Source: Sphingobacterium faecium (GTDB lineage Bacteria > Bacteroidota > Bacteroidia > Sphingobacteriales > Sphingobacteriaceae). Taken from it: DNA of 64,000 bases. The stretch spans positions 1-64,000 of the forward strand of contig NZ_QBKH01000005.1 in the NCBI RefSeq assembly GCF_003054045.1. The letters run 5' to 3'. The notes under the pieces are model-generated. The model was not told the DNA's origin and ran no database searches. It saw only the letters and a list, made by a program, of their open reading frames with translations. Numbering within the stretch: position 1 is the stretch's first letter; each line of letters starts with the position of its first letter. Below, one piece after another: positions 1 to 64,000 of this stretch. The position numbers and the translations under genes were made by a program.

Positions 1-975
1 GCAGATCACCATCAGGTACTCCATTTGCTCGATAAGATGAAGCAGGTGCGGAGCAGTACCATCGAACTGGCAGATCTAACAGATATCGTAACCCCAACAG
101 AACTGGAACTAGGGGAAGTTCAGAACAGCTATCAGAACTTTTATCTGGCCTATCTGAATTATGTTGCGATCAACAAAGAAGGCATCTACCAGAAACGAAA
201 AAGCTTTATTCAGAATGAAGTCAAATATATCAATGAACAGAGCCACAGAATCCAGCAGAGCTTCGATCTTCAGAAAAGAGAACTGGCACTTGCCGAAGAA
301 GAATATGCCAAATACCAGATCCTGGCCGAAAAGAAAGTGATCAGCCAGCTTGAACTGCAGCAGAAAGAAGCACTTCTGCTCGCCAAGCGGCAGTCTATCC
401 CACAGACTGAAAATACGATCATCGGTAACCAGAGCAGCCGGCTTTCTAAAGACAAGGAGATGTCCGAGATCAACAATCAGATGTTTGAAGAAGAAAAGAA
501 ATTCTATCAATCGCTGAACACGTTCATCAGTGATGCTGAAAATTGGAAAAAACAGTATGTGATCAGTAGTCCTTCAAAGGGCACTTTGATCTATGGTGAT
601 TTCTTACAGGAAAATCAACTGATCAAAATGGGAGAAGAGCTGTTTTATGTCAATGCCAATAAGGAAGATTATTATGGCGAGATACTGATTCCACAGAGCA
701 AGTCATCGAAAGTGAAAGTGGGACAGGAGGTGTTGATCAAAGTACAGAGCTATCCCTATCAGGAGTATGGTTACCTAAGAGGAAGCATCGATTACATATC
801 CGACATACCGATCAGGGACAGTGTTTTCTTCTCGAAGGTGATTTTGAACAGAAATGAAAAAGATTCGGTCATCAAGCTGAAACCGGGTATTCTGGCCGAC
901 GCAGACATCATCACTGAGGACCAGTCCATCATAAAAAGAATTTGGTTGAATCTTACGAAATCACTGAAATTTTAA
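1..975 (+). CDS. HlyD-family periplasmic adaptor (membrane fusion) protein, 5' end outside window
   Basis: The reading frame is open from base 1, so the gene starts upstream and only about the last 324 residues are seen; the TTG at 25 is just an internal codon. The visible part is rich in Glu, Gln and Lys and looks like the long coiled-coil hairpin of HlyD/EmrA-type adaptors (roughly residues 40-170 of the visible part). It is followed by a beta-rich segment beginning near 'SSPSKGTLIYGDF' and a barrel region with 'GQEVLIKVQSYPYQEYG', typical of adaptors that link an inner-membrane ABC exporter to an outer-membrane channel. The partner transporter must be upstream. Substrate is unknown; a peptide or bacteriocin exporter is one possibility. 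The 3' end lies 44 bases before the next likely start. Confidence 0.75.
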   Translation, partial: ADHHQVLHLLDKMKQVRSSTIELADLTDIVTPTELELGEVQNSYQNFYLAYLNYVAINKEGIYQKRKSFIQNEVKYINEQSHRIQQSFDLQKRELALAEEEYAKYQILAEKKVISQLELQQKEALLLAKRQSIPQTENTIIGNQSSRLSKDKEMSEINNQMFEEEKKFYQSLNTFISDAENWKKQYVISSPSKGTLIYGDFLQENQLIKMGEELFYVNANKEDYYGEILIPQSKSSKVKVGQEVLIKVQSYPYQEYGYLRGSIDYISDIPIRDSVFFSKVILNRNEKDSVIKLKPGILADADIITEDQSIIKRIWLNLTKSLKF

Positions 976-1019
976 AAAAAATAAATAACCAAGTATATCA
1001 TAAAATTAAATTATTTCTT

Positions 1020-1763
1020 ATGAAAGAAAATTTGCATCACTTTGTATTTCTTGTTCCTTTTAAAAATGTTAAAAACTACATTAATGATTGTATAGAATCA
1101 ATTCTGAAGCAAGAATATGTTCATTTTACAATATATCTACTTGATGATTGTTCAACTGATGGAACTTTAGACGCAATAGTATTTCAGGACGATCGAATAA
1201 AAATGATACGCAATTCTGAGTCTATGGGTGCAGTAGCAAATTTATATCACGCTCTCAAGACTTTAAATATTGAAGAGGACCAAGTTGTAGTATGGGTAGA
1301 TGGTGACGATTGTTTATTTGGAAATTATACCTTACAAATCCTAAATTACTATTACAATGAAGGGTTCTTAATAACATATGGACAATATATTGATAATTTT
1401 GGAAGGACCGGTTTATGTAGGAATTATACACTCGATGAATATGAAGATTTACGAAAAGCAACATGGAAAGCTTCTCATCTCAAAACATTTAAAAAAAGCT
1501 TATTTGACCGCTTTATGAAATGTGACCCAAATGGTGAATTTTTAAAAGATAAGGAGGGCAATTTTTTTATGGCAACAGGTGATATGGCTTATATGCTCCC
1601 TTTACTTGAATTAGCAGGCTACGACAAATTAAAATTTGTAGAAAATGTACTATATTTTTATCGCATAAGTCCACATAATGATCATAGTACATATGAAGGT
1701 AGGATAAAACAGGTTTTGGCAGAAGAAATAATTAGAGAGAAATCTCGCATTAATGTATATTGA
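1020..1763 (+). CDS. Glycosyltransferase family 2 protein
   Basis: A 247-residue GT-A fold glycosyltransferase. The N-terminus reads 'FLVPFKNVKNYINDCIESIL', then 'LLDDCSTDGT' (nucleotide-binding Asp) and 'VVWVDGDDCLFGNY' (the DxD-like metal site), the usual order for GT2. The frame can be extended upstream to a TTG at 942, but that overlaps the preceding adaptor gene and adds no GT2 sequence, so the ATG at 1020 is preferred. There is no signal peptide or membrane segment, so it is probably cytoplasmic. Base composition is clearly more AT-rich than the adaptor gene before it, which suggests a different origin. Acceptor and donor cannot be told from sequence. Confidence 0.8.
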   Translation: MKENLHHFVFLVPFKNVKNYINDCIESILKQEYVHFTIYLLDDCSTDGTLDAIVFQDDRIKMIRNSESMGAVANLYHALKTLNIEEDQVVVWVDGDDCLFGNYTLQILNYYYNEGFLITYGQYIDNFGRTGLCRNYTLDEYEDLRKATWKASHLKTFKKSLFDRFMKCDPNGEFLKDKEGNFFMATGDMAYMLPLLELAGYDKLKFVENVLYFYRISPHNDHSTYEGRIKQVLAEEIIREKSRINVY

Positions 1764-2164
1764 TATTAATTCATGTTGAAAAGGCAGCCCGGAGGAGTGT
1801 TTCTTAGGGCTATTTTATGTTTATATAGGTATATCGATACCGTTTAGAGAACTGACAATTGAGCTTTATCTACTTTTCATATCAAATATAATGATAGATT
1901 TTATTGAAAAATGGCAAGTGATAAGAATGGGTTGACAACTTTCAAAGTAGATTGAATTTTCTATGGATACAAAGTCCTATATATGATTAACATAGGAGTA
2001 CTTAAGTTGTTTTTGTGGTTAAATTGATAATATCTTACTAGAATATTACTATAAATTATTATTTAAAATTAATGCTATAATTCTTATCTTGTTTATGTAA
2101 AAGGTTAAATGTTTTTTATTATTTTCACAGATTAAAACTAATACGTCTATTTATTTAATAAGGT
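1764..2164. other. AT-rich intergenic region, no gene seen
   Basis: About 400 bases with stops in all frames. A short stem (AGCCC at 1786-1790, GGGCT at 1807-1811) just after the glycosyltransferase may be a weak terminator. The promoter of the histidine kinase gene should lie here, but no good TAnnTTTG element was found. Confidence 0.5.
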
Positions 2165-5100
2165 ATGGAAAACTACCCACTCCCGATGAACGAATTGGAG
2201 CGCATCCGTCAGTTAAGATCATATGAACTATTAGGACTAGGGAAAGACCCAGATCTTGATGTGTTCGCTCAGGCGGCTTGTCTCATAACAGATTGTCCTG
2301 CTTCGCTTATCGCTATGATGGAAGAGGATACACAACGGATACAGAGTTGTGTCGGAATGGAATTGGATTCAGTCGAGCGGCGCAATACGGTATGCCAGTA
2401 CACCATAATGAGTAAAGATGTTCTGGTCATCTCCGACACAATGGAAGATCCCAGGACGTCAACCAATCCATTGATTCGGGAAGGGAATATTCGTTTTTAT
2501 GCTGGCGTTGCTTTAATGGATGATGAAGGAAATGCTTTAGGGACGATTTGTGTAATCGATTTTGAACCTAAATCACTAACAGCAAAACAGGTGGATTCTT
2601 TGGAACAGCTTGGTAAGGCTGTTACAAAAATTCTGTTGGGTAAAAGGCGTAAAATACAGGCTGGTTATTTTGAAGAGATTTTTCACATCACGAATAACTT
2701 AATTTGTGTCTTAGATGGCCAATACTTGATCAAGGAGATCAACCCTGCTTTTGTGGAAGTGTTAAAAGTAAAAAAGGTTGAAGTCTTAGGAACTTCATTT
2801 CTCACAGCACTCCATCATAATACAGCAGATTTTCAATATTATTTAAATGAAATTGCTGAATCTAATCAGGCGATCCAATATACAACTGTTATACCACAGA
2901 CAGGTAATAGCGATGTTATTATCGAATGGTTTTTTAAATATGATGCCCATACTTCTGAAATTTTTGCTTTCGGACGTAATGTGACCCATGAGCATGAAGA
3001 ACAATTGAAGCTGGAGAATTCAGAGCGCCGTTTTCGTAATTTTTTTGAAAATGGGATAGGCTTGATGAGTATGCACGATCTGGAAGGAAATATACTCGAA
3101 GTCAATGAAAAAGGACGTAATCTGCTCAAATATTCAAAGGATGAAGTTCAAAGCCTCAATCTCAAACAACTTGTCCCGAATCACCACTTAGTTCGTCTTA
3201 ATGAGTACCTAGAACGGATCAAATCTAAAGGTGAGGATTCGGGCATGATGATTCTGAAGTCAAAAGAGGGTGAAAAGATCTATTGGCTGTATCATAATAT
3301 GCTGGAAAAAGATGTGGATGGTAAGGCTTATGTGGTGAGCACGGCTCTCAATATGACGGAGAGAATACAGCTGGAAAATGACTTATTACATACCAAACAG
3401 ATATTGGAACAAACCAATGCCGTGGCACAGGTAGGTGGATGGGAAGTCAATCTGGAAGAAGATAAAGTATTTTGGTCAGATTCTACAAAATTAATTCATG
3501 GTGTCCAAAAAGAGTTTATGCCTGATTTTGAACATGCTATCGGTTTTTATGAAGAAGAAAGCCAATCAAAACTCACTAAGATATTTAATCAATCGATCAT
3601 AGATGGTTCTTCTTATGATGTCGAATTGCGACTCAAAAAAGCAAATGGTGAGGTCATATGGGTTCGTGTAAAGGGTATTCCTGAATTTGAAAAAGGAATC
3701 TGCAAGCGCGTGTTCGGTATTATCCAAGATATTGACATGAGTAAAAAGCTGTATCTGGAATTGGCACGCAAGGAAGCGATGTTACAGGCATTTGTGGACT
3801 ACGTACCGGCATCTGTAGCGATGTTTGATCGCGATTTTCGTTATGTTTCGGTAAGTAATCAATGGATGGATGATTTTCATAAAGAAGAGCAATCCATTTT
3901 AGATCAAAATTTATTTGATCTTTTTCCTGATATTCCAGAACATAGAAAAAATATTTATAACCAGGCACTTCAAGGTCAAGCTTATAGAAATAGGGATGAG
4001 TTGATGGATGTAGAAGGCTATCCGGAACCTCAACATCTTAATTGGGAAGTCAGACCTTGGCATCTTGCTGATGGAAGCATTGGAGGGATTATTATCTTTA
4101 CCCAGAATATCAGCGAATCGGTTCAGGTAAATCTGGAGTTAAAACAGGCTAAAAAGCTAGCGGACTTGGCTAGCAAAGCTAAATCTGAATTTTTAGCTAA
4201 TATGAGCCACGAAATTAGAACTCCTCTGAATGGGGTAATTGGATTTTCCGATCTGCTGCTCAAAACTCCCCTCAATGATGTGCAAAAGCAATATCTAAAT
4301 TATATCAATGAGTCAGGAAGTAGCTTGTTAAATATTATTAACGATATCTTGGATTTCTCGAAAATTGAATCGGGCAAACTGGAACTTTATATTGATAAAT
4401 TTAATGTGTACGATCTGGCACACCAGGTCATCAATGTTATTCTGTATCAGGCACAGCGTAAGGATGTGGAACTTCTGCTGAATATTGAACAAGGATTACC
4501 GCAAAATATCTGGATCGATGAAGCCCGTGTCAAGCAGATTTTGATCAATTTATTGGGTAATGCTGTTAAATTTACGGAGACCGGTGAGATCGAGTTGAAA
4601 ATTGAAAAATTAAGCAGTGCGGATGATCAAATTAAATTACGATTTTCTGTCCGGGATACGGGCATCGGTATACCTATCGAAAAGCAGCAACGTATTTTCG
4701 ATGCTTTTACCCAAGAGGATAGCTCGGTTAGCAAGCGATACGGAGGTACAGGTCTAGGCTTGACCATATCAAATAATTTATTGAAATATATGAAAAGTAC
4801 GCTTTGCTTGCAAAGTGAGCTGCATAAAGGATCCGTATTTTACTTTGATCTTGAAATGAAATATGAAGAGGGTGAAAAAGAAGAATTTAACAAGCTTCCA
4901 CTAAATCGTGTACTGATCGTTGATGACAATGCTAACAATAGAACCATTATAGAACATATGCTCACTTATAAAGGTGTCCATGCTGTCCATGCGGAAAATG
5001 GCTTAGCAGCCTTACAGTTATTGATGAACGGAGAACGTTTTGATGTCATTTTAATGGACTATCATATGCCTATTCTTTCTGGCTTGGAAACCATCCAAAA

Positions 5101-6079
5101 GATCAAGGAATTGTTTTATAAACAGGAAGAAAGCATACCGCTAATCGTGTTACATACCTCGTCAGAGGAACATGAGGTCATTTCTGCTTTTCGTCAACAA
5201 GATCGATCGTTTTGTTTATTAAAACCATTCCGTTCAGATGAACTATATCGTATGCTCAATAAGGTTATACAACAGAATAAGACTGATCTGAGTTTTGGTA
5301 AGCAAGATTCGGGAAATACTTTATCAACATTTCAGAAGCATAGCGCAAGGGTGCTTTTGGCAGATGATAACACGGTCAATATGGCGCTCAATCAGCGTAT
5401 GATGGCATCCATTATGCCCAATGCCGATTTGGTAACGGTTTATAATGGGGAAGAAGCTATATTGGAATGTATGCAGGCTAATTTTGATCTGATCCTCATG
5501 GATGTACAGATGCCCGAAGTGGACGGCATAGAAGCAACTAAGCAAATACGTAAGCTACCCGGTTATAAATATACCCCTATTATCGCCATTACCGCAGGAA
5601 ATATTCGTGGAGAAAAGGAAAAATGTTTACAAGCAGGAATGTCAGAGTTTCTTCCTAAACCCATAAGGCAAGATGACTTGTATAGTGCACTTCAAAGGTT
5701 AATTCATATTCCGGTAATGGAGGAGGAGGTTGTGTTTGATGCGGCTGAGCATTTAGACATAGGGGCTTTGCAAGAGCAAATTGGTAATGACCTTTCCTTT
5801 AAATCTTTCTTCCTTAATCTGGTTATAACAGAAGTACAGCAAGCAGCTATTCGGTTGAAAGAGGTACAGCAAGCGGGGGATATCAACCAAATGAAAATAA
5901 GCCTGCACAAATTGCGAGGGACTGCTGCTACCGCTGGACTTACAAAGCTGACAAAATTGACTACTCATTTGGAAAAAGAGCTTGCAACCCGAAGCGCAGT
6001 TCCTTCTTCTATTGATGAAATAGAAAAAGAAATTGAAACGGGATTACATCTAATCACAAAACTTTTAAACGAACAATAA
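2165..6079 (+). CDS. Hybrid sensor histidine kinase (GAF, 4x PAS, HisKA, HATPase, 2x REC, HPt)
   Basis: A 1304-residue multi-domain phosphorelay protein. Order: GAF domain (about 15-165), four PAS/PAC modules (about 170-285, 290-405, 415-530, 540-660), HisKA with 'SHEIRTPLNGVIGFS' (phosphorylated His is H682), HATPase with N-box 'INLLGNAVKF' and G-boxes 'DTGIGIP' and 'GGTGLGLTIS', receiver 1 with phospho-acceptor D965 ('LMDYHMP'), receiver 2 with D1113 ('LMDVQMP'), and a C-terminal HPt with 'LHKLRGTAATAG' (H1248). All phosphotransfer residues are present. No signal peptide or membrane segment is visible, so it should sense a cytoplasmic signal. There is no adjacent response regulator, so the output partner is unknown. 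It is transcribed toward the arabinose locus but is separated from it by a strong terminator. Confidence 0.92.
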   Translation: MENYPLPMNELERIRQLRSYELLGLGKDPDLDVFAQAACLITDCPASLIAMMEEDTQRIQSCVGMELDSVERRNTVCQYTIMSKDVLVISDTMEDPRTSTNPLIREGNIRFYAGVALMDDEGNALGTICVIDFEPKSLTAKQVDSLEQLGKAVTKILLGKRRKIQAGYFEEIFHITNNLICVLDGQYLIKEINPAFVEVLKVKKVEVLGTSFLTALHHNTADFQYYLNEIAESNQAIQYTTVIPQTGNSDVIIEWFFKYDAHTSEIFAFGRNVTHEHEEQLKLENSERRFRNFFENGIGLMSMHDLEGNILEVNEKGRNLLKYSKDEVQSLNLKQLVPNHHLVRLNEYLERIKSKGEDSGMMILKSKEGEKIYWLYHNMLEKDVDGKAYVVSTALNMTERIQLENDLLHTKQILEQTNAVAQVGGWEVNLEEDKVFWSDSTKLIHGVQKEFMPDFEHAIGFYEEESQSKLTKIFNQSIIDGSSYDVELRLKKANGEVIWVRVKGIPEFEKGICKRVFGIIQDIDMSKKLYLELARKEAMLQAFVDYVPASVAMFDRDFRYVSVSNQWMDDFHKEEQSILDQNLFDLFPDIPEHRKNIYNQALQGQAYRNRDELMDVEGYPEPQHLNWEVRPWHLADGSIGGIIIFTQNISESVQVNLELKQAKKLADLASKAKSEFLANMSHEIRTPLNGVIGFSDLLLKTPLNDVQKQYLNYINESGSSLLNIINDILDFSKIESGKLELYIDKFNVYDLAHQVINVILYQAQRKDVELLLNIEQGLPQNIWIDEARVKQILINLLGNAVKFTETGEIELKIEKLSSADDQIKLRFSVRDTGIGIPIEKQQRIFDAFTQEDSSVSKRYGGTGLGLTISNNLLKYMKSTLCLQSELHKGSVFYFDLEMKYEEGEKEEFNKLPLNRVLIVDDNANNRTIIEHMLTYKGVHAVHAENGLAALQLLMNGERFDVILMDYHMPILSGLETIQKIKELFYKQEESIPLIVLHTSSEEHEVISAFRQQDRSFCLLKPFRSDELYRMLNKVIQQNKTDLSFGKQDSGNTLSTFQKHSARVLLADDNTVNMALNQRMMASIMPNADLVTVYNGEEAILECMQANFDLILMDVQMPEVDGIEATKQIRKLPGYKYTPIIAITAGNIRGEKEKCLQAGMSEFLPKPIRQDDLYSALQRLIHIPVMEEEVVFDAAEHLDIGALQEQIGNDLSFKSFFLNLVITEVQQAAIRLKEVQQAGDINQMKISLHKLRGTAATAGLTKLTKLTTHLEKELATRSAVPSSIDEIEKEIETGLHLITKLLNEQ

Positions 6080-6132
6080 GCGTCTAATTATAATCGATAA
6101 ACTTACTATTTATCGATTAGAATTAGACGCTT
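6078..6132. terminator. Bidirectional terminator between convergent genes
   Basis: A 24-bp inverted repeat with one mismatch (6078-6101 and 6109-6132) and a 7-base loop. It overlaps the stop codon of the kinase gene and precedes the stop of the convergent GH127 gene. The T-rich tail is weak, but the stem is very long. Confidence 0.8.
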
Positions 6133-6195
6133 TAATATAAGGGGTGACTGTTTTCTTTAAACCTAGTCACAATACCTGTATGGTTATAATGATGA

Positions 6196-8565
6196 TTACT
6201 GTCGCTTCACTAATCTGATTTCTAATATTTTATGACTCTTATTTTGACCGGATCCACTTGTTTTTATGTTTAATTGGGGAGCTGTTAAAAGTTCTTGTGC
6301 ACATGAAAAACGAACAGTCTTCATACCGGGTGCACTTGATACTGTCGATAATGTTCCTACCAATAGGTCGTTTACCCATACTTCAGTCGCTCTTGGCTCT
6401 TGCTCATCTAAATATTTGATATAGACATCAGTTGTTGTGTTACGCTCTTTTTTCATGATGTAGCTAAACCAGCCATCAGCTTCACGCCAGCGGGTATCGT
6501 CAAATACACCTGAAACACTGTTTTGCTGTTGAATAAAATGGTCCGATTCGGGCTGTTGCTCTCCACACACGACTTTATCCATGGTCAAGGCATTTAATTG
6601 TAAACTTTCCAGCTCATCGCGTTCCATCTTCTCTTGTATTTCAGTCAGTTGTTTTTCTGTTGCCTGTGGCCAATAGATGATGTAGCGGCTATCGTGTACT
6701 TGGTAAAAGGGTTCAAGTTCCATATTGACGTTATCTTTTCCTAATCGAAGTCCTGATAACGAAAAATGTAATGGTTTTGAAGCTATGGGCTTCACCAATT
6801 GCGGGATCGCTGAGGGTTCACTGGTTAAAATAGGTAAATCGGAGGACGGGATCTGCTTGCCCTTGGCGACATGCCCCATACGGCTATCGTCAGCCAATAA
6901 ATCGGGTAATGTTTCGGTCGCTATACGTGCCGCCAATACAATAGGACCATAGAGTAGGCTATAGTAATTACTCCGATCGGGCAATTGTTCGGCACGGATA
7001 GCCATAGGAAGCTGGATGTCTACGCGATCGCCTTTTTTCCATTTCCGTGTAATGGATAGTATATCTCGTTCCTCTTTTTTGATCTGATATATCTGACCAT
7101 TAATACGTACTGTTGGGGCTTCACTTAACCAGATGGGTTTACGTATATGCAAGGTAAAGGTCGACGATTTTTGTTTAGGATGAATAATCAGACTCGTACT
7201 CGCTTGTTCTGGAAAATTATTTTCCTGTATCACTTCAACGCCTTGCTCATGCCAATTTAAGCGAGAGGGAATAAATAGATTGACATAGAGCTGATCATCT
7301 TGATGTGCATAGATCATTTCACCATATTTAGCATGGTTTTCTATTCCCGATCCTACACAGCACCACATACTGGTTTGAGGTTGTGAATATACCCGATAAT
7401 GTCCCGGACGAATTTGTGTGAAGTAAACAAAACCTCCGTGCTCTGGATGTTGGCTGGATAAAATATGATTATACAAACTTCTTTCGTAATAATCCAGGTA
7501 TTTGCCTTGCGGATTAGTTTGATGAAGCATTTTTGTCAACCTAAGCATATTGTACGTATTGCAAGTTTCAGGACCTTCAATACTATGGACCATCTTGGAA
7601 AAATCATCCGTTGGATTAAAATGTTCACTGACACTATTGCCGCCAATGGATATCGAACGTTGCGAAACCACAATCTCCCAGAAAAAGCGCACCGCATCTT
7701 CCCAGGTTTCATCCTGAGCAATATCTGCTATCCTTTTAAATCCCAGTACTTTTGGAATTTGGGTATTAGCATGCTTGCCGGTCAATTTATCTTGATGGTG
7801 GATCAAGGGATCTAAGATCTCCTGGTGACTGAACTGGCGTGCTAAGGTTAAATAGGCAGGGTTTTGGGTGATGGCAGCTACATCGGCAAATGTTTCGTTA
7901 AGTCCGCCATGCTCACTGCGTAACATGTCCTGAATCTGCTGATCGGACAAGTGCTGGACGAGCCTAATCGCCCAGTCCGTCATTTTGATCAGCATATCTT
8001 TAGCCTCTTCGTTGCCAGTCAATAGGTAGGCGTCGCGCAGACCCGCATATGTTTTATGGATATTATATAAAGGCACCCATTTGTTATTTAAGTTGAAACC
8101 TCCGGCTTGAATATTTCCTTGCCTGATTTCTTCCCAAATCACTTGACCTCCCGGTACACCGCCAATGTATCCATTTCCATTAGCCTCTTGACACTGTTTT
8201 AGCGTGGACAACATGTAATCCAATCTTTTTTTGATCTGTACATCGTCCGTAGCCGCATACATATGAGCTAAGGCAGAGATATAGTGTCCACCGATATGTC
8301 CATCCAGTCCCGTATTCTCCCAATTGGTATACGATTCTTTTTTTTGTGGTAAACCGGCTTCTCTTAGGAAAGGAGCGAGCAGACGATCGGCATCAAGTTC
8401 TAATAAATAATTCAGATCCAGGTCTTCAGCATGTTTGAATGGACCAGAAAGTAAACGTACATCCTGGAGATCAAAATAGCTTAATGCTGGTTTTGTTTGA
8501 GCTGATAATTCAGTAGCACAGACGACCATATAGGTGATACAGGAAAGGATTCTTTTTAGCTTCAT
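6196..8565 (-). CDS. Exported beta-L-arabinofuranosidase, GH127/GH146 type (DUF1680)
   Basis: A 789-residue protein with a cleavable signal peptide (about residues 1-22, ending 'ELSAQ') and an (alpha/alpha)6-barrel catalytic domain of the DUF1680 type. The family's zinc-cysteine site is visible: E333 and C335 in 'GPETCNTYN', and C402/C403 in 'SMWCCVGSGIEN', where the first Cys of the pair corresponds to the nucleophile of characterised GH127 enzymes. E314 is a plausible acid/base residue. The N-terminal stretch with 'YTNWENTGLDGHIGGHY' and the length resemble GH146 more than short GH127 enzymes. Expected role: release of beta-L-arabinofuranose from plant glycans in the periplasm. It lies downstream of araR on the same strand, with a predicted AraR operator in the 115-base gap. 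Confidence 0.88.
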   Translation of the reverse strand: MKLKRILSCITYMVVCATELSAQTKPALSYFDLQDVRLLSGPFKHAEDLDLNYLLELDADRLLAPFLREAGLPQKKESYTNWENTGLDGHIGGHYISALAHMYAATDDVQIKKRLDYMLSTLKQCQEANGNGYIGGVPGGQVIWEEIRQGNIQAGGFNLNNKWVPLYNIHKTYAGLRDAYLLTGNEEAKDMLIKMTDWAIRLVQHLSDQQIQDMLRSEHGGLNETFADVAAITQNPAYLTLARQFSHQEILDPLIHHQDKLTGKHANTQIPKVLGFKRIADIAQDETWEDAVRFFWEIVVSQRSISIGGNSVSEHFNPTDDFSKMVHSIEGPETCNTYNMLRLTKMLHQTNPQGKYLDYYERSLYNHILSSQHPEHGGFVYFTQIRPGHYRVYSQPQTSMWCCVGSGIENHAKYGEMIYAHQDDQLYVNLFIPSRLNWHEQGVEVIQENNFPEQASTSLIIHPKQKSSTFTLHIRKPIWLSEAPTVRINGQIYQIKKEERDILSITRKWKKGDRVDIQLPMAIRAEQLPDRSNYYSLLYGPIVLAARIATETLPDLLADDSRMGHVAKGKQIPSSDLPILTSEPSAIPQLVKPIASKPLHFSLSGLRLGKDNVNMELEPFYQVHDSRYIIYWPQATEKQLTEIQEKMERDELESLQLNALTMDKVVCGEQQPESDHFIQQQNSVSGVFDDTRWREADGWFSYIMKKERNTTTDVYIKYLDEQEPRATEVWVNDLLVGTLSTVSSAPGMKTVRFSCAQELLTAPQLNIKTSGSGQNKSHKILEIRLVKRQ

Positions 8566-8616
8566 AGCAGTTCAGGTTGAGGTTATACCGTTGGAGACAA
8601 CGGCTTGTCTTACATT

Positions 8617-8635
8617 AAATGTTATGTATACATTT
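8617..8635. promoter_or_regulatory. Predicted AraR operator before GH127/GH146 gene
   Basis: Palindrome AAATGT-N7-ACATTT, exact in both half-sites, followed by ATT. The same spacing is found at 9582-9600 and 23139-23157. It lies 52 bases upstream of the GH127 start. A small stem-loop (CCGTTG/CAACGG, 8588-8603) sits between it and the gene. Assignment to AraR is inferred from context. Confidence 0.6.
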
Positions 8636-8680
8636 ATTAAAAAGGCACAAAAAAGGGTTCATTGAATGGATCTGTTGTGA

Positions 8681-9388
8681 TTAACCATTAATGGACCAAC
8701 TGGGTAAATAACTTAAAAAAGATATGATTTTTTCTTTGTATATGTCTTTGTTCAAACGGAAGTAGAATGCTCCTTTTTTAGAGTTTTCTTTATCTTTTTC
8801 CTTGAGTTTAATAATCAGCTCTGAGGAAAGTAGTTTACGGCTGAAATTTCGGGTATCCAGTTCGGTATCGTATACGCCTTCGTAAAGGGAAACAATCTGT
8901 GGAATCGTAAATTTCTCGGGCAATAGCTCAAATAGGATAGGGTAGAGAGCAGCCTTAGCGCGAAGCTCACGTTTAGCTTTTTCGATCATCTGATCGTGAT
9001 CAAAAATTAAATCAGGTTGCTCTTTAAGTGGAAACCAGCGGGCTTCAAATTCTTCACTGATGATATGTTTATATTGGTGAATATCGATCAAGGCAAAATG
9101 TGCGATACTGACGACGCGACCATACTTTTCACGGTCGGGATCACCAAAGATGCCACAATCTTCCATATAGACATCCTCTAATCCAGTGAGTTTTTTTAAG
9201 ATACGGGAAGCAGCCTGCTGTGGATTTTCATCGGGTTGAACAAATCCGCCCATTAAGCTCCACTTATTTCGTTCGGGCTCAAATCCTCGTTTTATCAGCA
9301 GAATTTCTAAAGATTCGCCGTTAAATCCAAAAATAATACAGTCCACAGCTAATAATAAGCTTGGTTCGTTTTTGTAAAAATCCATCAT
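8681..9388 (-). CDS. araR: NUDIX-type transcriptional repressor of arabinose utilisation (AraR family)
   Basis: A 235-residue protein: an N-terminal NUDIX-like domain (about 1-150) and a C-terminal winged helix (about 155-235, 'FTIPQIVSLYEGVYDTELD', then 'FSRKLLSSELI'). In Bacteroides, AraR of this architecture represses arabinose genes and is released by L-arabinose. The NUDIX box here is degenerate: the positions expected to be REUxEE read 'SRILKKLTG', so hydrolase activity is unlikely and the domain should only bind ligand. It is divergent from araB, and the shared intergenic region carries a predicted operator, which suggests autoregulation as well as control of araBDA. Two ATGs stand in tandem at the start; the first is used here. 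Confidence 0.87.
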   Translation of the reverse strand: MMDFYKNEPSLLLAVDCIIFGFNGESLEILLIKRGFEPERNKWSLMGGFVQPDENPQQAASRILKKLTGLEDVYMEDCGIFGDPDREKYGRVVSIAHFALIDIHQYKHIISEEFEARWFPLKEQPDLIFDHDQMIEKAKRELRAKAALYPILFELLPEKFTIPQIVSLYEGVYDTELDTRNFSRKLLSSELIIKLKEKDKENSKKGAFYFRLNKDIYKEKIISFLSYLPSWSING

Positions 9389-9693
9389 TGATTAGTCTCG
9401 TTTTATAATTAATTAGCGATACCATATGTCTCGTATCTGTTACAATATCTAAAATGTTTCATAAAATAATACATTTTATACCTATTTAATTGATTAGCTT
9501 ATTCAAACAGGGAAATATTTTATTGCTATTGCAATACAAATCAACGAAAAAAAAAATTAAAATTTCATTTTTTAAAAAAATAAATGTTAATTTGACATTA
9601 ATTACTTTAAAGACCGAGTCGTTTGATGGATTCATAAAGGTTATTGAAGTATAACAGATTATAAATCAATATTATAAACCAAAACTACAAATA
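9389..9693. promoter_or_regulatory. araR-araB divergent control region
   Basis: 305 AT-rich bases between the divergent araR and araB genes. It contains the predicted operator at 9582-9600 and a second pair of the same half-sites (AAATGT at 9452-9457 and ACATTT at 9471-9476) with a 13-base instead of a 7-base spacer. No clear TAnnTTTG promoter could be assigned to either gene. Confidence 0.5.
9582..9600. promoter_or_regulatory. Predicted AraR operator before araB
   Basis: AAATGT (9582-9587), 7-base spacer, ACATTA (9595-9600): same half-sites and spacing as the copies at 8617 and 23139, with one mismatch in the last base. It lies 93 bases before the araB start and about 190 before araR, and could act on both. 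Confidence 0.6.
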
Positions 9694-11361
9694 ATGAATA
9701 AAGCATATGTGATCGGCTTAGATTACGGAAGTGATTCTGTTCGGTCGGTTTTAGTCGATGCAGAGAATGGCGAAGAGATCTCTAGCGCGGTATTCTACTA
9801 TCCTCGATGGAACAGTGGCCAATATTGTGATCCGTTGACTAACCAATTTAGACAACATCCCTTAGACTATATCGAGGGTTTGGAATCTACCATTAAAGCA
9901 TGTCTTGAAAAAGCGGGTAATCCGGATATTGCCAAAGCTGTGAAAGCGATCTCCGTAGATTCAACTGGATCTACCCCAGTAGCTGTGGATGAATCTGGAG
10001 TACCACTCGCTTTATCCGAGCGCTTTGCTGAAAACCCAAATGCGATGTTTGTGCTTTGGAAAGATCATACGGCTGTTAAAGAAGCTCAGGAGATCAATGA
10101 CCATGCAAAAAAATATGAGCCGGATTATTTAAAATATGTGGGTGGAATCTATTCCTCAGAATGGTTTTGGGCTAAATTGCTTCACGTATTACGTGACGAT
10201 CAGGATGTGCGCAATGCCCTTTATACGTGGGTAGAACACTGTGATTATATTCCATTTTTATTAACGGGAGGCACCCGTGCTCAGGACATTAAACGGAGTG
10301 TCTGTGCCGCGGGACACAAATCTTTGTGGTCAGCTGATTTTGGAGGTCTTCCACCGAATCAGTTTTTTGCGGAATTGGATCCTGTATTAGACGGCCTTGT
10401 TGATCGTTTATTTACCGATACGTATACTTCAGCTGAATCTGCAGGAACACTTTCGGAGGAATGGGCAAACCGATTGGGACTGTCTACTGAGGTCGTGGTG
10501 GGTGTAGGTGCTTTCGACTGTCATATGGGAGCTGTAGGTGGGCAGATCGAACCTTATTACTTAAGTAAAGTGATGGGAACTTCGACTTGTGATATGCTGG
10601 TGGCACCTCATGATGAAGTGGGTGATACCTTGGTAAGAGGTATCTGTGGTCAGGTGGATGGGTCGATTATCCCAGGTATGATCGGTATGGAAGCTGGTCA
10701 ATCCGCTTTCGGAGATGCATATGCCTGGTTCAAACAAGTGTTAGTATGGCCTATTACGAATCTGATCGGAGAGTCTGATGACATTTCTGCAGCAGATAAA
10801 GCGAAAATAACTAACTTGATCGATACCCAGTTGATCCCCGAATTAAGTAAAAAGGCAGAAGCATTGCCCGTCACGGAGTCTTCCGAATTGGCCATTGATT
10901 GGTTTAATGGACGTCGTACACCTGATGCGGATCAAACATTAAAGGGTGCTTTATCAGGTCTTCATCTTGGAACTGATGCTGTCCGAATCTTTCGCTCTAT
11001 CGTAGAGGCGACTTGCTTTGGAGCCAAGAGTATCGCAGACCGTTTTGTGGAGCAGGGTATTCCGGTAAAAGGATTGATCGGCCTGGGTGGTGTCGCGAAG
11101 AAATCCGCTTATATCATGCAGACGATGGCTGATGTGATGAACATGCCGATCCGCATCCATAAATCTGAGCAGACCTGTGCTCTTGGAGCCGCCATGTTTG
11201 CGGCTACAGCAGCGGGTCTATATCCGAAGGTGGAAGATGCTATGAAAGCGATGGGACAGGGCTTCGAGAAAACATACGAACCGCGTGCAGAAATGGTTGC
11301 CATCTATGCGAAACGATATGAACAATATAAGAAGCTTGGAGCATTTATCGAGCAAAAATAA
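9694..11361 (+). CDS. araB: L-ribulokinase
   Basis: A 555-residue FGGY-family kinase that phosphorylates L-ribulose to L-ribulose 5-phosphate with ATP in the cytoplasm. The N-terminus has the ATPase-fold phosphate loop 'GLDYGSDSVRSVLVD', and the C-terminal half has 'GLIGLGGVAKKSAYIMQTMAD' (the adenosine-binding GG motif). 'TSTCDMLVA' and 'GIPGMIGMEAGQSAFGD'-like segments (the latter reading 'SIIPGMIGMEAGQSAFGDAY') are typical of AraB-type kinases. Length matches the family (about 560). It is first in the araB-araD-araA order, with a 78-base gap to araD. Confidence 0.96.
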   Translation: MNKAYVIGLDYGSDSVRSVLVDAENGEEISSAVFYYPRWNSGQYCDPLTNQFRQHPLDYIEGLESTIKACLEKAGNPDIAKAVKAISVDSTGSTPVAVDESGVPLALSERFAENPNAMFVLWKDHTAVKEAQEINDHAKKYEPDYLKYVGGIYSSEWFWAKLLHVLRDDQDVRNALYTWVEHCDYIPFLLTGGTRAQDIKRSVCAAGHKSLWSADFGGLPPNQFFAELDPVLDGLVDRLFTDTYTSAESAGTLSEEWANRLGLSTEVVVGVGAFDCHMGAVGGQIEPYYLSKVMGTSTCDMLVAPHDEVGDTLVRGICGQVDGSIIPGMIGMEAGQSAFGDAYAWFKQVLVWPITNLIGESDDISAADKAKITNLIDTQLIPELSKKAEALPVTESSELAIDWFNGRRTPDADQTLKGALSGLHLGTDAVRIFRSIVEATCFGAKSIADRFVEQGIPVKGLIGLGGVAKKSAYIMQTMADVMNMPIRIHKSEQTCALGAAMFAATAAGLYPKVEDAMKAMGQGFEKTYEPRAEMVAIYAKRYEQYKKLGAFIEQK

Positions 11362-11439
11362 ACTAGGGGCTGTCTAAGGGGAAGCCTTAAATAGCGCTAC
11401 TTGCTATCATTATTTTAATTTTTTTGAAATTATATCATC

Positions 11440-12138
11440 ATGAGTTATACATCCATAAAAGAAGAAGCTTATCATTGCAATATGCAATTGCCTCAATTGG
11501 GATTGGTCCTTTTTACCTTTGGTAATGTGAGTGTTGCGGATCGTGATCGGGCTGTATTCGCCATTAAACCCAGTGGAGTTCCGTATGATGAACTGACACC
11601 TGACCATATGGTGATCGTTGATTTCGACGGTCATGTCGTTGAAGGTAAACTCAGACCTTCATCGGATACGAAAACCCACGCAGTGCTGTATAAACATTGG
11701 GAAGGAATCGGTGGTATTACACATACCCATTCGACATACGCCACCGCCTGGGCACAGAGTCAACGCGATATTCCTATTTTTGGAACGACCCATGCGGATC
11801 ACCTGACCTCCGATATCCCCTGTGCAGCACCTATGGATGACCATATGATTGCAGGCAACTACGAGTATGAAACTGGATTTCAAATCATGAACCATTTTAA
11901 TCAATATCAGCTCGATTATAAAGAGGTAGAAATGGTGCTCGTGGGCAATCATGCTCCTTTTACATGGGGAAAGACAGGTGCCAAATCGGTATATAACAGT
12001 GCGGTATTGGAAACGGTGGCACAGATGGCACTACTGACCGAACAAATCAATCCCAAGGCGCCACGTTTGAAGGATGCTTTGATTAAAAAACATTACGAAC
12101 GTAAGCACGGTGGTGCGGCGTACTATGGTCAAGAATAG
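11440..12138 (+). CDS. araD: L-ribulose-5-phosphate 4-epimerase
   Basis: A 232-residue class II aldolase-fold enzyme that converts L-ribulose 5-phosphate to D-xylulose 5-phosphate. The zinc ligands H95 and H97 ('THTHSTYATAW') and H171 ('VGNHAPFTWG'), the acid/base D76 ('SSDTKTH') and Y229 fall at the same residue numbers as in E. coli AraD. No signal peptide. It links the arabinose pathway to the pentose phosphate pathway. Gap to araA is 79 bases. Confidence 0.96.
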   Translation: MSYTSIKEEAYHCNMQLPQLGLVLFTFGNVSVADRDRAVFAIKPSGVPYDELTPDHMVIVDFDGHVVEGKLRPSSDTKTHAVLYKHWEGIGGITHTHSTYATAWAQSQRDIPIFGTTHADHLTSDIPCAAPMDDHMIAGNYEYETGFQIMNHFNQYQLDYKEVEMVLVGNHAPFTWGKTGAKSVYNSAVLETVAQMALLTEQINPKAPRLKDALIKKHYERKHGGAAYYGQE

Positions 12139-12217
12139 AATAGACCAATAATCAACTATAAACTAAACAAAATTGAAAGGAGATTGGATCTACAGCCAAT
12201 CGTATAAACTATAAAAT

Positions 12218-13720
12218 ATGAATATCGATTTAAATAAATTGGAAGTTTGGTTCGTTACCGGGAGCCAGGATTTATATGGTGAAGAAACCTTAAAACAGGT
12301 TGCATTGCATGCCGAAGAGGTCGCAAAATATTTTTCGGCACACAGTCAGATTCCTGTGCAGGTTGTGTACAAACCTATCGTGAAAAATAGTGAAGAAATA
12401 TACCATACGCTAACTGCTGCAAATGCTGCCGCAAATTGTATCGGGGTGGTCACTTGGATGCATACTTTTTCACCGGCTAAAATGTGGATTAGAGGATTGC
12501 AGGCTTTACAGAAACCATTATTGCATCTGCATACGCAATACAATCGGGATATTCCGTGGAGCACGATGGATATGGATTTTATGAATCTCAATCAAAGTGC
12601 TCATGGGGATCGCGAATTTGGGCATATTGTCACGCGCTTAAACATCGGTAGAAAAGTAGTGACTGGGCATTGGCAGGACGAAGAAGTGATCGAACGTATC
12701 CAAGTATGGGTACGTGCAGCAGCGGCTTGGCACGATTGGCAAGGGGCTAAATTTGTTCGCTTTGGTGATAATATGCGTTATGTCGCAGTTACCGATGGGG
12801 ATAAAGTGTCTGCAGAGACTCAATTTGGATTTTCAGTAAATACTTATGCTGTCGGTGATCTTGTTGCGATTATCGCTGAGGTCACAGAATCGGAAATCAA
12901 TACTTTATTGGAGGAGTATGAGGCCACTTATGAATTGGCATCCAATGTTATCGCGGGAGGAGAGCAACGCCAAAGTTTGGTGGAAGCAGCTCGCATTGAA
13001 CTTGGATTAAGAAAGTTTTTAGAATCGGGGAACTACAAAGGATTTACCGATACTTTTGAAGATCTGCATGGTCTTGTCCAATTGCCTGGTTTAGCCGTAC
13101 AGCGATTGATGGCTGAAGGCTATGGATTTGCGGGTGAGGGTGATTGGAAAACTCCAGCTTTGGTGAGAGCATGTAAAGTAATGGGGGCGGGTTTGCCTGG
13201 AACTACGGCTTTTATGGAAGACTACACGTACCATTTTGATCCGGAGAATGAAATGGTATTGGGTTCGCATATGTTGGAGGTAGATCCGGCTTTAGCGGCT
13301 GATAAACCTAGAATTGAAGTACATCCTTTGGGAATTGGTGGCAAAGCCGATCCTGCTCGTTTGGTGTTTGATGGCTTAAGTGGACCTGCTCTAAATGCTT
13401 CTCTGATTGATTTGGGAACACGCTTTCGTTTGATCGTCAATAAGGTAGTCGGTGTAGATGTGAAAGAGGAGTTGCCAAAATTACCTGTTGCACGTGTCCT
13501 GTGGAAACCACTTCCGGATATGAAGACCGCTTGCAGTGCTTGGATCTACGCCGGTGGGGCTCACCATACTGCTTATAGTTTGAGCTTAACACCAGAATAT
13601 CTGGAAGATTTTGCGCGAATTGCTGGATTGGAGTACGTAGCGATCGATGAAAATACAACGCTAACGCATCTGGAAAACCAGTTGAAGTGGAATGAACTCT
13701 ATTTTTTAATGAAAAAATAA
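12218..13720 (+). CDS. araA: L-arabinose isomerase
   Basis: A 500-residue protein, the same length as E. coli AraA, converting L-arabinose to L-ribulose. The manganese-binding and catalytic residues are visible: E307 ('GFAGEGDW'), E334 ('TTAFMEDYT'), H351 ('LGSHMLEV') and the His pair 449/450 in '[11 protein letters not shown]'. Cytoplasmic. Followed directly by a hairpin that may reduce readthrough into the transporter gene. Confidence 0.97.
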
Positions 13721-13728
13721 CCTAAATA

Positions 13729-13757
13729 GTCCTGCTCTTTTCCAAAAAGAGCGGGAC
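13729..13757 (+). terminator. Stem-loop between araA and symporter (attenuating terminator or processing site)
   Basis: A 13-bp stem (13729-13741 with 13745-13757, one U-G pair) and a 3-base loop, lying in the 62-base gap. The downstream tract is only 'TTC', so complete termination is doubtful; it may set araBDA mRNA levels higher than the transporter. Confidence 0.6.
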
Positions 13758-13782
13758 TTCATGATAAGCAACTCGCAAGACT

Positions 13783-15483
13783 ATGGAAAAATTTGCAACA
13801 GTAGATTACGTCATCTTTGTCGTCTACTTCATTATTGTAGCCGGATATGGCTTCTGGATCTACAGCAGAAAAACAGCTGCCAATAATAGCAGTAAAGACT
13901 ATTTCTTGGCAGAAGGTTCACTGACCTGGTGGGCTATTGGAGCATCGTTGATTGCTTCTAATATATCTGCCGAACAGTTTATTGGAATGAGTGGTAATGG
14001 CTTTGAGGTGGGGATTGCCGTTGCCGCCTATGAGCTAATCGCTGCAGTCGCTTTAATTATTGTAGCCGTGTGGTTTATACCGGTCTACCTGAAGAATAAG
14101 ATCTTCACGATGCCTCAATTTTTGAACAATCGATATAATGAAACGACCAGTCTGATTATGGCTGTTTTTTGGCTTTTCTTATATGTGTTTGTCAACCTTA
14201 CTTCGATCTTATATCTAGGTGCAATCGCCATATCGAGTATGGCAGGTGGCGGGGATAGTTTTCACCTGATCATGGTTGCATTGGCTGTATTTGCGGTCAT
14301 TATTACACTGGGTGGGATGCGCGTGATCGGTTTTACCGATGTAATCCAAGTCGTGGTTTTAATTATTGGAGGTATTGCTACAACCTATGTTGCTTTAACT
14401 TTGGTGAGTGAGCACTTTGGTCTTGGAAAGGATGTTTTGGCCGGATTCAATAAGCTTATGGAAGATTCGCCTAAACATTTTGAAATGATCGTGGATAAAC
14501 CAGGAGTTGGAGCGACACAAGAGGAAATAAACAAATACTTAATGTTGCCGGGAATAGGGATGTATCTAGCGGGTATCTGGATTGTGAATTTGAATTATTG
14601 GGGATGTAACCAATACATCACGCAACGTGCTTTGGGGGCTGATCTAAAAACTGCCCGTATGGGAATTTTATTTGCAGGTCTTTTGAAACTGTTGATGCCG
14701 CTGATCGTGATGTTGCCTGGTATAGCTGCTTATGTGCTCTATAAAAATGGGGCATTGCAAGAGGAAATGGCACCAGGAGGTGTTTTTCATGCCGATAATG
14801 CATACTCCGCTATCCTTGGACATTTGCCAAATGGAATGAAAGGTTTGGCTCTTGCAGCATTGACGGCGGCTATTGTTGCTGGTCTGGCAGGTAAAGCTAA
14901 TAGTATTGCGACCATCTATACGTTGGATATTTATAAAAAGTATATCAATACAGCAGCATCGGAAGCGAAAATGGTATGGATCGGAAAAATCACCATTGTC
15001 GTATCGATCATTGTCGCGGTATTATTTACTTGGAATGATACCTTAGGTATCGGTGGAGCTGGTGGATTTACCTTTATTCAAAAGTATACAGGTTTTATTA
15101 GCCCGGGTGTATTTGCGATGTTTTTATTAGGGATGTTTTGGAAACGTACTACAGGTCCTGCTGCCATTACGGGTTTGATTTCAGGTTTTGGTTTATCGAT
15201 ATTTTTCAACGAGTTTGCGACCAAAGTATTTGGTCCTGAAACTTGGTTGTATACCGCTTATATCAATAAAAGTGGCCAGTATGAAATACCATTCCAGATC
15301 TGTATGGGATTGGCTTTTGCTTTCACATTAGCTTTGATGATCGGTGTGAGTTTGTTTGGTCCAAAAGAGAATCCTAAAGCGTTTGTACTTGATAAAAAGA
15401 TGTTCAAAGTAGAGCCATCGATTTTAGTATTGATCGTGGTCACACTGCTCTTAGTAACAGCAATATATGTACGTTTTTGGTAG
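13783..15483 (+). CDS. Sodium/solute symporter (SSS family), probable L-arabinose importer
   Basis: A 566-residue inner-membrane protein with about 14 hydrophobic segments. The first third matches the SGLT-like core: 'DYFLAEGSLTWWAIGASLIASNISAEQFIGMSGNGFE', which contains the conserved sodium-site region, then 'YLKNKIFTMPQFLNNRYN'. Later segments 'VNLNYWGCNQYITQRAL' and 'LTAAIVAGLAGKANSIATI' also fit SSS sugar carriers. Its place directly behind araBDA and before the mutarotase argues for free L-arabinose as substrate, as in the equivalent Bacteroides locus. Substrate is an inference. Confidence 0.9.
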   Translation: MEKFATVDYVIFVVYFIIVAGYGFWIYSRKTAANNSSKDYFLAEGSLTWWAIGASLIASNISAEQFIGMSGNGFEVGIAVAAYELIAAVALIIVAVWFIPVYLKNKIFTMPQFLNNRYNETTSLIMAVFWLFLYVFVNLTSILYLGAIAISSMAGGGDSFHLIMVALAVFAVIITLGGMRVIGFTDVIQVVVLIIGGIATTYVALTLVSEHFGLGKDVLAGFNKLMEDSPKHFEMIVDKPGVGATQEEINKYLMLPGIGMYLAGIWIVNLNYWGCNQYITQRALGADLKTARMGILFAGLLKLLMPLIVMLPGIAAYVLYKNGALQEEMAPGGVFHADNAYSAILGHLPNGMKGLALAALTAAIVAGLAGKANSIATIYTLDIYKKYINTAASEAKMVWIGKITIVVSIIVAVLFTWNDTLGIGGAGGFTFIQKYTGFISPGVFAMFLLGMFWKRTTGPAAITGLISGFGLSIFFNEFATKVFGPETWLYTAYINKSGQYEIPFQICMGLAFAFTLALMIGVSLFGPKENPKAFVLDKKMFKVEPSILVLIVVTLLLVTAIYVRFW

Positions 15484-15520
15484 ATATAAATTATATTAAC
15501 AAATTGTAAACCATAATGAT

Positions 15521-16663
15521 ATGAATAATAAAATATTAAGTGGTCTATTGTTGACAAGCGCATTTGCATGCGCCTGTCAACAAAATTCCAATAAGCAACA
15601 TACTGCTACAAGTCAAGATACCACGATCAATTCGTTTGATACGACGATCGACAATAAGGAGGTAAAACTGTATACCTTAGCAAATGGAAAACTTAAAGCT
15701 GCACTCACCAATTATGGTGCAAGGTTGGTCCACTTACAAGTGCCAGATCAGGCAGGTCAGTTGACGGATGTGATCCTTGGGTATGACAGTGCTGCGGAAT
15801 ATAAAGCTCATGCTGATAATTTTTATGGCGCTATAGTAGGGCGTTATGGAAATCGAATCGGTGATGCGACTTTCACGTTGCAAGGAGTCAAATATGAATT
15901 GGAAAAGAATGATGGAAAAAACTCCTTGCATGGGGGTACACACGGGGTGTACAATCAAGTCTGGGATGTCGCTCATCGCTCGGATTCATCCATTACATTC
16001 ACTTATCTTTCTCCTGATGGCGAGGCGGGTTACCCAGGAAAAGTGAATATGCAAGTTACCTACACATTAAATCATACGGGCGGATTAGTCATGGATTATC
16101 AGGCCAATACGGATAAAGAAACGGTTTTAAACTTAACCAATCATGCTTATTTTAACCTGAGTGGTGCTGGATCTGAAACGATATTGGATCATGAACTGCA
16201 AATTGATGGGGAAGCCATTACTGAAGTGGATGATACGTTGATACCGACAGGAAAAAGTATTCCGGTTGATGGAACACCATTTGATTTCCGTAAAGCATTT
16301 GTAATCGGAGATCGTATAGAGGTTGACAATGCGCAATTGAAAATCGGAAAAGGCTATGATCATAACTTTGAATTGGCAAAATCTACTGGTTTTAGAAAAG
16401 TTGCTGCAGTTTATGCACCAAAAACGGGGATAGAAATGCAGGTATGGACCACAGAACCAGGATTGCAGTTCTATAGTGGTAATTTTATGTCTGACACGGA
16501 TCCTAAAGGGAAAAATGGTTTAGTATATCCGTTCCGTTCGGCGTTTTGTTTGGAAACGCAGCACTATCCGGATGCACCTAATCATCCTTCATTTGCTTCA
16601 ACGGTAGTGAAACCTGACCAGACATATAAGACGAAATCAGAATATAGATTTACGATAAGATAA
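15521..16663 (+). CDS. galM: Aldose 1-epimerase (mutarotase), probable lipoprotein
   Basis: A 380-residue GalM-type protein that interconverts alpha and beta anomers. Motifs: 'NYGARLVHLQVPD', 'GRYGNRIGDATFTL', 'LHGGTHGVYNQVWDV', 'LTNHAYFNLSG' (catalytic His) and 'FCLETQHYPDAPNHP' (catalytic Glu). The N-terminus 'LLTSAFACACQQN' is a short hydrophobic stretch ending in a Cys that could be a lipidation site, so it probably acts in the periplasm on released arabinose before uptake. It ends 6 bases before the next gene, so the two are co-transcribed. Confidence 0.93.
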   Translation: MNNKILSGLLLTSAFACACQQNSNKQHTATSQDTTINSFDTTIDNKEVKLYTLANGKLKAALTNYGARLVHLQVPDQAGQLTDVILGYDSAAEYKAHADNFYGAIVGRYGNRIGDATFTLQGVKYELEKNDGKNSLHGGTHGVYNQVWDVAHRSDSSITFTYLSPDGEAGYPGKVNMQVTYTLNHTGGLVMDYQANTDKETVLNLTNHAYFNLSGAGSETILDHELQIDGEAITEVDDTLIPTGKSIPVDGTPFDFRKAFVIGDRIEVDNAQLKIGKGYDHNFELAKSTGFRKVAAVYAPKTGIEMQVWTTEPGLQFYSGNFMSDTDPKGKNGLVYPFRSAFCLETQHYPDAPNHPSFASTVVKPDQTYKTKSEYRFTIR

Positions 16664-16669
16664 TAAAGG

Positions 16670-18631
16670 ATGAAAAAAATTGAGATACTATTAACAGCTT
16701 TAATGGTTAGTTCTACACCTTTATTTGCACAAAGTCCTGTAAATTTTAAAGTAGATCTTGATCGACCATCGGGCAAGATGTCCTCCGATATGTGGGGGGT
16801 CTTCTTCGAAGATATTAATATGGGTGCCGATGGGGGCATCTATGCCGAATTGGTTAAAAATAGATCGTTTGAGTTTGATGAACCTTGGATGGGTTGGAAG
16901 AAATTGACCAAAGAACCTGAGGGTACTTTTCTCATCGTGAACAATAGCAAACGAAAAGGCAATCCGCGGTCCTTGAAAGTTCATAATCCAAACGGTATCC
17001 AATTGGGTCTGCAAAATGAAGGATTCCGAGGTATGGGAGTCAAAAAAGGAGAGCAATATGAATTTTCATTGCTGTTCAAACAAGCTTCTGCAGGAATGCG
17101 GATCCGTGTTGATGTGTTGAATGAACAAGATAAAGTGATCGGGACAAGCAGTTTAAGCCTATCCAACGGAAGTGATTGGCAAAGTGGAAGTTCTAAATTT
17201 AAGGTTTCAGAAACTGCTGCTAAAGGAAAGTTGAATGTGTGGATCGAAGGTTCTGGAGATGCAGAACTTGATATGATTTCTCTTTTCCCAACGGAGACTT
17301 GGAAAAATAGACCAAAAGGGTTGCGTAAAGATATGGTACAGATGCTGGCCGATATGAAACCCGGATTTATTCGTTTCCCAGGTGGCTGTATCGTTGAAGG
17401 AAGAGACTTAGCGAGCCGTTTTCAATGGAAAAAGACCGTAGGACCGATTGAAGAACGCGAGCTGATCATCAATCGCTGGAATACGGAATTCAAACATAGA
17501 CCTGCACCGGATTATTTTCAAACATTTGGATTGGGATTTTATGAATATTTCTTAATGGCGGAAGATATTGGTGCTAAGGCTGTGCCGATATTAAACTGCG
17601 GGATGGCCTGCCAGTTTAATACCGGAGAACTTGTCCCAATGGATGAGTTGGATACGTATATACAAGATGCCTTGGACCTCATTGAATTTGCTAATGGGCC
17701 AGTGACCACAACTTGGGGTAAGCTCCGGTCTGATATGGGGCATCCAGCACCCTTTAACCTGGAGATGTTGGGCGTGGGAAATGAAAACTGGGGTCCTCAG
17801 TATGTGGAGCGTTTAGCTGCATTTAAAAAAGTTTTAAACGACAAACATCCAGAAATAGCCATTATTGCCAGTTCAGGAACAGATCCTGATGGAGAACGTT
17901 TTGCCTATCTGGATGAGCAGCTTCGGGATATGAAAATCGATATCATTGATGAGCATTATTATCGACCACCATCGTGGTTTTTGTCCAGTGTCTCTCGCTA
18001 TGATGATTATGACCGAAAAGGACCGAAAGTATTTGCTGGCGAATATGCTTCGCATACTACCCGGCCAAATGGTCCAGGGCGCAGTACTTGGGAGGCTGCA
18101 CTTTCGGAAGCGGCTTTCTTGACTGGCTTGGAACGCAATGCCGATGTCGTTCAAATGGCATCCTATGCACCCTTGTTTGGTCATGTAGATGGTTGGCAAT
18201 GGAGTCCAGATTTGATTTGGGTCGATAATCTACAGGCATACGGTACACCGAGTTATCAGGTGCAAAAATTGTACTCGACACATACTGGTACAGATATTAT
18301 ACCACTTCAATGGAATGGAAAGGCAGTTGCTGGTCAGGACAGTTTATTTGCTTCAGCTGTATATGACAGTAAAGCGAAGGAGTTGATTATCAAATTGGTT
18401 AATTATAACAATAAACCTGTTCAAGCTAATTTTGAGATCAATTCGCAGAAAAAACTGAAACCGGCCGCTGTGAAAACCACATTGGCAAACCCGGACTTAA
18501 GTATTACAACTAGTTTTGAAGAACCGTTGAAAATACAACCAAAAGTGGAAGAGGTCAAGTATAATGGGAAAAAAATCTCAGATACTTTTGCTCCGTACTC
18601 ATTGACAGTCATTAAACTGCCTGTACAGTAA
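16670..18631 (+). CDS. Exported alpha-L-arabinofuranosidase, GH51
   Basis: A 653-residue protein with signal peptide (about 1-21, 'SSTPLFAQS'). An N-terminal part with 'GVFFEDINMGADGGIYAEL' and a carbohydrate-binding-like segment (about 80-210) precede the GH51 TIM barrel. The acid/base E372 is in 'GVGNENWGP' and the nucleophile E458 in 'VFAGEYASH'; 'FIRFPGGCIVEG' is also typical. A C-terminal beta-sandwich completes the enzyme. It would remove arabinofuranosyl residues from arabinan or arabinoxylan fragments in the periplasm. It closes the araB-araD-araA-symporter-mutarotase series. Confidence 0.95.
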   Translation: MKKIEILLTALMVSSTPLFAQSPVNFKVDLDRPSGKMSSDMWGVFFEDINMGADGGIYAELVKNRSFEFDEPWMGWKKLTKEPEGTFLIVNNSKRKGNPRSLKVHNPNGIQLGLQNEGFRGMGVKKGEQYEFSLLFKQASAGMRIRVDVLNEQDKVIGTSSLSLSNGSDWQSGSSKFKVSETAAKGKLNVWIEGSGDAELDMISLFPTETWKNRPKGLRKDMVQMLADMKPGFIRFPGGCIVEGRDLASRFQWKKTVGPIEERELIINRWNTEFKHRPAPDYFQTFGLGFYEYFLMAEDIGAKAVPILNCGMACQFNTGELVPMDELDTYIQDALDLIEFANGPVTTTWGKLRSDMGHPAPFNLEMLGVGNENWGPQYVERLAAFKKVLNDKHPEIAIIASSGTDPDGERFAYLDEQLRDMKIDIIDEHYYRPPSWFLSSVSRYDDYDRKGPKVFAGEYASHTTRPNGPGRSTWEAALSEAAFLTGLERNADVVQMASYAPLFGHVDGWQWSPDLIWVDNLQAYGTPSYQVQKLYSTHTGTDIIPLQWNGKAVAGQDSLFASAVYDSKAKELIIKLVNYNNKPVQANFEINSQKKLKPAAVKTTLANPDLSITTSFEEPLKIQPKVEEVKYNGKKISDTFAPYSLTVIKLPVQ

Positions 18632-18642
18632 GCTTTACTTTT

Positions 18643-18789
18643 GCAATGATCTGATCATGAGTGGCACATCCGTGTGCAAATCACCATGAACTAAACGAAG
18701 CTTGTCTTAGACAGCTGAGCACTATATTTTAAAGCTGATACCTCCACCTAGGTATCAGAAGATAAATAGGCTCATGATCGGATCATTGT
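18643..18789 (+). ncRNA. Candidate structured RNA: long closing stem with three internal hairpins
   Basis: An 18-bp stem with one U-G pair (18644-18661 with 18771-18788) encloses three local hairpins: GCACA/TGTGC (18664-18677), AGC-TGTC/GACAGCT with one bulge (18699-18716) and CTGATACCT/AGGTATCAG (18735-18758). The layout resembles a multi-branch junction. It begins 12 bases after the GH51 stop, so it may be a 3' UTR element, a processing or stability structure, or a separate small RNA. No known RNA family was recognised. Confidence 0.4.
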
Positions 18790-19332
18790 CTTTACCCTGT
18801 TGTATTTATGATGCTGCCATCGGCAGGGTCGTGTCACTCAATGCGGGTTTGGATAAGATTTGAGTTCTACTTGGTGCCATTTGGAATGGGGAGTCGATTA
18901 AATAGCCTTTAAAATAGAGCTGTAATAGACATCTGTGTTGTGTAGATGTTTATCTGGTAGCTGGGATTGAATGCGATTATAGGTGATGTAGAAAAGGAGG
19001 TAAGTCAGCAGGGTTTGAAACCTAACTGAAAGCAAGCATATGGTTGTGTTGGTGCTTTTTGGCGGACTAAGTTACTGTTTTACATTGTAATTAAATTCAA
19101 GGATCATGATACCTGTACAGCTGATTTGAAACAGTTTTTCGTGATAGGGTTTGAACTGTGTGGCTACTATACGCTCCTATTTTACTTGGTGCCATCTAGG
19201 ACTTTTATATATTCCTGATATACATGGTGAATGATCTACTTATCGTTATTGCTAGCTTGAGAATTAACCACAAGGAGAGCAGTAATGTAAGTTGATTCAT
19301 TGAAAATGAATAACCAAAATAATTTTATTCTG
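18790..19332. other. Long non-coding stretch of unusual composition
   Basis: About 540 bases without a credible reading frame. It is noticeably less AT-rich than the other intergenic regions in this window, more like coding DNA. It contains a 13-base direct repeat (TACTTGGTGCCAT at 18868-18880 and 19183-19195). It could be a decayed gene or a long 5' leader of the next GH51 gene. A half-site like the AraR operator (ACATTG near 19082) is present, but there is no matching partner. Confidence 0.4.
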
Positions 19333-21912
19333 ATGAAAAAACAGCTCATTTATATATGCTTATTATTTTTCATTACCGTAACGCAGAACCGGCTGTACGC
19401 TAATGAACCCGATTCGGCTTATCTTTTTGCCTATAGTTCTGGGAAAAATAACCATCACAATGGTTTACATTTTGCGTGGAGCCTTGATAAAAAGAAATGG
19501 CATAGTATCGGCCCTGAGGCCAGTTTTCTGCGTTCAGATTATGGACAGTGGGGCACACAGAAGAAAATGATTGATCCGTTTTTACTGCTATCTCCCAATG
19601 GTATCTGGCATTGTGTCTGGAGTTTGAATCAAGAAGATGGCGCTTTTGCACATAGTGCGTCAGTAGATCTCATACATTGGGAAAGTCAGTCTTATCCGTT
19701 GGTATTTCCAGAAGGTAACTGCCTCAGCCCAGTCCTAAATTACAATACAAATTCCGGTATCTATCAAGTACTCTGGAAAACGGATAGACCTACCGCAGAA
19801 AATTATGCGGTAGAAACGAAGGATTTTAAATTATTTTCTGCTGCAAAAAAAGTATCGCAGGTAAAACACTCGAAAGAGCAGGTACGTCTTGCTGATGGGA
19901 TCTATCCGGGAACGGTTCATAAAGTCGACTGGCAAACCATCGAAAAGTTGATTAAAAAGCAACAGTTAGAAACTTATAAAAGCAAGTTAAATCAGGAACG
20001 TATGGCAGACGATGCTACTCGATTTGCATCACTAACGACAATCAAAGGAAAACTGAAGCTCGATGAGCATACGCCTAACCGAGAGATCAGTGATTTGCTG
20101 ATTGGTGCATTTTTTGAAGATATCAACTATGCCGCTGATGGTGGACTATATGCCGAGCTGATTCAAAATAGGGGATTTGAATATACTTCCATGGATCGAA
20201 AAGAGTGGAATAGCTTGACGGCTTGGAGTACGACACATGATGGGGCAGTATTGACCATCGATACCGTTTCGCCGATCCATCAGAATAATCAGCACTATGT
20301 GACCATGAACGTTAAAAATGGTACAGGAATCGTCAATGAAGGATTTGGGGGGATTGCTATCAAAAAGGGGGAGCAGTATAAGTTTTCTGTTTATTCACGT
20401 GCAAAATCGGCACAGTTGGGTCAATTACTAATTCGATTAGTAGATCGAGAAGGAAATACGATTGCGGAAAACCGAACAAAGAAGTTGTCCAAAAAATGGC
20501 AACAGTACACATCAGAAATGAGGGCAAATGCAACTGTTTCAGATGCCCGATTGGTGATTACCTATTCTCAAGATGGAGCAGTTGACCTGGATATGGTCTC
20601 TTTATTTCCTAAAAATACGTTCCGTAATAGGGAAAATGGCCTGAGAGCAGATCTCGCGACTACTATTGCTGATATGAAACCACGCTTTGTACGTTTCCCG
20701 GGAGGCTGTGTGGCGCACGGAGATGGGATTGAAAATATCTATCATTGGAAAAATACCATTGGTCCAGTGGAACAACGAAAACCACAGCGCAATCTTTGGG
20801 GCTATCACCAGTCTTTTGGGTTAGGTTATTTTGAATATTTTCAATTTTGTGCAGATCTGGGTGCAGAACCTGTACCAGTGGTGGCAGCAGGGGTTCCTTG
20901 TCAAAATTCGGCGCATCACGGTCATCAGCTTGGTGGTCAACAGTGTGGTATACCCATGGAGGAAATGGGAGATTATGTGCAGGACATCTTGGATCTGATT
21001 GAGTATGCGAACGGGTCTGTCCATACCGTTTGGGGCAAAAAACGTGCTGATGCAGGACATCCAGCGCCTTTTAATTTGAAATATATAGGAATCGGTAATG
21101 AAGATTTAATTACCGATATTTTTAAAGAACGCTTTACCATGATCAATAAGGCGGTAAAGGAAAAATATCCTCATATCGAAGTGATTGGCACAGCAGGTCC
21201 ATTTTATGAAGGATCTGATTATGTGGAAGGATGGGATTTGGCAACGAAATTAGAAGTTCCACTGATCGATGAGCATTATTACAACCCGCCAGGGTGGTTT
21301 ATCCATAATCAGGATTTCTATGACCGCTATGATCGAAGTAAGTCTAAAGTATATCTGGGGGAGTATGCAGCACACCTGCCTGATCGTGCCAGTACAATTG
21401 AAACGGCGCTAGCGGAAGCCTTACATCTGTGTAATGTCGAGCGCAATGCTGATATTGTGACGATGACTTCTTATGCTCCTTTATTAGCAAAAGAAGGTCA
21501 TACCCAATGGTCTCCCGATTTGATCTACTTTAATAATACAACTGTAAAACCAACAGTTGGTTATTATATCCAACAGGCATTTGGGCAACATGCGGGTCAG
21601 ACGTATCTATTTAGTGATTTACAACTAGCTAACCCAGATGAAGCTATCAATAAACGTCTTGGAAAGTCAATCGTACGCGACGCAAAGTCTGGAGATATCA
21701 TCGTGAAATTAGTGAATCTATTGCCTGTTGAAGTTGATCTTGAACTCGATCTTTCGACTATAGGAATTCATAAGCAACAAGTGAAGGCGACTGTTATTTC
21801 AGGAAAGCCAACAGATCGTACTGTTCAACCTGTTGCAACAACAATTGAGCTTGATCGTTGCAAATTGTCCCCTTATTCATTTACCGTTTTTCGTATACCT
21901 GCCCATAACTAG
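19333..21912 (+). CDS. Exported alpha-L-arabinofuranosidase GH51 with N-terminal half GH43-like domain
   Basis: The ATG at 19333 is preferred over the upstream in-frame ATGs (19300, 19306) because it starts a good signal peptide ('KKQLIYICLLFFITV'). Residues about 25-185 resemble the first blades of the GH43 enzymes encoded next to it: 'AYLFAYSS', 'MIDPFLLLSPNG' (compare 'IRDPHIMRSPDG') and a Trp/Ser pair before a blade end. The later GH43 blades are missing, so this part should not be a complete enzyme. A helical linker (about 190-230) leads to the GH51 domain with 'GAFFEDINYAADGGLYAEL', acid/base E590 ('GIGNEDLI') and nucleophile E677 ('YLGEYAAH'). The next gene starts 9 bases after the stop. 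Confidence 0.92.
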   Translation: MKKQLIYICLLFFITVTQNRLYANEPDSAYLFAYSSGKNNHHNGLHFAWSLDKKKWHSIGPEASFLRSDYGQWGTQKKMIDPFLLLSPNGIWHCVWSLNQEDGAFAHSASVDLIHWESQSYPLVFPEGNCLSPVLNYNTNSGIYQVLWKTDRPTAENYAVETKDFKLFSAAKKVSQVKHSKEQVRLADGIYPGTVHKVDWQTIEKLIKKQQLETYKSKLNQERMADDATRFASLTTIKGKLKLDEHTPNREISDLLIGAFFEDINYAADGGLYAELIQNRGFEYTSMDRKEWNSLTAWSTTHDGAVLTIDTVSPIHQNNQHYVTMNVKNGTGIVNEGFGGIAIKKGEQYKFSVYSRAKSAQLGQLLIRLVDREGNTIAENRTKKLSKKWQQYTSEMRANATVSDARLVITYSQDGAVDLDMVSLFPKNTFRNRENGLRADLATTIADMKPRFVRFPGGCVAHGDGIENIYHWKNTIGPVEQRKPQRNLWGYHQSFGLGYFEYFQFCADLGAEPVPVVAAGVPCQNSAHHGHQLGGQQCGIPMEEMGDYVQDILDLIEYANGSVHTVWGKKRADAGHPAPFNLKYIGIGNEDLITDIFKERFTMINKAVKEKYPHIEVIGTAGPFYEGSDYVEGWDLATKLEVPLIDEHYYNPPGWFIHNQDFYDRYDRSKSKVYLGEYAAHLPDRASTIETALAEALHLCNVERNADIVTMTSYAPLLAKEGHTQWSPDLIYFNNTTVKPTVGYYIQQAFGQHAGQTYLFSDLQLANPDEAINKRLGKSIVRDAKSGDIIVKLVNLLPVEVDLELDLSTIGIHKQQVKATVISGKPTDRTVQPVATTIELDRCKLSPYSFTVFRIPAHN

Positions 21913-21920
21913 TCCAGCAC

Positions 21921-22997
21921 ATGAAAAAGATACCATTTATCATCCAATTGCAGCTAGTCATGTACTTGATCATGCATGGCGTATCTGTTTGTGGACAACA
22001 TAAAAAAGATACGGCGACTCCACCTGTAGGTTATTTATTCGCTTATTTTTCGGACAACAGTCCAGATGGTGAGCAGCTTCGCTATGCTTTTAGCAAAGAT
22101 GGTCTAAATTTTAAACCTTTACATGGTGGGAAACCGGTGCTTGCATCCGATAGTATTGCTTTAAAAAAAGGAATCCGCGACCCACATATCATGCGTTCTC
22201 CCGATGGAAAGTATTTTTATATGGTGTTGACCGATATGCGTTCAAGTGAAGGCTGGCAGAGCAATGATGGCATCATACTGCTCAAGAGTACGGATCTGAT
22301 CCACTGGGAACATCAGGCAATTGACTTCCCTACAAGTTTTCCTCATTTAAAAGGATTTGATCGCGATAACTTACACGCAGTATGGGCTCCGCAAACCATC
22401 TGGGACAGTAATAAACAAAAGTACATGATCTATTATTCTATCGGTCGGCATGATTGGGAGTATCCAGTTGGAGATCAGAAACAACCCTATTTTAAGATTT
22501 ACTATTCTTATGCGAATGCTGATTTTACCGATATCAGTACACCTGAACTATTATTTGATTTTGGAACAGCGGCTATTGATGGTGATATCGTCTACGATGA
22601 AAAAAATAAGAATTATGTCTTATTTTTTAAGGATGAGGGCTTATCTACCATGAATAGGGGTTTTCGCACTAAAAGTGGCGTCATGCGGGCAACAAGTAAA
22701 AGCCTAACAGGACCTTATCAAACAGAATATCGTCATTTAAATGTGGATCAGAAGAAGCCTGTGGAAGGTTCTAGCGTGTTTAAATTGATGGATTCAGATG
22801 AATACATCCTAATGTATGACTGCTATACAGAAGGTTATTATCAATTTTGCAAAAGTGCTGATTTAGAACATTTCACATTTATACAAAATACACCGGTGGG
22901 TGGCGAATTTACACCAAGACATGGATCGGTCATCTCCATAACCGCCAAAGAATTATTGACGTTGACCAATAAATTTGGAATTCCTGCTGGATTTTAA
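21921..22997 (+). CDS. Exported GH43 family glycoside hydrolase, probable arabinosidase
   Basis: A 358-residue single-domain five-blade propeller with a signal peptide (about 1-25, 'HGVSVCGQ'). GH43 landmarks: 'GYLFAYFSD', 'IRDPHIMRSPDGKYFYMVLTDM', 'VWAPQTIWD', 'AAIDGDIVYDEKNKNYVLFFKDEG' and 'VEGSSVFKL' (likely catalytic Glu). Closely similar to the first half of the next gene's product, which suggests duplication. Likely removes arabinofuranosyl side groups or cuts arabinan fragments. It forms an operon with the upstream GH51 gene, and a strong terminator follows. Confidence 0.9.
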   Translation: MKKIPFIIQLQLVMYLIMHGVSVCGQHKKDTATPPVGYLFAYFSDNSPDGEQLRYAFSKDGLNFKPLHGGKPVLASDSIALKKGIRDPHIMRSPDGKYFYMVLTDMRSSEGWQSNDGIILLKSTDLIHWEHQAIDFPTSFPHLKGFDRDNLHAVWAPQTIWDSNKQKYMIYYSIGRHDWEYPVGDQKQPYFKIYYSYANADFTDISTPELLFDFGTAAIDGDIVYDEKNKNYVLFFKDEGLSTMNRGFRTKSGVMRATSKSLTGPYQTEYRHLNVDQKKPVEGSSVFKLMDSDEYILMYDCYTEGYYQFCKSADLEHFTFIQNTPVGGEFTPRHGSVISITAKELLTLTNKFGIPAGF

Positions 22998-23018
22998 GCC
23001 TCTACATCGTGCTCATTT

Positions 23019-23062
23019 ATTTGTCGTGTAGAATTGATGATCATCAATCCTACACGACAAAT
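23019..23062 (+). terminator. Terminator after GH51-GH43 operon
   Basis: A 22-bp inverted repeat with one mismatch (23019-23040 with 23041-23062), starting 22 bases after the GH43 stop. It separates this operon from the separately controlled GH43-GH97-GH2 operon. Confidence 0.75.
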
Positions 23063-23138
23063 AGTACCTTGTTAACTAGATCGATCTGTTGATCATTTGC
23101 CTGGACCAAATGAGACATCATTCTATATATAAAAAAAT

Positions 23139-23172
23139 AAATGTTTGTTTTACATTTATTTTTTTATATTTG
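23139..23172 (+). promoter_or_regulatory. Predicted promoter with overlapping AraR operator before GH43-GH97-GH2 operon
   Basis: Operator ATAAATGT-N7-ACATTTAT is perfect over 8-base arms (23137-23159). It overlaps a TTG -33 element (23145-23147) that is followed, after 17 bases, by TATATTTG (23165-23172), an exact match to the Bacteroidota -7 consensus TAnnTTTG. A repressor bound here would block RNA polymerase directly. The predicted transcript would begin near 23179, giving a leader of about 260 bases. Confidence 0.65.
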
Positions 23173-23251
23173 TTTAACTGTTATAACCAATAGATTTTTA
23201 AACCTTCAATAAGAGACTATGAATTCGTCATGCCATGCTTGAGCTTTTAGC

Positions 23252-23300
23252 TACACTTAAAAAAAATTTGTTATTTTTTTAAGTGTACTTTTAACATTTA
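23252..23300 (+). promoter_or_regulatory. Leader hairpin and imperfect second operator
   Basis: A 14-bp stem (23252-23265 with 23274-23287) lies in the predicted leader of the GH43 operon. Its right arm overlaps AAGTGT-N7-ACATTTA (23281-23300), which differs from the AraR-type operator by one base in the first half-site. It could be an attenuator, a downstream repression site, or both. The arms are very AT-rich, so chance cannot be excluded. Confidence 0.35.
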
Positions 23301-23438
23301 ATAAATAGCTTTTTATATTTTAATTTTAAAACTTCAAATGAATTTGTGGTTATTTGGGTGGATATTAAGCTATTGTATGCGTAAATTTATAAAAACAATG
23401 CTCAAACTAATTTTATTTACCTCATAACTTAATCTTAC

Positions 23439-25361
23439 ATGAACAAAAGAAAATGGCAGCTAGCCAGTATCTTAATCATTTTTTTTGCCATTAATATGAT
23501 GAGCCCAGTTATTGGACAGGAGTATAAATCTGGACCAACGGAAAAGGACTTTGTCGGTTATTTATTTGCTTATTTTAAAGGCAATGCTGTAGCGGATGAA
23601 TCTGTTTGCTTTGCGGTCAGTACCGATGGTTATACCTATCGCGCCTTGAATAACAATCAACCTGTATTGGACTCTAAGCTTATCAGTACGACAGGAGGTG
23701 TCCGAGATCCACATATACTCCGTGGGGAGGATGGCAAGTCCTTTTATATGGTATTGACCGATATGACATCATCAAAAGGCTGGGACTCCAATCGTGCGAT
23801 GATCTTATTAAAGTCTGAAGACCTTATTCACTGGAAGCATCACGTGATCAATATCCAAAAACGGTTTAAAGGTCATGAAAACCTGAAGCGTGTATGGGCA
23901 CCACAAACAATCTATGATCCTGCTGTTGGTAAATATATGGTGTATTGGTCAATGCAACATGGTGATGGTCCTGACATTATTTATTATGCCTATGCGAATG
24001 CTGATTTTTCAGATTTGGAATCTGAACCTCAGGTATTGTTTGTTCCTGAAAATGGTAAATCGTGCATCGATGGGGATATCATCAATAAAAATGGTCTGTT
24101 TTATTTATTTTATAAAACAGAAGGACATGGTAACGGAATCAAGTTGGCCTTGACAGATGCTCTCACATCTGGAAAATGGATTGAACAGCCGGGTTATAAG
24201 CAGCAGACTGCTGATGCTGTAGAGGGTTCTAGCGTATTTAAACTCAACCACTCAGACCATTATATTTTGATGTATGATGTATATGGTAAAGGTAAATATC
24301 AATTTTGTGAATCCGTTGATCTGGATCGATTTAAAGTCATCGATCATGAAGTCAGTATGGATTTTCACCCTCGACATGGTTCTATTATCCCCTTGTCGCG
24401 AAGTGAATTTAAAAGGCTGACAGATCGTTGGGGAACACCTTCGGATATCAAGTTGTCAACTAGAAAAAATCCCATATTAGATGGTTTCTATGCCGATCCA
24501 GATGTGCTTTATTCGAACAAAACCAAAAAATATTATATCTATCCAACGAGTGACGGATTCAATGGTTGGGGCGGGTATTATTTTAAGACCTTTTCTTCCA
24601 CTGATCTTAAAGACTGGAAAGATGAAGGGGTTATTTTGGATTTAAAGAAAGATGTACCCTGGGGACCAAGGAATGCTTGGGCGCCTACAATAGCAGAGAA
24701 AAAAGTGAAGGGTGATTATAAATATTACTATTATTTTACGGCAGCACAAAAAATAGGTGTTGCTGTTGCTGATCTACCTACAGGTCCATTTAAGGATTCA
24801 GGAAAACCATTGATCGATTTTAAACCGAATGGTATTAAAGGCGGGCAGGAAATCGACCCTGCAGTTTTTAACGATCCTAAATCTGGTAAAAGCTATTTGT
24901 ATTGGGGTAATGGGTACCTGGCTGTTGCTGAATTGAACAAAGATATGATCTCCATTAAACAAAATACGATGCAGGTACTGAACGTAGATCGTACTTTTCG
25001 TGAGGGTGTCTATGTAATCTACCGAAATGGCACGTATTATTTTTTATGGTCAGAAGATGATACGCGCAGTGAAAATTATCGTGTACGATATGGCACGTCT
25101 TCATCACCGACAGGACCAATCCATATCCCAGAAGATAATATTGTACTTGAAAAGGACCCTTCAAAGGGAATTTATGGAACTGGACACAATTCTGTATTAC
25201 AAGTGCCCGGTACTGACGAGTGGTATATCGTATATCACCGATTTAATTATCCTAATGGCATACATATGGGAGAAGCGGCTGGATTTAACCGCGAAGTATG
25301 TATGGATAAGATGGAGTTTGGGACAGATGGTCGTATTAAGAAGGTAATCCCGACTCATTAG
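23439..25361 (+). CDS. Exported two-domain GH43-GH43 glycoside hydrolase
   Basis: A 640-residue protein with a signal peptide (about 1-26, 'MSPVIGQEY') and two GH43 propellers. Domain 1 (about 30-335) resembles the previous single-domain GH43: 'GYLFAYFKG', 'VRDPHILRGEDG', 'SCIDGDIINKNG', 'VEGSSVFKL'. Domain 2 (about 345-640) is of another GH43 type: 'ILDGFYADPDVLY' (catalytic base Asp), 'QEIDPAVFND' (pKa Asp), 'FREGVYVIYRNG' (acid Glu). Both catalytic sets look intact, so it may be bifunctional, for example acting on two linkages in arabinan. It is the first gene of the AraR-operator-controlled operon. Confidence 0.9.
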   Translation: MNKRKWQLASILIIFFAINMMSPVIGQEYKSGPTEKDFVGYLFAYFKGNAVADESVCFAVSTDGYTYRALNNNQPVLDSKLISTTGGVRDPHILRGEDGKSFYMVLTDMTSSKGWDSNRAMILLKSEDLIHWKHHVINIQKRFKGHENLKRVWAPQTIYDPAVGKYMVYWSMQHGDGPDIIYYAYANADFSDLESEPQVLFVPENGKSCIDGDIINKNGLFYLFYKTEGHGNGIKLALTDALTSGKWIEQPGYKQQTADAVEGSSVFKLNHSDHYILMYDVYGKGKYQFCESVDLDRFKVIDHEVSMDFHPRHGSIIPLSRSEFKRLTDRWGTPSDIKLSTRKNPILDGFYADPDVLYSNKTKKYYIYPTSDGFNGWGGYYFKTFSSTDLKDWKDEGVILDLKKDVPWGPRNAWAPTIAEKKVKGDYKYYYYFTAAQKIGVAVADLPTGPFKDSGKPLIDFKPNGIKGGQEIDPAVFNDPKSGKSYLYWGNGYLAVAELNKDMISIKQNTMQVLNVDRTFREGVYVIYRNGTYYFLWSEDDTRSENYRVRYGTSSSPTGPIHIPEDNIVLEKDPSKGIYGTGHNSVLQVPGTDEWYIVYHRFNYPNGIHMGEAAGFNREVCMDKMEFGTDGRIKKVIPTH

Positions 25362-25407
25362 TAAGCTTTACTTTCTTAATCATTTATTCACAAAAATTTG
25401 CACTTTA

Positions 25408-27351
25408 ATGAAACGTTTACTTACCCTCAGTTTTCTATGCTTCATATCGTTTATGGGTCTTGCTCAAAAACTGACTGTTTCTGGCCCCGATAAACGACTA
25501 GTGGTGAATCTTTCTTTGGAAAATGGCCATCTCTATTATGATGTCCAATTGGATGGAAAAGTGATGCTCGAAAAGTCAGCGCTTGGCTTAAAAGGTCGTC
25601 AGGTCGATCTATCTGCTCATTTAAAATTAATCGATCAGGTGTATAACCAAATTGATGAACGATATGAGGAAAAGAAGATAAAACGCAAACAGGTCCATTA
25701 CCAAGCAAACGAGTTGATTTGCAAATTGGAAAATGCTCATAAACAAGCTTTGCATGTCGTATTTCGAGTAAGTAATCATGATATTGCTTTTCGGTATCAT
25801 GTGCCTCAATCTGGGGAAGCCGCTAATTTTTATATTGATGAGGAGATAAGTGCCTTCAACTTTCCAAATTTAACGACAACTTTCCTGACCCCTCAGGCAC
25901 CTGCCATGTCTGGATGGATGAAAACAAAGCCAAGTTATGAAGAAGAATATACTGCCGATGAGCAACTGGGTGTGCGCTCTAAGTATGGTTTAGGCTATAC
26001 CTTTCCTGGCTTATTTCATGTGGGTGATCGCGGTTGGGTACTGGTTTCTGAAACAGGTGTAGGGGCATTGTACTGTGGATCGAAACTGAGTGAAGGTACC
26101 AAAGATGGACACTATCAGATTGCATTCCCTGAGCTAGGTGAAAATAATGGTATAGGCAGTGCTCAACCCGCAATCGCATTGCCAGGAAATACACCATGGC
26201 GTACTCTAACGGTAGGAAATACACTAAAACCTATTGTAGAAACGACCATCGCGTTTGATGTTGTTGAACCTTTGTATAAACCTTCCAAACCGTATACGTT
26301 TGGACGTTCAACATGGAGCTGGCTAGAATGGCAGGATGGAAGTATTAATTTTGAAGATCAGAAAAAATTTGTAGATCTCTCTGCAGCTATGGGCTATGAG
26401 TTTGTTTTGGTCGATAATTGGTGGGATAGTAAGATTGGTCGTGATAAAATCGAAGCATTAATTGCCTATGGAAAAGATAAAGGTGTAGGGATTTGTTTAT
26501 GGTATAATTCCAATGGATTTTGGAACGACGCTCCACAAACACCTAAAAATATGATGAATACGGCTGCTACCAGAAAAAAGGAGATGGCTTGGATGCAAAA
26601 GGTCGGTATAAAAGGTATAAAAGTGGATTTTTTTGGTGGGGATAAACAGGAGACGATGAAGCTTTACGAAGATATCCTGTCGGATGCTAATGATCATGGC
26701 CTAACTGTTATTTTTCATGGATGTACTCTACCTCGTGGCTGGGAGCGTATGTATCCGAATTTTGCTGGTAGTGAGGCTGTGCTGGCATCGGAGAATCTTA
26801 TCTTTACCCAACATGCGAATGATACAGAAGCGTTTAATGCGAGCTTACACCCTTTTATTCGGAATGCTGTAGGCTCAATGGATTTTGGTCCAGTTCTACT
26901 TAATAAAAGACATAACCGAGAGAACAATGGTGGAATGATAAGGAAAACAACAGAAACTTTTCAATTGGCTACTGCTGTTCTATTTCAAACACCCATACAA
27001 AATTTTGGAATTACACCCAACAATCTAACCGAAATGCCCGCATATGTTATTGATTTTATGAAACAGATACCCACGATTTGGGAGGAGACTATTTTGATCG
27101 ATGGATATCCCGGTAAATATGTCGTATTAGCTCGAAGACATGCTGATCGTTGGTACATAGCCGGTATCAATGCTGAGAAAACAGCAAAAGAACTCACATT
27201 GAAGTTACCGATGCTTTCGGGTGATCAATGGGAACTCTATCAGGACAACAAGGATCGATCAGCTCGACATCAGGTATTCAATTCCAAAAAAGATAAATCG
27301 TTAAAAATAACTCTTGAACCAGATGGCGGATTTATAATTGTTGGACAATAA
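25408..27351 (+). CDS. Exported GH97 family glycoside hydrolase (retaining type)
   Basis: A 647-residue protein with a signal peptide (about 1-19, 'SFMGLAQK'), N-terminal beta-sandwich (about 20-270), GH97 TIM barrel ('GRSTWSWLEWQDG', 'VLVDNWWDSKIG', 'GICLWYNSNGFW') and a C-terminal sandwich. The residue after 'GIKGIKV' is D407 ('KVDFFGGDKQ'), an Asp in the position of the nucleophile of retaining GH97 enzymes, as opposed to the inverting SusB type. Retaining GH97 enzymes include alpha-galactosidases and beta-L-arabinopyranosidases; the locus favours the latter, but this is an inference. The gap to the preceding gene is 46 bases. Confidence 0.9.
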   Translation: MKRLLTLSFLCFISFMGLAQKLTVSGPDKRLVVNLSLENGHLYYDVQLDGKVMLEKSALGLKGRQVDLSAHLKLIDQVYNQIDERYEEKKIKRKQVHYQANELICKLENAHKQALHVVFRVSNHDIAFRYHVPQSGEAANFYIDEEISAFNFPNLTTTFLTPQAPAMSGWMKTKPSYEEEYTADEQLGVRSKYGLGYTFPGLFHVGDRGWVLVSETGVGALYCGSKLSEGTKDGHYQIAFPELGENNGIGSAQPAIALPGNTPWRTLTVGNTLKPIVETTIAFDVVEPLYKPSKPYTFGRSTWSWLEWQDGSINFEDQKKFVDLSAAMGYEFVLVDNWWDSKIGRDKIEALIAYGKDKGVGICLWYNSNGFWNDAPQTPKNMMNTAATRKKEMAWMQKVGIKGIKVDFFGGDKQETMKLYEDILSDANDHGLTVIFHGCTLPRGWERMYPNFAGSEAVLASENLIFTQHANDTEAFNASLHPFIRNAVGSMDFGPVLLNKRHNRENNGGMIRKTTETFQLATAVLFQTPIQNFGITPNNLTEMPAYVIDFMKQIPTIWEETILIDGYPGKYVVLARRHADRWYIAGINAEKTAKELTLKLPMLSGDQWELYQDNKDRSARHQVFNSKKDKSLKITLEPDGGFIIVGQ

Positions 27352-27382
27352 CCACATCACGATGACTTTAATTTAATTCAAT

Positions 27383-29875
27383 ATGTTTCGAATATTAAAA
27401 TATATCACTTTAGCTCTCTTGATTTTTTTACTAGGAAAGGAATCTTTATTTGCGCAACCAGGTTTTGGTCATGCAGAAAAAATCAATGAGGATTGGCTTT
27501 TTCGTCTTGGTGATTGGGATATAACAAAGATGAATACGCAATCAAATACTGGGTGGAGAACGGTTCAGCTTCCACATGATTGGAGTGTGAAATACCCTTT
27601 AAGTCCAAATCTTGCCAGTGCGACAGGATATTTACCGGGAGGAATAGGTTGGTATCAAAAGAAACTAATGGTGCCTGCTTCAGATCACGGCAAAAAACTA
27701 TACCTCTACTTTGAGGGAGTATATAATCGAAGTGAGGTGTTTGTGAATGGAAAATCTGCTGGTAAACGCCCTAATGGTTATATTTCGTTTTCATACGATA
27801 TCTCTTCCTTAATAGATTTTGGAAAAGAAAATACCATTGCGGTTAAAGTGGATCACAGCCAAAGTGCCGATTCGAGATGGTATACAGGGTCTGGGATCTA
27901 TCGGGATGTTTGGATCGTAAGAGCTGATCCTGTTCATCTGGAACAGTGGGGTGTATATGCCTATCCAGAAGTGAAAGGAAATCAGGGAAACTTACACATG
28001 GAAGTAGCACTTGCAAACGAAACAAGTTCAACTGCATCTGTACAAGTCTTACAAGAGTTGATGGATGAATCAGGAACTATTGTCGCTAAAATTGCTAAAA
28101 AGACCAGCATTATAGCTCATAGCAGTGTGTCCATACCAACGAAGATTACCGTTAAAAATCCAAAATTATGGAGTCTGGAGCAACCTAGCCTTTACACCTT
28201 AAAAACAGTCGTATTACAAAATGGTCAGGAGATAGATCGGTCGGAGGTAAAAACAGGCTTTCGAACCTTGACATTTCACCCAGATCAGGGTTTTGCCTTA
28301 AATGGTAAATGGACTAAAGTAAAGGGGGTATGTATCCATCATGATGCCGGTGTACTGGGGGCTGAAGTTTATCCTGAAGTATGGAGACGTAGATTGTTGA
28401 CTTTGAAATCATTAGGTGTCAATGCTATCCGCACAAGTCATAATCCACAGGCTACTTCATTATATGACCTATGTGATGAATTGGGACTTCTGGTCATGAA
28501 CGAAGCGTACGATGAATGGGAATATCCAAAACGTAAATGGATTACGGGTTGGAATGTGGGCACAGCGGGATTTCAAGGTTCATACGATTACTTTAAAGAG
28601 TGGAGCGAGCGCGATCTTGCCGACATGGTCAAACGTGACCGCAACCATATTTCTATTTTTGCTTGGAGTATCGGTAATGAGGTCGACTATCCTAATGATC
28701 CATATTCGCATCCTGTACTGAATGGAAGCCAAGGAAATGGATTTACACAACCCATTTTTGGAGGATACAAAAAAGATGCTCCCGATGCCATGCGACTAGG
28801 AGATATCGCGAAGCGTTTGGCTGCTGTGGTCAGAAAATATGATACCAGTCGACCGGTAACAGCTGGTCTGGCTGGTGTTGCGATGTCCAATGAAACTGAA
28901 TATCCTGGTGTATTGGATATCGCAGGATACAATTACACAGAGAGCCGTTATCAGGAAGATCATAAGCGCTATCCTAAACGCGTGATATTTGGAAGTGAAA
29001 ATAGACATGACCTTGCGGCTTGGAAGGCTGTACGGGATAATAACCATATTTTTGGTCAGTTTCTTTGGACGGGGATTGATTATCTGGGTGAGTCTGGAAG
29101 ATGGCCATCAAGAGGTTTTTATTCTGGCTTGTTAGATTTTGCAGGATTTATTAAACCAAGGGGATATTTCCGTCAATCCTTATGGTCGGATAAACCAATG
29201 GCTTATCTAGGTACTTACCCTTTGAAAGGTCAAGCTAGTACAACAGATGTCTGGTCTGCATTGGAAACGGAGCAAGGTCAGCGAAAAAATGAAGTACCTT
29301 CCATGGATGCCTGGCCCATATGGAATTATCGAGAGGGACAATTGATCCGGGTGGTCTGCTACACCAATACGGCTGAGGCAAGATTGGAGCTTAACGGAAA
29401 AGTTGTTGGACATACAAAACCTTATGATGATGAACAGGGTATTACTTATTGGGATATTCCCTATGCTTCAGGAACATTACAAGTCATTGGTTTTGATCAG
29501 CAAGGGACCGAAATCGTCCGTCAGACCTTGGAAACGTCTGATCGGTCTTATGCCTTAAAAATTATGTCCGAATCTTCCATATCGGCAACTGTTGGAGAGG
29601 TGATTCAAGTGGAATTGCAGGTTGTAGACAAAAATGGCAAACCCGTGGTATTGGCTGATGATGAAGTGACTTGTAGGATATCGGGCGAGGCTAGGTTGTT
29701 AGGGTTAGAAGCAGGAGATAACAGTGATATGGCTGATTATACAGACCATAAACAAAGGGTGTATCATGGCAAAATGATCGCTTATATTCAATTGAGATCG
29801 GGACAAGGGGAGGTTGCTGTTCAATTTTCAGCGCCATGGCTTGAAAGTACTTCTTTAAACATACAGCGTAAATAA
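27383..29875 (+). CDS. Exported GH2 family glycoside hydrolase, beta-galactosidase-like
   Basis: An 830-residue protein with a signal peptide ending near 'KESLFAQP'. Domains: sugar-binding N-terminal sandwich ('VQLPHDWSV'), immunoglobulin-like middle domain, GH2 TIM barrel ('GVCIHHDAGVLGA', 'NAIRTSHNPQATSLYDLCDE'), then a DUF4982-like segment and a C-terminal beta domain. Acid/base E433 is in 'SIGNEVDYP' and nucleophile E539 in 'IFGSENRHD'. It could remove beta-galactosyl or alpha-L-arabinopyranosyl units from pectic side chains. It is the last gene of the GH43-GH97-GH2 operon. Confidence 0.92.
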   Translation: MFRILKYITLALLIFLLGKESLFAQPGFGHAEKINEDWLFRLGDWDITKMNTQSNTGWRTVQLPHDWSVKYPLSPNLASATGYLPGGIGWYQKKLMVPASDHGKKLYLYFEGVYNRSEVFVNGKSAGKRPNGYISFSYDISSLIDFGKENTIAVKVDHSQSADSRWYTGSGIYRDVWIVRADPVHLEQWGVYAYPEVKGNQGNLHMEVALANETSSTASVQVLQELMDESGTIVAKIAKKTSIIAHSSVSIPTKITVKNPKLWSLEQPSLYTLKTVVLQNGQEIDRSEVKTGFRTLTFHPDQGFALNGKWTKVKGVCIHHDAGVLGAEVYPEVWRRRLLTLKSLGVNAIRTSHNPQATSLYDLCDELGLLVMNEAYDEWEYPKRKWITGWNVGTAGFQGSYDYFKEWSERDLADMVKRDRNHISIFAWSIGNEVDYPNDPYSHPVLNGSQGNGFTQPIFGGYKKDAPDAMRLGDIAKRLAAVVRKYDTSRPVTAGLAGVAMSNETEYPGVLDIAGYNYTESRYQEDHKRYPKRVIFGSENRHDLAAWKAVRDNNHIFGQFLWTGIDYLGESGRWPSRGFYSGLLDFAGFIKPRGYFRQSLWSDKPMAYLGTYPLKGQASTTDVWSALETEQGQRKNEVPSMDAWPIWNYREGQLIRVVCYTNTAEARLELNGKVVGHTKPYDDEQGITYWDIPYASGTLQVIGFDQQGTEIVRQTLETSDRSYALKIMSESSISATVGEVIQVELQVVDKNGKPVVLADDEVTCRISGEARLLGLEAGDNSDMADYTDHKQRVYHGKMIAYIQLRSGQGEVAVQFSAPWLESTSLNIQRK

Positions 29876-30292
29876 TCCATAAAAAATAAAGTAACCATAG
29901 CGCAACGTTTTGAAAAATTATATGCTATATGCGAACATAGTTGATGATGCATAAAAATAAGAATATGTTTTTTTAACAAAGGAGATCGCTCCAATTGGAA
30001 TGATGTCCCGTAGTATTCTTTTAAATATTGTTTTGATGGGTGAAAAATTAAAGCAATTCGTGTGGCAAGCATCTCAGGATGCTTGCTTTTTTTATGATAA
30101 GCAGGATTGAACATGATAATAGAAGGTTTTAATTGCTCTACACGTATGTAAGTATAAATACTTATGATGGTGATAAACTCCTCTTTTTAGTTGTAAATAC
30201 TTGTTTTATAAGTGCAAACAGAAAAATAGAACATTTATTGCTTGAATTATTTTAATATCATGAAACCGTAGTATTAATATAATTCAAGCAAT
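29876..30292. other. Intergenic region with terminator
   Basis: 417 AT-rich bases. Apart from the terminator at 30065-30094, no gene or recognisable element was seen. Confidence 0.5.
30065..30094 (+). terminator. Intrinsic terminator at end of arabinose locus
   Basis: A 9-bp GC-containing stem (GCAAGCATC/GATGCTTGC, 30065-30086) with loop TCAG, followed by eight T residues. It lies about 190 bases after the GH2 stop. Confidence 0.85.
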
Positions 30293-30784
30293 ATGAGAGT
30301 CTATTCATTTATCATCACCATTTTCCTGTTATTACAAAGCTCGGCACTTATTTCTCAAGATTTAAAAGATGAAAATACGTTGAGGGACATTGTTTTCATG
30401 CGCACGGAAGGGTTGGTCATGACGCAGCTCATGGAAAAACATACAAAGGATAAACAAATGTTATTACTCTGTAAACGGATAAAAAACTACTATCAAAAAA
30501 CTCAACCCATTTTACTTGAAATCGTGAAGGGCAAGACGCTTCAATTGGATCAAAATCAGTTTGATCAGATTTGGAAAGCGGGTGAAAAATCATTTGAAAA
30601 TTATAATGATAAAAATGAAAAACAATGGAACTTATTATTTGAAGAACATATCAATGCTTGCGTGCAAGCTTATACTAAACTACTTCAAGAGAGACAAGAT
30701 GATGATATCTCTTATTTCTCATTTCAGGCACTACCTGAATTGGTCAATTTAGCTGCGGTGTGTAAACAGATGCAAACACAATAA
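30293..30784 (+). CDS. Small exported helical protein of unknown function
   Basis: A 163-residue protein with a signal peptide ('FIITIFLLLQSSALISQ'). The mature part has no cysteine pair other than scattered Cys and is predicted helical, with many Lys, Glu and Gln. The pattern (an N-terminal 'DIVFMRTEGLVMTQLMEKH' helix, then regularly spaced hydrophobic residues) recalls DUF4142-type four-helix proteins, but no firm family match can be made. It stands alone between terminators and the convergent AraC gene. Confidence 0.65.
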   Translation: MRVYSFIITIFLLLQSSALISQDLKDENTLRDIVFMRTEGLVMTQLMEKHTKDKQMLLLCKRIKNYYQKTQPILLEIVKGKTLQLDQNQFDQIWKAGEKSFENYNDKNEKQWNLLFEEHINACVQAYTKLLQERQDDDISYFSFQALPELVNLAAVCKQMQTQ

Positions 30785-30881
30785 ATAAGTCGGAGTCATA
30801 CAGGTATGTTCTGATCTGTAAGTCATTTTTCCTGGTGACATGTGCTTTACTAAAGCTAAAATGAGTAAAGGTATCTAGGTT

Positions 30882-31778
30882 TCAATTTAAAGATCTATAT
30901 TTAGTAGGTGAAATGCCTACTTTTTGTTTGAATAATCTAGTGAAATGCTGCGGATAATTGAATCCGAGTTCATAGGCAATCTCACTAATGGTTTTTTCAT
31001 GATCAAATATTCGTTCCTTTGCTAAATCAATAACCTTTTGATGTATATACTCCTGTGCTGTTGTACCCATTTCACTTTTAATAAGATCACCGAAATAATT
31101 AGCGGAAAGATTCAGTTGGGAAGCACAATAGGAAACAGTAGGCAGACCATGAGTTGATGCCCTATGTTCTGAAAAATAAGTATGTAATAAATCTTCAAAT
31201 TTTTCTAATATACCTTTATTGGAATCATCTCTAGTGACAAACTGTCGATCATAGAAACGGGTACAATAGTTTAGAAATAATTCTATATTGGACGTAATCA
31301 AGGTTTTGCTATGTTTATCAATACTTTGTTCCATTTCATATTGCATCTTGTTAAAGCAGTCTAAGACCATTAATCGCTCTTTTTCAGACAAGTGCAATGC
31401 TTCATTGGTATCATAAGAAAAGAAACTATATTCGTGTATTTTCTTACCCAATGAGGTCCCCTTAATCAGATCTGGATGAAAAAGCAATGCCCATCCTGCG
31501 GGTTGAAAAGTCGTTACATCAGGTTGAATACCGAGCAGCTGTCCGGGAGCTATAAAAACTAAAGTACCTTCCTGAAAATCGTAATTGTTGCGACCATACT
31601 TCAGTTCACCACATTTTAGCTCTTTGAGATAGATGGCATAAAGCCCAAAGTTAAATGTTTGTGCAGGCATCGGTATTGCTTTTGATAAATCGATAACCGT
31701 AATCAATGGATGTAAAGTTGCTACACCACGCATTTTATTGTAAGTATCGACATGATCTATTTTGATGATTTTTTCCAT
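30882..31778 (-). CDS. AraC-family transcriptional regulator
   Basis: A 298-residue protein. The N-terminal half (about 1-170) is a cupin-like sensor ('LVFIAPGQLLGIQPD'). The C-terminal 100 residues form the two helix-turn-helix motifs of AraC/XylS proteins: 'QLNLSANYFGDLIKSEMG' and 'ISEIAYELGFNYPQHFTRLFK', followed by 'VGISPTKYRSLN'. Target and inducer are unknown; AraC-type proteins of this kind in Bacteroidota often control a neighbouring gene, but no obvious partner lies beside it. A link to arabinose genes is not supported, since the operators here fit the NUDIX regulator. Confidence 0.92.
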   Translation of the reverse strand: MEKIIKIDHVDTYNKMRGVATLHPLITVIDLSKAIPMPAQTFNFGLYAIYLKELKCGELKYGRNNYDFQEGTLVFIAPGQLLGIQPDVTTFQPAGWALLFHPDLIKGTSLGKKIHEYSFFSYDTNEALHLSEKERLMVLDCFNKMQYEMEQSIDKHSKTLITSNIELFLNYCTRFYDRQFVTRDDSNKGILEKFEDLLHTYFSEHRASTHGLPTVSYCASQLNLSANYFGDLIKSEMGTTAQEYIHQKVIDLAKERIFDHEKTISEIAYELGFNYPQHFTRLFKQKVGISPTKYRSLN

Positions 31779-32059
31779 ATCATTTTATCATAATCATTCA
31801 AAATTAAGCAATTATCCTGCGACTCCGATGCAATTGATTAGGAAACGGTGATAATGGTATGCATTTCTGTAATCAATATAAGGGGTATTCTTTTTTTTAA
31901 CTGTAGTAAGATCGGCTATCAGGTGCAAATATTTTATATTTTTTTCAAAAGCTCTGTTAAAATATACACAATAAAGTCTTAGATAACGAAAGTATGATTA
32001 GTGATTTCAATTTTACTTTATTTTTTTTATCTATTTTTTCCCTACTTCAAAAAAAGTCT

Positions 32060-32067
32060 TATATTTG
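32060..32067 (+). promoter_or_regulatory. Predicted -7 promoter element for rtcB-prfH leader
   Basis: TATATTTG is an exact TAnnTTTG match, 42 bases before a short reading frame with a GGAG ribosome-binding site. No good -33 TTG was found at the expected distance. Transcription would start near 32074 and give a leader of about 160 bases up to the terminator. Confidence 0.5.
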
Positions 32068-32108
32068 TCCCGATAAATAATAAAGACCCTTTAAACGGAG
32101 AAAACAAA

Positions 32109-32183
32109 ATGTATATAGTTCGTATCGTATCATTTAACATTACTGCAATAGATGCGGTAGTGATTCTTCGTGCCCAGATATAA
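32109..32183 (+). CDS. 24-codon leader peptide, candidate attenuator peptide for rtcB-prfH
   Basis: A short reading frame with GGAG seven bases before its ATG, an unusually good Shine-Dalgarno for this genome. The peptide starts 'MYIVRIVSFNITAIDAVVIL' and has 11 Ile, Val or Leu out of 24 residues. It ends 23 bases before an intrinsic terminator. Its last codons (32163-32173) can pair partly with the left arm of that terminator, so a ribosome reaching the stop codon would favour termination, and one stalled earlier would favour readthrough. This is the classical attenuator layout. Leaders rich in branched-chain residues normally precede ilv genes, which are not seen here. Confidence 0.5.
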   Translation: MYIVRIVSFNITAIDAVVILRAQI

Positions 32184-32206
32184 GAGATTTTTCAAATCAC
32201 AATATT

Positions 32207-32235
32207 AAAAGCCCGAAGATGATTCGGGCTTTTTT
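32207..32235 (+). terminator. Intrinsic terminator/attenuator upstream of rtcB
   Basis: Stem GCCCGAA/TTCGGGC (32211-32229) with loop GATGA, extended by AAAA/TTTT and followed by a run of six T residues. It lies 112 bases before the rtcB start. A frame-extended start for rtcB at 32219 would fall inside this stem, which argues against that start. Confidence 0.8.
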
Positions 32236-32347
32236 GTTTATTCATTTTTTTGCATTCAAATTTTCCCGAATTGAAATCTGTTGGAAACAATGTCCAACGT
32301 ATTTATGGTGTTTTTCAAACACATTTTTCAATTTTTATAATACAATT

Positions 32348-33739
32348 ATGGGAAGTAAAATCTCAGGGAAAGACCTTATAAAACTAGGTTTCCCACAAAA
32401 TAATACCATTAATATTGGTTTATCACAAATACAACGTTACAGAAAGCGGGAGAAGAAAGAAAAAGTGTTGCAAGAGGTAAAAGAAGTGTTATTAGATCCT
32501 GCAAAATTTAATAGTCATGGGGTCTGGGGCAAATTGTCAGAAAGTTTGGTCAAACCAGTTGAGGTACGATTGCATGAATTGCTGACACATCGTGTCCCCT
32601 TTTCAATCTTTGGAGAAGATATCATTGATGAGCGGGCAAAATTTCAATTATACGATGCCTTGAAGTTACCAATAGCTGTGGCAGGAGCATTGATGCCAGA
32701 TGCTCATTCGGGCTATGGCTTACCTATAGGCGGCGTGTTAGCGACTCATCAAGCGGTTATACCCTATGGTGTAGGTGTGGATATCGGCTGCCGTATGAGT
32801 TTATCCATCTTCGATTTACCAGCATCATTTATAAAAGGTAAAGATGCCATGATGTTGAATATTTTAGCGGAGCATACCAAGTTTGGTATGTACGAAACAC
32901 ATAAAAATAAAGGTGATCATGAGGTATTATCCCGATCAGAATTTCAAGATATTCCGCTCTTAAAAGGTTTGCAAGATAAGGCATATAAACAATTGGGGAC
33001 ATCTGGTGGTGGAAATCATTTTGTTGAATTCGGTATCATCGAATTGAAAGCACCACGTGCAGAATGGAAACTTGATCCCGGCTGTTATCTAGCAGTTCTG
33101 TCCCATAGCGGTTCTCGTGGACTAGGAGCAAACATTGCTAAGCACTATACTTATTTGGCTAGAAAACAATGTCCTTTGCCACAACATGTTCAGCATCTTG
33201 CGTGGCTGGATCTCCAGACACATGATGGACAGGAATATTGGTTGGCTATGAATCTGGCAGGAGATTATGCAAAAGCTTGTCACGAAAATATCCATCAGCG
33301 CATTGCAAAAGCTTTGGGTAAGCGTATCGCATTGACAATCGAAAATCATCACAATTTTGCTTGGAAGGAGACTGTTGATGGGCAGGAATGTATTGTACAT
33401 CGCAAGGGTGCTACCCCTGCTGCTCAAGGTACATTGGGTATTATTCCTGGCTCGATGACCGCTCCAGGATTTCTTGTCGAAGGTCTAGGAAATCAAAAGA
33501 GCCTAAACTCTGCTTCGCATGGAGCAGGACGTTTATTGTCAAGAGCTGACGCAAAATCAAGTTTCAGCAAAGCAGAAATGAGGAAGAATTTAGTAGATGC
33601 GGGAGTTCAACTTATGGGTGGGAGTATGGATGAATCACCGATGGCTTACAAGGATATCGATCAAGTGATGAATCTACAAAAAGAATTAGTACAGGTTTTG
33701 GGTGTTTTTAAACCCAAGTTTGTTCGTATGGAAAGTTAA
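32348..33739 (+). CDS. rtcB: RtcB-family RNA ligase, RtcB2-like partner of PrfH
   Basis: A 463-residue GTP-dependent 3'-phosphate RNA ligase. The start at 32348 ('[10 protein letters not shown]') is chosen because the longer frame runs through a terminator. Active-site features: '[15 protein letters not shown]', 'VGVDIGCRM' with metal ligand C148, '[10 protein letters not shown]' (H224), 'SHSGSRGLG', 'ENHHNFAW', '[10 protein letters not shown]', and H391 in '[10 protein letters not shown]', the position guanylylated in characterised RtcB enzymes. The stop is 6 bases before prfH. RtcB copies paired with PrfH in E. coli have been shown to reseal 16S rRNA cut in the decoding centre, which indicates ribosome repair rather than tRNA splicing as the role. 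Confidence 0.9.
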
Positions 33740-33744
33740 CATAT

Positions 33745-34362
33745 ATGGAGGTATATATACAATTAAGTTCAGGAAAAGGTCCTAAAGAATGTGATTTTTT
33801 CCTTACGCATGTGTTAGGCATCTTTCAAAAAGAAGCCTTTAAAAAGCAGATACAAGTGACTGTTATCGATGAAGATAAAAGTGGAAGTGGTTTAATACAG
33901 TCTGCGGTATGTAAATTAACTGGCGTCGATATCGATGTCTTTCTGCAATCATGGAAAGGTTCATTATTATGGATTTGTGAGAGTCCCTTTCGCAGTTCTC
34001 ATAAAAGAAAGAATTGGTTTATTGGCCTTTTTGTGATTACAAAAGAAAAAGAAATAATCCTATTGGAAAAAGATATTCTCTATCAGGTCATGCGGAGTTC
34101 CGGTGCAGGAGGTCAACATGTAAACAAGGTAAGTTCTGCTGTTAGAGCACTTCATATGCCTACAGGAATCACCACTGTTGCCATGGATACCAGATCTCAG
34201 TTACAAAATAAAAAGTTGGCAAAGGATCGTCTGGCACAAAAATTAATGCAGTTGCAAAATCAATCGGCACAACATGATATCGATAAGCAATGGCAAAATC
34301 ATGCTGAAATTCAACGGGGTAATCCGACTCGTGTTTTTAAGGGCATCCATTTCAAATCTTAA
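33745..34362 (+). CDS. prfH: Peptide chain release factor H
   Basis: A 205-residue protein with a class I release-factor catalytic domain: the GGQ motif is at 122-124 in '[18 protein letters not shown]', followed by a basic C-terminal helix. The codon-recognition domain of RF1/RF2 is absent and the length is half of RF2, as in PrfH. PrfH is thought to release the peptide from ribosomes whose decoding centre has been cleaved, which frees the 30S subunit for RtcB repair. The 5-base gap to rtcB shows co-transcription. Confidence 0.92.
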
Positions 34363-34409
34363 TTTGGAAAGAAAACTGTTGCTGATCTTTCAAATATCAT
34401 GGCTCTAAG

Positions 34410-34436
34410 CCCCTTGTATCTGATGCAGGGGGTTTT
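34410..34436 (+). terminator. Terminator after prfH
   Basis: Stem CCCCTTG/CAGGGGG (34410-34416 with 34426-34432, one G-U pair) followed by TTTTG. Confidence 0.75.
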
Positions 34437-34592
34437 GTTTTGATAAGCTCAAGCTGAAAAATATGGTCACTCAACGACCTTTTACCGACTTTACAGTTTG
34501 ATTAATGTATAAAGTTTTACTATCTTGTTTAGGTATCAAAGCAGTGCAGTAATGGCTATTGCTTTATTTTTTTTAAACTTAATGATAGGGTA

Positions 34593-35270
34593 TTGGATAC
34601 AAGTAAATTAGATAATCCTGTATGGTTTTCACTTTCAGAAACTCATCGCGATAGCGCACTTGAATTTGATGGAGTAAAATTCTACAAGCCTCAGTATTGT
34701 CCTTTTGGTGGTTTTATAAAAATGGATCAGACTGCACAGTCTATAGCTGAATATGCTCGAGATACGTCCAATTTCTATGTTGTGGGTGATCAACCCAAAT
34801 TCAATAGTCCGATCATACTGCATCAAGAATTAGTTTGTAATCAAATGGTGCTTGATAAGGAGATATCGATAGCAATGGATGAACATATAGTCGATCTTCA
34901 TGTCGATCACCATGATGATCTCCTCAACTTAGTCAATTTAGTTCAACCTGGATATTTCAAAAATAAGACTTCTGAATTGGGGAATTATTATGGTATATAT
35001 AAAGACAGTCAACTTGTTGCTGTCACAGGTGAACGGATGAAGATGAACGCTTATACAGAAGTAAGTGCTGTGGTCACACATCCTCGTTATACGGGTCTTG
35101 GCTTTGCTAAAAAATTAGTTGCACATACTTGCCACCAGATATTTTTACAAAATAAAGTACCTTATCTACATGTGGCAGAAAATAATAGCGGTGCTATCAA
35201 TCTCTACGAAAAGCTGGGATTTAAGACGAGAAGAAAAATAAGTTTTTGGAACTTAATTAAACCAGCGTAA
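34593..35270 (+). CDS. GNAT-family N-acetyltransferase
   Basis: A 225-residue protein whose C-terminal 120 residues show the GNAT fold: 'VTHPRYTGLGFAKKLV' (acetyl-CoA pyrophosphate loop, a variant of RxxGxG/A) and 'LHVAENNSGAINLYEKLGFKTRRK'. The N-terminal 90 residues are less typical. The only start compatible with the full protein is the TTG at 34593; there is no in-frame ATG until residue 43. Acceptor is unknown. It is separated from prfH by a terminator and so is an independent unit. Confidence 0.82.
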   Translation: MDTSKLDNPVWFSLSETHRDSALEFDGVKFYKPQYCPFGGFIKMDQTAQSIAEYARDTSNFYVVGDQPKFNSPIILHQELVCNQMVLDKEISIAMDEHIVDLHVDHHDDLLNLVNLVQPGYFKNKTSELGNYYGIYKDSQLVAVTGERMKMNAYTEVSAVVTHPRYTGLGFAKKLVAHTCHQIFLQNKVPYLHVAENNSGAINLYEKLGFKTRRKISFWNLIKPA

Positions 35271-35537
35271 GGGAAGGGATTTCGCTCATTAGTTAATGAG
35301 GTAACTATTTTAAAATCTTGACCAGAACACAGCGTGCTGAGGCTCCTTATTGATTCAAAAGCCTTATTTGAGCCTTTGATGCGTATTTCTGTATAGATCG
35401 AAGTCTTTCTTGGACTGCTTCTTAGCTTTTTGTGACTACTTATTGACGACCTTTAATCCCTATTTAGGAACAAAGAATCGAAAGTTAGAACGTAGGGGCA
35501 ACAGCTCAATAACTTGTAGTCCCTTATTTGAAAATGG

Positions 35538-35850
35538 CTGTCCAAGTTTCTCTACAAGTGATACTTGTTTTGGAAATGACTGTCCAAGTTTCTCAACAAG
35601 TGACATCTATTTTGGAAATGACTGTCCAAGTTTCTCAACAAGTGACATCTATTTTGGAAATGGCTGTCCAAGTTTCTCAACAAGTGATACTTGTTTTGGA
35701 AATTGCTGTCGAAGTTTCTCAACAAGTGACATCTATTTTGGAAATTGCTGTCGAAGTTTCTCAACAAGTGACACCTATTTTATAAATTGCTGTCGAAGTT
35801 TCTCAACAATTGACACCTATTTTGGAAATAGGGACCGCACTTTCTCAACT
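35538..35850 (+). repeat. 42-bp tandem repeat (minisatellite), about 7.5 copies
   Basis: Units start at 35538, 35580, 35622, 35664, 35706, 35748 and 35790, with a partial unit at 35832; the core is CTGTCCAAGTTTCTCAACAA. Copies differ by a few bases (CCAAG or CGAAG, ATACTTG or ACATCTA). Because 42 is divisible by three, several frames stay open: one reads 14-residue units ending 'SQQVTSILEM', another 'CPSFSTSD' units, and the minus strand 'HLLRNLDSHF' units. None has a convincing start or domain, so no gene is called. It may be the relic of a repetitive protein tail. Confidence 0.85.
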
Positions 35851-35973
35851 ATGAACCGGAGAAAGCTAAAAAGTAGTCAAACTTTTGCTGTACATTGAGC
35901 TAACATAGCTATCAACTGGTATAATAAATTAGCATGCTAACTATTGTAGTTTAGTGGTATATTTCATTTATTC

Positions 35974-36037
35974 TCATCTAAACCCGATCATGGTATCAGC
36001 TATCAAATCAGCTGATACGCTCGATCTTTTTAGATGA
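35974..36037. terminator. Long interrupted hairpin downstream of the OsmC gene
   Basis: Nested stems TCATCTAAA/TTTAGATGA, GATC/GATC and GTATCAGCT/AGCTGATAC with small internal loops. It ends 45 bases beyond the OsmC stop. There is no T-run in the minus-strand direction, so it may be a terminator or an mRNA-stabilising structure. Confidence 0.5.
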
Positions 36038-36081
36038 ATGATGAAAAGATTAACATCCGATTCCAGATGGATTTATGGGGG

Positions 36082-36561
36082 TTATTTTTTCATTTCTACA
36101 ATTGGATGGTGTATTACTGGAAAATTACAAGAATTGGCTATAAAGCACAGTTGATTGGCTTTCTGATGTAAGTCCATTGCTAATGCTATTTGCTGAGGAT
36201 CTGTAATGGTAATACATGGATTTAGTCGAACTTCAACAAAACGTCCACTTCCATCTGGATTGACCTCAAGGATTGCTTCAGCATGATCCGAGTAGGTGAG
36301 GATTTCTATTTTGTTCTGGGCACAAACATATAGATAAGACATCATATGACATGAAACTAAACTGCTCAGCAACAGGTCTTCAGGATTATATAATTGGGGA
36401 TCTCCTTTAAATACTTTGGCAGCAGAAATCTCCATATCTTTTTTACCTTCGATCGAAATGCGGTGACTTTTACTATAAAATCCAGCTGTGGTTGGTTGTT
36501 TTTTCAAAACCCAATTTAATGTTGCCTTAAATAAATGTTTAAACGTTATTTTTCTTGTCAT
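36082..36561 (-). CDS. OsmC/Ohr-family peroxide-related protein
   Basis: A 159-residue OsmC-fold protein. The catalytic pair of the family is visible: C71 in 'LLLSSLVSCHMM' and a second Cys at 139 or 145 in 'NQLCFIANSCNFP'. 'YNPEDLLLSSLVSC' is the family hallmark. These proteins reduce organic hydroperoxides in the cytoplasm. The ATG at 36561 overlaps the TGA of a degenerate upstream frame (ATGA), the mark of a former operon with the serine-hydrolase gene now broken. Confidence 0.88.
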   Translation of the reverse strand: MTRKITFKHLFKATLNWVLKKQPTTAGFYSKSHRISIEGKKDMEISAAKVFKGDPQLYNPEDLLLSSLVSCHMMSYLYVCAQNKIEILTYSDHAEAILEVNPDGSGRFVEVRLNPCITITDPQQIALAMDLHQKANQLCFIANSCNFPVIHHPIVEMKK

Positions 36562-36710
36562 TTCGCTACTGCTTCTATTAAATAGTACTGCATTATTTTG
36601 TCGACTTGCTTGTGTCCATATGGTGTATTATATGCTGTCGATGTTATTACAACTACAATTGGTACATCCTTAAAAATAAAAATTCTATTTCCACTTGAAT
36701 AATATACTAC
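36558..36710 (-). pseudogene. C-terminal remnant of a serine hydrolase (class C beta-lactamase-related)
   Basis: Fifty codons without a start, reading from 36710 into a stop at 36558. The segment 'SGNRIFIFKDVPIVVVIT' followed by 'QVDKIMQYYLIEAVAK' looks like the last strand and helix of beta-lactamase-like serine hydrolases (typically a Gly-rich turn, 'IFVFPDLDLVVVIT', then a helix ending 'YILPAV'). The frame is closed by a stop just upstream, and the neighbouring sequence is a decayed transposase. The stop codon overlaps the OsmC start. Confidence 0.55.
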
Positions 36711-36991
36711 CTAATCTACTCCACTCACGTTGTAAGTTTTATAGGATCTATGCGCCATTTATCCTACTAGCATCAATATCTAGTTCTTTTGCTGCTGCGG
36801 ATACCGATACTTTTGTATATCATAGATCTAGCTCCACCTTCTTAAAAGAATCATCCAATACTCTTTTCATAATTAAACAAATTTAAATCTATTTTTTCAA
36901 ATCTGTCTCCACTTTTAATATTGGAGGTCTAACTAAGAAATAGTATGTTTGGATAATCGAAATCTGAAAACAAGTTAATCTCACTGCATCA
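36711..36991. other. Remnant-bearing intergenic region
   Basis: Contains the dead orfA fragment; the rest (36871-36991) is AT-rich and should carry the promoter of the next gene. Nothing else was recognised. Confidence 0.4.
36715..36870 (-). mobile_element. Decayed IS3-family orfA (transposase subunit) fragment
   Basis: From the ATG at 36870 the minus strand reads 'MKRVLDDSFKKVELDL', stop, 'YTKVSVSAAAKELDIDASRI', then a frameshift into 'KWRIDPIKLTT', stop. This matches the helix-turn-helix N-terminus of IS3-type OrfA proteins (pattern 'DDSFK...A.ELGIDASRISKWR'). Two in-frame stops and a frameshift show it is dead. No orfB was found. Upstream, 'GACCTCC' near 36930 could be part of the old terminal repeat, but this is uncertain. 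Confidence 0.65.
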
Positions 36992-37891
36992 ATGAAAATG
37001 AACCGAAGAAAATTTTTGGAATCTGCCGGAATGCTAGGAACTATAGCTGCATTACCCCTTTCTGGTTTTTCAATGTTTGAGCAACCTAAGTATAAAATGG
37101 GATTACAGCTCTTTACCATTCATAAGGATATGACCCAAGCACCTCTTCTCACTTTGAAAGCTGTAAAGGAGATGGGGTATGCGGATTGTGAGACGTTTGG
37201 ATTTGACAGTGAGAAATGCAGCTTTTATGGACTTAAGGCTTCAGAGTTCAAGAAGATATTAGAAGACCTTGATATTACAGCTTCTAGTGGACATTACGGT
37301 TTTTCTTCATATCTAACAAAGCCACAAGATGAATTGATGAGATTTGTGGATCGGTGTATAAAGGGAGCCCTTGACTTGGATATGAAATATATCACTTGGC
37401 CATGGATCGCTCCAGAACAAAGGACGATTGATAATTTCAAGTTGATGGCAAACAAACTCAATGTAATAGGAGAGCAGGTAAAACATGCAGGCCTTGGATT
37501 TGCTTATCACCATCATGACTTCGAATTTATTGACCATGATGGTGAAAATGGCTTTGATATCATTTTAAATGAAACAGACAGCTCTTTGGTCAAGCTGCAA
37601 ATGGATATGTATTGGGTGATGCATTCTTCTACACTCACGCCCAAAGAATTGGTCGACAATCAGCCAGGGAGATATGTGATGTGGCACATCAAGGACATGG
37701 ATAAAGTGACCAGAGATTATACCGAGTTGGGCAATGGTTCGATTGACTATGTAGAAATACTCCCAGATCCGATCAAGTCAGGACTGGAATTCTACTATTT
37801 GGAGCAGGGAGGTAATTTTGCATACAGCCCCATGAAAAGTGCAGCTGATGATGCTGCCTACTTCAAAAAGCACTTACAACGATATCTTTAA
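36992..37891 (+). CDS. Tat-exported sugar phosphate isomerase/epimerase-like protein (AP endonuclease 2 fold)
   Basis: A 299-residue protein. The N-terminus carries a twin-arginine signal ('MNRRKFLESAGMLGTIAA'), so a folded, probably metal-containing enzyme would be exported to the periplasm. The rest is a xylose isomerase-like TIM barrel: 'MGLQLFTIHKDM', 'YADCETFGFD', 'YHHHDFEF' (metal-binding His and Glu region), 'LQMDMYWVMHSS' and 'MWHIKDMDK'. Such proteins in Bacteroidota act on sugars or inositols, but the substrate cannot be read from sequence. Two ATGs (36992, 36998) are possible; the second fits the Tat signal equally well. Confidence 0.87.
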   Translation: MKMNRRKFLESAGMLGTIAALPLSGFSMFEQPKYKMGLQLFTIHKDMTQAPLLTLKAVKEMGYADCETFGFDSEKCSFYGLKASEFKKILEDLDITASSGHYGFSSYLTKPQDELMRFVDRCIKGALDLDMKYITWPWIAPEQRTIDNFKLMANKLNVIGEQVKHAGLGFAYHHHDFEFIDHDGENGFDIILNETDSSLVKLQMDMYWVMHSSTLTPKELVDNQPGRYVMWHIKDMDKVTRDYTELGNGSIDYVEILPDPIKSGLEFYYLEQGGNFAYSPMKSAADDAAYFKKHLQRYL

Positions 37892-37957
37892 TATTGAGAT
37901 AAAGAATCTTAAAAGAAGCTTATGGGTATGATTTTACAAGTTCACTTGTCCTATAAT

Positions 37958-38197
37958 TTAATCTTCTAGATTAGTACGAGGTTTAGGGCCGCGCTTGTAG
38001 ATAATCAACCCATTCAGGAAATTTCTTAACAACTGGTCACCACAAGGCTTAAAATTTGGGTGGTCTTCCTTACGGAATATTGCACCCAATTCTGTCTTTG
38101 TAATTCTGAAGTCCACCAGGGCCAATACTCCAACAATATCGTCGTCAGTAAATTTTAAAGCTACGCGTAGCTTTTTCATAATATCATTGTTGCTCAT
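37958..38197 (-). CDS. DUF1456 (YehS-like) single-repeat protein
   Basis: A 79-residue protein with one copy of the DUF1456 repeat: 'NDIMKKLRVALKFTDDDI', 'FRKEDHPNFKPCGDQLLRNFLNGL'. E. coli YehS has two copies in about 156 residues; here only one is present, followed by a short basic tail. Function of the family is unknown. Cytoplasmic; no operon partner. Confidence 0.8.
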   Translation of the reverse strand: MSNNDIMKKLRVALKFTDDDIVGVLALVDFRITKTELGAIFRKEDHPNFKPCGDQLLRNFLNGLIIYKRGPKPRTNLED

Positions 38198-38594
38198 GGC
38201 GTAAATTTATGAAAACTATGCTAGAAAACCATAGCAAGTCGGTTGATATGAGTGAATCTGGTGGAATTTCTGAGAAACTGTTCTGTTAATACTGGATCTG
38301 GCACATTCCACCGGCCTATCTGTTCGTCGTAAAAACGGGAACCATAATCTTACTGTCGTCGAACAAGTAAACAATCCGAAATCTATACCCTAATCCATCG
38401 GTGTATTAATTTAAATAAGTTATGAAGTGATTTTTTGGGTAGAGTTGCTGAAAGAACACTAATTTAAATAAGGAATACGATTATTTTCTACTCTTGCAAT
38501 AACTGTTATAAGCATAAAAAAGAAGCAAAATCCTAGTTTTTTCTGCTCCTTTTTTAATTATAATGGTGCTCTGCATTAAACCTATAGTGCTTAC
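38198..38594. other. Intergenic region with possible toxin-gene relic
   Basis: About 400 bases. On the minus strand, 38405-38316 reads 'GLGYRFRIVYLFDDSKIMV' then a stop, reminiscent of the core strand pair of RelE/ParE-like toxins, but only about 29 residues are open, so this is a weak suggestion. An imperfect hairpin with a T-run on the minus strand (around 38520-38555) may terminate the next gene. Confidence 0.3.
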
Positions 38595-39122
38595 TTACTC
38601 AGCAGATTGCTTCCAATACGATAAAAATAGATCCAGTAGTTCATCTATCGTCATGTCAATTTCGGAAGCGGAATACATAATTTGCAATTCCTGAGATTGC
38701 TCGTCAAATGCCATATTCCAATACATTTTGGAGAGCCTCGTCTTATAGGATTCGGCATTTTTTAAATACACGACGACTAGCGTATCGCCGCCGACCTTAT
38801 GTTTCTCTATTGCTGTAACATCTTTCCAGGCAATTGGCCCGATAGCTTTGGATAAAGGAGCTGATTTTCCACTTATCGTGTTTTCGTTGAATTCAAACAT
38901 GGCAGATTTATCGTTCATGTTGATTAGGCTTTTAATGACTAGAATCAACATAATCAATAAAACTGCGCCACTACCAACTGCCACTTTTGCCTTAAAAATA
39001 TGATCAAAAAGACCTAAGCCATACATAAATACAACAGCCAGAACGATACAGATTGCACCTGAACTTAATAGCAGATTTCTAGTTTTAGCACTATTTCTAT
39101 AGATTTTTATTTCGTTATTCAT
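38595..39122 (-). CDS. Two-helix membrane protein with soluble C-terminal domain (STM3941-like)
   Basis: A 175-residue protein. Two hydrophobic segments (about 18-37 and 47-66) follow a short basic N-terminus. The C-terminal part ('FNENTISGKSAPLSKAIGPIAWKDVTAIE') resembles the PH-like domain of STM3941/YdbT-type membrane proteins, with an acidic tail. The family assignment is tentative. Function unknown. It is a single gene, divergent from the next. Confidence 0.65.
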   Translation of the reverse strand: MNNEIKIYRNSAKTRNLLLSSGAICIVLAVVFMYGLGLFDHIFKAKVAVGSGAVLLIMLILVIKSLINMNDKSAMFEFNENTISGKSAPLSKAIGPIAWKDVTAIEKHKVGGDTLVVVYLKNAESYKTRLSKMYWNMAFDEQSQELQIMYSASEIDMTIDELLDLFLSYWKQSAE

Positions 39123-39383
39123 ATATCAAATTTGAATTAATGAACAGCGAAAGTAATCAATTTTACGGGTAAGGTCAATTTTAAACTATATATATTATTT
39201 CATTTTACCTTTGTTTTTCCGCCGCTTACCGAGTTTAATATAATGTTAATCTAAATGTAATAAATAGATTAGGTTGTTTGTCTTAATTTTGAATCATCAA
39301 GTTAAAGGAAATAAAAACAGTATCTATTTTTGATTGACTTATTGATAAAAGACTAATAACTAAAACAATAAAATAAAGACATT

Positions 39384-39818
39384 ATGAAAACTTTAGTAAA
39401 AACATTTGCAGCAGCGGCATTGATCGCTATCGGTACTTTCTCTATGGCAGCTGGCAAACCCGACAAAAAAATAATCAATCTATCTAGCGCGACTTATGCA
39501 CTTGATCATTATGTTGATATCATTACAGAAGGGCAGTCAATCGGTGTAGAACAATTATTTGCTGCAGATTTCACTCAAAAGTCACAAGGTGCGAACGTAA
39601 AAACGAATAACCGCACTGCAGTGATCGATTTTTTTAAAAAGCAAAAAGGAGAAAAACTAAACTGTAAAACGAGTACTCAGATTCTCGAATCCTCAACAAA
39701 TTATGCAATAGCTAAAGTAACGATGCAATTTGATGGCTTTACTAAAAGTGATTTAGTAACCTTAATAAATGAATCCGGTGTGTGGAAAGTGACAAGTTCA
39801 GTGTCATCTTATAAATAA
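39384..39818 (+). CDS. Exported NTF2-like protein
   Basis: A 144-residue protein with a signal peptide ('KTFAAAALIAIGTFSMAAG'). The mature part has the order helix 'ALDHYVDIITEGQSIGVEQLFAADF', then 'RTAVIDFFKKQKG' and a strand-rich end 'AKVTMQFDGFTKSDLVTLINESGVWKV', as in NTF2/lumazine-binding-like proteins common in Bacteroidota. No catalytic residues are evident; ligand unknown. A terminator follows directly. Confidence 0.75.
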   Translation: MKTLVKTFAAAALIAIGTFSMAAGKPDKKIINLSSATYALDHYVDIITEGQSIGVEQLFAADFTQKSQGANVKTNNRTAVIDFFKKQKGEKLNCKTSTQILESSTNYAIAKVTMQFDGFTKSDLVTLINESGVWKVTSSVSSYK

Positions 39819-39850
39819 AAATTACGGAAAAATCATATGTTTCATGTTGA

Positions 39851-39876
39851 GTCACATCGTCAGATGTGGCTTTTTT
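39851..39876 (+). terminator. Terminator after NTF2-like gene
   Basis: Stem GTCACATC/GATGTGGC (39851-39870, one U-G pair), loop GTCA, then six T residues. Confidence 0.85.
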
Positions 39877-39920
39877 GTTTAAGATAACTCCTAGTAAACC
39901 TAGTTAATCCTTGCTCATTA

Positions 39921-39944
39921 GCTTCCAATTTTAAGATTGGAAGC
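39921..39944. terminator. Hairpin after the convergent serine hydrolase gene
   Basis: Perfect 9-bp stem GCTTCCAAT/ATTGGAAGC with a 6-base loop, 12 bases beyond the stop of the minus-strand gene. No long T-run, so efficiency is uncertain. Confidence 0.5.
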
Positions 39945-39955
39945 TAAAATTGGGA

Positions 39956-41599
39956 TTATAACTTTAGGGCTGTCATGTCGCTATTCTGGATTTTTGTCAA
40001 ACCTGTGACACGGCCTTTTGAATCGATCTGAAAAATGAGTGTAGCATCTAGATCTCGAGCGAAAAATTTGTGTTGTGAAAATGGAATCAATTCTTTTTTA
40101 TCATGACCAACTTGTCCATACAGTTTATTGTTTTCGAGAAGGACCTCGAATATAGGGCCTAAATTAAATTGATAGCGACCTACATATCGTTGCAAAGATT
40201 TTAACGACATGGGAATTTTATTCTGTACTGTGATCTTGGCATCTTTCCTATAACCATTGGATGCTATTCCTGTGCCACACATAATAAAATTATCAATTTT
40301 GCTATGTTGATTTCTATTAAAGCTTAAAGTAACCAAACTACTTCCTAAAGTGAATTGATCTTTTGCATTGGGAATTAATCGCGTTTTTGTACCACCTAGA
40401 TTATAATACATCAAACGACCATCCTCGAGTCGAATACGATATTGCTCGCCATTGTTTAAGGTATACACTCCTTGATAAGTCTCCAATTGTGCATCTGTTA
40501 GTGTAGTTTCATGGGTAATATAGGGTTTTCCTAAAGTTACAGCAAGCATTTTGGAGGCCAATATATCCAGATCGGCAGGACTATCACTATTTCTAAAGAT
40601 AGATATTGCGATTTGCTCTTCTGGTAAATAAGCAACATAGGTATAAAAACCATTGATGAGTCCAACATGCTTGACACTTAGAATTCCCTTGATATTACCG
40701 ATTTCCCAACCATATCCGTATCCAGTTGACCTTCCATTGATGAGTTTATATGATGTAAAGGCATTTTTTAACGTTTCGGGTTTTAGAAACTTTCCATCAT
40801 ACAAAGCATGATACCAAATTTGGATATCTATTGGAGTAGAGGCAAGTGATCCTGCAGCGTATGGCAACGTCATACTCAAAAAATTGGTATTTTGATAACT
40901 TCCATTTCTTTGAGAATAGCCAGATACCCTACCCTTTATAACATGATCTGGATTATCGAAATAGGAGTGTTTCATTCCTAAAGGTTTAAAAATCGTTTCT
41001 TCGATATATGTCGCATAAGTCTGTCCAGTAACTTTTTCAATGATATAGCCTAGTAATATATAACCTGAGTTGGTATATTTATAATCTGTCCCTGGTTCGT
41101 ATTCAAGGGGTTCATCTTTAAAAAGATTGATCAATGCCATAGGACTTAGATCTTTCCTTTTTAATTCTTCTGTGAAGCTGACAAGGCCAGTATAATTTCT
41201 TACTCCAGCAGTATGTGTCAGTAATGCCTCGATCGTGATGATCTTAGTCTTTTTGGGAAAATCGGGAATGTATATACGAATATCATCTTGAAGAGACAAT
41301 TTACCTTCTTCTATCAGTTTTAAAATGGCACATGCTGTAAATTGTTTGCTTACTGATCCCAAACGAAATACATGATCTAACGAAAGATCAACATCTTGTT
41401 CGATATTGGATTTTCCTATAGCTTTTTGATATAGAATCTGGTTCCCTTTTGTCACGTATATGGCGGTGCCAGGAGCATTTTTTGGAAGTTCATTTTTGAC
41501 GAGGGAGTCTAATAGGTAGGTCTCATCTTGCGCCAAACTGATGTGCGAAAAAAAAACGGAAAATCCAAGGCATAGCCATCCCATAAATGATGTTTTCAT
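39956..41599 (-). CDS. Exported beta-lactamase-related serine hydrolase (class C type)
   Basis: A 547-residue protein with a signal peptide (about 1-23, 'FSHISLAQD'). The catalytic Ser-x-x-Lys is S82-V-S-K85 in 'LGSVSKQFTA', and the Tyr-x-Asn motif is 'YTNSGY'. The penicillin-binding-like domain covers about 25-350; the C-terminal 190 residues are a beta-barrel-like extension found in many esterase-type homologues. The substrate (peptidoglycan peptide, D-amino acid peptide or ester) cannot be predicted. It is unlikely to be a true beta-lactamase. It is 48 bases from the next minus-strand gene. Confidence 0.88.
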   Translation of the reverse strand: MKTSFMGWLCLGFSVFFSHISLAQDETYLLDSLVKNELPKNAPGTAIYVTKGNQILYQKAIGKSNIEQDVDLSLDHVFRLGSVSKQFTACAILKLIEEGKLSLQDDIRIYIPDFPKKTKIITIEALLTHTAGVRNYTGLVSFTEELKRKDLSPMALINLFKDEPLEYEPGTDYKYTNSGYILLGYIIEKVTGQTYATYIEETIFKPLGMKHSYFDNPDHVIKGRVSGYSQRNGSYQNTNFLSMTLPYAAGSLASTPIDIQIWYHALYDGKFLKPETLKNAFTSYKLINGRSTGYGYGWEIGNIKGILSVKHVGLINGFYTYVAYLPEEQIAISIFRNSDSPADLDILASKMLAVTLGKPYITHETTLTDAQLETYQGVYTLNNGEQYRIRLEDGRLMYYNLGGTKTRLIPNAKDQFTLGSSLVTLSFNRNQHSKIDNFIMCGTGIASNGYRKDAKITVQNKIPMSLKSLQRYVGRYQFNLGPIFEVLLENNKLYGQVGHDKKELIPFSQHKFFARDLDATLIFQIDSKGRVTGLTKIQNSDMTALKL

Positions 41600-41647
41600 G
41601 TTATATAATTTAGGTAATTGTGAAAAATTGTGATTTTACTTATTATG

Positions 41648-41986
41648 CTAATCCTTTTTTTGCTTTTTTCGAATTAGAAAGTAAGACATGATCAGCGCTA
41701 ACCCCAAGCCCATGAGAATACTGGTGATCGTCAGGTTTAGCTGATATAATGGGAATAGCTTACTTAATATCATACTACAGATAATACCCAATGATATTCC
41801 AATACTGATGATACCTAGAACTAGTAAGAGAGGGGATAAATCAGATTGGCCTTTGAAGTAATCAGGTGCCAAGCCTCTTTCTAGAATTTCCATTCGTTCT
41901 TTGTGCCTAGTAGTGAAATAATAATAACAGATTCCAAATATAACTAGGGATATGGATATGAAAAGTGCTGCTGATGTGGTTTCCAT
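41648..41986 (-). CDS. DUF6249-type small membrane protein
   Basis: A 112-residue protein with three hydrophobic segments (about 6-24, 51-74, 84-104), a cytoplasmic basic loop ('RHKERMEILERGLAPDYF') and a Lys-rich tail. The loop motif 'ERMEILERG' is typical of DUF6249 membrane proteins, which sit next to ECF sigma factor genes in many Bacteroidota. Here it is divergent from such a gene. Function unknown. Confidence 0.75.
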   Translation of the reverse strand: METTSAALFISISLVIFGICYYYFTTRHKERMEILERGLAPDYFKGQSDLSPLLLVLGIISIGISLGIICSMILSKLFPLYQLNLTITSILMGLGLALIMSYFLIRKKQKKD

Positions 41987-42110
41987 TTTAAATTGTTTAG
42001 TGTTAATTTCTTAATAAGACTTAAAATATTTATCATTGGTCACCAATGTGACCGATTTATTTTAAACAGAGTCTAAGCATGTGTAGAATGAAATTAATCT
42101 AGCCATAAGT

Positions 42111-42695
42111 ATGCTATTTGGACAACCCCGTAAGAAAGAAGATTATTATTTGCAGCAGGCAATTCTGGGCGAACGCGAAGGGTTTGAATATCTGGTGGAT
42201 ACCTATAAAAATATGGCTTATACTCTTGCTCTTAAAATTTGTGGTAATAGTGAAAATGCTGAAGAAGTAGTACAAGATTCGTTTATGAAAGCCTTTAAAG
42301 GATTATCTCATTTTCGTAATGCTTCAAAATTTTCAACATGGCTTTATAAAATTGTCTATTATACAGCCTTAACGAAAAAAAACAATGACGATAAAGACAC
42401 GTTAGAACTTTATGAGGAATCTGGAGCAGCGGCATATGTAACAGACGAAAAAAAAGAATTTAATAATCTAGTCGTCGCTGATCGAAAAAAATACATCAAT
42501 TTAGCTCTGGATAAGCTAGCTGAAGAGGAGAGAGTGGTAATCACTCTTCATTATCTTGGAGAAAAAAGTATTTCAGAGATAGCAGAAATCCTTGATCTTG
42601 GAAAATCTGCAATTAAAATGAAATTGATGCGCGGAAGGAAAAAACTAGAGAAGATTTTAAAAGATTTATTGAATGATGAATTAAAGGATTTATGA
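42111..42695 (+). CDS. ECF-type RNA polymerase sigma factor
   Basis: A 194-residue sigma-70 family protein. Region 2 is 'CGNSENAEEVVQDSFMKAF' through 'FSTWLYKIVYYTAL', and region 4 is 'EERVVITLHYLGEKSISEIAEILDLG' with its helix-turn-helix. Regions 1 and 3 are absent, as in ECF factors. Its last codons overlap the next gene by four bases (ATGA), so the two are translationally coupled. Confidence 0.93.
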   Translation: MLFGQPRKKEDYYLQQAILGEREGFEYLVDTYKNMAYTLALKICGNSENAEEVVQDSFMKAFKGLSHFRNASKFSTWLYKIVYYTALTKKNNDDKDTLELYEESGAAAYVTDEKKEFNNLVVADRKKYINLALDKLAEEERVVITLHYLGEKSISEIAEILDLGKSAIKMKLMRGRKKLEKILKDLLNDELKDL

Positions 42696-43063
42696 TGAAA
42701 AAGAGAATATTAAAAGAAAATGATCCATTAGCCAGCTTGATAAATAAGGAATTAATGGATATTCCTTCCGCTGAATTTTCTGATCAATTGTTCCATGCTT
42801 CTATGACTAGTTATAAGGTCAGTTACAGCATAAAATATCGAAAACAAGAACGTTTGGGAAAGATCATCATGCTTGTACTTGTTTTTTTCAATTTAATGAT
42901 GTTGTACAGGTTGAATCCCTTCAATCTTTCTCCTGTTGTTTCATTAAGTTTTCTGGCTGCTGGTGTTGCCATTGGAATTCTATTTTTATGGATACATATA
43001 AAATCGAGCCTAAAATCCTTACCGATATCTCCTCAACTTTTTAATAAAGAAATAAACCTCTAA
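42692..43063 (+). CDS. Small membrane protein coupled to ECF sigma factor, possible anti-sigma factor
   Basis: A 123-residue protein. A soluble N-terminal part (about 1-55, 'NDPLASLINKELMDIPSAEFSD') is followed by two hydrophobic segments (about 60-73 and 80-103). The ATGA overlap with the sigma gene and the N-in, two-helix layout fit a membrane-bound regulator of that sigma factor. No known anti-sigma motif is present, so the role is an inference from position. Confidence 0.7.
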   Translation: MMKKRILKENDPLASLINKELMDIPSAEFSDQLFHASMTSYKVSYSIKYRKQERLGKIIMLVLVFFNLMMLYRLNPFNLSPVVSLSFLAAGVAIGILFLWIHIKSSLKSLPISPQLFNKEINL

Positions 43064-43251
43064 CGTTTTATACGCTAATAAAGTGAATTCATCATGTATT
43101 GTGATGGGTTAATTCGTTTACTGGATTCAATCTTAATGATTTTTATGAGAACTTATGATCGATGTAAGGGGGGGCTGTTAGGTCAATGTTCAGTATAAAA
43201 GTCAAATTTTTATTCTTTAACTTTACAAAAGAAGTATATCATGAATGAAGT

Positions 43252-43806
43252 ATGGTAGATCATTTACATATTTTTGATCAGTGGGTTGAGGACTACAGCG
43301 AGGCGCTCATGAGACGTGCGCTATACTTGTTGTCGGATAGACAGGATGCTGAAGATTTGGTGCAGGATGTCTTTATTGCTGCTTTTGATTCTTATCCTAC
43401 ATTTAAAGGCAACAGTACTCCATTGACTTGGCTAATGCATATTTTGAAAAATAAGACCGCTGACTTTTACAGAAAAAAATATCGGAATGATAACCTGATA
43501 AGCTTGGATTATTTTTTTGATGAGACGGGATCTTGGAAAGATGAAGCTATCATTCAAGAATGGTCATCTGAAGATCAAAACTTGATGGATGATCCAGAAT
43601 TTACCACAACAATGCAACATTGTCTTGAAGATCTACCTCCTAAATGGAAAATTCCTGTTAAGCTATATTATCTGGAAGAAAAAAAAGCTCCTATCGTTTG
43701 TCAGGAAATGGGGATTTCACCGACTAACCTATGGAAGATTCTTCAAAGAAGCCGTTTACAACTGCGTGCCTGTTTGGAAAATAATTGGTTTCATATCCAA
43801 AACTAA
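43252..43806 (+). CDS. ECF-type RNA polymerase sigma factor, second module
   Basis: A 184-residue sigma factor. Region 2: 'SDRQDAEDLVQDVFIAAF' and 'STPLTWLMHILKNKTADFYRKKY'. Region 4: 'LPPKWKIPVKLYYLEEKKAPIVCQEMGISPTNLWKILQRSRLQLR'. It heads a run of four co-oriented genes (anti-sigma, DUF417, MsrAB), and is 9 bases from the anti-sigma gene. The two further genes suggest an oxidative or chlorine stress regulon under its own control. Confidence 0.92.
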   Translation: MVDHLHIFDQWVEDYSEALMRRALYLLSDRQDAEDLVQDVFIAAFDSYPTFKGNSTPLTWLMHILKNKTADFYRKKYRNDNLISLDYFFDETGSWKDEAIIQEWSSEDQNLMDDPEFTTTMQHCLEDLPPKWKIPVKLYYLEEKKAPIVCQEMGISPTNLWKILQRSRLQLRACLENNWFHIQN

Positions 43807-43815
43807 TCGATTGAT

Positions 43816-44091
43816 ATGTTAAAAAGAATGATACATTTTTTACTACTTCCTTGTAGTCAGACTACATTGCTCATCGAAATGCAACAAAGTGGACAGCTTT
43901 CTTTTATTCAAAAATTAAGACTCAAATTACATCTTGCTATTTGTAAGTGGTGCAGAGCTTATCAAAAAAAATCTGCCTATTTGGATAAAATACTATTAAA
44001 GAATATCCATAAAGAGAATATTGAAATAATTAATGATTTTGATATAGAGCAACTTAAAGGTAAAATAAGAGAAAAAATAAAAAATAATTAA
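43816..44091 (+). CDS. Small Cys-containing anti-sigma factor
   Basis: A 91-residue protein with 'LLPCSQTTLLIEMQQSGQL' and 'LHLAICKWCRAY', giving one Cys near residue 13 and a His-x3-Cys-x2-Cys motif (H48, C52, C55) as in zinc-binding anti-sigma factors; a redox-sensitive site is plausible. It has no membrane segment. It lies 9 bases behind the sigma gene. The very Lys- and Ile-rich tail is typical of these small partners. Confidence 0.78.
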   Translation: MLKRMIHFLLLPCSQTTLLIEMQQSGQLSFIQKLRLKLHLAICKWCRAYQKKSAYLDKILLKNIHKENIEIINDFDIEQLKGKIREKIKNN

Positions 44092-44171
44092 AGATGCTGT
44101 CAGGATTTTGAATGTAGAGCGACTATTGGTATAAATGATGATCAATACGTAGAATTTCAAAATCAATTAAG

Positions 44172-44621
44172 ATGCAGGTAGCAAACAAAAACAGTGGTTC
44201 ATATGTAATCTCTTCAGCTGGATATTACATTTCTCTTTTCGGTTCGTTTCTTATACTTCTTTGGGTCGGAATTTTTAAATTTACTCCAACCGAAGCACAG
44301 GCAATAAAACCCTTAATCGAAAATCATCTCATGACATCTTGGATGTATGATGTAATTCGAGTGCAGACAGTTTCGAATATCATAGGTGTTATTGAAATTA
44401 TAGTTGCTCTTTTAATACTGCTCACTTTAAAATTTGAAAAACTGAAAAAATATGTAGGAGTTGGTATGTGCGTCATTTTTCTCATGACACTAAGTTATTT
44501 ATTTACTACTCCTAACATATGGAGTATCATAGATGGTGTTCCGCATACTGATTTTTTTATTCTTAAGGATCTGATGTATTTGGGATTTGCAGTACAGTTA
44601 ATGGTATCTCGTAAACTTTAA
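44172..44621 (+). CDS. DUF417 membrane protein (RclC/YkgB-like)
   Basis: A 149-residue inner-membrane protein with four hydrophobic segments. Family hallmarks are 'LLWVGIFKFTPTEAQAIKPLIENHLMTSWMY' and 'GVIEIIVALLIL', and a C-terminal 'KDLMYLGFAVQLMV'. E. coli RclC, a member of this family, belongs to the reactive-chlorine resistance operon. Its position between the anti-sigma gene and the Msr fusion supports a role in oxidant resistance here too. The gap to msrAB is 12 bases. Confidence 0.85.
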   Translation: MQVANKNSGSYVISSAGYYISLFGSFLILLWVGIFKFTPTEAQAIKPLIENHLMTSWMYDVIRVQTVSNIIGVIEIIVALLILLTLKFEKLKKYVGVGMCVIFLMTLSYLFTTPNIWSIIDGVPHTDFFILKDLMYLGFAVQLMVSRKL

Positions 44622-44633
44622 AACAATAATACA

Positions 44634-45743
44634 ATGAAAAATAGCTTAATAATCGTGGCATGTTGTATTTTGGTCGTTGCATTGACTGCAATGGGCTTTT
44701 CTATAAACAAGAAGGCAACATCGCCTACAAGACAAACAATTACGGAAATGAGGACAGATAACAAAACAAAAGAAATTTATTTTGCAGGGGGCTGCTTTTG
44801 GGGAACTGAACATTTTTTCAAACAAGTGAGAGGAGTTACAGCAACTGAGGTCGGCTATGCAAATGGCACCATCAAAAAACCTTCTTATCAAGAAGTTTCT
44901 AAAGGAGTGACTGGTGCAGCTGAGACGGTAAAAGTTATTTATGATCCAGAAGTCGTCGATCTCAATCTACTGATCGATCTTTATTTCAAAACAATCGATC
45001 CCACTTTATTGAATCAACAAGGGAATGATATCGGAACACAATATCGGACGGGTATTTTCTTTTCTGATAAAGCAGATGAAGCTTTGGTAAAACAAAAGAT
45101 TCAAGAATTAGCAACCAGTTATCCAAAGAAAATTGTGGTAGAATTTGGACCAATTAAAAGTTTTTATGATGCTGAAACTTATCATCAGGATTATTTGGAT
45201 AAGAATCCAGGAGGTTACTGCCATATTGGAGCCGATCTATTTGATATAGCAAAAAAAGCAAATCCTCCTAAAGATGCTGATTATAAGAAAAAAGATCAAA
45301 AAATGCTTAAGAAGGAGCTTTCGGATTTGCAATATGAAGTAACACAAAACAATGCGACAGAAAGAGCATTTGAAAATGAATACTGGGATGAATTTAGAGA
45401 AGGAATTTACGTGGATGTTACAACAGGAGAACCTCTTTTCGTTTCAACAGATAAATTTGAATCGGGATGTGGATGGCCTAGTTTCTCAAAACCAATAAAT
45501 GAAAAAATGGTTAAAGAACTTGCTGATAATTCCTATGGTATGAAACGCACGGAGGTACGTAGTAAGACTGGTGACGCGCATTTAGGACATATTTTTGATG
45601 ATGGCCCTGCTGACAAAGGTGGGTTGAGATATTGTATAAACAGTGCCTCACTTAAATTTATTCCTAAAGAAGAAATGCAAGCTAAAGGGTATGGTAAGTA
45701 CATCTCGCTATTGAACAAAAAAGATGAAAAGGCTACTAAATAA
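44634..45743 (+). CDS. msrAB: Fused peptide methionine sulfoxide reductase MsrA-MsrB, membrane-anchored or exported
   Basis: A 369-residue protein. The N-terminus has a hydrophobic signal or anchor (about 4-22, '[19 protein letters not shown]'). MsrA domain (about 45-205) has catalytic C54 in 'GGCFWGTEH'. MsrB domain (about 225-360) has '[10 protein letters not shown]' and catalytic C334 in 'GLRYCINSA'. The zinc-binding CxxC pairs of many MsrB proteins are missing (the first reads 'VDVTTG'). Together the two domains repair both diastereomers of methionine sulfoxide in exported proteins. Followed by a strong terminator that closes the sigma-led run. Confidence 0.93.
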
Positions 45744-45801
45744 GCCAGCAATAGTGTTTATAAATTAAAATATTAGGTAGATAGTCAACAGTTAACTATT
45801 A

Positions 45802-45827
45802 AGCCATATCGTAAGATATGGCTTTTT
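45802..45827 (+). terminator. Terminator after msrAB
   Basis: Stem AGCCATATC/GATATGGCT with loop GTAA (45802-45823), followed by T residues. Confidence 0.85.
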
Positions 45828-46001
45828 GTATGATATACCTTTGGGCTAATAAATAATTTCATTTTAAAATAAGTAATATCCCGGTAAAATTGATCATGAC
45901 TATAACGTTAATAATAGCAAACTAATCAACAAGTTTACAAACAAATGAATCAATTGAATGGTCAATAAGGTATTTTTACTTAAATATTTATTGGAAAAGA
46001 T

Positions 46002-46958
46002 ATGGAAAAAATAACAATTAAAAATACAGATTTGGAAATTGCACCAATCAATTTTGGAGGTAATGTTTTTGGATGGACTTTGGATGAAAAAGAATCTTTT
46101 GATATTTTAGATGCGTTTGTTGCTGAAGGTTTCAACTTTATAGATACTGCAGATACGTATTCTTGGTGGGTGAATGGAGTAGGGGGACAATCTGAAACGA
46201 TCATTGGAAAATGGATGAAAAACCGGAATAATAGGAAAAAAATGGTCATTGCAACCAAAGTAGGATCGGAGACAAAAGAGCATGGTGTAGACATCAGCAA
46301 AAGACATATCCTAAAATCTGTTGATGAGTCTTTACAGCGTTTAGGCACTGATTATATCGATTTATATTATACGCATTTTGATGATAAGATAACTCCAATT
46401 GAAGAAACGTTATCCGCTTACGACGAAATTATAAAAGCGGGAAAAGTACGTTATATCGCTGCATCTAATCTTTCTCCGGAACGATTAATAGCATCTTTTG
46501 AAGTTGCCGAAAAAAACAATCTTCCTAAATATGTAGCACTCCAGCCGCATTATAATTTGATGGAACGCAACTCCTTTGAAAATGATTATGCACCCTTGGT
46601 AGAGAGATACAATTTAAGTACTTTTCCGTACTGGTCTTTAGCGGCTGGTTTTTTAACTGGAAAATATAGAAGTGAAGCGGATCTTAGCAAGAGTGCACGT
46701 GGCGAAGGTGTACGTAAATATGTAAATGCAACTGGACTGAATGTCTTAACAGCTCTTGATAAAATAGCATTGAAACATCAAACCCAACCTGCAACAATAG
46801 CCTTAGCATGGTTACTCGCCAATCCATTAATTACTGCTCCAATAGTTAGTGCAACAAGCAAAAATCAGTTGAAAACGTTGTTTGATGCACCTAAAATCTC
46901 TTTAGATCATGACGATTTAACATTATTAAATGAGGTTAGTCATTTAGGAATGCTTTGA
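46002..46958 (+). CDS. Aldo/keto reductase
   Basis: A 318-residue NAD(P)H-dependent oxidoreductase. The catalytic tetrad is visible: Asp and Tyr in 'NFIDTADTYSWW', Lys in 'VIATKVGSE', His in 'YYTHFDD'. The C-terminal 'APIVSATSKNQLKTLFDA' is the cofactor-binding loop. The N-terminus ('EIAPINFGGNVFGWTLDE') places it with YajO/YhdN-type short aldo/keto reductases. Substrate unknown; cytoplasmic; a single gene. Confidence 0.92.
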   Translation: MEKITIKNTDLEIAPINFGGNVFGWTLDEKESFDILDAFVAEGFNFIDTADTYSWWVNGVGGQSETIIGKWMKNRNNRKKMVIATKVGSETKEHGVDISKRHILKSVDESLQRLGTDYIDLYYTHFDDKITPIEETLSAYDEIIKAGKVRYIAASNLSPERLIASFEVAEKNNLPKYVALQPHYNLMERNSFENDYAPLVERYNLSTFPYWSLAAGFLTGKYRSEADLSKSARGEGVRKYVNATGLNVLTALDKIALKHQTQPATIALAWLLANPLITAPIVSATSKNQLKTLFDAPKISLDHDDLTLLNEVSHLGML

Positions 46959-47289
46959 TCTGTACGGTAGGTATCACCTATAAATAGAAATCTTTCGTTA
47001 TTGAAAGCCTCTAACGTTTCGCTGAGTTATTTAATTAAATTTCTCTCGGTCTAGTTATACTTTCGTCATGATTTAATTGGGGATTTCGAATTATATTTAT
47101 TACCGCGTTTATGAACAGCAGTAGGCTTTATCATCGGAGTAGCCTTAGTTATCATTGGTGTGAAGGATTAGCTTCACGCCAATTTTTTTACCATCATATC
47201 GATCGGAAATATCTAGTTCGTATTTCTATTCTCATTAATTAGATCGTGTTGATTGTATGCCGCCTAAAAACCATTATAATTATAAGCAG
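46959..47289. other. Intergenic region with terminator
   Basis: 331 bases between convergent genes. A short open stretch just before the terminator reads 'AVGFIIGVALVIIGVKD', a membrane-like tail without a start, possibly a relic. Nothing else was seen. Confidence 0.4.
47154..47189. terminator. Terminator between convergent aldo/keto reductase and LuxR genes
   Basis: 12-bp stem ATTGGTGTGAAG/CTTCACGCCAAT (47154-47183) with one G-U pair and a 6-base loop, then seven T residues. Confidence 0.85.
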
Positions 47290-48054
47290 TTATATTAGTA
47301 GATTTAGAGACGATGCAATACGGCAAGCTTCTATCGAATTTGTAACACGAAGTTTTTCTAAGATGTTTTGACGGTGTCGATTGACGGTATTGATACTGAT
47401 TGATAGCACATCTGCGATTTCTTTACTCCTTTTGCCAATTTTTATCAATCGAAGAATTTCTATCTCTCGCTTAGATAGCAAATTTCTACTTTCCTGATTT
47501 TCAGATTGAATGATTTGTCCTGTGACACTATTAACAATATAGCCCTCATAGGATTCTGTATTTTCAGAAAAATGAGCAAAATTGTATAAACAAAGTGCTA
47601 ACCAAATACTGCCATTGGGCGAATTACGCACATAAAACATCCGATGGGATATCCAAACATATTGCCCTTTTTGATTGTACATTCTGATCTTACTGATTAC
47701 ATGATAATTGTGTCGCTCAAGGATAGGTATATGCTTTAGAAAATGAAAATATTGTAATTCTAGCATATGCTTTTGCAGAAGGTCATCTGGGTGAATAAGA
47801 TTAAAAATAACATCTTCCCAAATGGAGTTAATCTCAGCATCATGGTTAGAGATTCCTAATGTTTTGGCAAGACCTCCAGCATAGATATAGCTTTTATCAT
47901 TCTTTAGATCACTTAAAACTGCTATTGCATTTTCAATGTGGGCATAAAGTTGTGCGATATGTCGGTATTGCTCAAGCTGTTTGCTAGGATCTGTATCTTG
48001 GTCAAATACCTGCTTTAAAAGCTTATCATTAAGAATGGTAGCAATATTATTCAT
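47290..48054 (-). CDS. LuxR-type transcriptional regulator with PAS-like N-terminal domain
   Basis: A 254-residue protein. The C-terminal 65 residues are a LuxR/FixJ helix-turn-helix: 'LSKREIEILRLIKIGKRSKEIADVLSISINTVNRHRQNIL'. The N-terminal 170 residues look like a PAS fold ('KIRMYNQKGQYVWISHRMFYVRN'). No receiver domain, so it is probably activated by a ligand. This architecture is common and mostly uncharacterised in Bacteroidota. It is divergent from the DUF1349 gene, a possible target. Confidence 0.9.
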   Translation of the reverse strand: MNNIATILNDKLLKQVFDQDTDPSKQLEQYRHIAQLYAHIENAIAVLSDLKNDKSYIYAGGLAKTLGISNHDAEINSIWEDVIFNLIHPDDLLQKHMLELQYFHFLKHIPILERHNYHVISKIRMYNQKGQYVWISHRMFYVRNSPNGSIWLALCLYNFAHFSENTESYEGYIVNSVTGQIIQSENQESRNLLSKREIEILRLIKIGKRSKEIADVLSISINTVNRHRQNILEKLRVTNSIEACRIASSLNLLI

Positions 48055-48148
48055 ATCGTAAAAATGGTTATTTATCAGTATTGATAGTGTTTATGTGCTC
48101 GTATACCTTTGCTAAAATAAAAAATTATAAGATTAATTGGATAAACTG

Positions 48149-48799
48149 ATGAAGAAATTAATATTGGTCATGGTAACTATACTTTGGCAACAGTGGACAG
48201 TGGCACAAAATCTAACTAAAATGCGATGGTTTAATGAGCCAGCAAAGTGGGAAATAAAAGATCAGGCACTCCATATGTTTGTCACACCACAGAGTGATTA
48301 TTGGAGGATTTCACATTATGGTTTTACAGTGGACGATGCGCCATTTTATTATGGTACTTATGGTGGAGAATTTGAAACTAAAGTCAAAATTTCTGCTGAC
48401 TACAAAGCTAGATTTGATCAGATGGGATTGATGCTTCGCATTGATAAAGAAAATTATATTAAAACTGGAATCGAATTTGTTGACGGAAAATACAATTTAA
48501 GTACAGTAGTAACGCATCGTACTAGTGATTGGAGTATCATTAGTCTAGAGAATGCTGTACCTTATGTATGGATAAAAGCAGTAAGACGCTTAGATGCTGT
48601 AGAGATTTTTTATTCGTTTGATGATAAAAAATATACCTTAATGCGTAATGCTTATCTGCAAGATAATACACCGGTAATGGTTGGCTTGATGGCTGCATGT
48701 CCGGATGGAAATGGATTTAATGCAACATTTGAACACTTCTCTGTTAAACATTTAGCCGATCAAAGACGTTTAGAATGGTTAAAAAATCATGTTGATTAA
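48149..48799 (+). CDS. Exported DUF1349 (concanavalin A-like) protein
   Basis: A 216-residue protein. The ATG at 48149 is preferred to the upstream TTG because it starts a clear signal peptide ('KKLILVMVTILWQQWTVAQ'). The mature part is a beta-sandwich of the DUF1349 type: 'WRISHYGFTVDDAPFYY', 'QMGLMLRIDKENYIKTGIEF', 'YVWIKAVRRLDAVEIFYSFD'. Such domains bind or act on carbohydrates, but none is biochemically clear. A terminator follows, so it is not part of the SusC operon. Confidence 0.85.
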   Translation: MKKLILVMVTILWQQWTVAQNLTKMRWFNEPAKWEIKDQALHMFVTPQSDYWRISHYGFTVDDAPFYYGTYGGEFETKVKISADYKARFDQMGLMLRIDKENYIKTGIEFVDGKYNLSTVVTHRTSDWSIISLENAVPYVWIKAVRRLDAVEIFYSFDDKKYTLMRNAYLQDNTPVMVGLMAACPDGNGFNATFEHFSVKHLADQRRLEWLKNHVD

Positions 48800-48888
48800 T
48801 CTAAACCCATCATATGTTCAAAAATATAATATTGTCGTTAATTAAAGAATAGAAATCATATCTAACTGTAATTAAATCCTAATACCTG

Positions 48889-48929
48889 AATCGGATAATA
48901 GCCATATGAATGCTTTATCCGATTTTTTT
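48889..48929 (+). terminator. Terminator after DUF1349 gene
   Basis: Stem AATCGGATAA/TTATCCGATT (48889-48924), extended inward by AGC/GCT, followed by seven T residues. Confidence 0.85.
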
Positions 48930-49087
48930 ATTTTCATGATTAGTTTTTAGTGAGCTCATCGAACAATAGAGCGCAGTTTTATGAAGCAACCTTGCCTTAA
49001 TAAACAGGGATAAATGTTGTAATAAACTGGTTTATAAAATATTTTAATAAAATCTACTTAGTTAGTAGACTTTGTGAAATTTATTTT

Positions 49088-49095
49088 TATATTTG
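49088..49095 (+). promoter_or_regulatory. Predicted -7 promoter element of SusC-sulfatase operon
   Basis: TATATTTG, an exact TAnnTTTG match. The nearest TTTG (49071) is only 13 bases upstream, closer than usual for the -33 element, so the -33 assignment is open. Confidence 0.5.
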
Positions 49096-49162
49096 CCTTA
49101 TCGTTACTCAATTGGCGTTGGCAAACGAAGCCCAAATCAATATTTACTATTTAACAAAGTTT

Positions 49163-49261
49163 ATGAAAAACTACCTCACTAACCCATTAAAAAAAGCTGT
49201 CTTCTTGACGGATTACGTTTCTCTTTATTGTCTTTCCTTTCGGATGCGAATGTGTATCTAA
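49163..49261 (+). CDS. 32-codon leader peptide ending Arg-Met-Arg-Met-Cys-Ile
   Basis: A short open frame starting 'MKNYLTNPLKKAVF' and ending 'YCLSFRMRMCI'. It lies between the predicted promoter and susC. Cys and Met codons near its end, in front of a sulfatase operon, suggest control by sulfur amino-acid supply through ribosome stalling. No strong ribosome-binding site. Whether it is translated is unknown. Confidence 0.45.
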   Translation: MKNYLTNPLKKAVFLTDYVSLYCLSFRMRMCI

Positions 49262-49287
49262 TTTCAAAAAGTCTTATTAAAAAAATA

Positions 49288-49309
49288 GGGGAAGTTTTGA
49301 CACTTCCCC
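49288..49309. promoter_or_regulatory. Leader hairpin
   Basis: Perfect 8-bp stem GGGGAAGT/ACTTCCCC with loop TTTGAC, 26 bases after the leader frame. Its left arm can also pair with CTTTCC inside the leader frame (near 49231). No T-run follows on the plus strand, so it is not an ordinary terminator; on the minus strand the tail is T-rich. Confidence 0.45.
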
Positions 49310-49387
49310 AAGTTTGCATATCATGAACAACAAGTTTTCAATTGGCGTTGGCACTTGTAAGTATTCACTACAAAACATTGTAAAACT

Positions 49388-52300
49388 ATGAAAAAATTAG
49401 GAGTACTTCGGTATTCTCTGTATATTTTCTTCTTTTTATATAGCGTAAACAAGCTTTATGCTCAAGAAGATCCCAAACCGATCATCAATGCCTCCTTAAT
49501 AGGCACAATTATAGATGCTTCCAACAAAGAGCCCATCGCGGGAGTGACCGTACAATTGGAAGCGGTGACGCATAGTGTTAAAACTGATGGTCATGGTCGA
49601 TTTCAATTTGTAACTGGTCAAAAACTTCCTTTTACTCTTATTATATCTTTTGTTGGATATGAAAAGAAAAGAATTGTTGTCAACACTTCTCCTGTAGTAA
49701 TCGAATTAAGCCCTACTACGGAAAATATTGATGAGGTCGTCGTCGTTGGTTATGGTACACAGAAACGTCGAGATCTTACGGGCTCTGTCGCATCCCTAAA
49801 CGAATCTTTACTGAAACAAAATGTATCCTCCTTGGACCAAACTTTGAAAGGAGGTATATCTGGAGTGCAGGTCACGCAGACCTCAGGACAACCAGGCGGT
49901 GGTGTTAGTATTCGTATTCGTGGAGGGGCATCTATTCAAGGCGGAAATGAACCCTTATATGTTATTGACGGATTTCCGATATATAATCAAACCGAAAGCA
50001 CTGGAGTAGGAAGTGGAACACCAGTGAATCCCTTGGCAAGTATCAATCCGAGTGATGTTGAAAGCATTGAAGTATTAAAAGATGCCGCTGCAACTGCAAT
50101 CTATGGCTCTCGTGGTGCGAATGGTGTTATATTAGTCACTACAAAAAAAGGTAAAGCTGGTCGTGTGCAATTGAATTATGATGGTAGCATTGGTAAGCAG
50201 CAAGTATTAAAAAAAATAGCGGTATTGAACGCTCCAAATTTTGCCATCATGCGCAATGAGGCATTATATGACGCTTATCCTAATCTGGGAAAATTTCAAT
50301 ATCTAACTCAGGATAAAATCGACCAATTGGGAGCGGGAACAAACTGGCAAGAAGAAGCTTTTCAAACTGGAAAAATAACCAATCATCAATTATCCGTATC
50401 TGGTGGAGCAGAACAAATACAGTACTTTATCGGAGCCAATTATTTTGATCAGGAAGGCATAATTAAAAATACTGATTTCAAACGTTTAGGGTTCCGTTCT
50501 AATATCAATGCGAATCCCTTTAAACGCTTAAACGTCGGAGCCAACTTCTCCATAAATAGGACGACATCGCAAATCGCACCATCTGGAATTGTCAATGCAT
50601 TACTTATAATGCCCCCTACAGCAACGATATATGATGCCGATGGGGCTTACACACTAAGAAATCCATTTGAAAATATTTTTGCAAATCCAATTGCCACATT
50701 ACAAGAAACTACCAATACTTCAAATGCATTACGCATTTCAGGAACTTCCTTTGCCCAATATGATATTATAAAAGGGCTACAGGCAAAAGTGCTGCTTGGT
50801 GTGGATCTAAACAATAGAAAAGATAAGTTTTACCTGCCTTCTTATATATATGAAGGTTCTGGCAATAATGGAAAAGCAAATTTAGGGAATCTGGATACCT
50901 ATTCTTGGCTGAATGAAAATACGCTAAATTACACGACTTCTTTTCAGAAACACCATGTAAATGCTTTAATTGGATTTACGCAGCAAGAAGCAAAAAATGA
51001 GATTTTCAATGCAGGTGCTGAAAATTTTGTGACTGATGATCTTTTGTACAATAGCTTACAAAGTGGGGCAACCCTTGTACGCCCTAACTCTGATGCGTAT
51101 TCCTGGGTACTGCATTCTTATTTGGCTCGTGTTAATTATAATTATGCAAATAAATACTACCTATCAGCTAGTATCCGTCGTGATGGTAGTTCGAGATTTG
51201 GGTCAGATAATAAATGGGGTAATTTTCCCTCTCTAGCTTTGTCTTGGAGAGTAAGTAATGAAAGCTTCTTTAAAGAAGCATTCCCTGCAGTCAATGATTT
51301 AAAGATCCGAACTAGTTTTGGAACTACCGGCAATCAGGAGATCGGTCAGTACCAATCTCTGTCAACATTATACAACCTGAACTATCTTTTTGGCAATAAA
51401 ATAGTAACTGGTTTTGCTTCACATCGTATTGCAAATAAAAATCTAGGATGGGAAACTACTTATCAATATGATGGTGGTTTTGACATAGCCTTATTTAACA
51501 GTAGGTTACAATTTACATTAGATTACTACTATAAAAAAACAACTGATTTATTGCTCAATGTAGAAATTCCTTGGACCTCAGGTTATGCTTCTTCTTTGCA
51601 GAATTTTGGTTCAGTTTCTAATAAAGGATTTGAATTGGGCTTGAAAACCAAAAATTTAAATGGACATTTTGTATGGAATACAGATTTAAACTTTTCATTT
51701 AATCGGAATAAAGTGTTGACCATAGGTACGGGAGCGCAGTCTTATATTTCTGGAAATTACATTATTAAAGTAGGCGAACCTCTCGGTACTTTTTACGGTA
51801 CGAAAACCGATGGAATTCTACAAAAAGGAGAGGAATCCATTAAAGGTGTATTTACAGGAAATGCTGTACCAAAAGCCGGAGATCGTCTTTATAAAGATAT
51901 TGACGGTGATGGTAAATTTACTACAGCAAATGATCGTACCAGCATCGGGAATGCACAGCCAGATTTTATTTTTGGGCTTACAAATACGTTGTCTTATAGT
52001 GGATTTGATCTTACTTTTTTGCTCCAAGGAACAATTGGTAATGAGCTGCTCAATATCAACCGTCAAAACTTAGAAATGTTTACGGGTCAACAAAATGCTT
52101 CAACAGATGCCTTAGATAGATGGACAGAAACTAACCCAAGTCAAAGTTATCCTAGAGCGAAGTTGGACCCTGCTCCAATTTTTTCCAATCAATTTGTTGA
52201 AAATGGCTCCTTTGTGAGATTAAAATCCCTTCAATTAGGCTATACCATTCCTAAACAACTATTGACTGCTGCTGGAATCTCCAATTTGAATGTCTACCTA

Positions 52301-52444
52301 TCAGGACAAAATTTGTTGACTTGGAGTAAGTACAAGGGGTTTGACCCAGAAGTAACATCTGGCAGCAATATTCAAATTGGAACGGATTCGGGTGTTTATC
52401 CAGCTTCACGATCACTAACTGTAGGTCTTTCTTTAACATTTTAA
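49388..52444 (+). CDS. SusC/RagA-family TonB-dependent outer-membrane transporter
   Basis: A 1018-residue protein with a signal peptide (about 1-25, 'VNKLYAQED'), a carboxypeptidase-regulatory-like domain (about 35-115), the TonB box/plug start 'VVVGYGTQKRRDLTGSVAS', plug motif 'IRIRGGASIQGGNEPLYVIDG', and a C-terminal barrel ending 'SRSLTVGLSLTF' with terminal Phe. It imports large ligands together with the SusD-like lipoprotein encoded next to it (13-base gap). The sulfatases downstream indicate a sulfated substrate. No anti-sigma/FecR pair is adjacent. Confidence 0.96.
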   Translation: MKKLGVLRYSLYIFFFLYSVNKLYAQEDPKPIINASLIGTIIDASNKEPIAGVTVQLEAVTHSVKTDGHGRFQFVTGQKLPFTLIISFVGYEKKRIVVNTSPVVIELSPTTENIDEVVVVGYGTQKRRDLTGSVASLNESLLKQNVSSLDQTLKGGISGVQVTQTSGQPGGGVSIRIRGGASIQGGNEPLYVIDGFPIYNQTESTGVGSGTPVNPLASINPSDVESIEVLKDAAATAIYGSRGANGVILVTTKKGKAGRVQLNYDGSIGKQQVLKKIAVLNAPNFAIMRNEALYDAYPNLGKFQYLTQDKIDQLGAGTNWQEEAFQTGKITNHQLSVSGGAEQIQYFIGANYFDQEGIIKNTDFKRLGFRSNINANPFKRLNVGANFSINRTTSQIAPSGIVNALLIMPPTATIYDADGAYTLRNPFENIFANPIATLQETTNTSNALRISGTSFAQYDIIKGLQAKVLLGVDLNNRKDKFYLPSYIYEGSGNNGKANLGNLDTYSWLNENTLNYTTSFQKHHVNALIGFTQQEAKNEIFNAGAENFVTDDLLYNSLQSGATLVRPNSDAYSWVLHSYLARVNYNYANKYYLSASIRRDGSSRFGSDNKWGNFPSLALSWRVSNESFFKEAFPAVNDLKIRTSFGTTGNQEIGQYQSLSTLYNLNYLFGNKIVTGFASHRIANKNLGWETTYQYDGGFDIALFNSRLQFTLDYYYKKTTDLLLNVEIPWTSGYASSLQNFGSVSNKGFELGLKTKNLNGHFVWNTDLNFSFNRNKVLTIGTGAQSYISGNYIIKVGEPLGTFYGTKTDGILQKGEESIKGVFTGNAVPKAGDRLYKDIDGDGKFTTANDRTSIGNAQPDFIFGLTNTLSYSGFDLTFLLQGTIGNELLNINRQNLEMFTGQQNASTDALDRWTETNPSQSYPRAKLDPAPIFSNQFVENGSFVRLKSLQLGYTIPKQLLTAAGISNLNVYLSGQNLLTWSKYKGFDPEVTSGSNIQIGTDSGVYPASRSLTVGLSLTF

Positions 52445-52457
52445 ACAGGAGATATTC

Positions 52458-53924
52458 ATGAAAATTACATATTTATTATTTGCGGGTACGTTATTATTCG
52501 GGTTCGTATCCTGCTCAAAATTAGATGAAAAACCTGAAAGCCTATTGGTTTCAGAACAATTTTACCTCAATGAAAATCAGGCAATTTCTGCTGTAAATGG
52601 AACATACCGAAAATTATATGAAAGTGGGCAGTCCATTTATAACAGTCTTTTTCAAATAGGGGTAGAGATGGCGACAGATGACTATGAGGCTGGACCAAGA
52701 GCACGTAATGCTCATGTAAGGGCTATCAGCAACTTGACACATGATGCTTCAAATGACCGTATGGAACAATTGTGGAAACAGAGTTATGATGCTATTAACG
52801 CTTCAAATCAAAATATAGAATACATCGGCCTGATTGCACCTGAAAAGATCAATGAAACGATCCGCCAGCGTCTAATCAATGAAGCTAAATTTTTAAGGGC
52901 ATTGCATTATTTTAATTTAGTTCGTTGGTTTGGACCAGTTCCTTTGGTTCTCAAACCAGTAACATCACTTAGCCCAGAAGATCTATACGTGGCAAAGGCA
53001 TCTGAAAACGAGGTCTATAGTCAAATTATTGCTGATCTTAAAGATGCAGAAAATCTACCAAATTATAAATCATATGGTGACAATGATAAAGGAAGAGCCT
53101 CATCGGGTGCTGCTAAAAGTATATTGGCAAAAGTATATTTGACGCAACAAGACTGGTCAAATGCGAAGTTAAAAGCACAGGATGTTATTGATAAAGAGGG
53201 ATATGATCTGTTTCCTGAATTTACTGATGTATTCCATATAGATAAGAAAAATGGTATTGAACATATATTCTCTGCACAGTTCAAAGGGAATAGCGGTTAT
53301 CAGGGAAATTCACTTGCCAGCAGATCAGCGCCTGCTGATATCCCGGGTATCAATGGTGATTATGCTGATGCTTGGCATGCAGAGGGCGGCTTATACGGTA
53401 CTTTTGCTATACAGGATAAACGTTTAAAAACAACCTTTACAACCGGAATGATTTCTCCGGTGGATGGTAAATACTATGCACTGGCAAAACCACAATTCAA
53501 TAAATATTATGATGAGAGTGTCGTGGGCAATCAAAGTCAATCCTCTAAAAATTTACCCATTATTCGTTATGCTGAAGTGTTGTTGATATTAGCCGAGGCT
53601 GAAAATGAGCTCAATGGACCAACTTCATTAGCTCAAGCTTCTATCAACAAAGTCAGAGCACGGGCTGCAATCGGTGATATTGGAAAAGATTTAAACAAAA
53701 ATGATTTCAGGGAAGCAGTATTTGAAGAGAGACGGAAGGAGTTAACCTTTGAGTATCAAAGATGGTTTGATCTTGTACGTAGGGGAGCTACCTATTATGT
53801 TGCAAAACTAAAAGCGGCAGGTAAAACGAATGCGGCCCCAAGACATCTGCACTTTCCCACGCCACAACGCGAACTGAATTTAAACCCAAATCTTAAGCAA
53901 CATCCAGATTGGATTAATAATTAA
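52458..53924 (+). CDS. SusD/RagB-family surface lipoprotein
   Basis: A 488-residue protein with a lipoprotein signal ('LLFGFVSCSKLDEKP', lipidated Cys near residue 20). Typical SusD segments: 'FYLNENQAISAVNGTYRKLYES', 'LINEAKFLRALHYFNLVRWFGPVPLV', and the C-terminal 'FEERRKELTFEYQRWFDLVRRG'. It caps the SusC pore at the cell surface and binds the substrate. Its close homologues act with carbohydrate or other polymers; the specificity here is unknown. Confidence 0.96.
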   Translation: MKITYLLFAGTLLFGFVSCSKLDEKPESLLVSEQFYLNENQAISAVNGTYRKLYESGQSIYNSLFQIGVEMATDDYEAGPRARNAHVRAISNLTHDASNDRMEQLWKQSYDAINASNQNIEYIGLIAPEKINETIRQRLINEAKFLRALHYFNLVRWFGPVPLVLKPVTSLSPEDLYVAKASENEVYSQIIADLKDAENLPNYKSYGDNDKGRASSGAAKSILAKVYLTQQDWSNAKLKAQDVIDKEGYDLFPEFTDVFHIDKKNGIEHIFSAQFKGNSGYQGNSLASRSAPADIPGINGDYADAWHAEGGLYGTFAIQDKRLKTTFTTGMISPVDGKYYALAKPQFNKYYDESVVGNQSQSSKNLPIIRYAEVLLILAEAENELNGPTSLAQASINKVRARAAIGDIGKDLNKNDFREAVFEERRKELTFEYQRWFDLVRRGATYYVAKLKAAGKTNAAPRHLHFPTPQRELNLNPNLKQHPDWINN

Positions 53925-53954
53925 ATCAATTCACAGTTATTAAAAATCCCTATC

Positions 53955-55547
53955 ATGATAAAAAACAATTATTTATTGACGCTCATATTCACTTTTTGCA
54001 GCATAGCAGGCTGGACACAGGATAAGCGTCCAAATGTAATCTTGATCTTGGTTGATGATCTCGGTTTTTCAGATATTGAGCCATACGGTGCGTCTGAAAT
54101 TCATACTCCAAATCTAAAAGAACTGGCATCTCAAGGGACTCGTTTTCAAGAATTTTATAATAACTCCATCTGTGCTCCTACAAGAGCTTCTTTACTTACT
54201 GGTCAATATGCCCATCGAGCAGGACTAGGTTATTTCAATGTAAATTTAGGTCTTCCTGCCTATCAAGGTTTCTTAAATAAAGAATCTCCAACTTTGGCAG
54301 AGGTACTGAAAAAAGCAGGTTATTCAACTATGATATCTGGTAAATGGCACGTTGGAGACGATTATGACCAGTGGCCGGCACAACGTGGATTTGAACGGTC
54401 GTTCAACTTTGTAGGTGGTGCTTCTAATTTTTATGAGATCAATGATTCTACGCAAGCAACAGTCCCATTGTATAAGAATAATAAACCCTTCTATTTACCT
54501 AAAGACCGCTATCTGACAGATGAAATTACCGATCAGGCTATTGGATTTTTGAAAGAACAGCATCAAGAGAAAAAGCCTTTCTTTTTATACTTAGCATTTA
54601 ATGCACCACACTGGCCACTACAGGCACCAGAAGAAGAAATTCAAAAGTATCAAAGAACTTATAACGTTGGTTGGGACAGCTTACGTATCAAACGCTATGA
54701 AAGTGCTATAGAACAAGGTGTTTTTCCTTCGAATCAAGCAATAACTGCTCAAGACACGTTGATTCAAAAATGGAAAAAGTTAACCTATGACGAACAACAG
54801 TATTGGCAACGCAGACAACAGGTATTTGCCGGGATGATTGATCGGGTGGATCAAAGTATTGGTAAAATCCGTCAAACACTAAAAGAGCTGAAAGTGGATG
54901 ATAATACGATTATTATATTTATGTCTGACAACGGTGCACAAGGGGGTGATCGTGCCCGAATTTACACCACCAGAAATGCAGGCCCAGTGGGCTCTGCAGG
55001 CTCTTATGATGTGCAAAACAGCAATTGGTCCCAAACTGGTAATTCACCATTAAGAAGTTATAAGGACAATCCATATGAAGGAGGCATCGGTGCTCCTTTT
55101 ATCGTCTGGTATCCAAAGGAAGTAAAGGCCAACACGATTAAAAAAGGAACTGGACATCTCATTGATATTGCTCCAACGTTATATGATTATGCGCAGGCTA
55201 AATATCCAAACAGCAATTATGGTGTCGTAACTCATACACTTCCGGGTGTCAGCCTTAGGACGTTGTTAAGTACGGATCAAAAACAATTAGATCGTCCTCA
55301 GGCTTTATTTTGGGAGCGTGCCGGTAACCGAGCTGTTCGCTACGGAAAGTGGAAATTGGTTTCAATCTATCGAAATGGTAATAAAGCTGAGTTATATGAC
55401 ATCGACACGGATCGAGCAGAGAATCATAATCTAGCAGCACAATATCCCCAAGTGGTAGCACAGCTAGAAGAATTGTACAAGGAATGGGCAAAGGACAATG
55501 ACGTTGTGAACTATGATCGCATCAAGATACAATCTTCATTTCGTTAA
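53955..55547 (+). CDS. Exported sulfatase (S1 type, formylglycine-dependent) 1
   Basis: A 530-residue arylsulfatase-like enzyme with a signal peptide (about 1-21, 'CSIAGWTQD'). The metal-binding start is 'LVDDLGFSDI', and the modified residue is C73 in 'NNSICAPTRASLLTGQYAHR' (CxPxR motif, Cys converted to formylglycine). 'SGKWHVGD' and 'MSDNGAQGG' are the remaining conserved active-site segments. It hydrolyses sulfate esters in the periplasm. The modifying enzyme is not encoded in this window. The next gene, a paralogue, starts 20 bases later. Confidence 0.94.
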   Translation: MIKNNYLLTLIFTFCSIAGWTQDKRPNVILILVDDLGFSDIEPYGASEIHTPNLKELASQGTRFQEFYNNSICAPTRASLLTGQYAHRAGLGYFNVNLGLPAYQGFLNKESPTLAEVLKKAGYSTMISGKWHVGDDYDQWPAQRGFERSFNFVGGASNFYEINDSTQATVPLYKNNKPFYLPKDRYLTDEITDQAIGFLKEQHQEKKPFFLYLAFNAPHWPLQAPEEEIQKYQRTYNVGWDSLRIKRYESAIEQGVFPSNQAITAQDTLIQKWKKLTYDEQQYWQRRQQVFAGMIDRVDQSIGKIRQTLKELKVDDNTIIIFMSDNGAQGGDRARIYTTRNAGPVGSAGSYDVQNSNWSQTGNSPLRSYKDNPYEGGIGAPFIVWYPKEVKANTIKKGTGHLIDIAPTLYDYAQAKYPNSNYGVVTHTLPGVSLRTLLSTDQKQLDRPQALFWERAGNRAVRYGKWKLVSIYRNGNKAELYDIDTDRAENHNLAAQYPQVVAQLEELYKEWAKDNDVVNYDRIKIQSSFR

Positions 55548-55567
55548 CATTTAAAATATACATCAAC

Positions 55568-57193
55568 ATGAAAAAAATATTTTCCATATTATATTTATCG
55601 ATGGGTCTAACGGCTCTTGGTATGGCGCAGCAAAAGAAACCTAATATTGTATTGATTTTGGCGGATGACCTCGGTTATTCGGATCTTGGTGCTTACGGAG
55701 GTGAAATTGAAACCCCTAATTTGGATCGGCTTGCTTCAGAAGGATTGCGGTTACGCGAATTTTACAACAATTCGATATGTGCTCCTACACGTGCTTCCTT
55801 ATTGACAGGTCAGTATCAACATAAAGCTGGTGTAGGCTATTTTTCTAATGATCTTGGATTACCCGCATATCAAGGCTACATCAATCAAGAATCATTAACC
55901 ATTGCCGAAGTGTTAAAAGAGAACGGTTATCATACGATCACCTCGGGTAAATGGCATGTATCTGGAAAAGGCAACAGCCTTCCCTGGCAACGTGGTTTTG
56001 ATTTCGTCTTTCCAAAGGAAGAAAAGAGCTCTGATTCAGGGGCTCCAGGATTTAAAGGGAAAACTGATGCACAGGGATACCCATTGCCTGAACATGATGC
56101 TACCAATGTGATCAATCAGCATGCCCTATCATTTTTGGATCAAATAAAAGGTGATAAGAAACCTTTTTTTCTTTATTTGGCACATACTGCTCCACACTGG
56201 CCACTTGTCGCGCTACCTCAAGATATCGCAAAATATAAAGGAAAATATGATAAAGGTTGGGAGGCGATTCGCCAAGAAAGATTTAAACGTCAAAAGGAGT
56301 TAGGATTAATACGCCCGGATGTTAAGTTATCAGTACGTGACGAAGATATTTATGATTGGGATCGACTATCATTTGATCAGCGTCAATTGTGGGCAAAGAA
56401 AATGGAAATATATGCTGCTATGGTAGATCGGTTAGATCAGAGCATCGGTCAGCTGATTCAGAAATTGAAAGATAATGGACAATTGGATAATACCTTAATT
56501 GTATTTCTATCAGACAATGGTGCGCCAGCTGAAGATTTAGTCAAATGGCATCATGGAGCAAGAATAAATACGGGCCCAGTGGGTACTACAGGGTCGTATG
56601 AATCTCAAAGTAAAAACTGGTCATATGCTTCTAATACACCTTACAAAGCCTTTAAAGATTATACCTATGAAGGCGGTATTAACACACCGTTTATTGCTTG
56701 GTTTCCGAATAGAATATCTGCTCATACTATTAAAAATGGGGAAGGACATATTATTGATTTAGCGCCAACATTCTATGCACTAGCAGGAGCAAAATATCCA
56801 AAAATATATAAGGGAATTAAACCCAATGACTTGAAAGGGAAAAATCTTTTGCCGGTTATTTTTGAGGATAAAAATCAAATTGACAGACCCGAAGGACTTT
56901 TCTGGGAGCGTGCCGGTAATCGAGCAGCGCGTATTGGTAAATGGAAACTCGTCTCAACTTGGCCTTCATATAAGTGGGAACTTTACAATCTAGAAACAGA
57001 TCCTACCGAAATAAAAGATGTCGCAAACCAAAATCATGATGTGGTATCCCAACTATCTCAAGCTTATTTTAACTGGGCTAAAAATAATGGTGTAGTTGAT
57101 TTCGCCCAACTTGAAGAACGGGAACCTGAATCTATGAAAGAATTTAGAAAAAGTAAGGTGCAAGAAATAGCAGCACCTGCATTTCGTTTCTAG
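55568..57193 (+). CDS. Exported sulfatase (S1 type, formylglycine-dependent) 2
   Basis: A 541-residue paralogue of the preceding enzyme, with a signal peptide ('GLTALGMAQQ') and C71 in the same CxPxR site ('NNSICAPTRASLLTGQ'). 'LADDLGYSDLGAYGGEIETPNLDRLA' and 'LSDNGAPAEDLVKWHHG' complete the active site. The two proteins share most landmarks ('FYNNSICAPTRA', 'PHWPL', 'FWERAGNRA', 'GKWKLVS'), showing a tandem duplication followed by divergence, probably to different sulfate esters of the same polymer. Confidence 0.94.
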   Translation: MKKIFSILYLSMGLTALGMAQQKKPNIVLILADDLGYSDLGAYGGEIETPNLDRLASEGLRLREFYNNSICAPTRASLLTGQYQHKAGVGYFSNDLGLPAYQGYINQESLTIAEVLKENGYHTITSGKWHVSGKGNSLPWQRGFDFVFPKEEKSSDSGAPGFKGKTDAQGYPLPEHDATNVINQHALSFLDQIKGDKKPFFLYLAHTAPHWPLVALPQDIAKYKGKYDKGWEAIRQERFKRQKELGLIRPDVKLSVRDEDIYDWDRLSFDQRQLWAKKMEIYAAMVDRLDQSIGQLIQKLKDNGQLDNTLIVFLSDNGAPAEDLVKWHHGARINTGPVGTTGSYESQSKNWSYASNTPYKAFKDYTYEGGINTPFIAWFPNRISAHTIKNGEGHIIDLAPTFYALAGAKYPKIYKGIKPNDLKGKNLLPVIFEDKNQIDRPEGLFWERAGNRAARIGKWKLVSTWPSYKWELYNLETDPTEIKDVANQNHDVVSQLSQAYFNWAKNNGVVDFAQLEEREPESMKEFRKSKVQEIAAPAFRF

Positions 57194-57267
57194 CGAAGTA
57201 TGTATTTCTAAAAAATAGAGATTACGTATAGGAAGAACATTATTGGACATTAAAAGTAATCAAACAA

Positions 57268-58011
57268 ATGAAAAAACAGATCATATTCGTCATCATTTTA
57301 TTGGCCATCATAGCTATTGACAGCAAAGGTCAAAATCAATCATCCGTATTAAAAAAGGATGGGATGGAACAAAAAGATTTTCGAACAAAAGCAGCAGTGT
57401 TTCATGAAAAATTAAACGAACAGCTTAAACCACAAATTTTAGATGCAAGATCGGAAGAAGAATTTGATCAAGCACATTTACCACAGGCTATCCAGATTGA
57501 TCCTGCAGTTGAAGATTATGGTCGACAATTGGATAGATTAATTAAAAGTGAACCAGTCTTCCTCTATTCTATACAAACAGGACGGTCTACTCAGGTTGCC
57601 AATTTGCTCGCCGAGCGTGGATTTGAAACGATCTATGTTTTAGCACCTGGTATTTCAGCGTGGATAGGAGCAGGGTATCCAGTGGAGGTATCAGTTCAAA
57701 ATAAAAATAGGATCGTATTGGATGATTTTAAAACAACATTGAAATCACAGGAGTATGTTTTGGTTGACTTTGGTTCCAATTATTGTCCACCGTGTAAAAA
57801 AGTAATACCAGTATTGGATTCGCTCAACAGCAGATCAAATCATAACATTAAGACCGTTTTAATAGAAATAGATGCAAATCCTGACATCATAAAAGATTTT
57901 AAAATCACTTCTATCCCTACATTAATCCTTTACAAGGATGGAGAGCCCATTTGGAAAAAAATTGGTGTTCCGACAGTAGAAGAAATTGTTGGGGCGAGTG
58001 TCAAGCAATGA
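57268..58011 (+). CDS. Exported rhodanese-thioredoxin fusion protein, rhodanese active site altered
   Basis: A 247-residue protein with a signal peptide ('IFVIILLAIIAIDSKGQ'). Residues about 35-130 are a rhodanese-like domain: 'LDARSEEEFDQAHLPQA' and then 'VFLYSIQTGRSTQVANLLAERGF'. Rhodaneses have Cys in the loop after that strand ('YCRSGNRS'); here the position reads Ser, so sulfur transfer is doubtful. Residues about 145-247 are a thioredoxin domain with the active site 'YCPPCKKV' intact. It is the last gene of the SusC-SusD-sulfatase run. It may assist disulfide or sulfur chemistry in the periplasm. Confidence 0.88.
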   Translation: MKKQIIFVIILLAIIAIDSKGQNQSSVLKKDGMEQKDFRTKAAVFHEKLNEQLKPQILDARSEEEFDQAHLPQAIQIDPAVEDYGRQLDRLIKSEPVFLYSIQTGRSTQVANLLAERGFETIYVLAPGISAWIGAGYPVEVSVQNKNRIVLDDFKTTLKSQEYVLVDFGSNYCPPCKKVIPVLDSLNSRSNHNIKTVLIEIDANPDIIKDFKITSIPTLILYKDGEPIWKKIGVPTVEEIVGASVKQ

Positions 58012-58046
58012 TTTTGACTTGCGACAATTATTCAATGATTTTAATT

Positions 58047-58081
58047 GCTAATCTATCCATTATTAGGTAGGTTAGCTTTTT
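58047..58081 (+). terminator. Terminator of the SusC-sulfatase operon
   Basis: An 11-bp stem (58047-58057 with 58066-58076, two G-U pairs), followed by five T residues; it starts 36 bases after the stop. Confidence 0.8.
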
Positions 58082-58326
58082 GTCTTTTGTATCATTATTT
58101 TTATATTAAAGACAGTCATCAATTAAACTTTTGCTCATTAAAATGATCAAAATTAAACTTAAGCAGCAATGCTAATAGGTTGGTGTAATAAATATTTTGT
58201 GATTTATACCATTGAGATATAGCAGGATACTAGATGTCCGTGAAAACTTTGAAACATGAACAACCCGTGTCAATTGTAGTTTGGCTCGATATTTGATCAA
58301 TATTAAACAATCAAAACAATATATAT

Positions 58327-58473
58327 ATGATAAAAAGAGAAAGAATGAGAAAATCAAAAATTGAACAAAACCCATACATGTACTACATGACTAACTGGGG
58401 ATTTATGGAAACGGAGATTAAAGAAGATCGTCCCGTAGCATTGAAAAAAGAAAACGACAAGCTTGAGAAATAA
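58327..58473 (+). CDS. 48-aa small protein of unknown function
   Basis: An ATG-initiated frame of 48 codons. The product is highly charged with a central 'YMYYMTNWGFMETEI' segment and a Lys/Glu-rich tail ending 'KENDKLEK'. Codon composition looks like coding DNA and the end lies before a good terminator. It has no signal peptide or known domain. A ribosome-binding site is not obvious, and a second in-frame ATG exists at 58345. Confidence 0.5.
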   Translation: MIKRERMRKSKIEQNPYMYYMTNWGFMETEIKEDRPVALKKENDKLEK

Positions 58474-58616
58474 TTATCAACGCTTTTAAAATCACAAATT
58501 AGACACTTGCTTTTCCTAAACAGAAAGCATTTTGTGTTTATAGACCTTTCCCAACTTTTATTTAATTATTTCAAGTATGTCAACGTCTAGTCAGAGTTGT
58601 GCATGTGTCTACATGT

Positions 58617-58652
58617 AAAAGCCGCTATAAAGATTAATTTATAGCGGCTTTT
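58617..58652. terminator. Bidirectional terminator between the small gene and lon
   Basis: 11-bp stem GCCGCTATAAA/TTTATAGCGGC (58621-58648), loop of six bases, flanked by AAAA and TTTT so that it works in both directions. It lies 20 bases beyond the lon stop. Confidence 0.9.
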
Positions 58653-58671
58653 ATTTTATAAATGGATTGGA

Positions 58672-61140
58672 TTATTTTTTGGTCTCCAAACCTTTAGTCA
58701 AATCTTTTGCATGCTTTACTTTTTTGTCTAATAATCCCAGAGCGATAACATCTGCCATTTCTGTCACATAGTGAAACTTCATGTCTTTGATGTAACTTTC
58801 TTTAATCTCTTCAATATCCTTCTGATTTGATTTACATAAAATAATCTCTTTGATATTTGCACGCTTAGCTGCCAATATTTTTTCTTTAATACCACCTACA
58901 GGAAGTACCTTTCCTCGTAAAGTAATCTCTCCCGTCATGGCTAGATTTTCTTTAACCTTGCGCTGTGTAAATAGGGAGGTTAAGGCAGTCAACATCGTAA
59001 CACCTGCAGAAGGTCCATCTTTTGGAGTAGCTCCTGCTGGCACGTGAATATGTACATCCCAATTATCAAATACCCGATAATCGATATTAAATTCTTCGGC
59101 ATGAGACCGTAAATATGCCATCGCAATGGAAGCCGATTCCTTCATGACATCACCTAAATTACCTGTTAAACTCATTTTCCCTTTTCCCGGACTCAAGCTT
59201 GACTCAATAAATAAAATATCACCACCAACCGAAGTCCAAGCTAATCCGGTCACCACACCAGCCACCTCATTGTTTTCATAACTATCTTTATCAAAAATAG
59301 GAGCTCCTAGAATATCTACAAGATCCTTTTCATTGATATTGACATTATATTCTTTTTCCATAACAATACGTGTTGCTATACCGCGAACTGTTGAACCTAT
59401 TTTTTTCTCTAAACCACGAACACCGGATTCACGAGTATACTCTTCAATTATTTTTTCAATAATTTTAGGTTTCAACGATACATTTTTTGCCGTTAGACCA
59501 TGTGCCTCACGTTGTTTTGGAATAAGGTGCTTCTTAGCAATCTCAATTTTTTCTTCAATCGTATAGCCATTGACTTCAATAATCTCCATACGATCAAGTA
59601 ATGCCGGTTGGATGTTATTTAACGAGTTTGCCGTAGCGATAAACATCACTTTAGATAAATCATATTCCATCTCTACATAATGATCATAGAAACTCGTATT
59701 TTGTTCTGGATCTAATACTTCTAAAAGAGCTGAAGATGGATCACCTTTAAAGTCTGCGCTCATCTTATCAATTTCATCTAGTACAAAAACAGGGTTGGCA
59801 GCTCCAGCTTTTTTCAAAGATTGGATAATACGACCAGGCATTGCACCAATATAGGTCTTTCGGTGACCTCTGATTTCTGCCTCATCGCGTACACCACCAA
59901 GTGCCATTCTGGTATATTTACGTCCCAATGCTTTTGCTATAGATTTACCTAAAGATGTTTTACCAACTCCGGGAGGGCCTACCAAACATAAAATTGGGGC
60001 TTTCATATTGTTCTTTAATTTCAATACTGCCAAATACTCAATAATACGTTGTTTAACTTTATCCAATCCGTAATGGTCTTTGTCCAATACTTTTTGTGCT
60101 CTAGTCAGGTCAAAATTATCTTTTGTGAACTCATTCCAAGGAAGGTCAAGCAATAATTCCAAATAATTGATCTGAACGGAATAATCAGCTGCAGCAGGAT
60201 TGATACGAGCCAACTTTTCGATCTCTTTTTCAAAATGTTTGGCCACCACATCATTCCACTTTTTCTTTGATGCTCTTTTCTTCAATTCAATAATTTCCAA
60301 ATCAGGAGTATTACCACCCAATTCTTCCTGAATTGTTTTTAATTGTTGATTTAAGAAATAGTCACGTTGTTGTTTGTCCAGATCAATTCTTACTTTATTT
60401 TGGATTTGATTTTTCAATTCCAAAATCTGAATTTCAGAAGTCAACAATTCTAACAAAAGACGTGCTTTGTCGTCTGCATTTAGTAGCTCCAACAATTGTT
60501 GCTTTTGAATCAAGTCAACATTGATATTTGAAGAGATAAAATTAATTAAGAAAGTAGGGCTTTCAATATTTTTTATAGCAATACCAGCCTCACTTGGCAA
60601 GTTAGGTGATAATTGAATAATTTGAAGAGCCATTTCCTTTAAAGTGGCAATGAGGGCTTTAAACTCCTTAGTCGCTTTAGGTTTTTCTTCCTTATATTTT
60701 TCTACGTTTGCTTTAAGATATGGTTCTGTTTGAACGGCTTCAATTAATTTGAAACGTTGTTTACCCTGTAAGATTACCGTTGTATTTCCGTCGGGCATTT
60801 GCAACACCTTGATGATGTGTGCGACGGTACCGACTTGATAGAGTTCATCAATAGTTGGGTCTTCCATAGACATATCTTTCTGGGCAACGACTCCTATTGT
60901 TTTATCTCCTTGATAAGCATCTTTAACTAATTTGATGGATTTGTCACGTCCCACAGTAATCGGAATAACAACACCAGGAAATAAAACGGTATTGCGAAGA
61001 GACAAAATGGATAACGACTCTGGAATTTCGGCATTCCGCATGTCATCTTCATCTTGTTGGCTTAATAATGGAAAGAATTCGGTATCTTCAGATATAATGG
61101 GAATCGCCTGATTGAAATCAAATGTTTCGAATTTGCTCAT
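58672..61140 (-). CDS. lon: ATP-dependent protease Lon (La)
   Basis: An 822-residue AAA+ protease. N-terminal LON substrate-binding domain (about 40-240, '[19 protein letters not shown]'), coiled-coil hinge, ATPase with Walker A '[16 protein letters not shown]' and Walker B '[10 protein letters not shown]', and the C-terminal proteolytic domain with the Ser-Lys dyad S711 ('[10 protein letters not shown]') and K754 ('[12 protein letters not shown]'). All functional residues are intact. It degrades misfolded and regulatory proteins in the cytoplasm. The upstream 326 bases (61141-61466) contain no gene; no clear promoter was assigned. Confidence 0.98.
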
Positions 61141-61466
61141 ATTATGTTAAGGTATATTTTTATTTTATGTCAGTTTATGACAACATGTCGTAAAACCGAT
61201 AAAAGTTATTTTAAATTTGTCAAACTAGGGTATTGCAAGTAAGATGCCAACCTATTATTTGAAAACGAATGATTCAATATTGCAGTGCATTAAGCAAAAA
61301 AGGCAGTCTATAGCCTAAATTTTGTCAGATTATTTAATTTAAATATTGTGTAAATAGGCATAATAATTGTAATATTGATGCAGGAATAGCGTTGTAAGTG
61401 GGAGCGTAGTAAAAAAGGTTTTCACAAAATAAACTAAGCGCTTGAATATGAATTAAATACTTTAAA
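61141..61466. other. Divergent control region between lon and TPR gene
   Basis: 326 AT-rich bases between divergent genes; it should carry both promoters. No gene, repeat or clear operator was seen. Confidence 0.4.
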
Positions 61467-62144
61467 ATGAAACGTAATTATTTAAATATGAATCTTAAAT
61501 CAGTTAAATTAGGCTTATTTACTGGTGCATTTGCTTTGATGTCTGTTTCATCGTATGCACAGACAGCTAAACAAGAGGAACACTCCAATCCAAATGTTCG
61601 TTTAGGGCAAAAAGCACTGTTAGATGGTGATTTTAAAAATGCTGCTGTCTACTTAGAAAAGTCATTACCTGCAGAAAGTAAAGATCCTGATGTATTATAT
61701 ATGTTGGGTTACTCGCAGTTTCAGAATGGTGACTTCAAAAAAGCAGCTGAATCTTTTGGAAAAGTTGTTGCTTTGGACAGTAAAAATGCAAATGGTTACT
61801 ATTTTAAAGGAAAAGCTAATAATAATTTAGCGACCCAAACGTCAACTAAATTGAACAGTTCGGCACGCGAATCTTTATTGAAAGTTGCAATCGAAGATTA
61901 CTCCAAGGCAATTGCTTTAAATGCGAATGATGTGAAATTATATCAAAACAGAGCATTAGCATACCGTGATTATGGAATTTTGGTAGGAACAGCGGGAGTT
62001 GCAAATTACAATAAAGCTGTGGCAACTGATGCCTACAATAATGCAGTAAAAGATTACGAAAAAGTATTGACTTTTGATGCTTCTCGTAAAGATATCCAAA
62101 CGGAGCTTAAAAAAGCTAAAATCTACCGTGACAACTTGAAATAG
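61467..62144 (+). CDS. Exported TPR-repeat protein
   Basis: A 225-residue protein. Signal peptide ('LGLFTGAFALMSVSSYAQT'); the in-frame ATG at 61488 would give a tighter signal and may be the real start. The mature part has tetratricopeptide repeats, for example 'GQKALLDGDFKNAAVYLEKSLP', 'LYMLGYSQFQNGDFKKAAESFGKVVALD', and a later 'AIEDYSKAIALNANDVKLYQNRALAYRD'. It is probably a periplasmic scaffold for protein-protein contacts. Partner unknown. A strong terminator follows. Confidence 0.85.
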   Translation: MKRNYLNMNLKSVKLGLFTGAFALMSVSSYAQTAKQEEHSNPNVRLGQKALLDGDFKNAAVYLEKSLPAESKDPDVLYMLGYSQFQNGDFKKAAESFGKVVALDSKNANGYYFKGKANNNLATQTSTKLNSSARESLLKVAIEDYSKAIALNANDVKLYQNRALAYRDYGILVGTAGVANYNKAVATDAYNNAVKDYEKVLTFDASRKDIQTELKKAKIYRDNLK

Positions 62145-62160
62145 TATTTTCAAAACAGTA

Positions 62161-62200
62161 AAAAGCACTTTATGATTAAAAACATAAAGTGCTTTTTTAT
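62161..62200. terminator. Terminator between TPR and lipoprotein genes
   Basis: 14-bp stem AAAAGCACTTTATG/CATAAAGTGCTTTT (62161-62196) with an 8-base loop and T-run; usable in both directions for these convergent genes. Confidence 0.85.
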
Positions 62201-62238
62201 TTAAAGTCTATTCTCAAATAGGAGTGAAGATTCTATAA

Positions 62239-62793
62239 TTAATTTGATTTTAACTTACCTCTAATCTTATATTGACTTCTCCCCAAAATGAGAATATCCT
62301 GATCCTTTTCAATTTGATAACTAGAATCAACATCATAAGTAAGTTTTTCATTACTCGAATACAAACTATTATCTACCTTTCGTTCAATAATAACCTGTTG
62401 GATTTTTCCATTTAAATCATGCTCCACAGCTAAATACTGAATTGCTAAACGGTCATCCTTAGCTTTGTATATTGTTTTGCAATCTACTTCTTTAAAATCA
62501 TAGAGATTCGGATCTGCATCTTTAGTAATATCAGCCGCAATAAATCCACTTAATTCAGTATGCCAGTTAGTAATCTTTAAAGACTTAGTTTCACTATCCA
62601 AATCTTTCGCAACTGTCTTTTCGACAGTTGGGTTCAACTTCGTTAACTTTTCAATTTCTGCATTAAAAAATGAATCCAAAGAAAGCGTTGATCCTTTTGT
62701 CTGTTGTACTGATTTTTCGTTATTGCAGGACCAAAATAACAACACACTCCCTATAAGTAAAAAGAGTGTGCTGTTGATATGTTTATTTTTCAT
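62239..62793 (-). CDS. Lipoprotein of unknown function
   Basis: A 184-residue protein with a lipoprotein signal ('FLLIGSVLLFWSCNNEK', lipidated Cys at 23). The mature part is beta-rich in its second half ('LNGKIQQVIIERKVDNSLYSS' then 'YQIEKDQDILILGRSQYKI'). No family was recognised. Its start codon lies one base after the gpmI stop, so it is co-transcribed with gpmI. Confidence 0.75.
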   Translation of the reverse strand: MKNKHINSTLFLLIGSVLLFWSCNNEKSVQQTKGSTLSLDSFFNAEIEKLTKLNPTVEKTVAKDLDSETKSLKITNWHTELSGFIAADITKDADPNLYDFKEVDCKTIYKAKDDRLAIQYLAVEHDLNGKIQQVIIERKVDNSLYSSNEKLTYDVDSSYQIEKDQDILILGRSQYKIRGKLKSN

Positions 62794-62794
62794 A

Positions 62795-64000
62795 TTAGTC
62801 TTCTACCAATACTTGACCATCCATTTGTAAAGGGATCTCCACTTTTAATAATTTCAATATAGTTGGTGCTATATCACCTAATTTTCCATCCTTTACTTTT
62901 TTATAATCTGGATCAATCAAAATACATGGAACCAAGTTCGTTGTATGTGCGGTATTGACTGAGCCATCAGCATTGACCATAAATTCTGAATTACCGTGAT
63001 CTGCAATAATGATAAAAGAATAACCGTATTGTAATCCTTTTTCCACCACTTGTTTGGTACAACGGTCAATGGTTTCTACCGCTTTAACAACAGCATCAAA
63101 AACGCCTGTATGCCCCACCATATCTGGATTAGCAAAATTCAAACAAATAAAATCAGGTTGCGCATCTTCGATGTCTTTTACGATAGCGTCAGTAATACCT
63201 TGAGCGGACATTTCTGGTTGCAAATCATATGTAGCTACCTTTGGCGAAGGCACCAATAAACGACGCTCACCCTCAAATTCTTGTTCACGACCTCCTGAAA
63301 AGAAGAATGTAACATGCGGATATTTCTCCGTCTCAGCAATACGTACCTGTGTTTTATGATTTGCAGCTAACACCTCACCAAGGGTATTGATTAAATTATC
63401 CTTGTTAAAAATGACCTTTACATTTATAAATGTGTCATCATAAGCAGTCATGGTCACATAGTAAAGATCAAGTGGCTTTAAGTTATAATCAGGAAATGCT
63501 TTCTGTGTCAACGCAACTGTGATCTCACGTCCACGATCTGTTCTGAAGTTATAGCATATCACGACATCACCATCTTGAATGGTAGCAATAGGTTGGTCTG
63601 CCGCATTTGTGATGACAAGAGGTTGAACAAACTCATCTGTCACTTCTTGATCATATGAATGTTGTATAGACTCCAAAATATCTTTGGTTGCTGTACCCGT
63701 ACCATGTACCATTAAATCGTAAGCTAACTTAACCCGTTCCCAACGATTATCACGGTCCATGGCATAATAGCGTCCAATTGCAGATGCTAATGTACCTACA
63801 GATTGCGGTAAGAAATCTTGCAATGCTTTTATATAAGTCAGACCTGAATTTGGATCAGTATCACGACCATCTAGAAAAGCATGTATAAACACCTGGTCTG
63901 AAGTTAGTCCAGCATGTTTAGCTGCGTCACATAGACCACGTAAATGACTCGTATGTGCATGCACGCCACCATCAGAGAGTAATCCTATAAAATGAACTTT
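62795..64000 (-). CDS. gpmI: 2,3-bisphosphoglycerate-independent phosphoglycerate mutase, 5' end outside window
   Basis: The frame is open to the window edge (12 codons beyond the internal GTG at 63964), so the N-terminal fourth or so, with the first metal site and the phosphoserine, is missing. The visible 401 residues show the GpmI order: 'GLLSDGGVHAHTSHLRGL', 'HAFLDGRDTDP', 'NFRTDRGREIT', 'NFANPDMVGHTGVF' (metal-binding His) and 'IIADHGNSEFM' (Asp and His ligands). It interconverts 3- and 2-phosphoglycerate in glycolysis. It overlaps nothing and is followed directly by the lipoprotein gene. Confidence 0.96.
   Translation of the reverse strand, partial: KVHFIGLLSDGGVHAHTSHLRGLCDAAKHAGLTSDQVFIHAFLDGRDTDPNSGLTYIKALQDFLPQSVGTLASAIGRYYAMDRDNRWERVKLAYDLMVHGTGTATKDILESIQHSYDQEVTDEFVQPLVITNAADQPIATIQDGDVVICYNFRTDRGREITVALTQKAFPDYNLKPLDLYYVTMTAYDDTFINVKVIFNKDNLINTLGEVLAANHKTQVRIAETEKYPHVTFFFSGGREQEFEGERRLLVPSPKVATYDLQPEMSAQGITDAIVKDIEDAQPDFICLNFANPDMVGHTGVFDAVVKAVETIDRCTKQVVEKGLQYGYSFIIIADHGNSEFMVNADGSVNTAHTTNLVPCILIDPDYKKVKDGKLGDIAPTILKLLKVEIPLQMDGQVLVED

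Follow-up and report, generated by a model that had tools for sequence, protein, structure and literature searches.

The window analysed here is a stretch of 64,000 nucleotides from Sphingobacterium faecium (NCBI RefSeq assembly GCF_003054045.1, contig NZ_QBKH01000005.1), and the locus of interest lies on its forward strand. Read directly from the sequence, the order of elements is TATATTTG, an element that we call A, a 24-codon leader frame, an intrinsic terminator, an element E, and then the genes rtcB and prfH; the leader frame, the terminator and the two genes that an earlier, sequence-only reading of this DNA had described are all present. The leader ORF (32109..32183, + strand) begins with ATG at 32109, ends with the stop codon TAA at 32181-32183, and encodes the peptide MYIVRIVSFNITAIDAVVILRAQI. 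The rtcB gene (32348..33739, +) encodes an RNA ligase of the PrfH-associated kind (RtcB2; PF01139, E 4.6e-81), and its start is taken to be ATG 32348, the ORF listing beginning the frame at an earlier ATG. The protein matches both NF007153 and TIGR03073 below their cut-offs, and the TIGR03073 score under the cut-off indicates a divergent PrfH-associated subfamily. After a gap of 5 nt follows prfH (33745..34362, +), encoding peptide chain release factor H with a TIGR03072 match above the cut-off (E 3.2e-67; PDB 9mor and 7sa4), so that we see an rtcB directly followed by a prfH of TIGR03072, the arrangement by which an RtcB2-PrfH repair operon is recognized. A second intrinsic terminator (34407..34435, +; terminator scan) lies 3' of prfH. 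When 31700-34700 was compared with Rfam 15, nine matches were obtained at E up to 1, none of them at its own gathering score. Elsewhere in the window, a tandem array at 35527-35829 (42-base unit, 7.2 copies) lies inside a frame rich in CPSFSTSD repeats.

The element TATATTTG (32060..32067, +) conforms to TAnnTTTG, which we take to be the Bacteroidota-type -7 promoter element. For the comparison of leaders we used 87 loci, chosen by an ORF filter that leaves the frame free. TAnnTTTG stands 46-55 nt 5' of the leader ATG in 50 of these loci, as against 1.2% of shuffles, and 37 are without an exact match; the promoter element claimed for the window is thus present at a spacing that recurs among relatives. 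A separate promoter between 32236 and 32347, driving all rtcB transcription, had been named as the observation that would speak against control by the leader. No TAnnTTTG occurs in that interval of the window, nor in any of the 85 stretches of 110 nt downstream of the terminator. A sigma-70-like TATAAT at 32336-32341, ending 6 nt 5' of rtcB, remains a candidate at the level of chance, the region containing 14 such sites where 12.4 are expected.

Several elements can be distinguished in the leader RNA. A (ACGGAGAA, 32095..32102, +) lies before the leader ATG, pairs with B according to folding and covariation, reads ACGAAGA in many relatives, and is also similar to a Shine-Dalgarno sequence. B (UUCUUCGUGC, 32164..32173, +) is the antiterminator strand, spans codons 19-22 and can pair with either C or A. 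Inside the leader ORF and 5' of B is P1 (32138..32162, +), a possible pause hairpin detected by the hairpin scan and in relatives, whose pairs are retained despite changed letters in 16 leaders of the same genus; in other genera it is seen by eye, with unrelated letters. C (AAAAGCCCGAAGA, 32207..32219, +) forms the left arm of the terminator and D (32222..32235, +) its right arm with the U tract, both identified by the terminator scan and by covariation, and the terminator AAAAGCCCGAAGATGATTCGGGCTTTT at 32207-32233 is followed by T. Finally, E (TCCCGAATT, 32264..32272, +), conserved 3' of the terminator in the 87-locus count, is complementary to D, and at least seven consecutive Watson-Crick pairs join the two in 48 of the 87 loci, compared with 105 of 4350 shuffles. 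Since E is present solely in readthrough RNA, it should not block termination at D. In several genera E also tracks the changes of D, as CCCGAAAU with AUUUCGGG illustrates.

A, P1 and E are additions to the sequence-only reading, which had seen the last leader codons pair with the left arm of the terminator. That pairing is borne out: UCUUCG at 32165-32170 faces CGAAGA at 32214-32219, with GC:GC added across a U.C mismatch, and the elements involved are conserved in relatives. The fold of 32075-32240 is more stable than expected by chance (z -4.16; 0 of 200 shuffles as stable), and the best fold of the window leader combines A:B with C:D. The B:C pairing of the window is among the weakest of the loci, at -10.2 kcal/mol, and its C:D has -16.7 kcal/mol.

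In other genera the letters of B and C change together. Flavobacterium has CUUCG-U-GGCUU as B and AAGCCCGAAG as C; Chryseobacterium and its kin have GGUUU and AAACC; and Tenacibaculum, Lutibacter and Polaribacter have GACUU and AAGUC. Both terminator-proximal pairings were counted on 22 aligned leaders (alignment A5), with slid pairings and shuffles as controls. For B:C, 93.6% of cells form a pair (20.9-62.3% when slid) and 13 cells differ on both sides at once, a number that 0 of 500 shuffles reached; for C:D the figures are 96.7% (18.7-70.2% when slid) and again 13 cells. Both covariations run through columns 126 and 127 of A5, which belong to C and change together with B as well as with D. 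Six of 22 rows lack a pair at one of the two columns of B:C, and the numbers of pairs and of pair types altered on both sides do not exceed the shuffles. Because MAFFT misaligned A, the models exclude this element and its pairs were counted with a script; A:B proved to be paired in 660 of 783 cells over the 87 loci, against 281-372 when slid. Related sequences inflate such cell counts, and for this reason the changes in A:B were counted on a tree of RtcB (61 rows, built by a quick method, with 14 of its 58 inner branches starred): the pair A6:B-1, which occurs as A-U, C-G, U-A and U.G over the 87 loci, changed at least nine times, and 60 of the 61 rows keep a standard pair. A swap test, in which a leader's own B beat the mean of foreign Bs for its C in 49 of 63 cases and a foreign B often paired equally well, is only moderately favourable because many genera share the same C.

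Covariation keeps A:B, B:C and C:D all possible, and the choice between antiterminator and terminator that had been proposed for the window is upheld in both B:C and C:D by compensatory changes across genera. An antiterminator and a terminator that are mutually exclusive and conserved, the mark of an attenuator, are therefore found here. These changes also bear on the simplest explanation of the locus, namely that the terminator is just leaky and gives constant low expression, with the leader ORF as tolerated noise. Although the predicted fold of the window, in which C:D is the most stable structure at equilibrium whatever the ribosome does, would suit such a terminator, a plain terminator has no need of compensatory changes that keep B:C and A:B across genera, and we consider this explanation most improbable.

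How far does the leader accompany these genes? A search for PrfH covered 149 genomes, 90 of them from the window's genus; 43 upstream regions were fetched, and the 32 with a related rtcB at the expected place, together with the window, make 33 loci. A and B are present in all 33. In 31 of the 33, a count made without an ORF filter, the frame set by the ATG that follows A contains CTT-CGT-GC(T/C), with GGT once, and reaches its stop 2-5 codons on. In L040, B lies in a different frame, which still closes soon after; L059 has a frameshifted leader of 47 codons; and two of the 33 loci, L035 and L040, are without a standard terminator. A scan of named genomes extended to 575 relatives, and the best 80 RtcB loci of 575 were retained, 79 of them titled as Bacteroidota and one as a Limnohabitans bin (L203). 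The strict layout A-ORF-B-C-D was found within 2.5 kb upstream in 60 of these best 80 RtcB2 loci; among the 63 with a prfH the number is 54. Both fractions are descriptive and no test, since the pattern was derived from the same loci and widened after odd ones. No instance of the pattern turned up in 80 stretches lying 3' of the rtcB start (303,592 bases), and 1 of 80 reverse strands (495,552 bases) gave a match. By eye, the layout is also seen in L183, L187, L192 and L216 and is ambiguous in L185, L180 and L193; the sequences of L195 and L200 end early. Thus, both the order of frame, terminator and rtcB and the codon-level conservation of the leader, to which the sequence-only reading had looked for confirmation in related genomes, are observed, and the combination of promoter, short ORF and intrinsic terminator before structural genes, which is characteristic of a ribosome-mediated attenuator, is present.

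The leader lies more than 600 nt 5' of rtcB in 23 of the 60 strict-layout loci, and in 18 of those 23 another gene was seen between leader and rtcB. Where such a gene intervenes, the leader thus stays ahead of the first gene of the operon, and the intervening third gene is possibly a further part of the ribosome repair operon. In L157, L164, L165, L170 and others this gene encodes a protein of 225-275 aa, the copy in L165 being without a Pfam or PADLOC match, and in L188 and L197 a protein of about 450 aa, which is PcfJ-like in L188.

Two profile models of the leader were used for searches, R1 on the 149 genomes and R2 on 395 genomes. R1 gave 36 matches at E up to 1.3e-7, of which 32 lie at loci with a full prfH (one, in G057, with a broken rtcB); the other four are in G064, where rtcB is kept and prfH was not detected, in G048 and G038, where a prfH fragment exists, and in G080, where neither gene was detected. 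Seven weaker R1 matches that were opened (L118-L124) had no rtcB-prfH in their ORF listings by eye. R2 gave nine matches at E up to 8e-8, all within about 4 kb upstream of a prfH, and 11 further weaker matches, with 17 of 26 PrfH genomes lacking a strong match. In some of these genomes the operon appears to be decaying, with the leader still recognisable and rtcB or prfH broken or undetected (L003/L032 in G057, L116 in G048, L115 in G080, and L077 in G038).

B is in frame with the ATG in 86 of the 87 loci, in 69 of 86 leaders the stop comes four codons beyond LRx, and the residues encoded by B are LRA, LRG or LRD according to C. From this conservation of the frame we infer that the leader is translated. 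The residues themselves are another matter: in 31 independent leader pairs, the stretch between the ATG and B has 35 synonymous changes where 39.7 would be expected without selection, and 113 other changes where 108.3 would be, and the changes fall 46/51/51 on the codon positions. Since the residues are neutral, yet the frame and the position of the stop are kept, it is the frame that matters and not the residues, and the switch most likely reads the transit of the ribosome rather than an amino acid or an arrest peptide.

This contrast weighs against a leader peptide that acts as a nascent-chain arrest sensor for one drug or metabolite and opens the terminator by its stall. Such a sensor could work in the same RNA frame, with its stall at about codons 1-15, and a second leader type, standing before a divergent RtcB2 clade, does keep a similar peptide by eye (MTEQIYISSLSLIA, MTEQFYISSLFIAA). 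In the window's family, however, the residues from the ATG to B change at the neutral rate, so that the conserved peptide expected of an arrest leader is not seen there, and the conserved LR(A/G/D) tracks the RNA pairing and changes with it. We regard arrest as a quite unlikely basis for the window's leader family. The other peptide-based possibility, which the sequence-only reading had itself raised, is an amino-acid attenuator left from an ilv-type operon, in which a shortage of Ile, Val or Leu would make the ribosome stall. It arose from the composition of the window leader, 46% Ile/Val/Leu, a value equal to the highest among the 87 leaders. Over all 87, however, the Ile/Val/Leu fraction has a mean of 0.23 and a minimum of 0.11, the longest run of a single residue is 3, and no conserved run of regulated codons is found. 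The leader model has one strong match in the window's genome, the rtcB-prfH leader itself, the next-best match (E 0.014) covering model positions 91-134, which hold the terminator; and relatives keep the leader before rtcB-prfH or before the gene ahead of rtcB. An ilv or any other amino-acid leader is rejected on the residue content and the absence of codon runs in the 87 leaders, and an ilv leftover has next to no probability left.

A further alternative is control of the terminator by a ligand of the leader RNA, either a protein or a small molecule (feedback by RtcB or PrfH is conceivable), with the ORF being incidental. It would find a use for P1 and E, which are conserved and whose roles a ribosome-based model leaves unexplained, but an incidental ORF would hardly keep its frame in 31 of 33 loci and its stop at a fixed distance from LRx in most leaders despite a neutral peptide, and no Rfam family matches at gathering score. 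We give this alternative only a slight chance.

Our preferred reading, to which we would assign a probability of roughly 0.8, is that the leader before rtcB-prfH is a translation-coupled transcription attenuator and senses whether a ribosome gets to the end of its 24-codon decoy frame. When the leader is translated to its end, a ribosome positioned at the stop codon would cover B, C:D would form, and transcription would end before rtcB. When the leader is not translated, A could pair with B and the terminator would form again. A ribosome halted at about codons 1-15 would cover A or what follows it and leave B free; the free B would take C as C is made, the terminator would be blocked, and rtcB-prfH would be transcribed. 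In other words, starting the leader without finishing it would be the state that opens the operon, and cut, drugged or starved ribosomes would each bring it about. Readthrough would then follow the state of the ribosome, and damaged, slowed, drugged or nuclease-cut ribosomes would presumably be the natural signal. The part of the model that we hold least firmly is the suggestion that A acts as a lock.

We folded five leaders with a ribosome masked at each codon (ATG = codon 1). In the predicted fold of the nascent window RNA, B pairs with C when the ribosome is at codons 1-15, to about one half at codon 16, and not from codon 17 on. Once D has been made, C:D is predicted to win at every ribosome position in the window, L160 and L213; L047 behaves as a partial equilibrium switch, with B:C up to 0.46; and in Lutibacter L181, B:C is predicted at 0.75-1.00 for codons 1-16 and C:D at 0.97-1.00 otherwise, the RNA without a ribosome choosing C:D; this choice, like the best fold of the window with its A:B and C:D, would agree with a lock by A. 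The switch would accordingly depend on kinetics in the window, whereas in L181 it would operate close to equilibrium. With no ribosome, and with C made and D not yet, the predicted folds give B:C at 0.97-1.00 and A:B at no more than 0.03 in all five leaders, so that A could act as a lock only if it paired with B ahead of the synthesis of C. RtcB2-PrfH mends ribosomes cut in the decoding centre, and if the switch does read completion of the frame, the damage would itself call up the repair genes and no dedicated sensor protein would be needed. Exact compensatory mutants are readily derived from the covariation, so that the idea lends itself to direct testing.

In the attenuators of the trp, his and ilv operons, a leader ORF precedes alternative antiterminator and terminator structures, and the position of the ribosome decides between them. 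The leader described here follows the same logic, but it has no regulatory codon run, its peptide is neutral, and ribosome repair genes lie downstream. The closest precedent is from P. aeruginosa, where a leader, PA5471.1, lies 5' of armZ (PA5471), an RtcB-like RNA ligase gene adjoining PA5470/prfH (PMC12057347, PMC13041342, PMC3575510). The model given in two of these reports is that complete translation leads to a 3:4 terminator and a stalled ribosome to readthrough (PMC12057347, PMC13041342), and ribosome-targeting antibiotics are described there as inducing PA5471.1-armZ-prfH (PMC12057347, PMC13041342, PMC3575510). There too, an RtcB-like gene stands next to prfH behind a leader ORF, as found in the window; Pseudomonas belongs to another phylum, and the two systems are likened by design, gene content and published descriptions. 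They may differ in one respect: deletion of the PA5471.1 stretch is reported to have raised ArmZ, whereas A may keep the untranslated operon off here. One review states that leader-peptide control of an anti-repressor appears to be unique to MexXY. The RefSeq notes on two broken genes of the RNA ligase RtcB family in E. coli mention drug-inducible mexXY expression.

In toiL-topAI of E. coli, a uORF senses ribosome-targeting antibiotics and stalling on it raises downstream expression (PMC12121999). The effect of toiL is exerted on translation and by that route on Rho, unlike that of the leader in the window, which has an intrinsic terminator. The RtcB2-PrfH operon of E. coli ATCC25922, which consists of the same two genes as in the window, is described in PMC9223846 as protecting against colicin E3, a toxin that cuts 16S rRNA in the decoding centre; a search of that text gave no account of how the operon is controlled. 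In the literature searched, no paper treats rtcB together with a leader and attenuation in Bacteroidota, and no title listed deals with the control of a Bacteroidota rtcB. The Bacteroidota leader is a new form of an already known control around the same genes. With a little more confidence than doubt, we further suggest that control by ribosome transit is general for bacterial RtcB2-PrfH, that leader ORFs unrelated in sequence but alike in logic arose, or diverged, on several occasions in front of this operon, that the peptide of the largest family is uninformative, and that the armZ leader of Pseudomonas is a specialised offshoot later borrowed for MexXY. The leader PA5471.1 may then represent a variant of the way in which ribosome repair is ordinarily controlled, which would widen its meaning.

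Other leaders before rtcB-prfH are of other kinds. None of the 11 divergent PrfH loci L063-L073 has the window's leader type; by eye, six have another leader ORF, G129 has a third kind, and four have none. We compared the end of the ORF (last 33 + 6 bases) with the left arm of the terminator, and 4, 6, 3, 1 and 17 of 2000 shuffles match the complementarity in L264, L268, L271, L272 and L266, respectively, where L264 and L268 come from one genus and L271 and L272 from another; the figures are 43 of 2000 for L063 and 206 of 2000, not significant, for L265. Among 16 further loci, a script finds an ORF before a terminator in seven, and L273, one of the seven, has a leader like that of the window. 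Some divergent loci thus seem to have leaders of like design, with no evident sequence shared with that of the window. The peptide of the second leader type, MTEQIYISSLSLIA and its kin before divergent RtcB2 (L064, L067-L070, L073 and L267), looks conserved by eye between two families.

Candidate leader ORFs are seen by eye upstream of the loci of an E. coli plasmid, Methylosinus and Aureibacter, and none was seen in Skermanella; a + strand terminator scan found no terminator in L251 (the E. coli plasmid) or L252. The leader ORFs of Aureibacter (L252, 1354-1386) and G129 (L063) both start with MLV(Y/L)HSN and perhaps represent a further related leader family. Before the E. coli rtcB2-prfH (L251, 1494-1541) there is a 15-codon ORF (MTNPLSMTLCRPFQD) with a strong Shine-Dalgarno sequence. 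Among L251 and L255-L258 it is identical in four haplotypes and has lost its ATG in the fifth (L258), and its middle codons are able to pair downstream.
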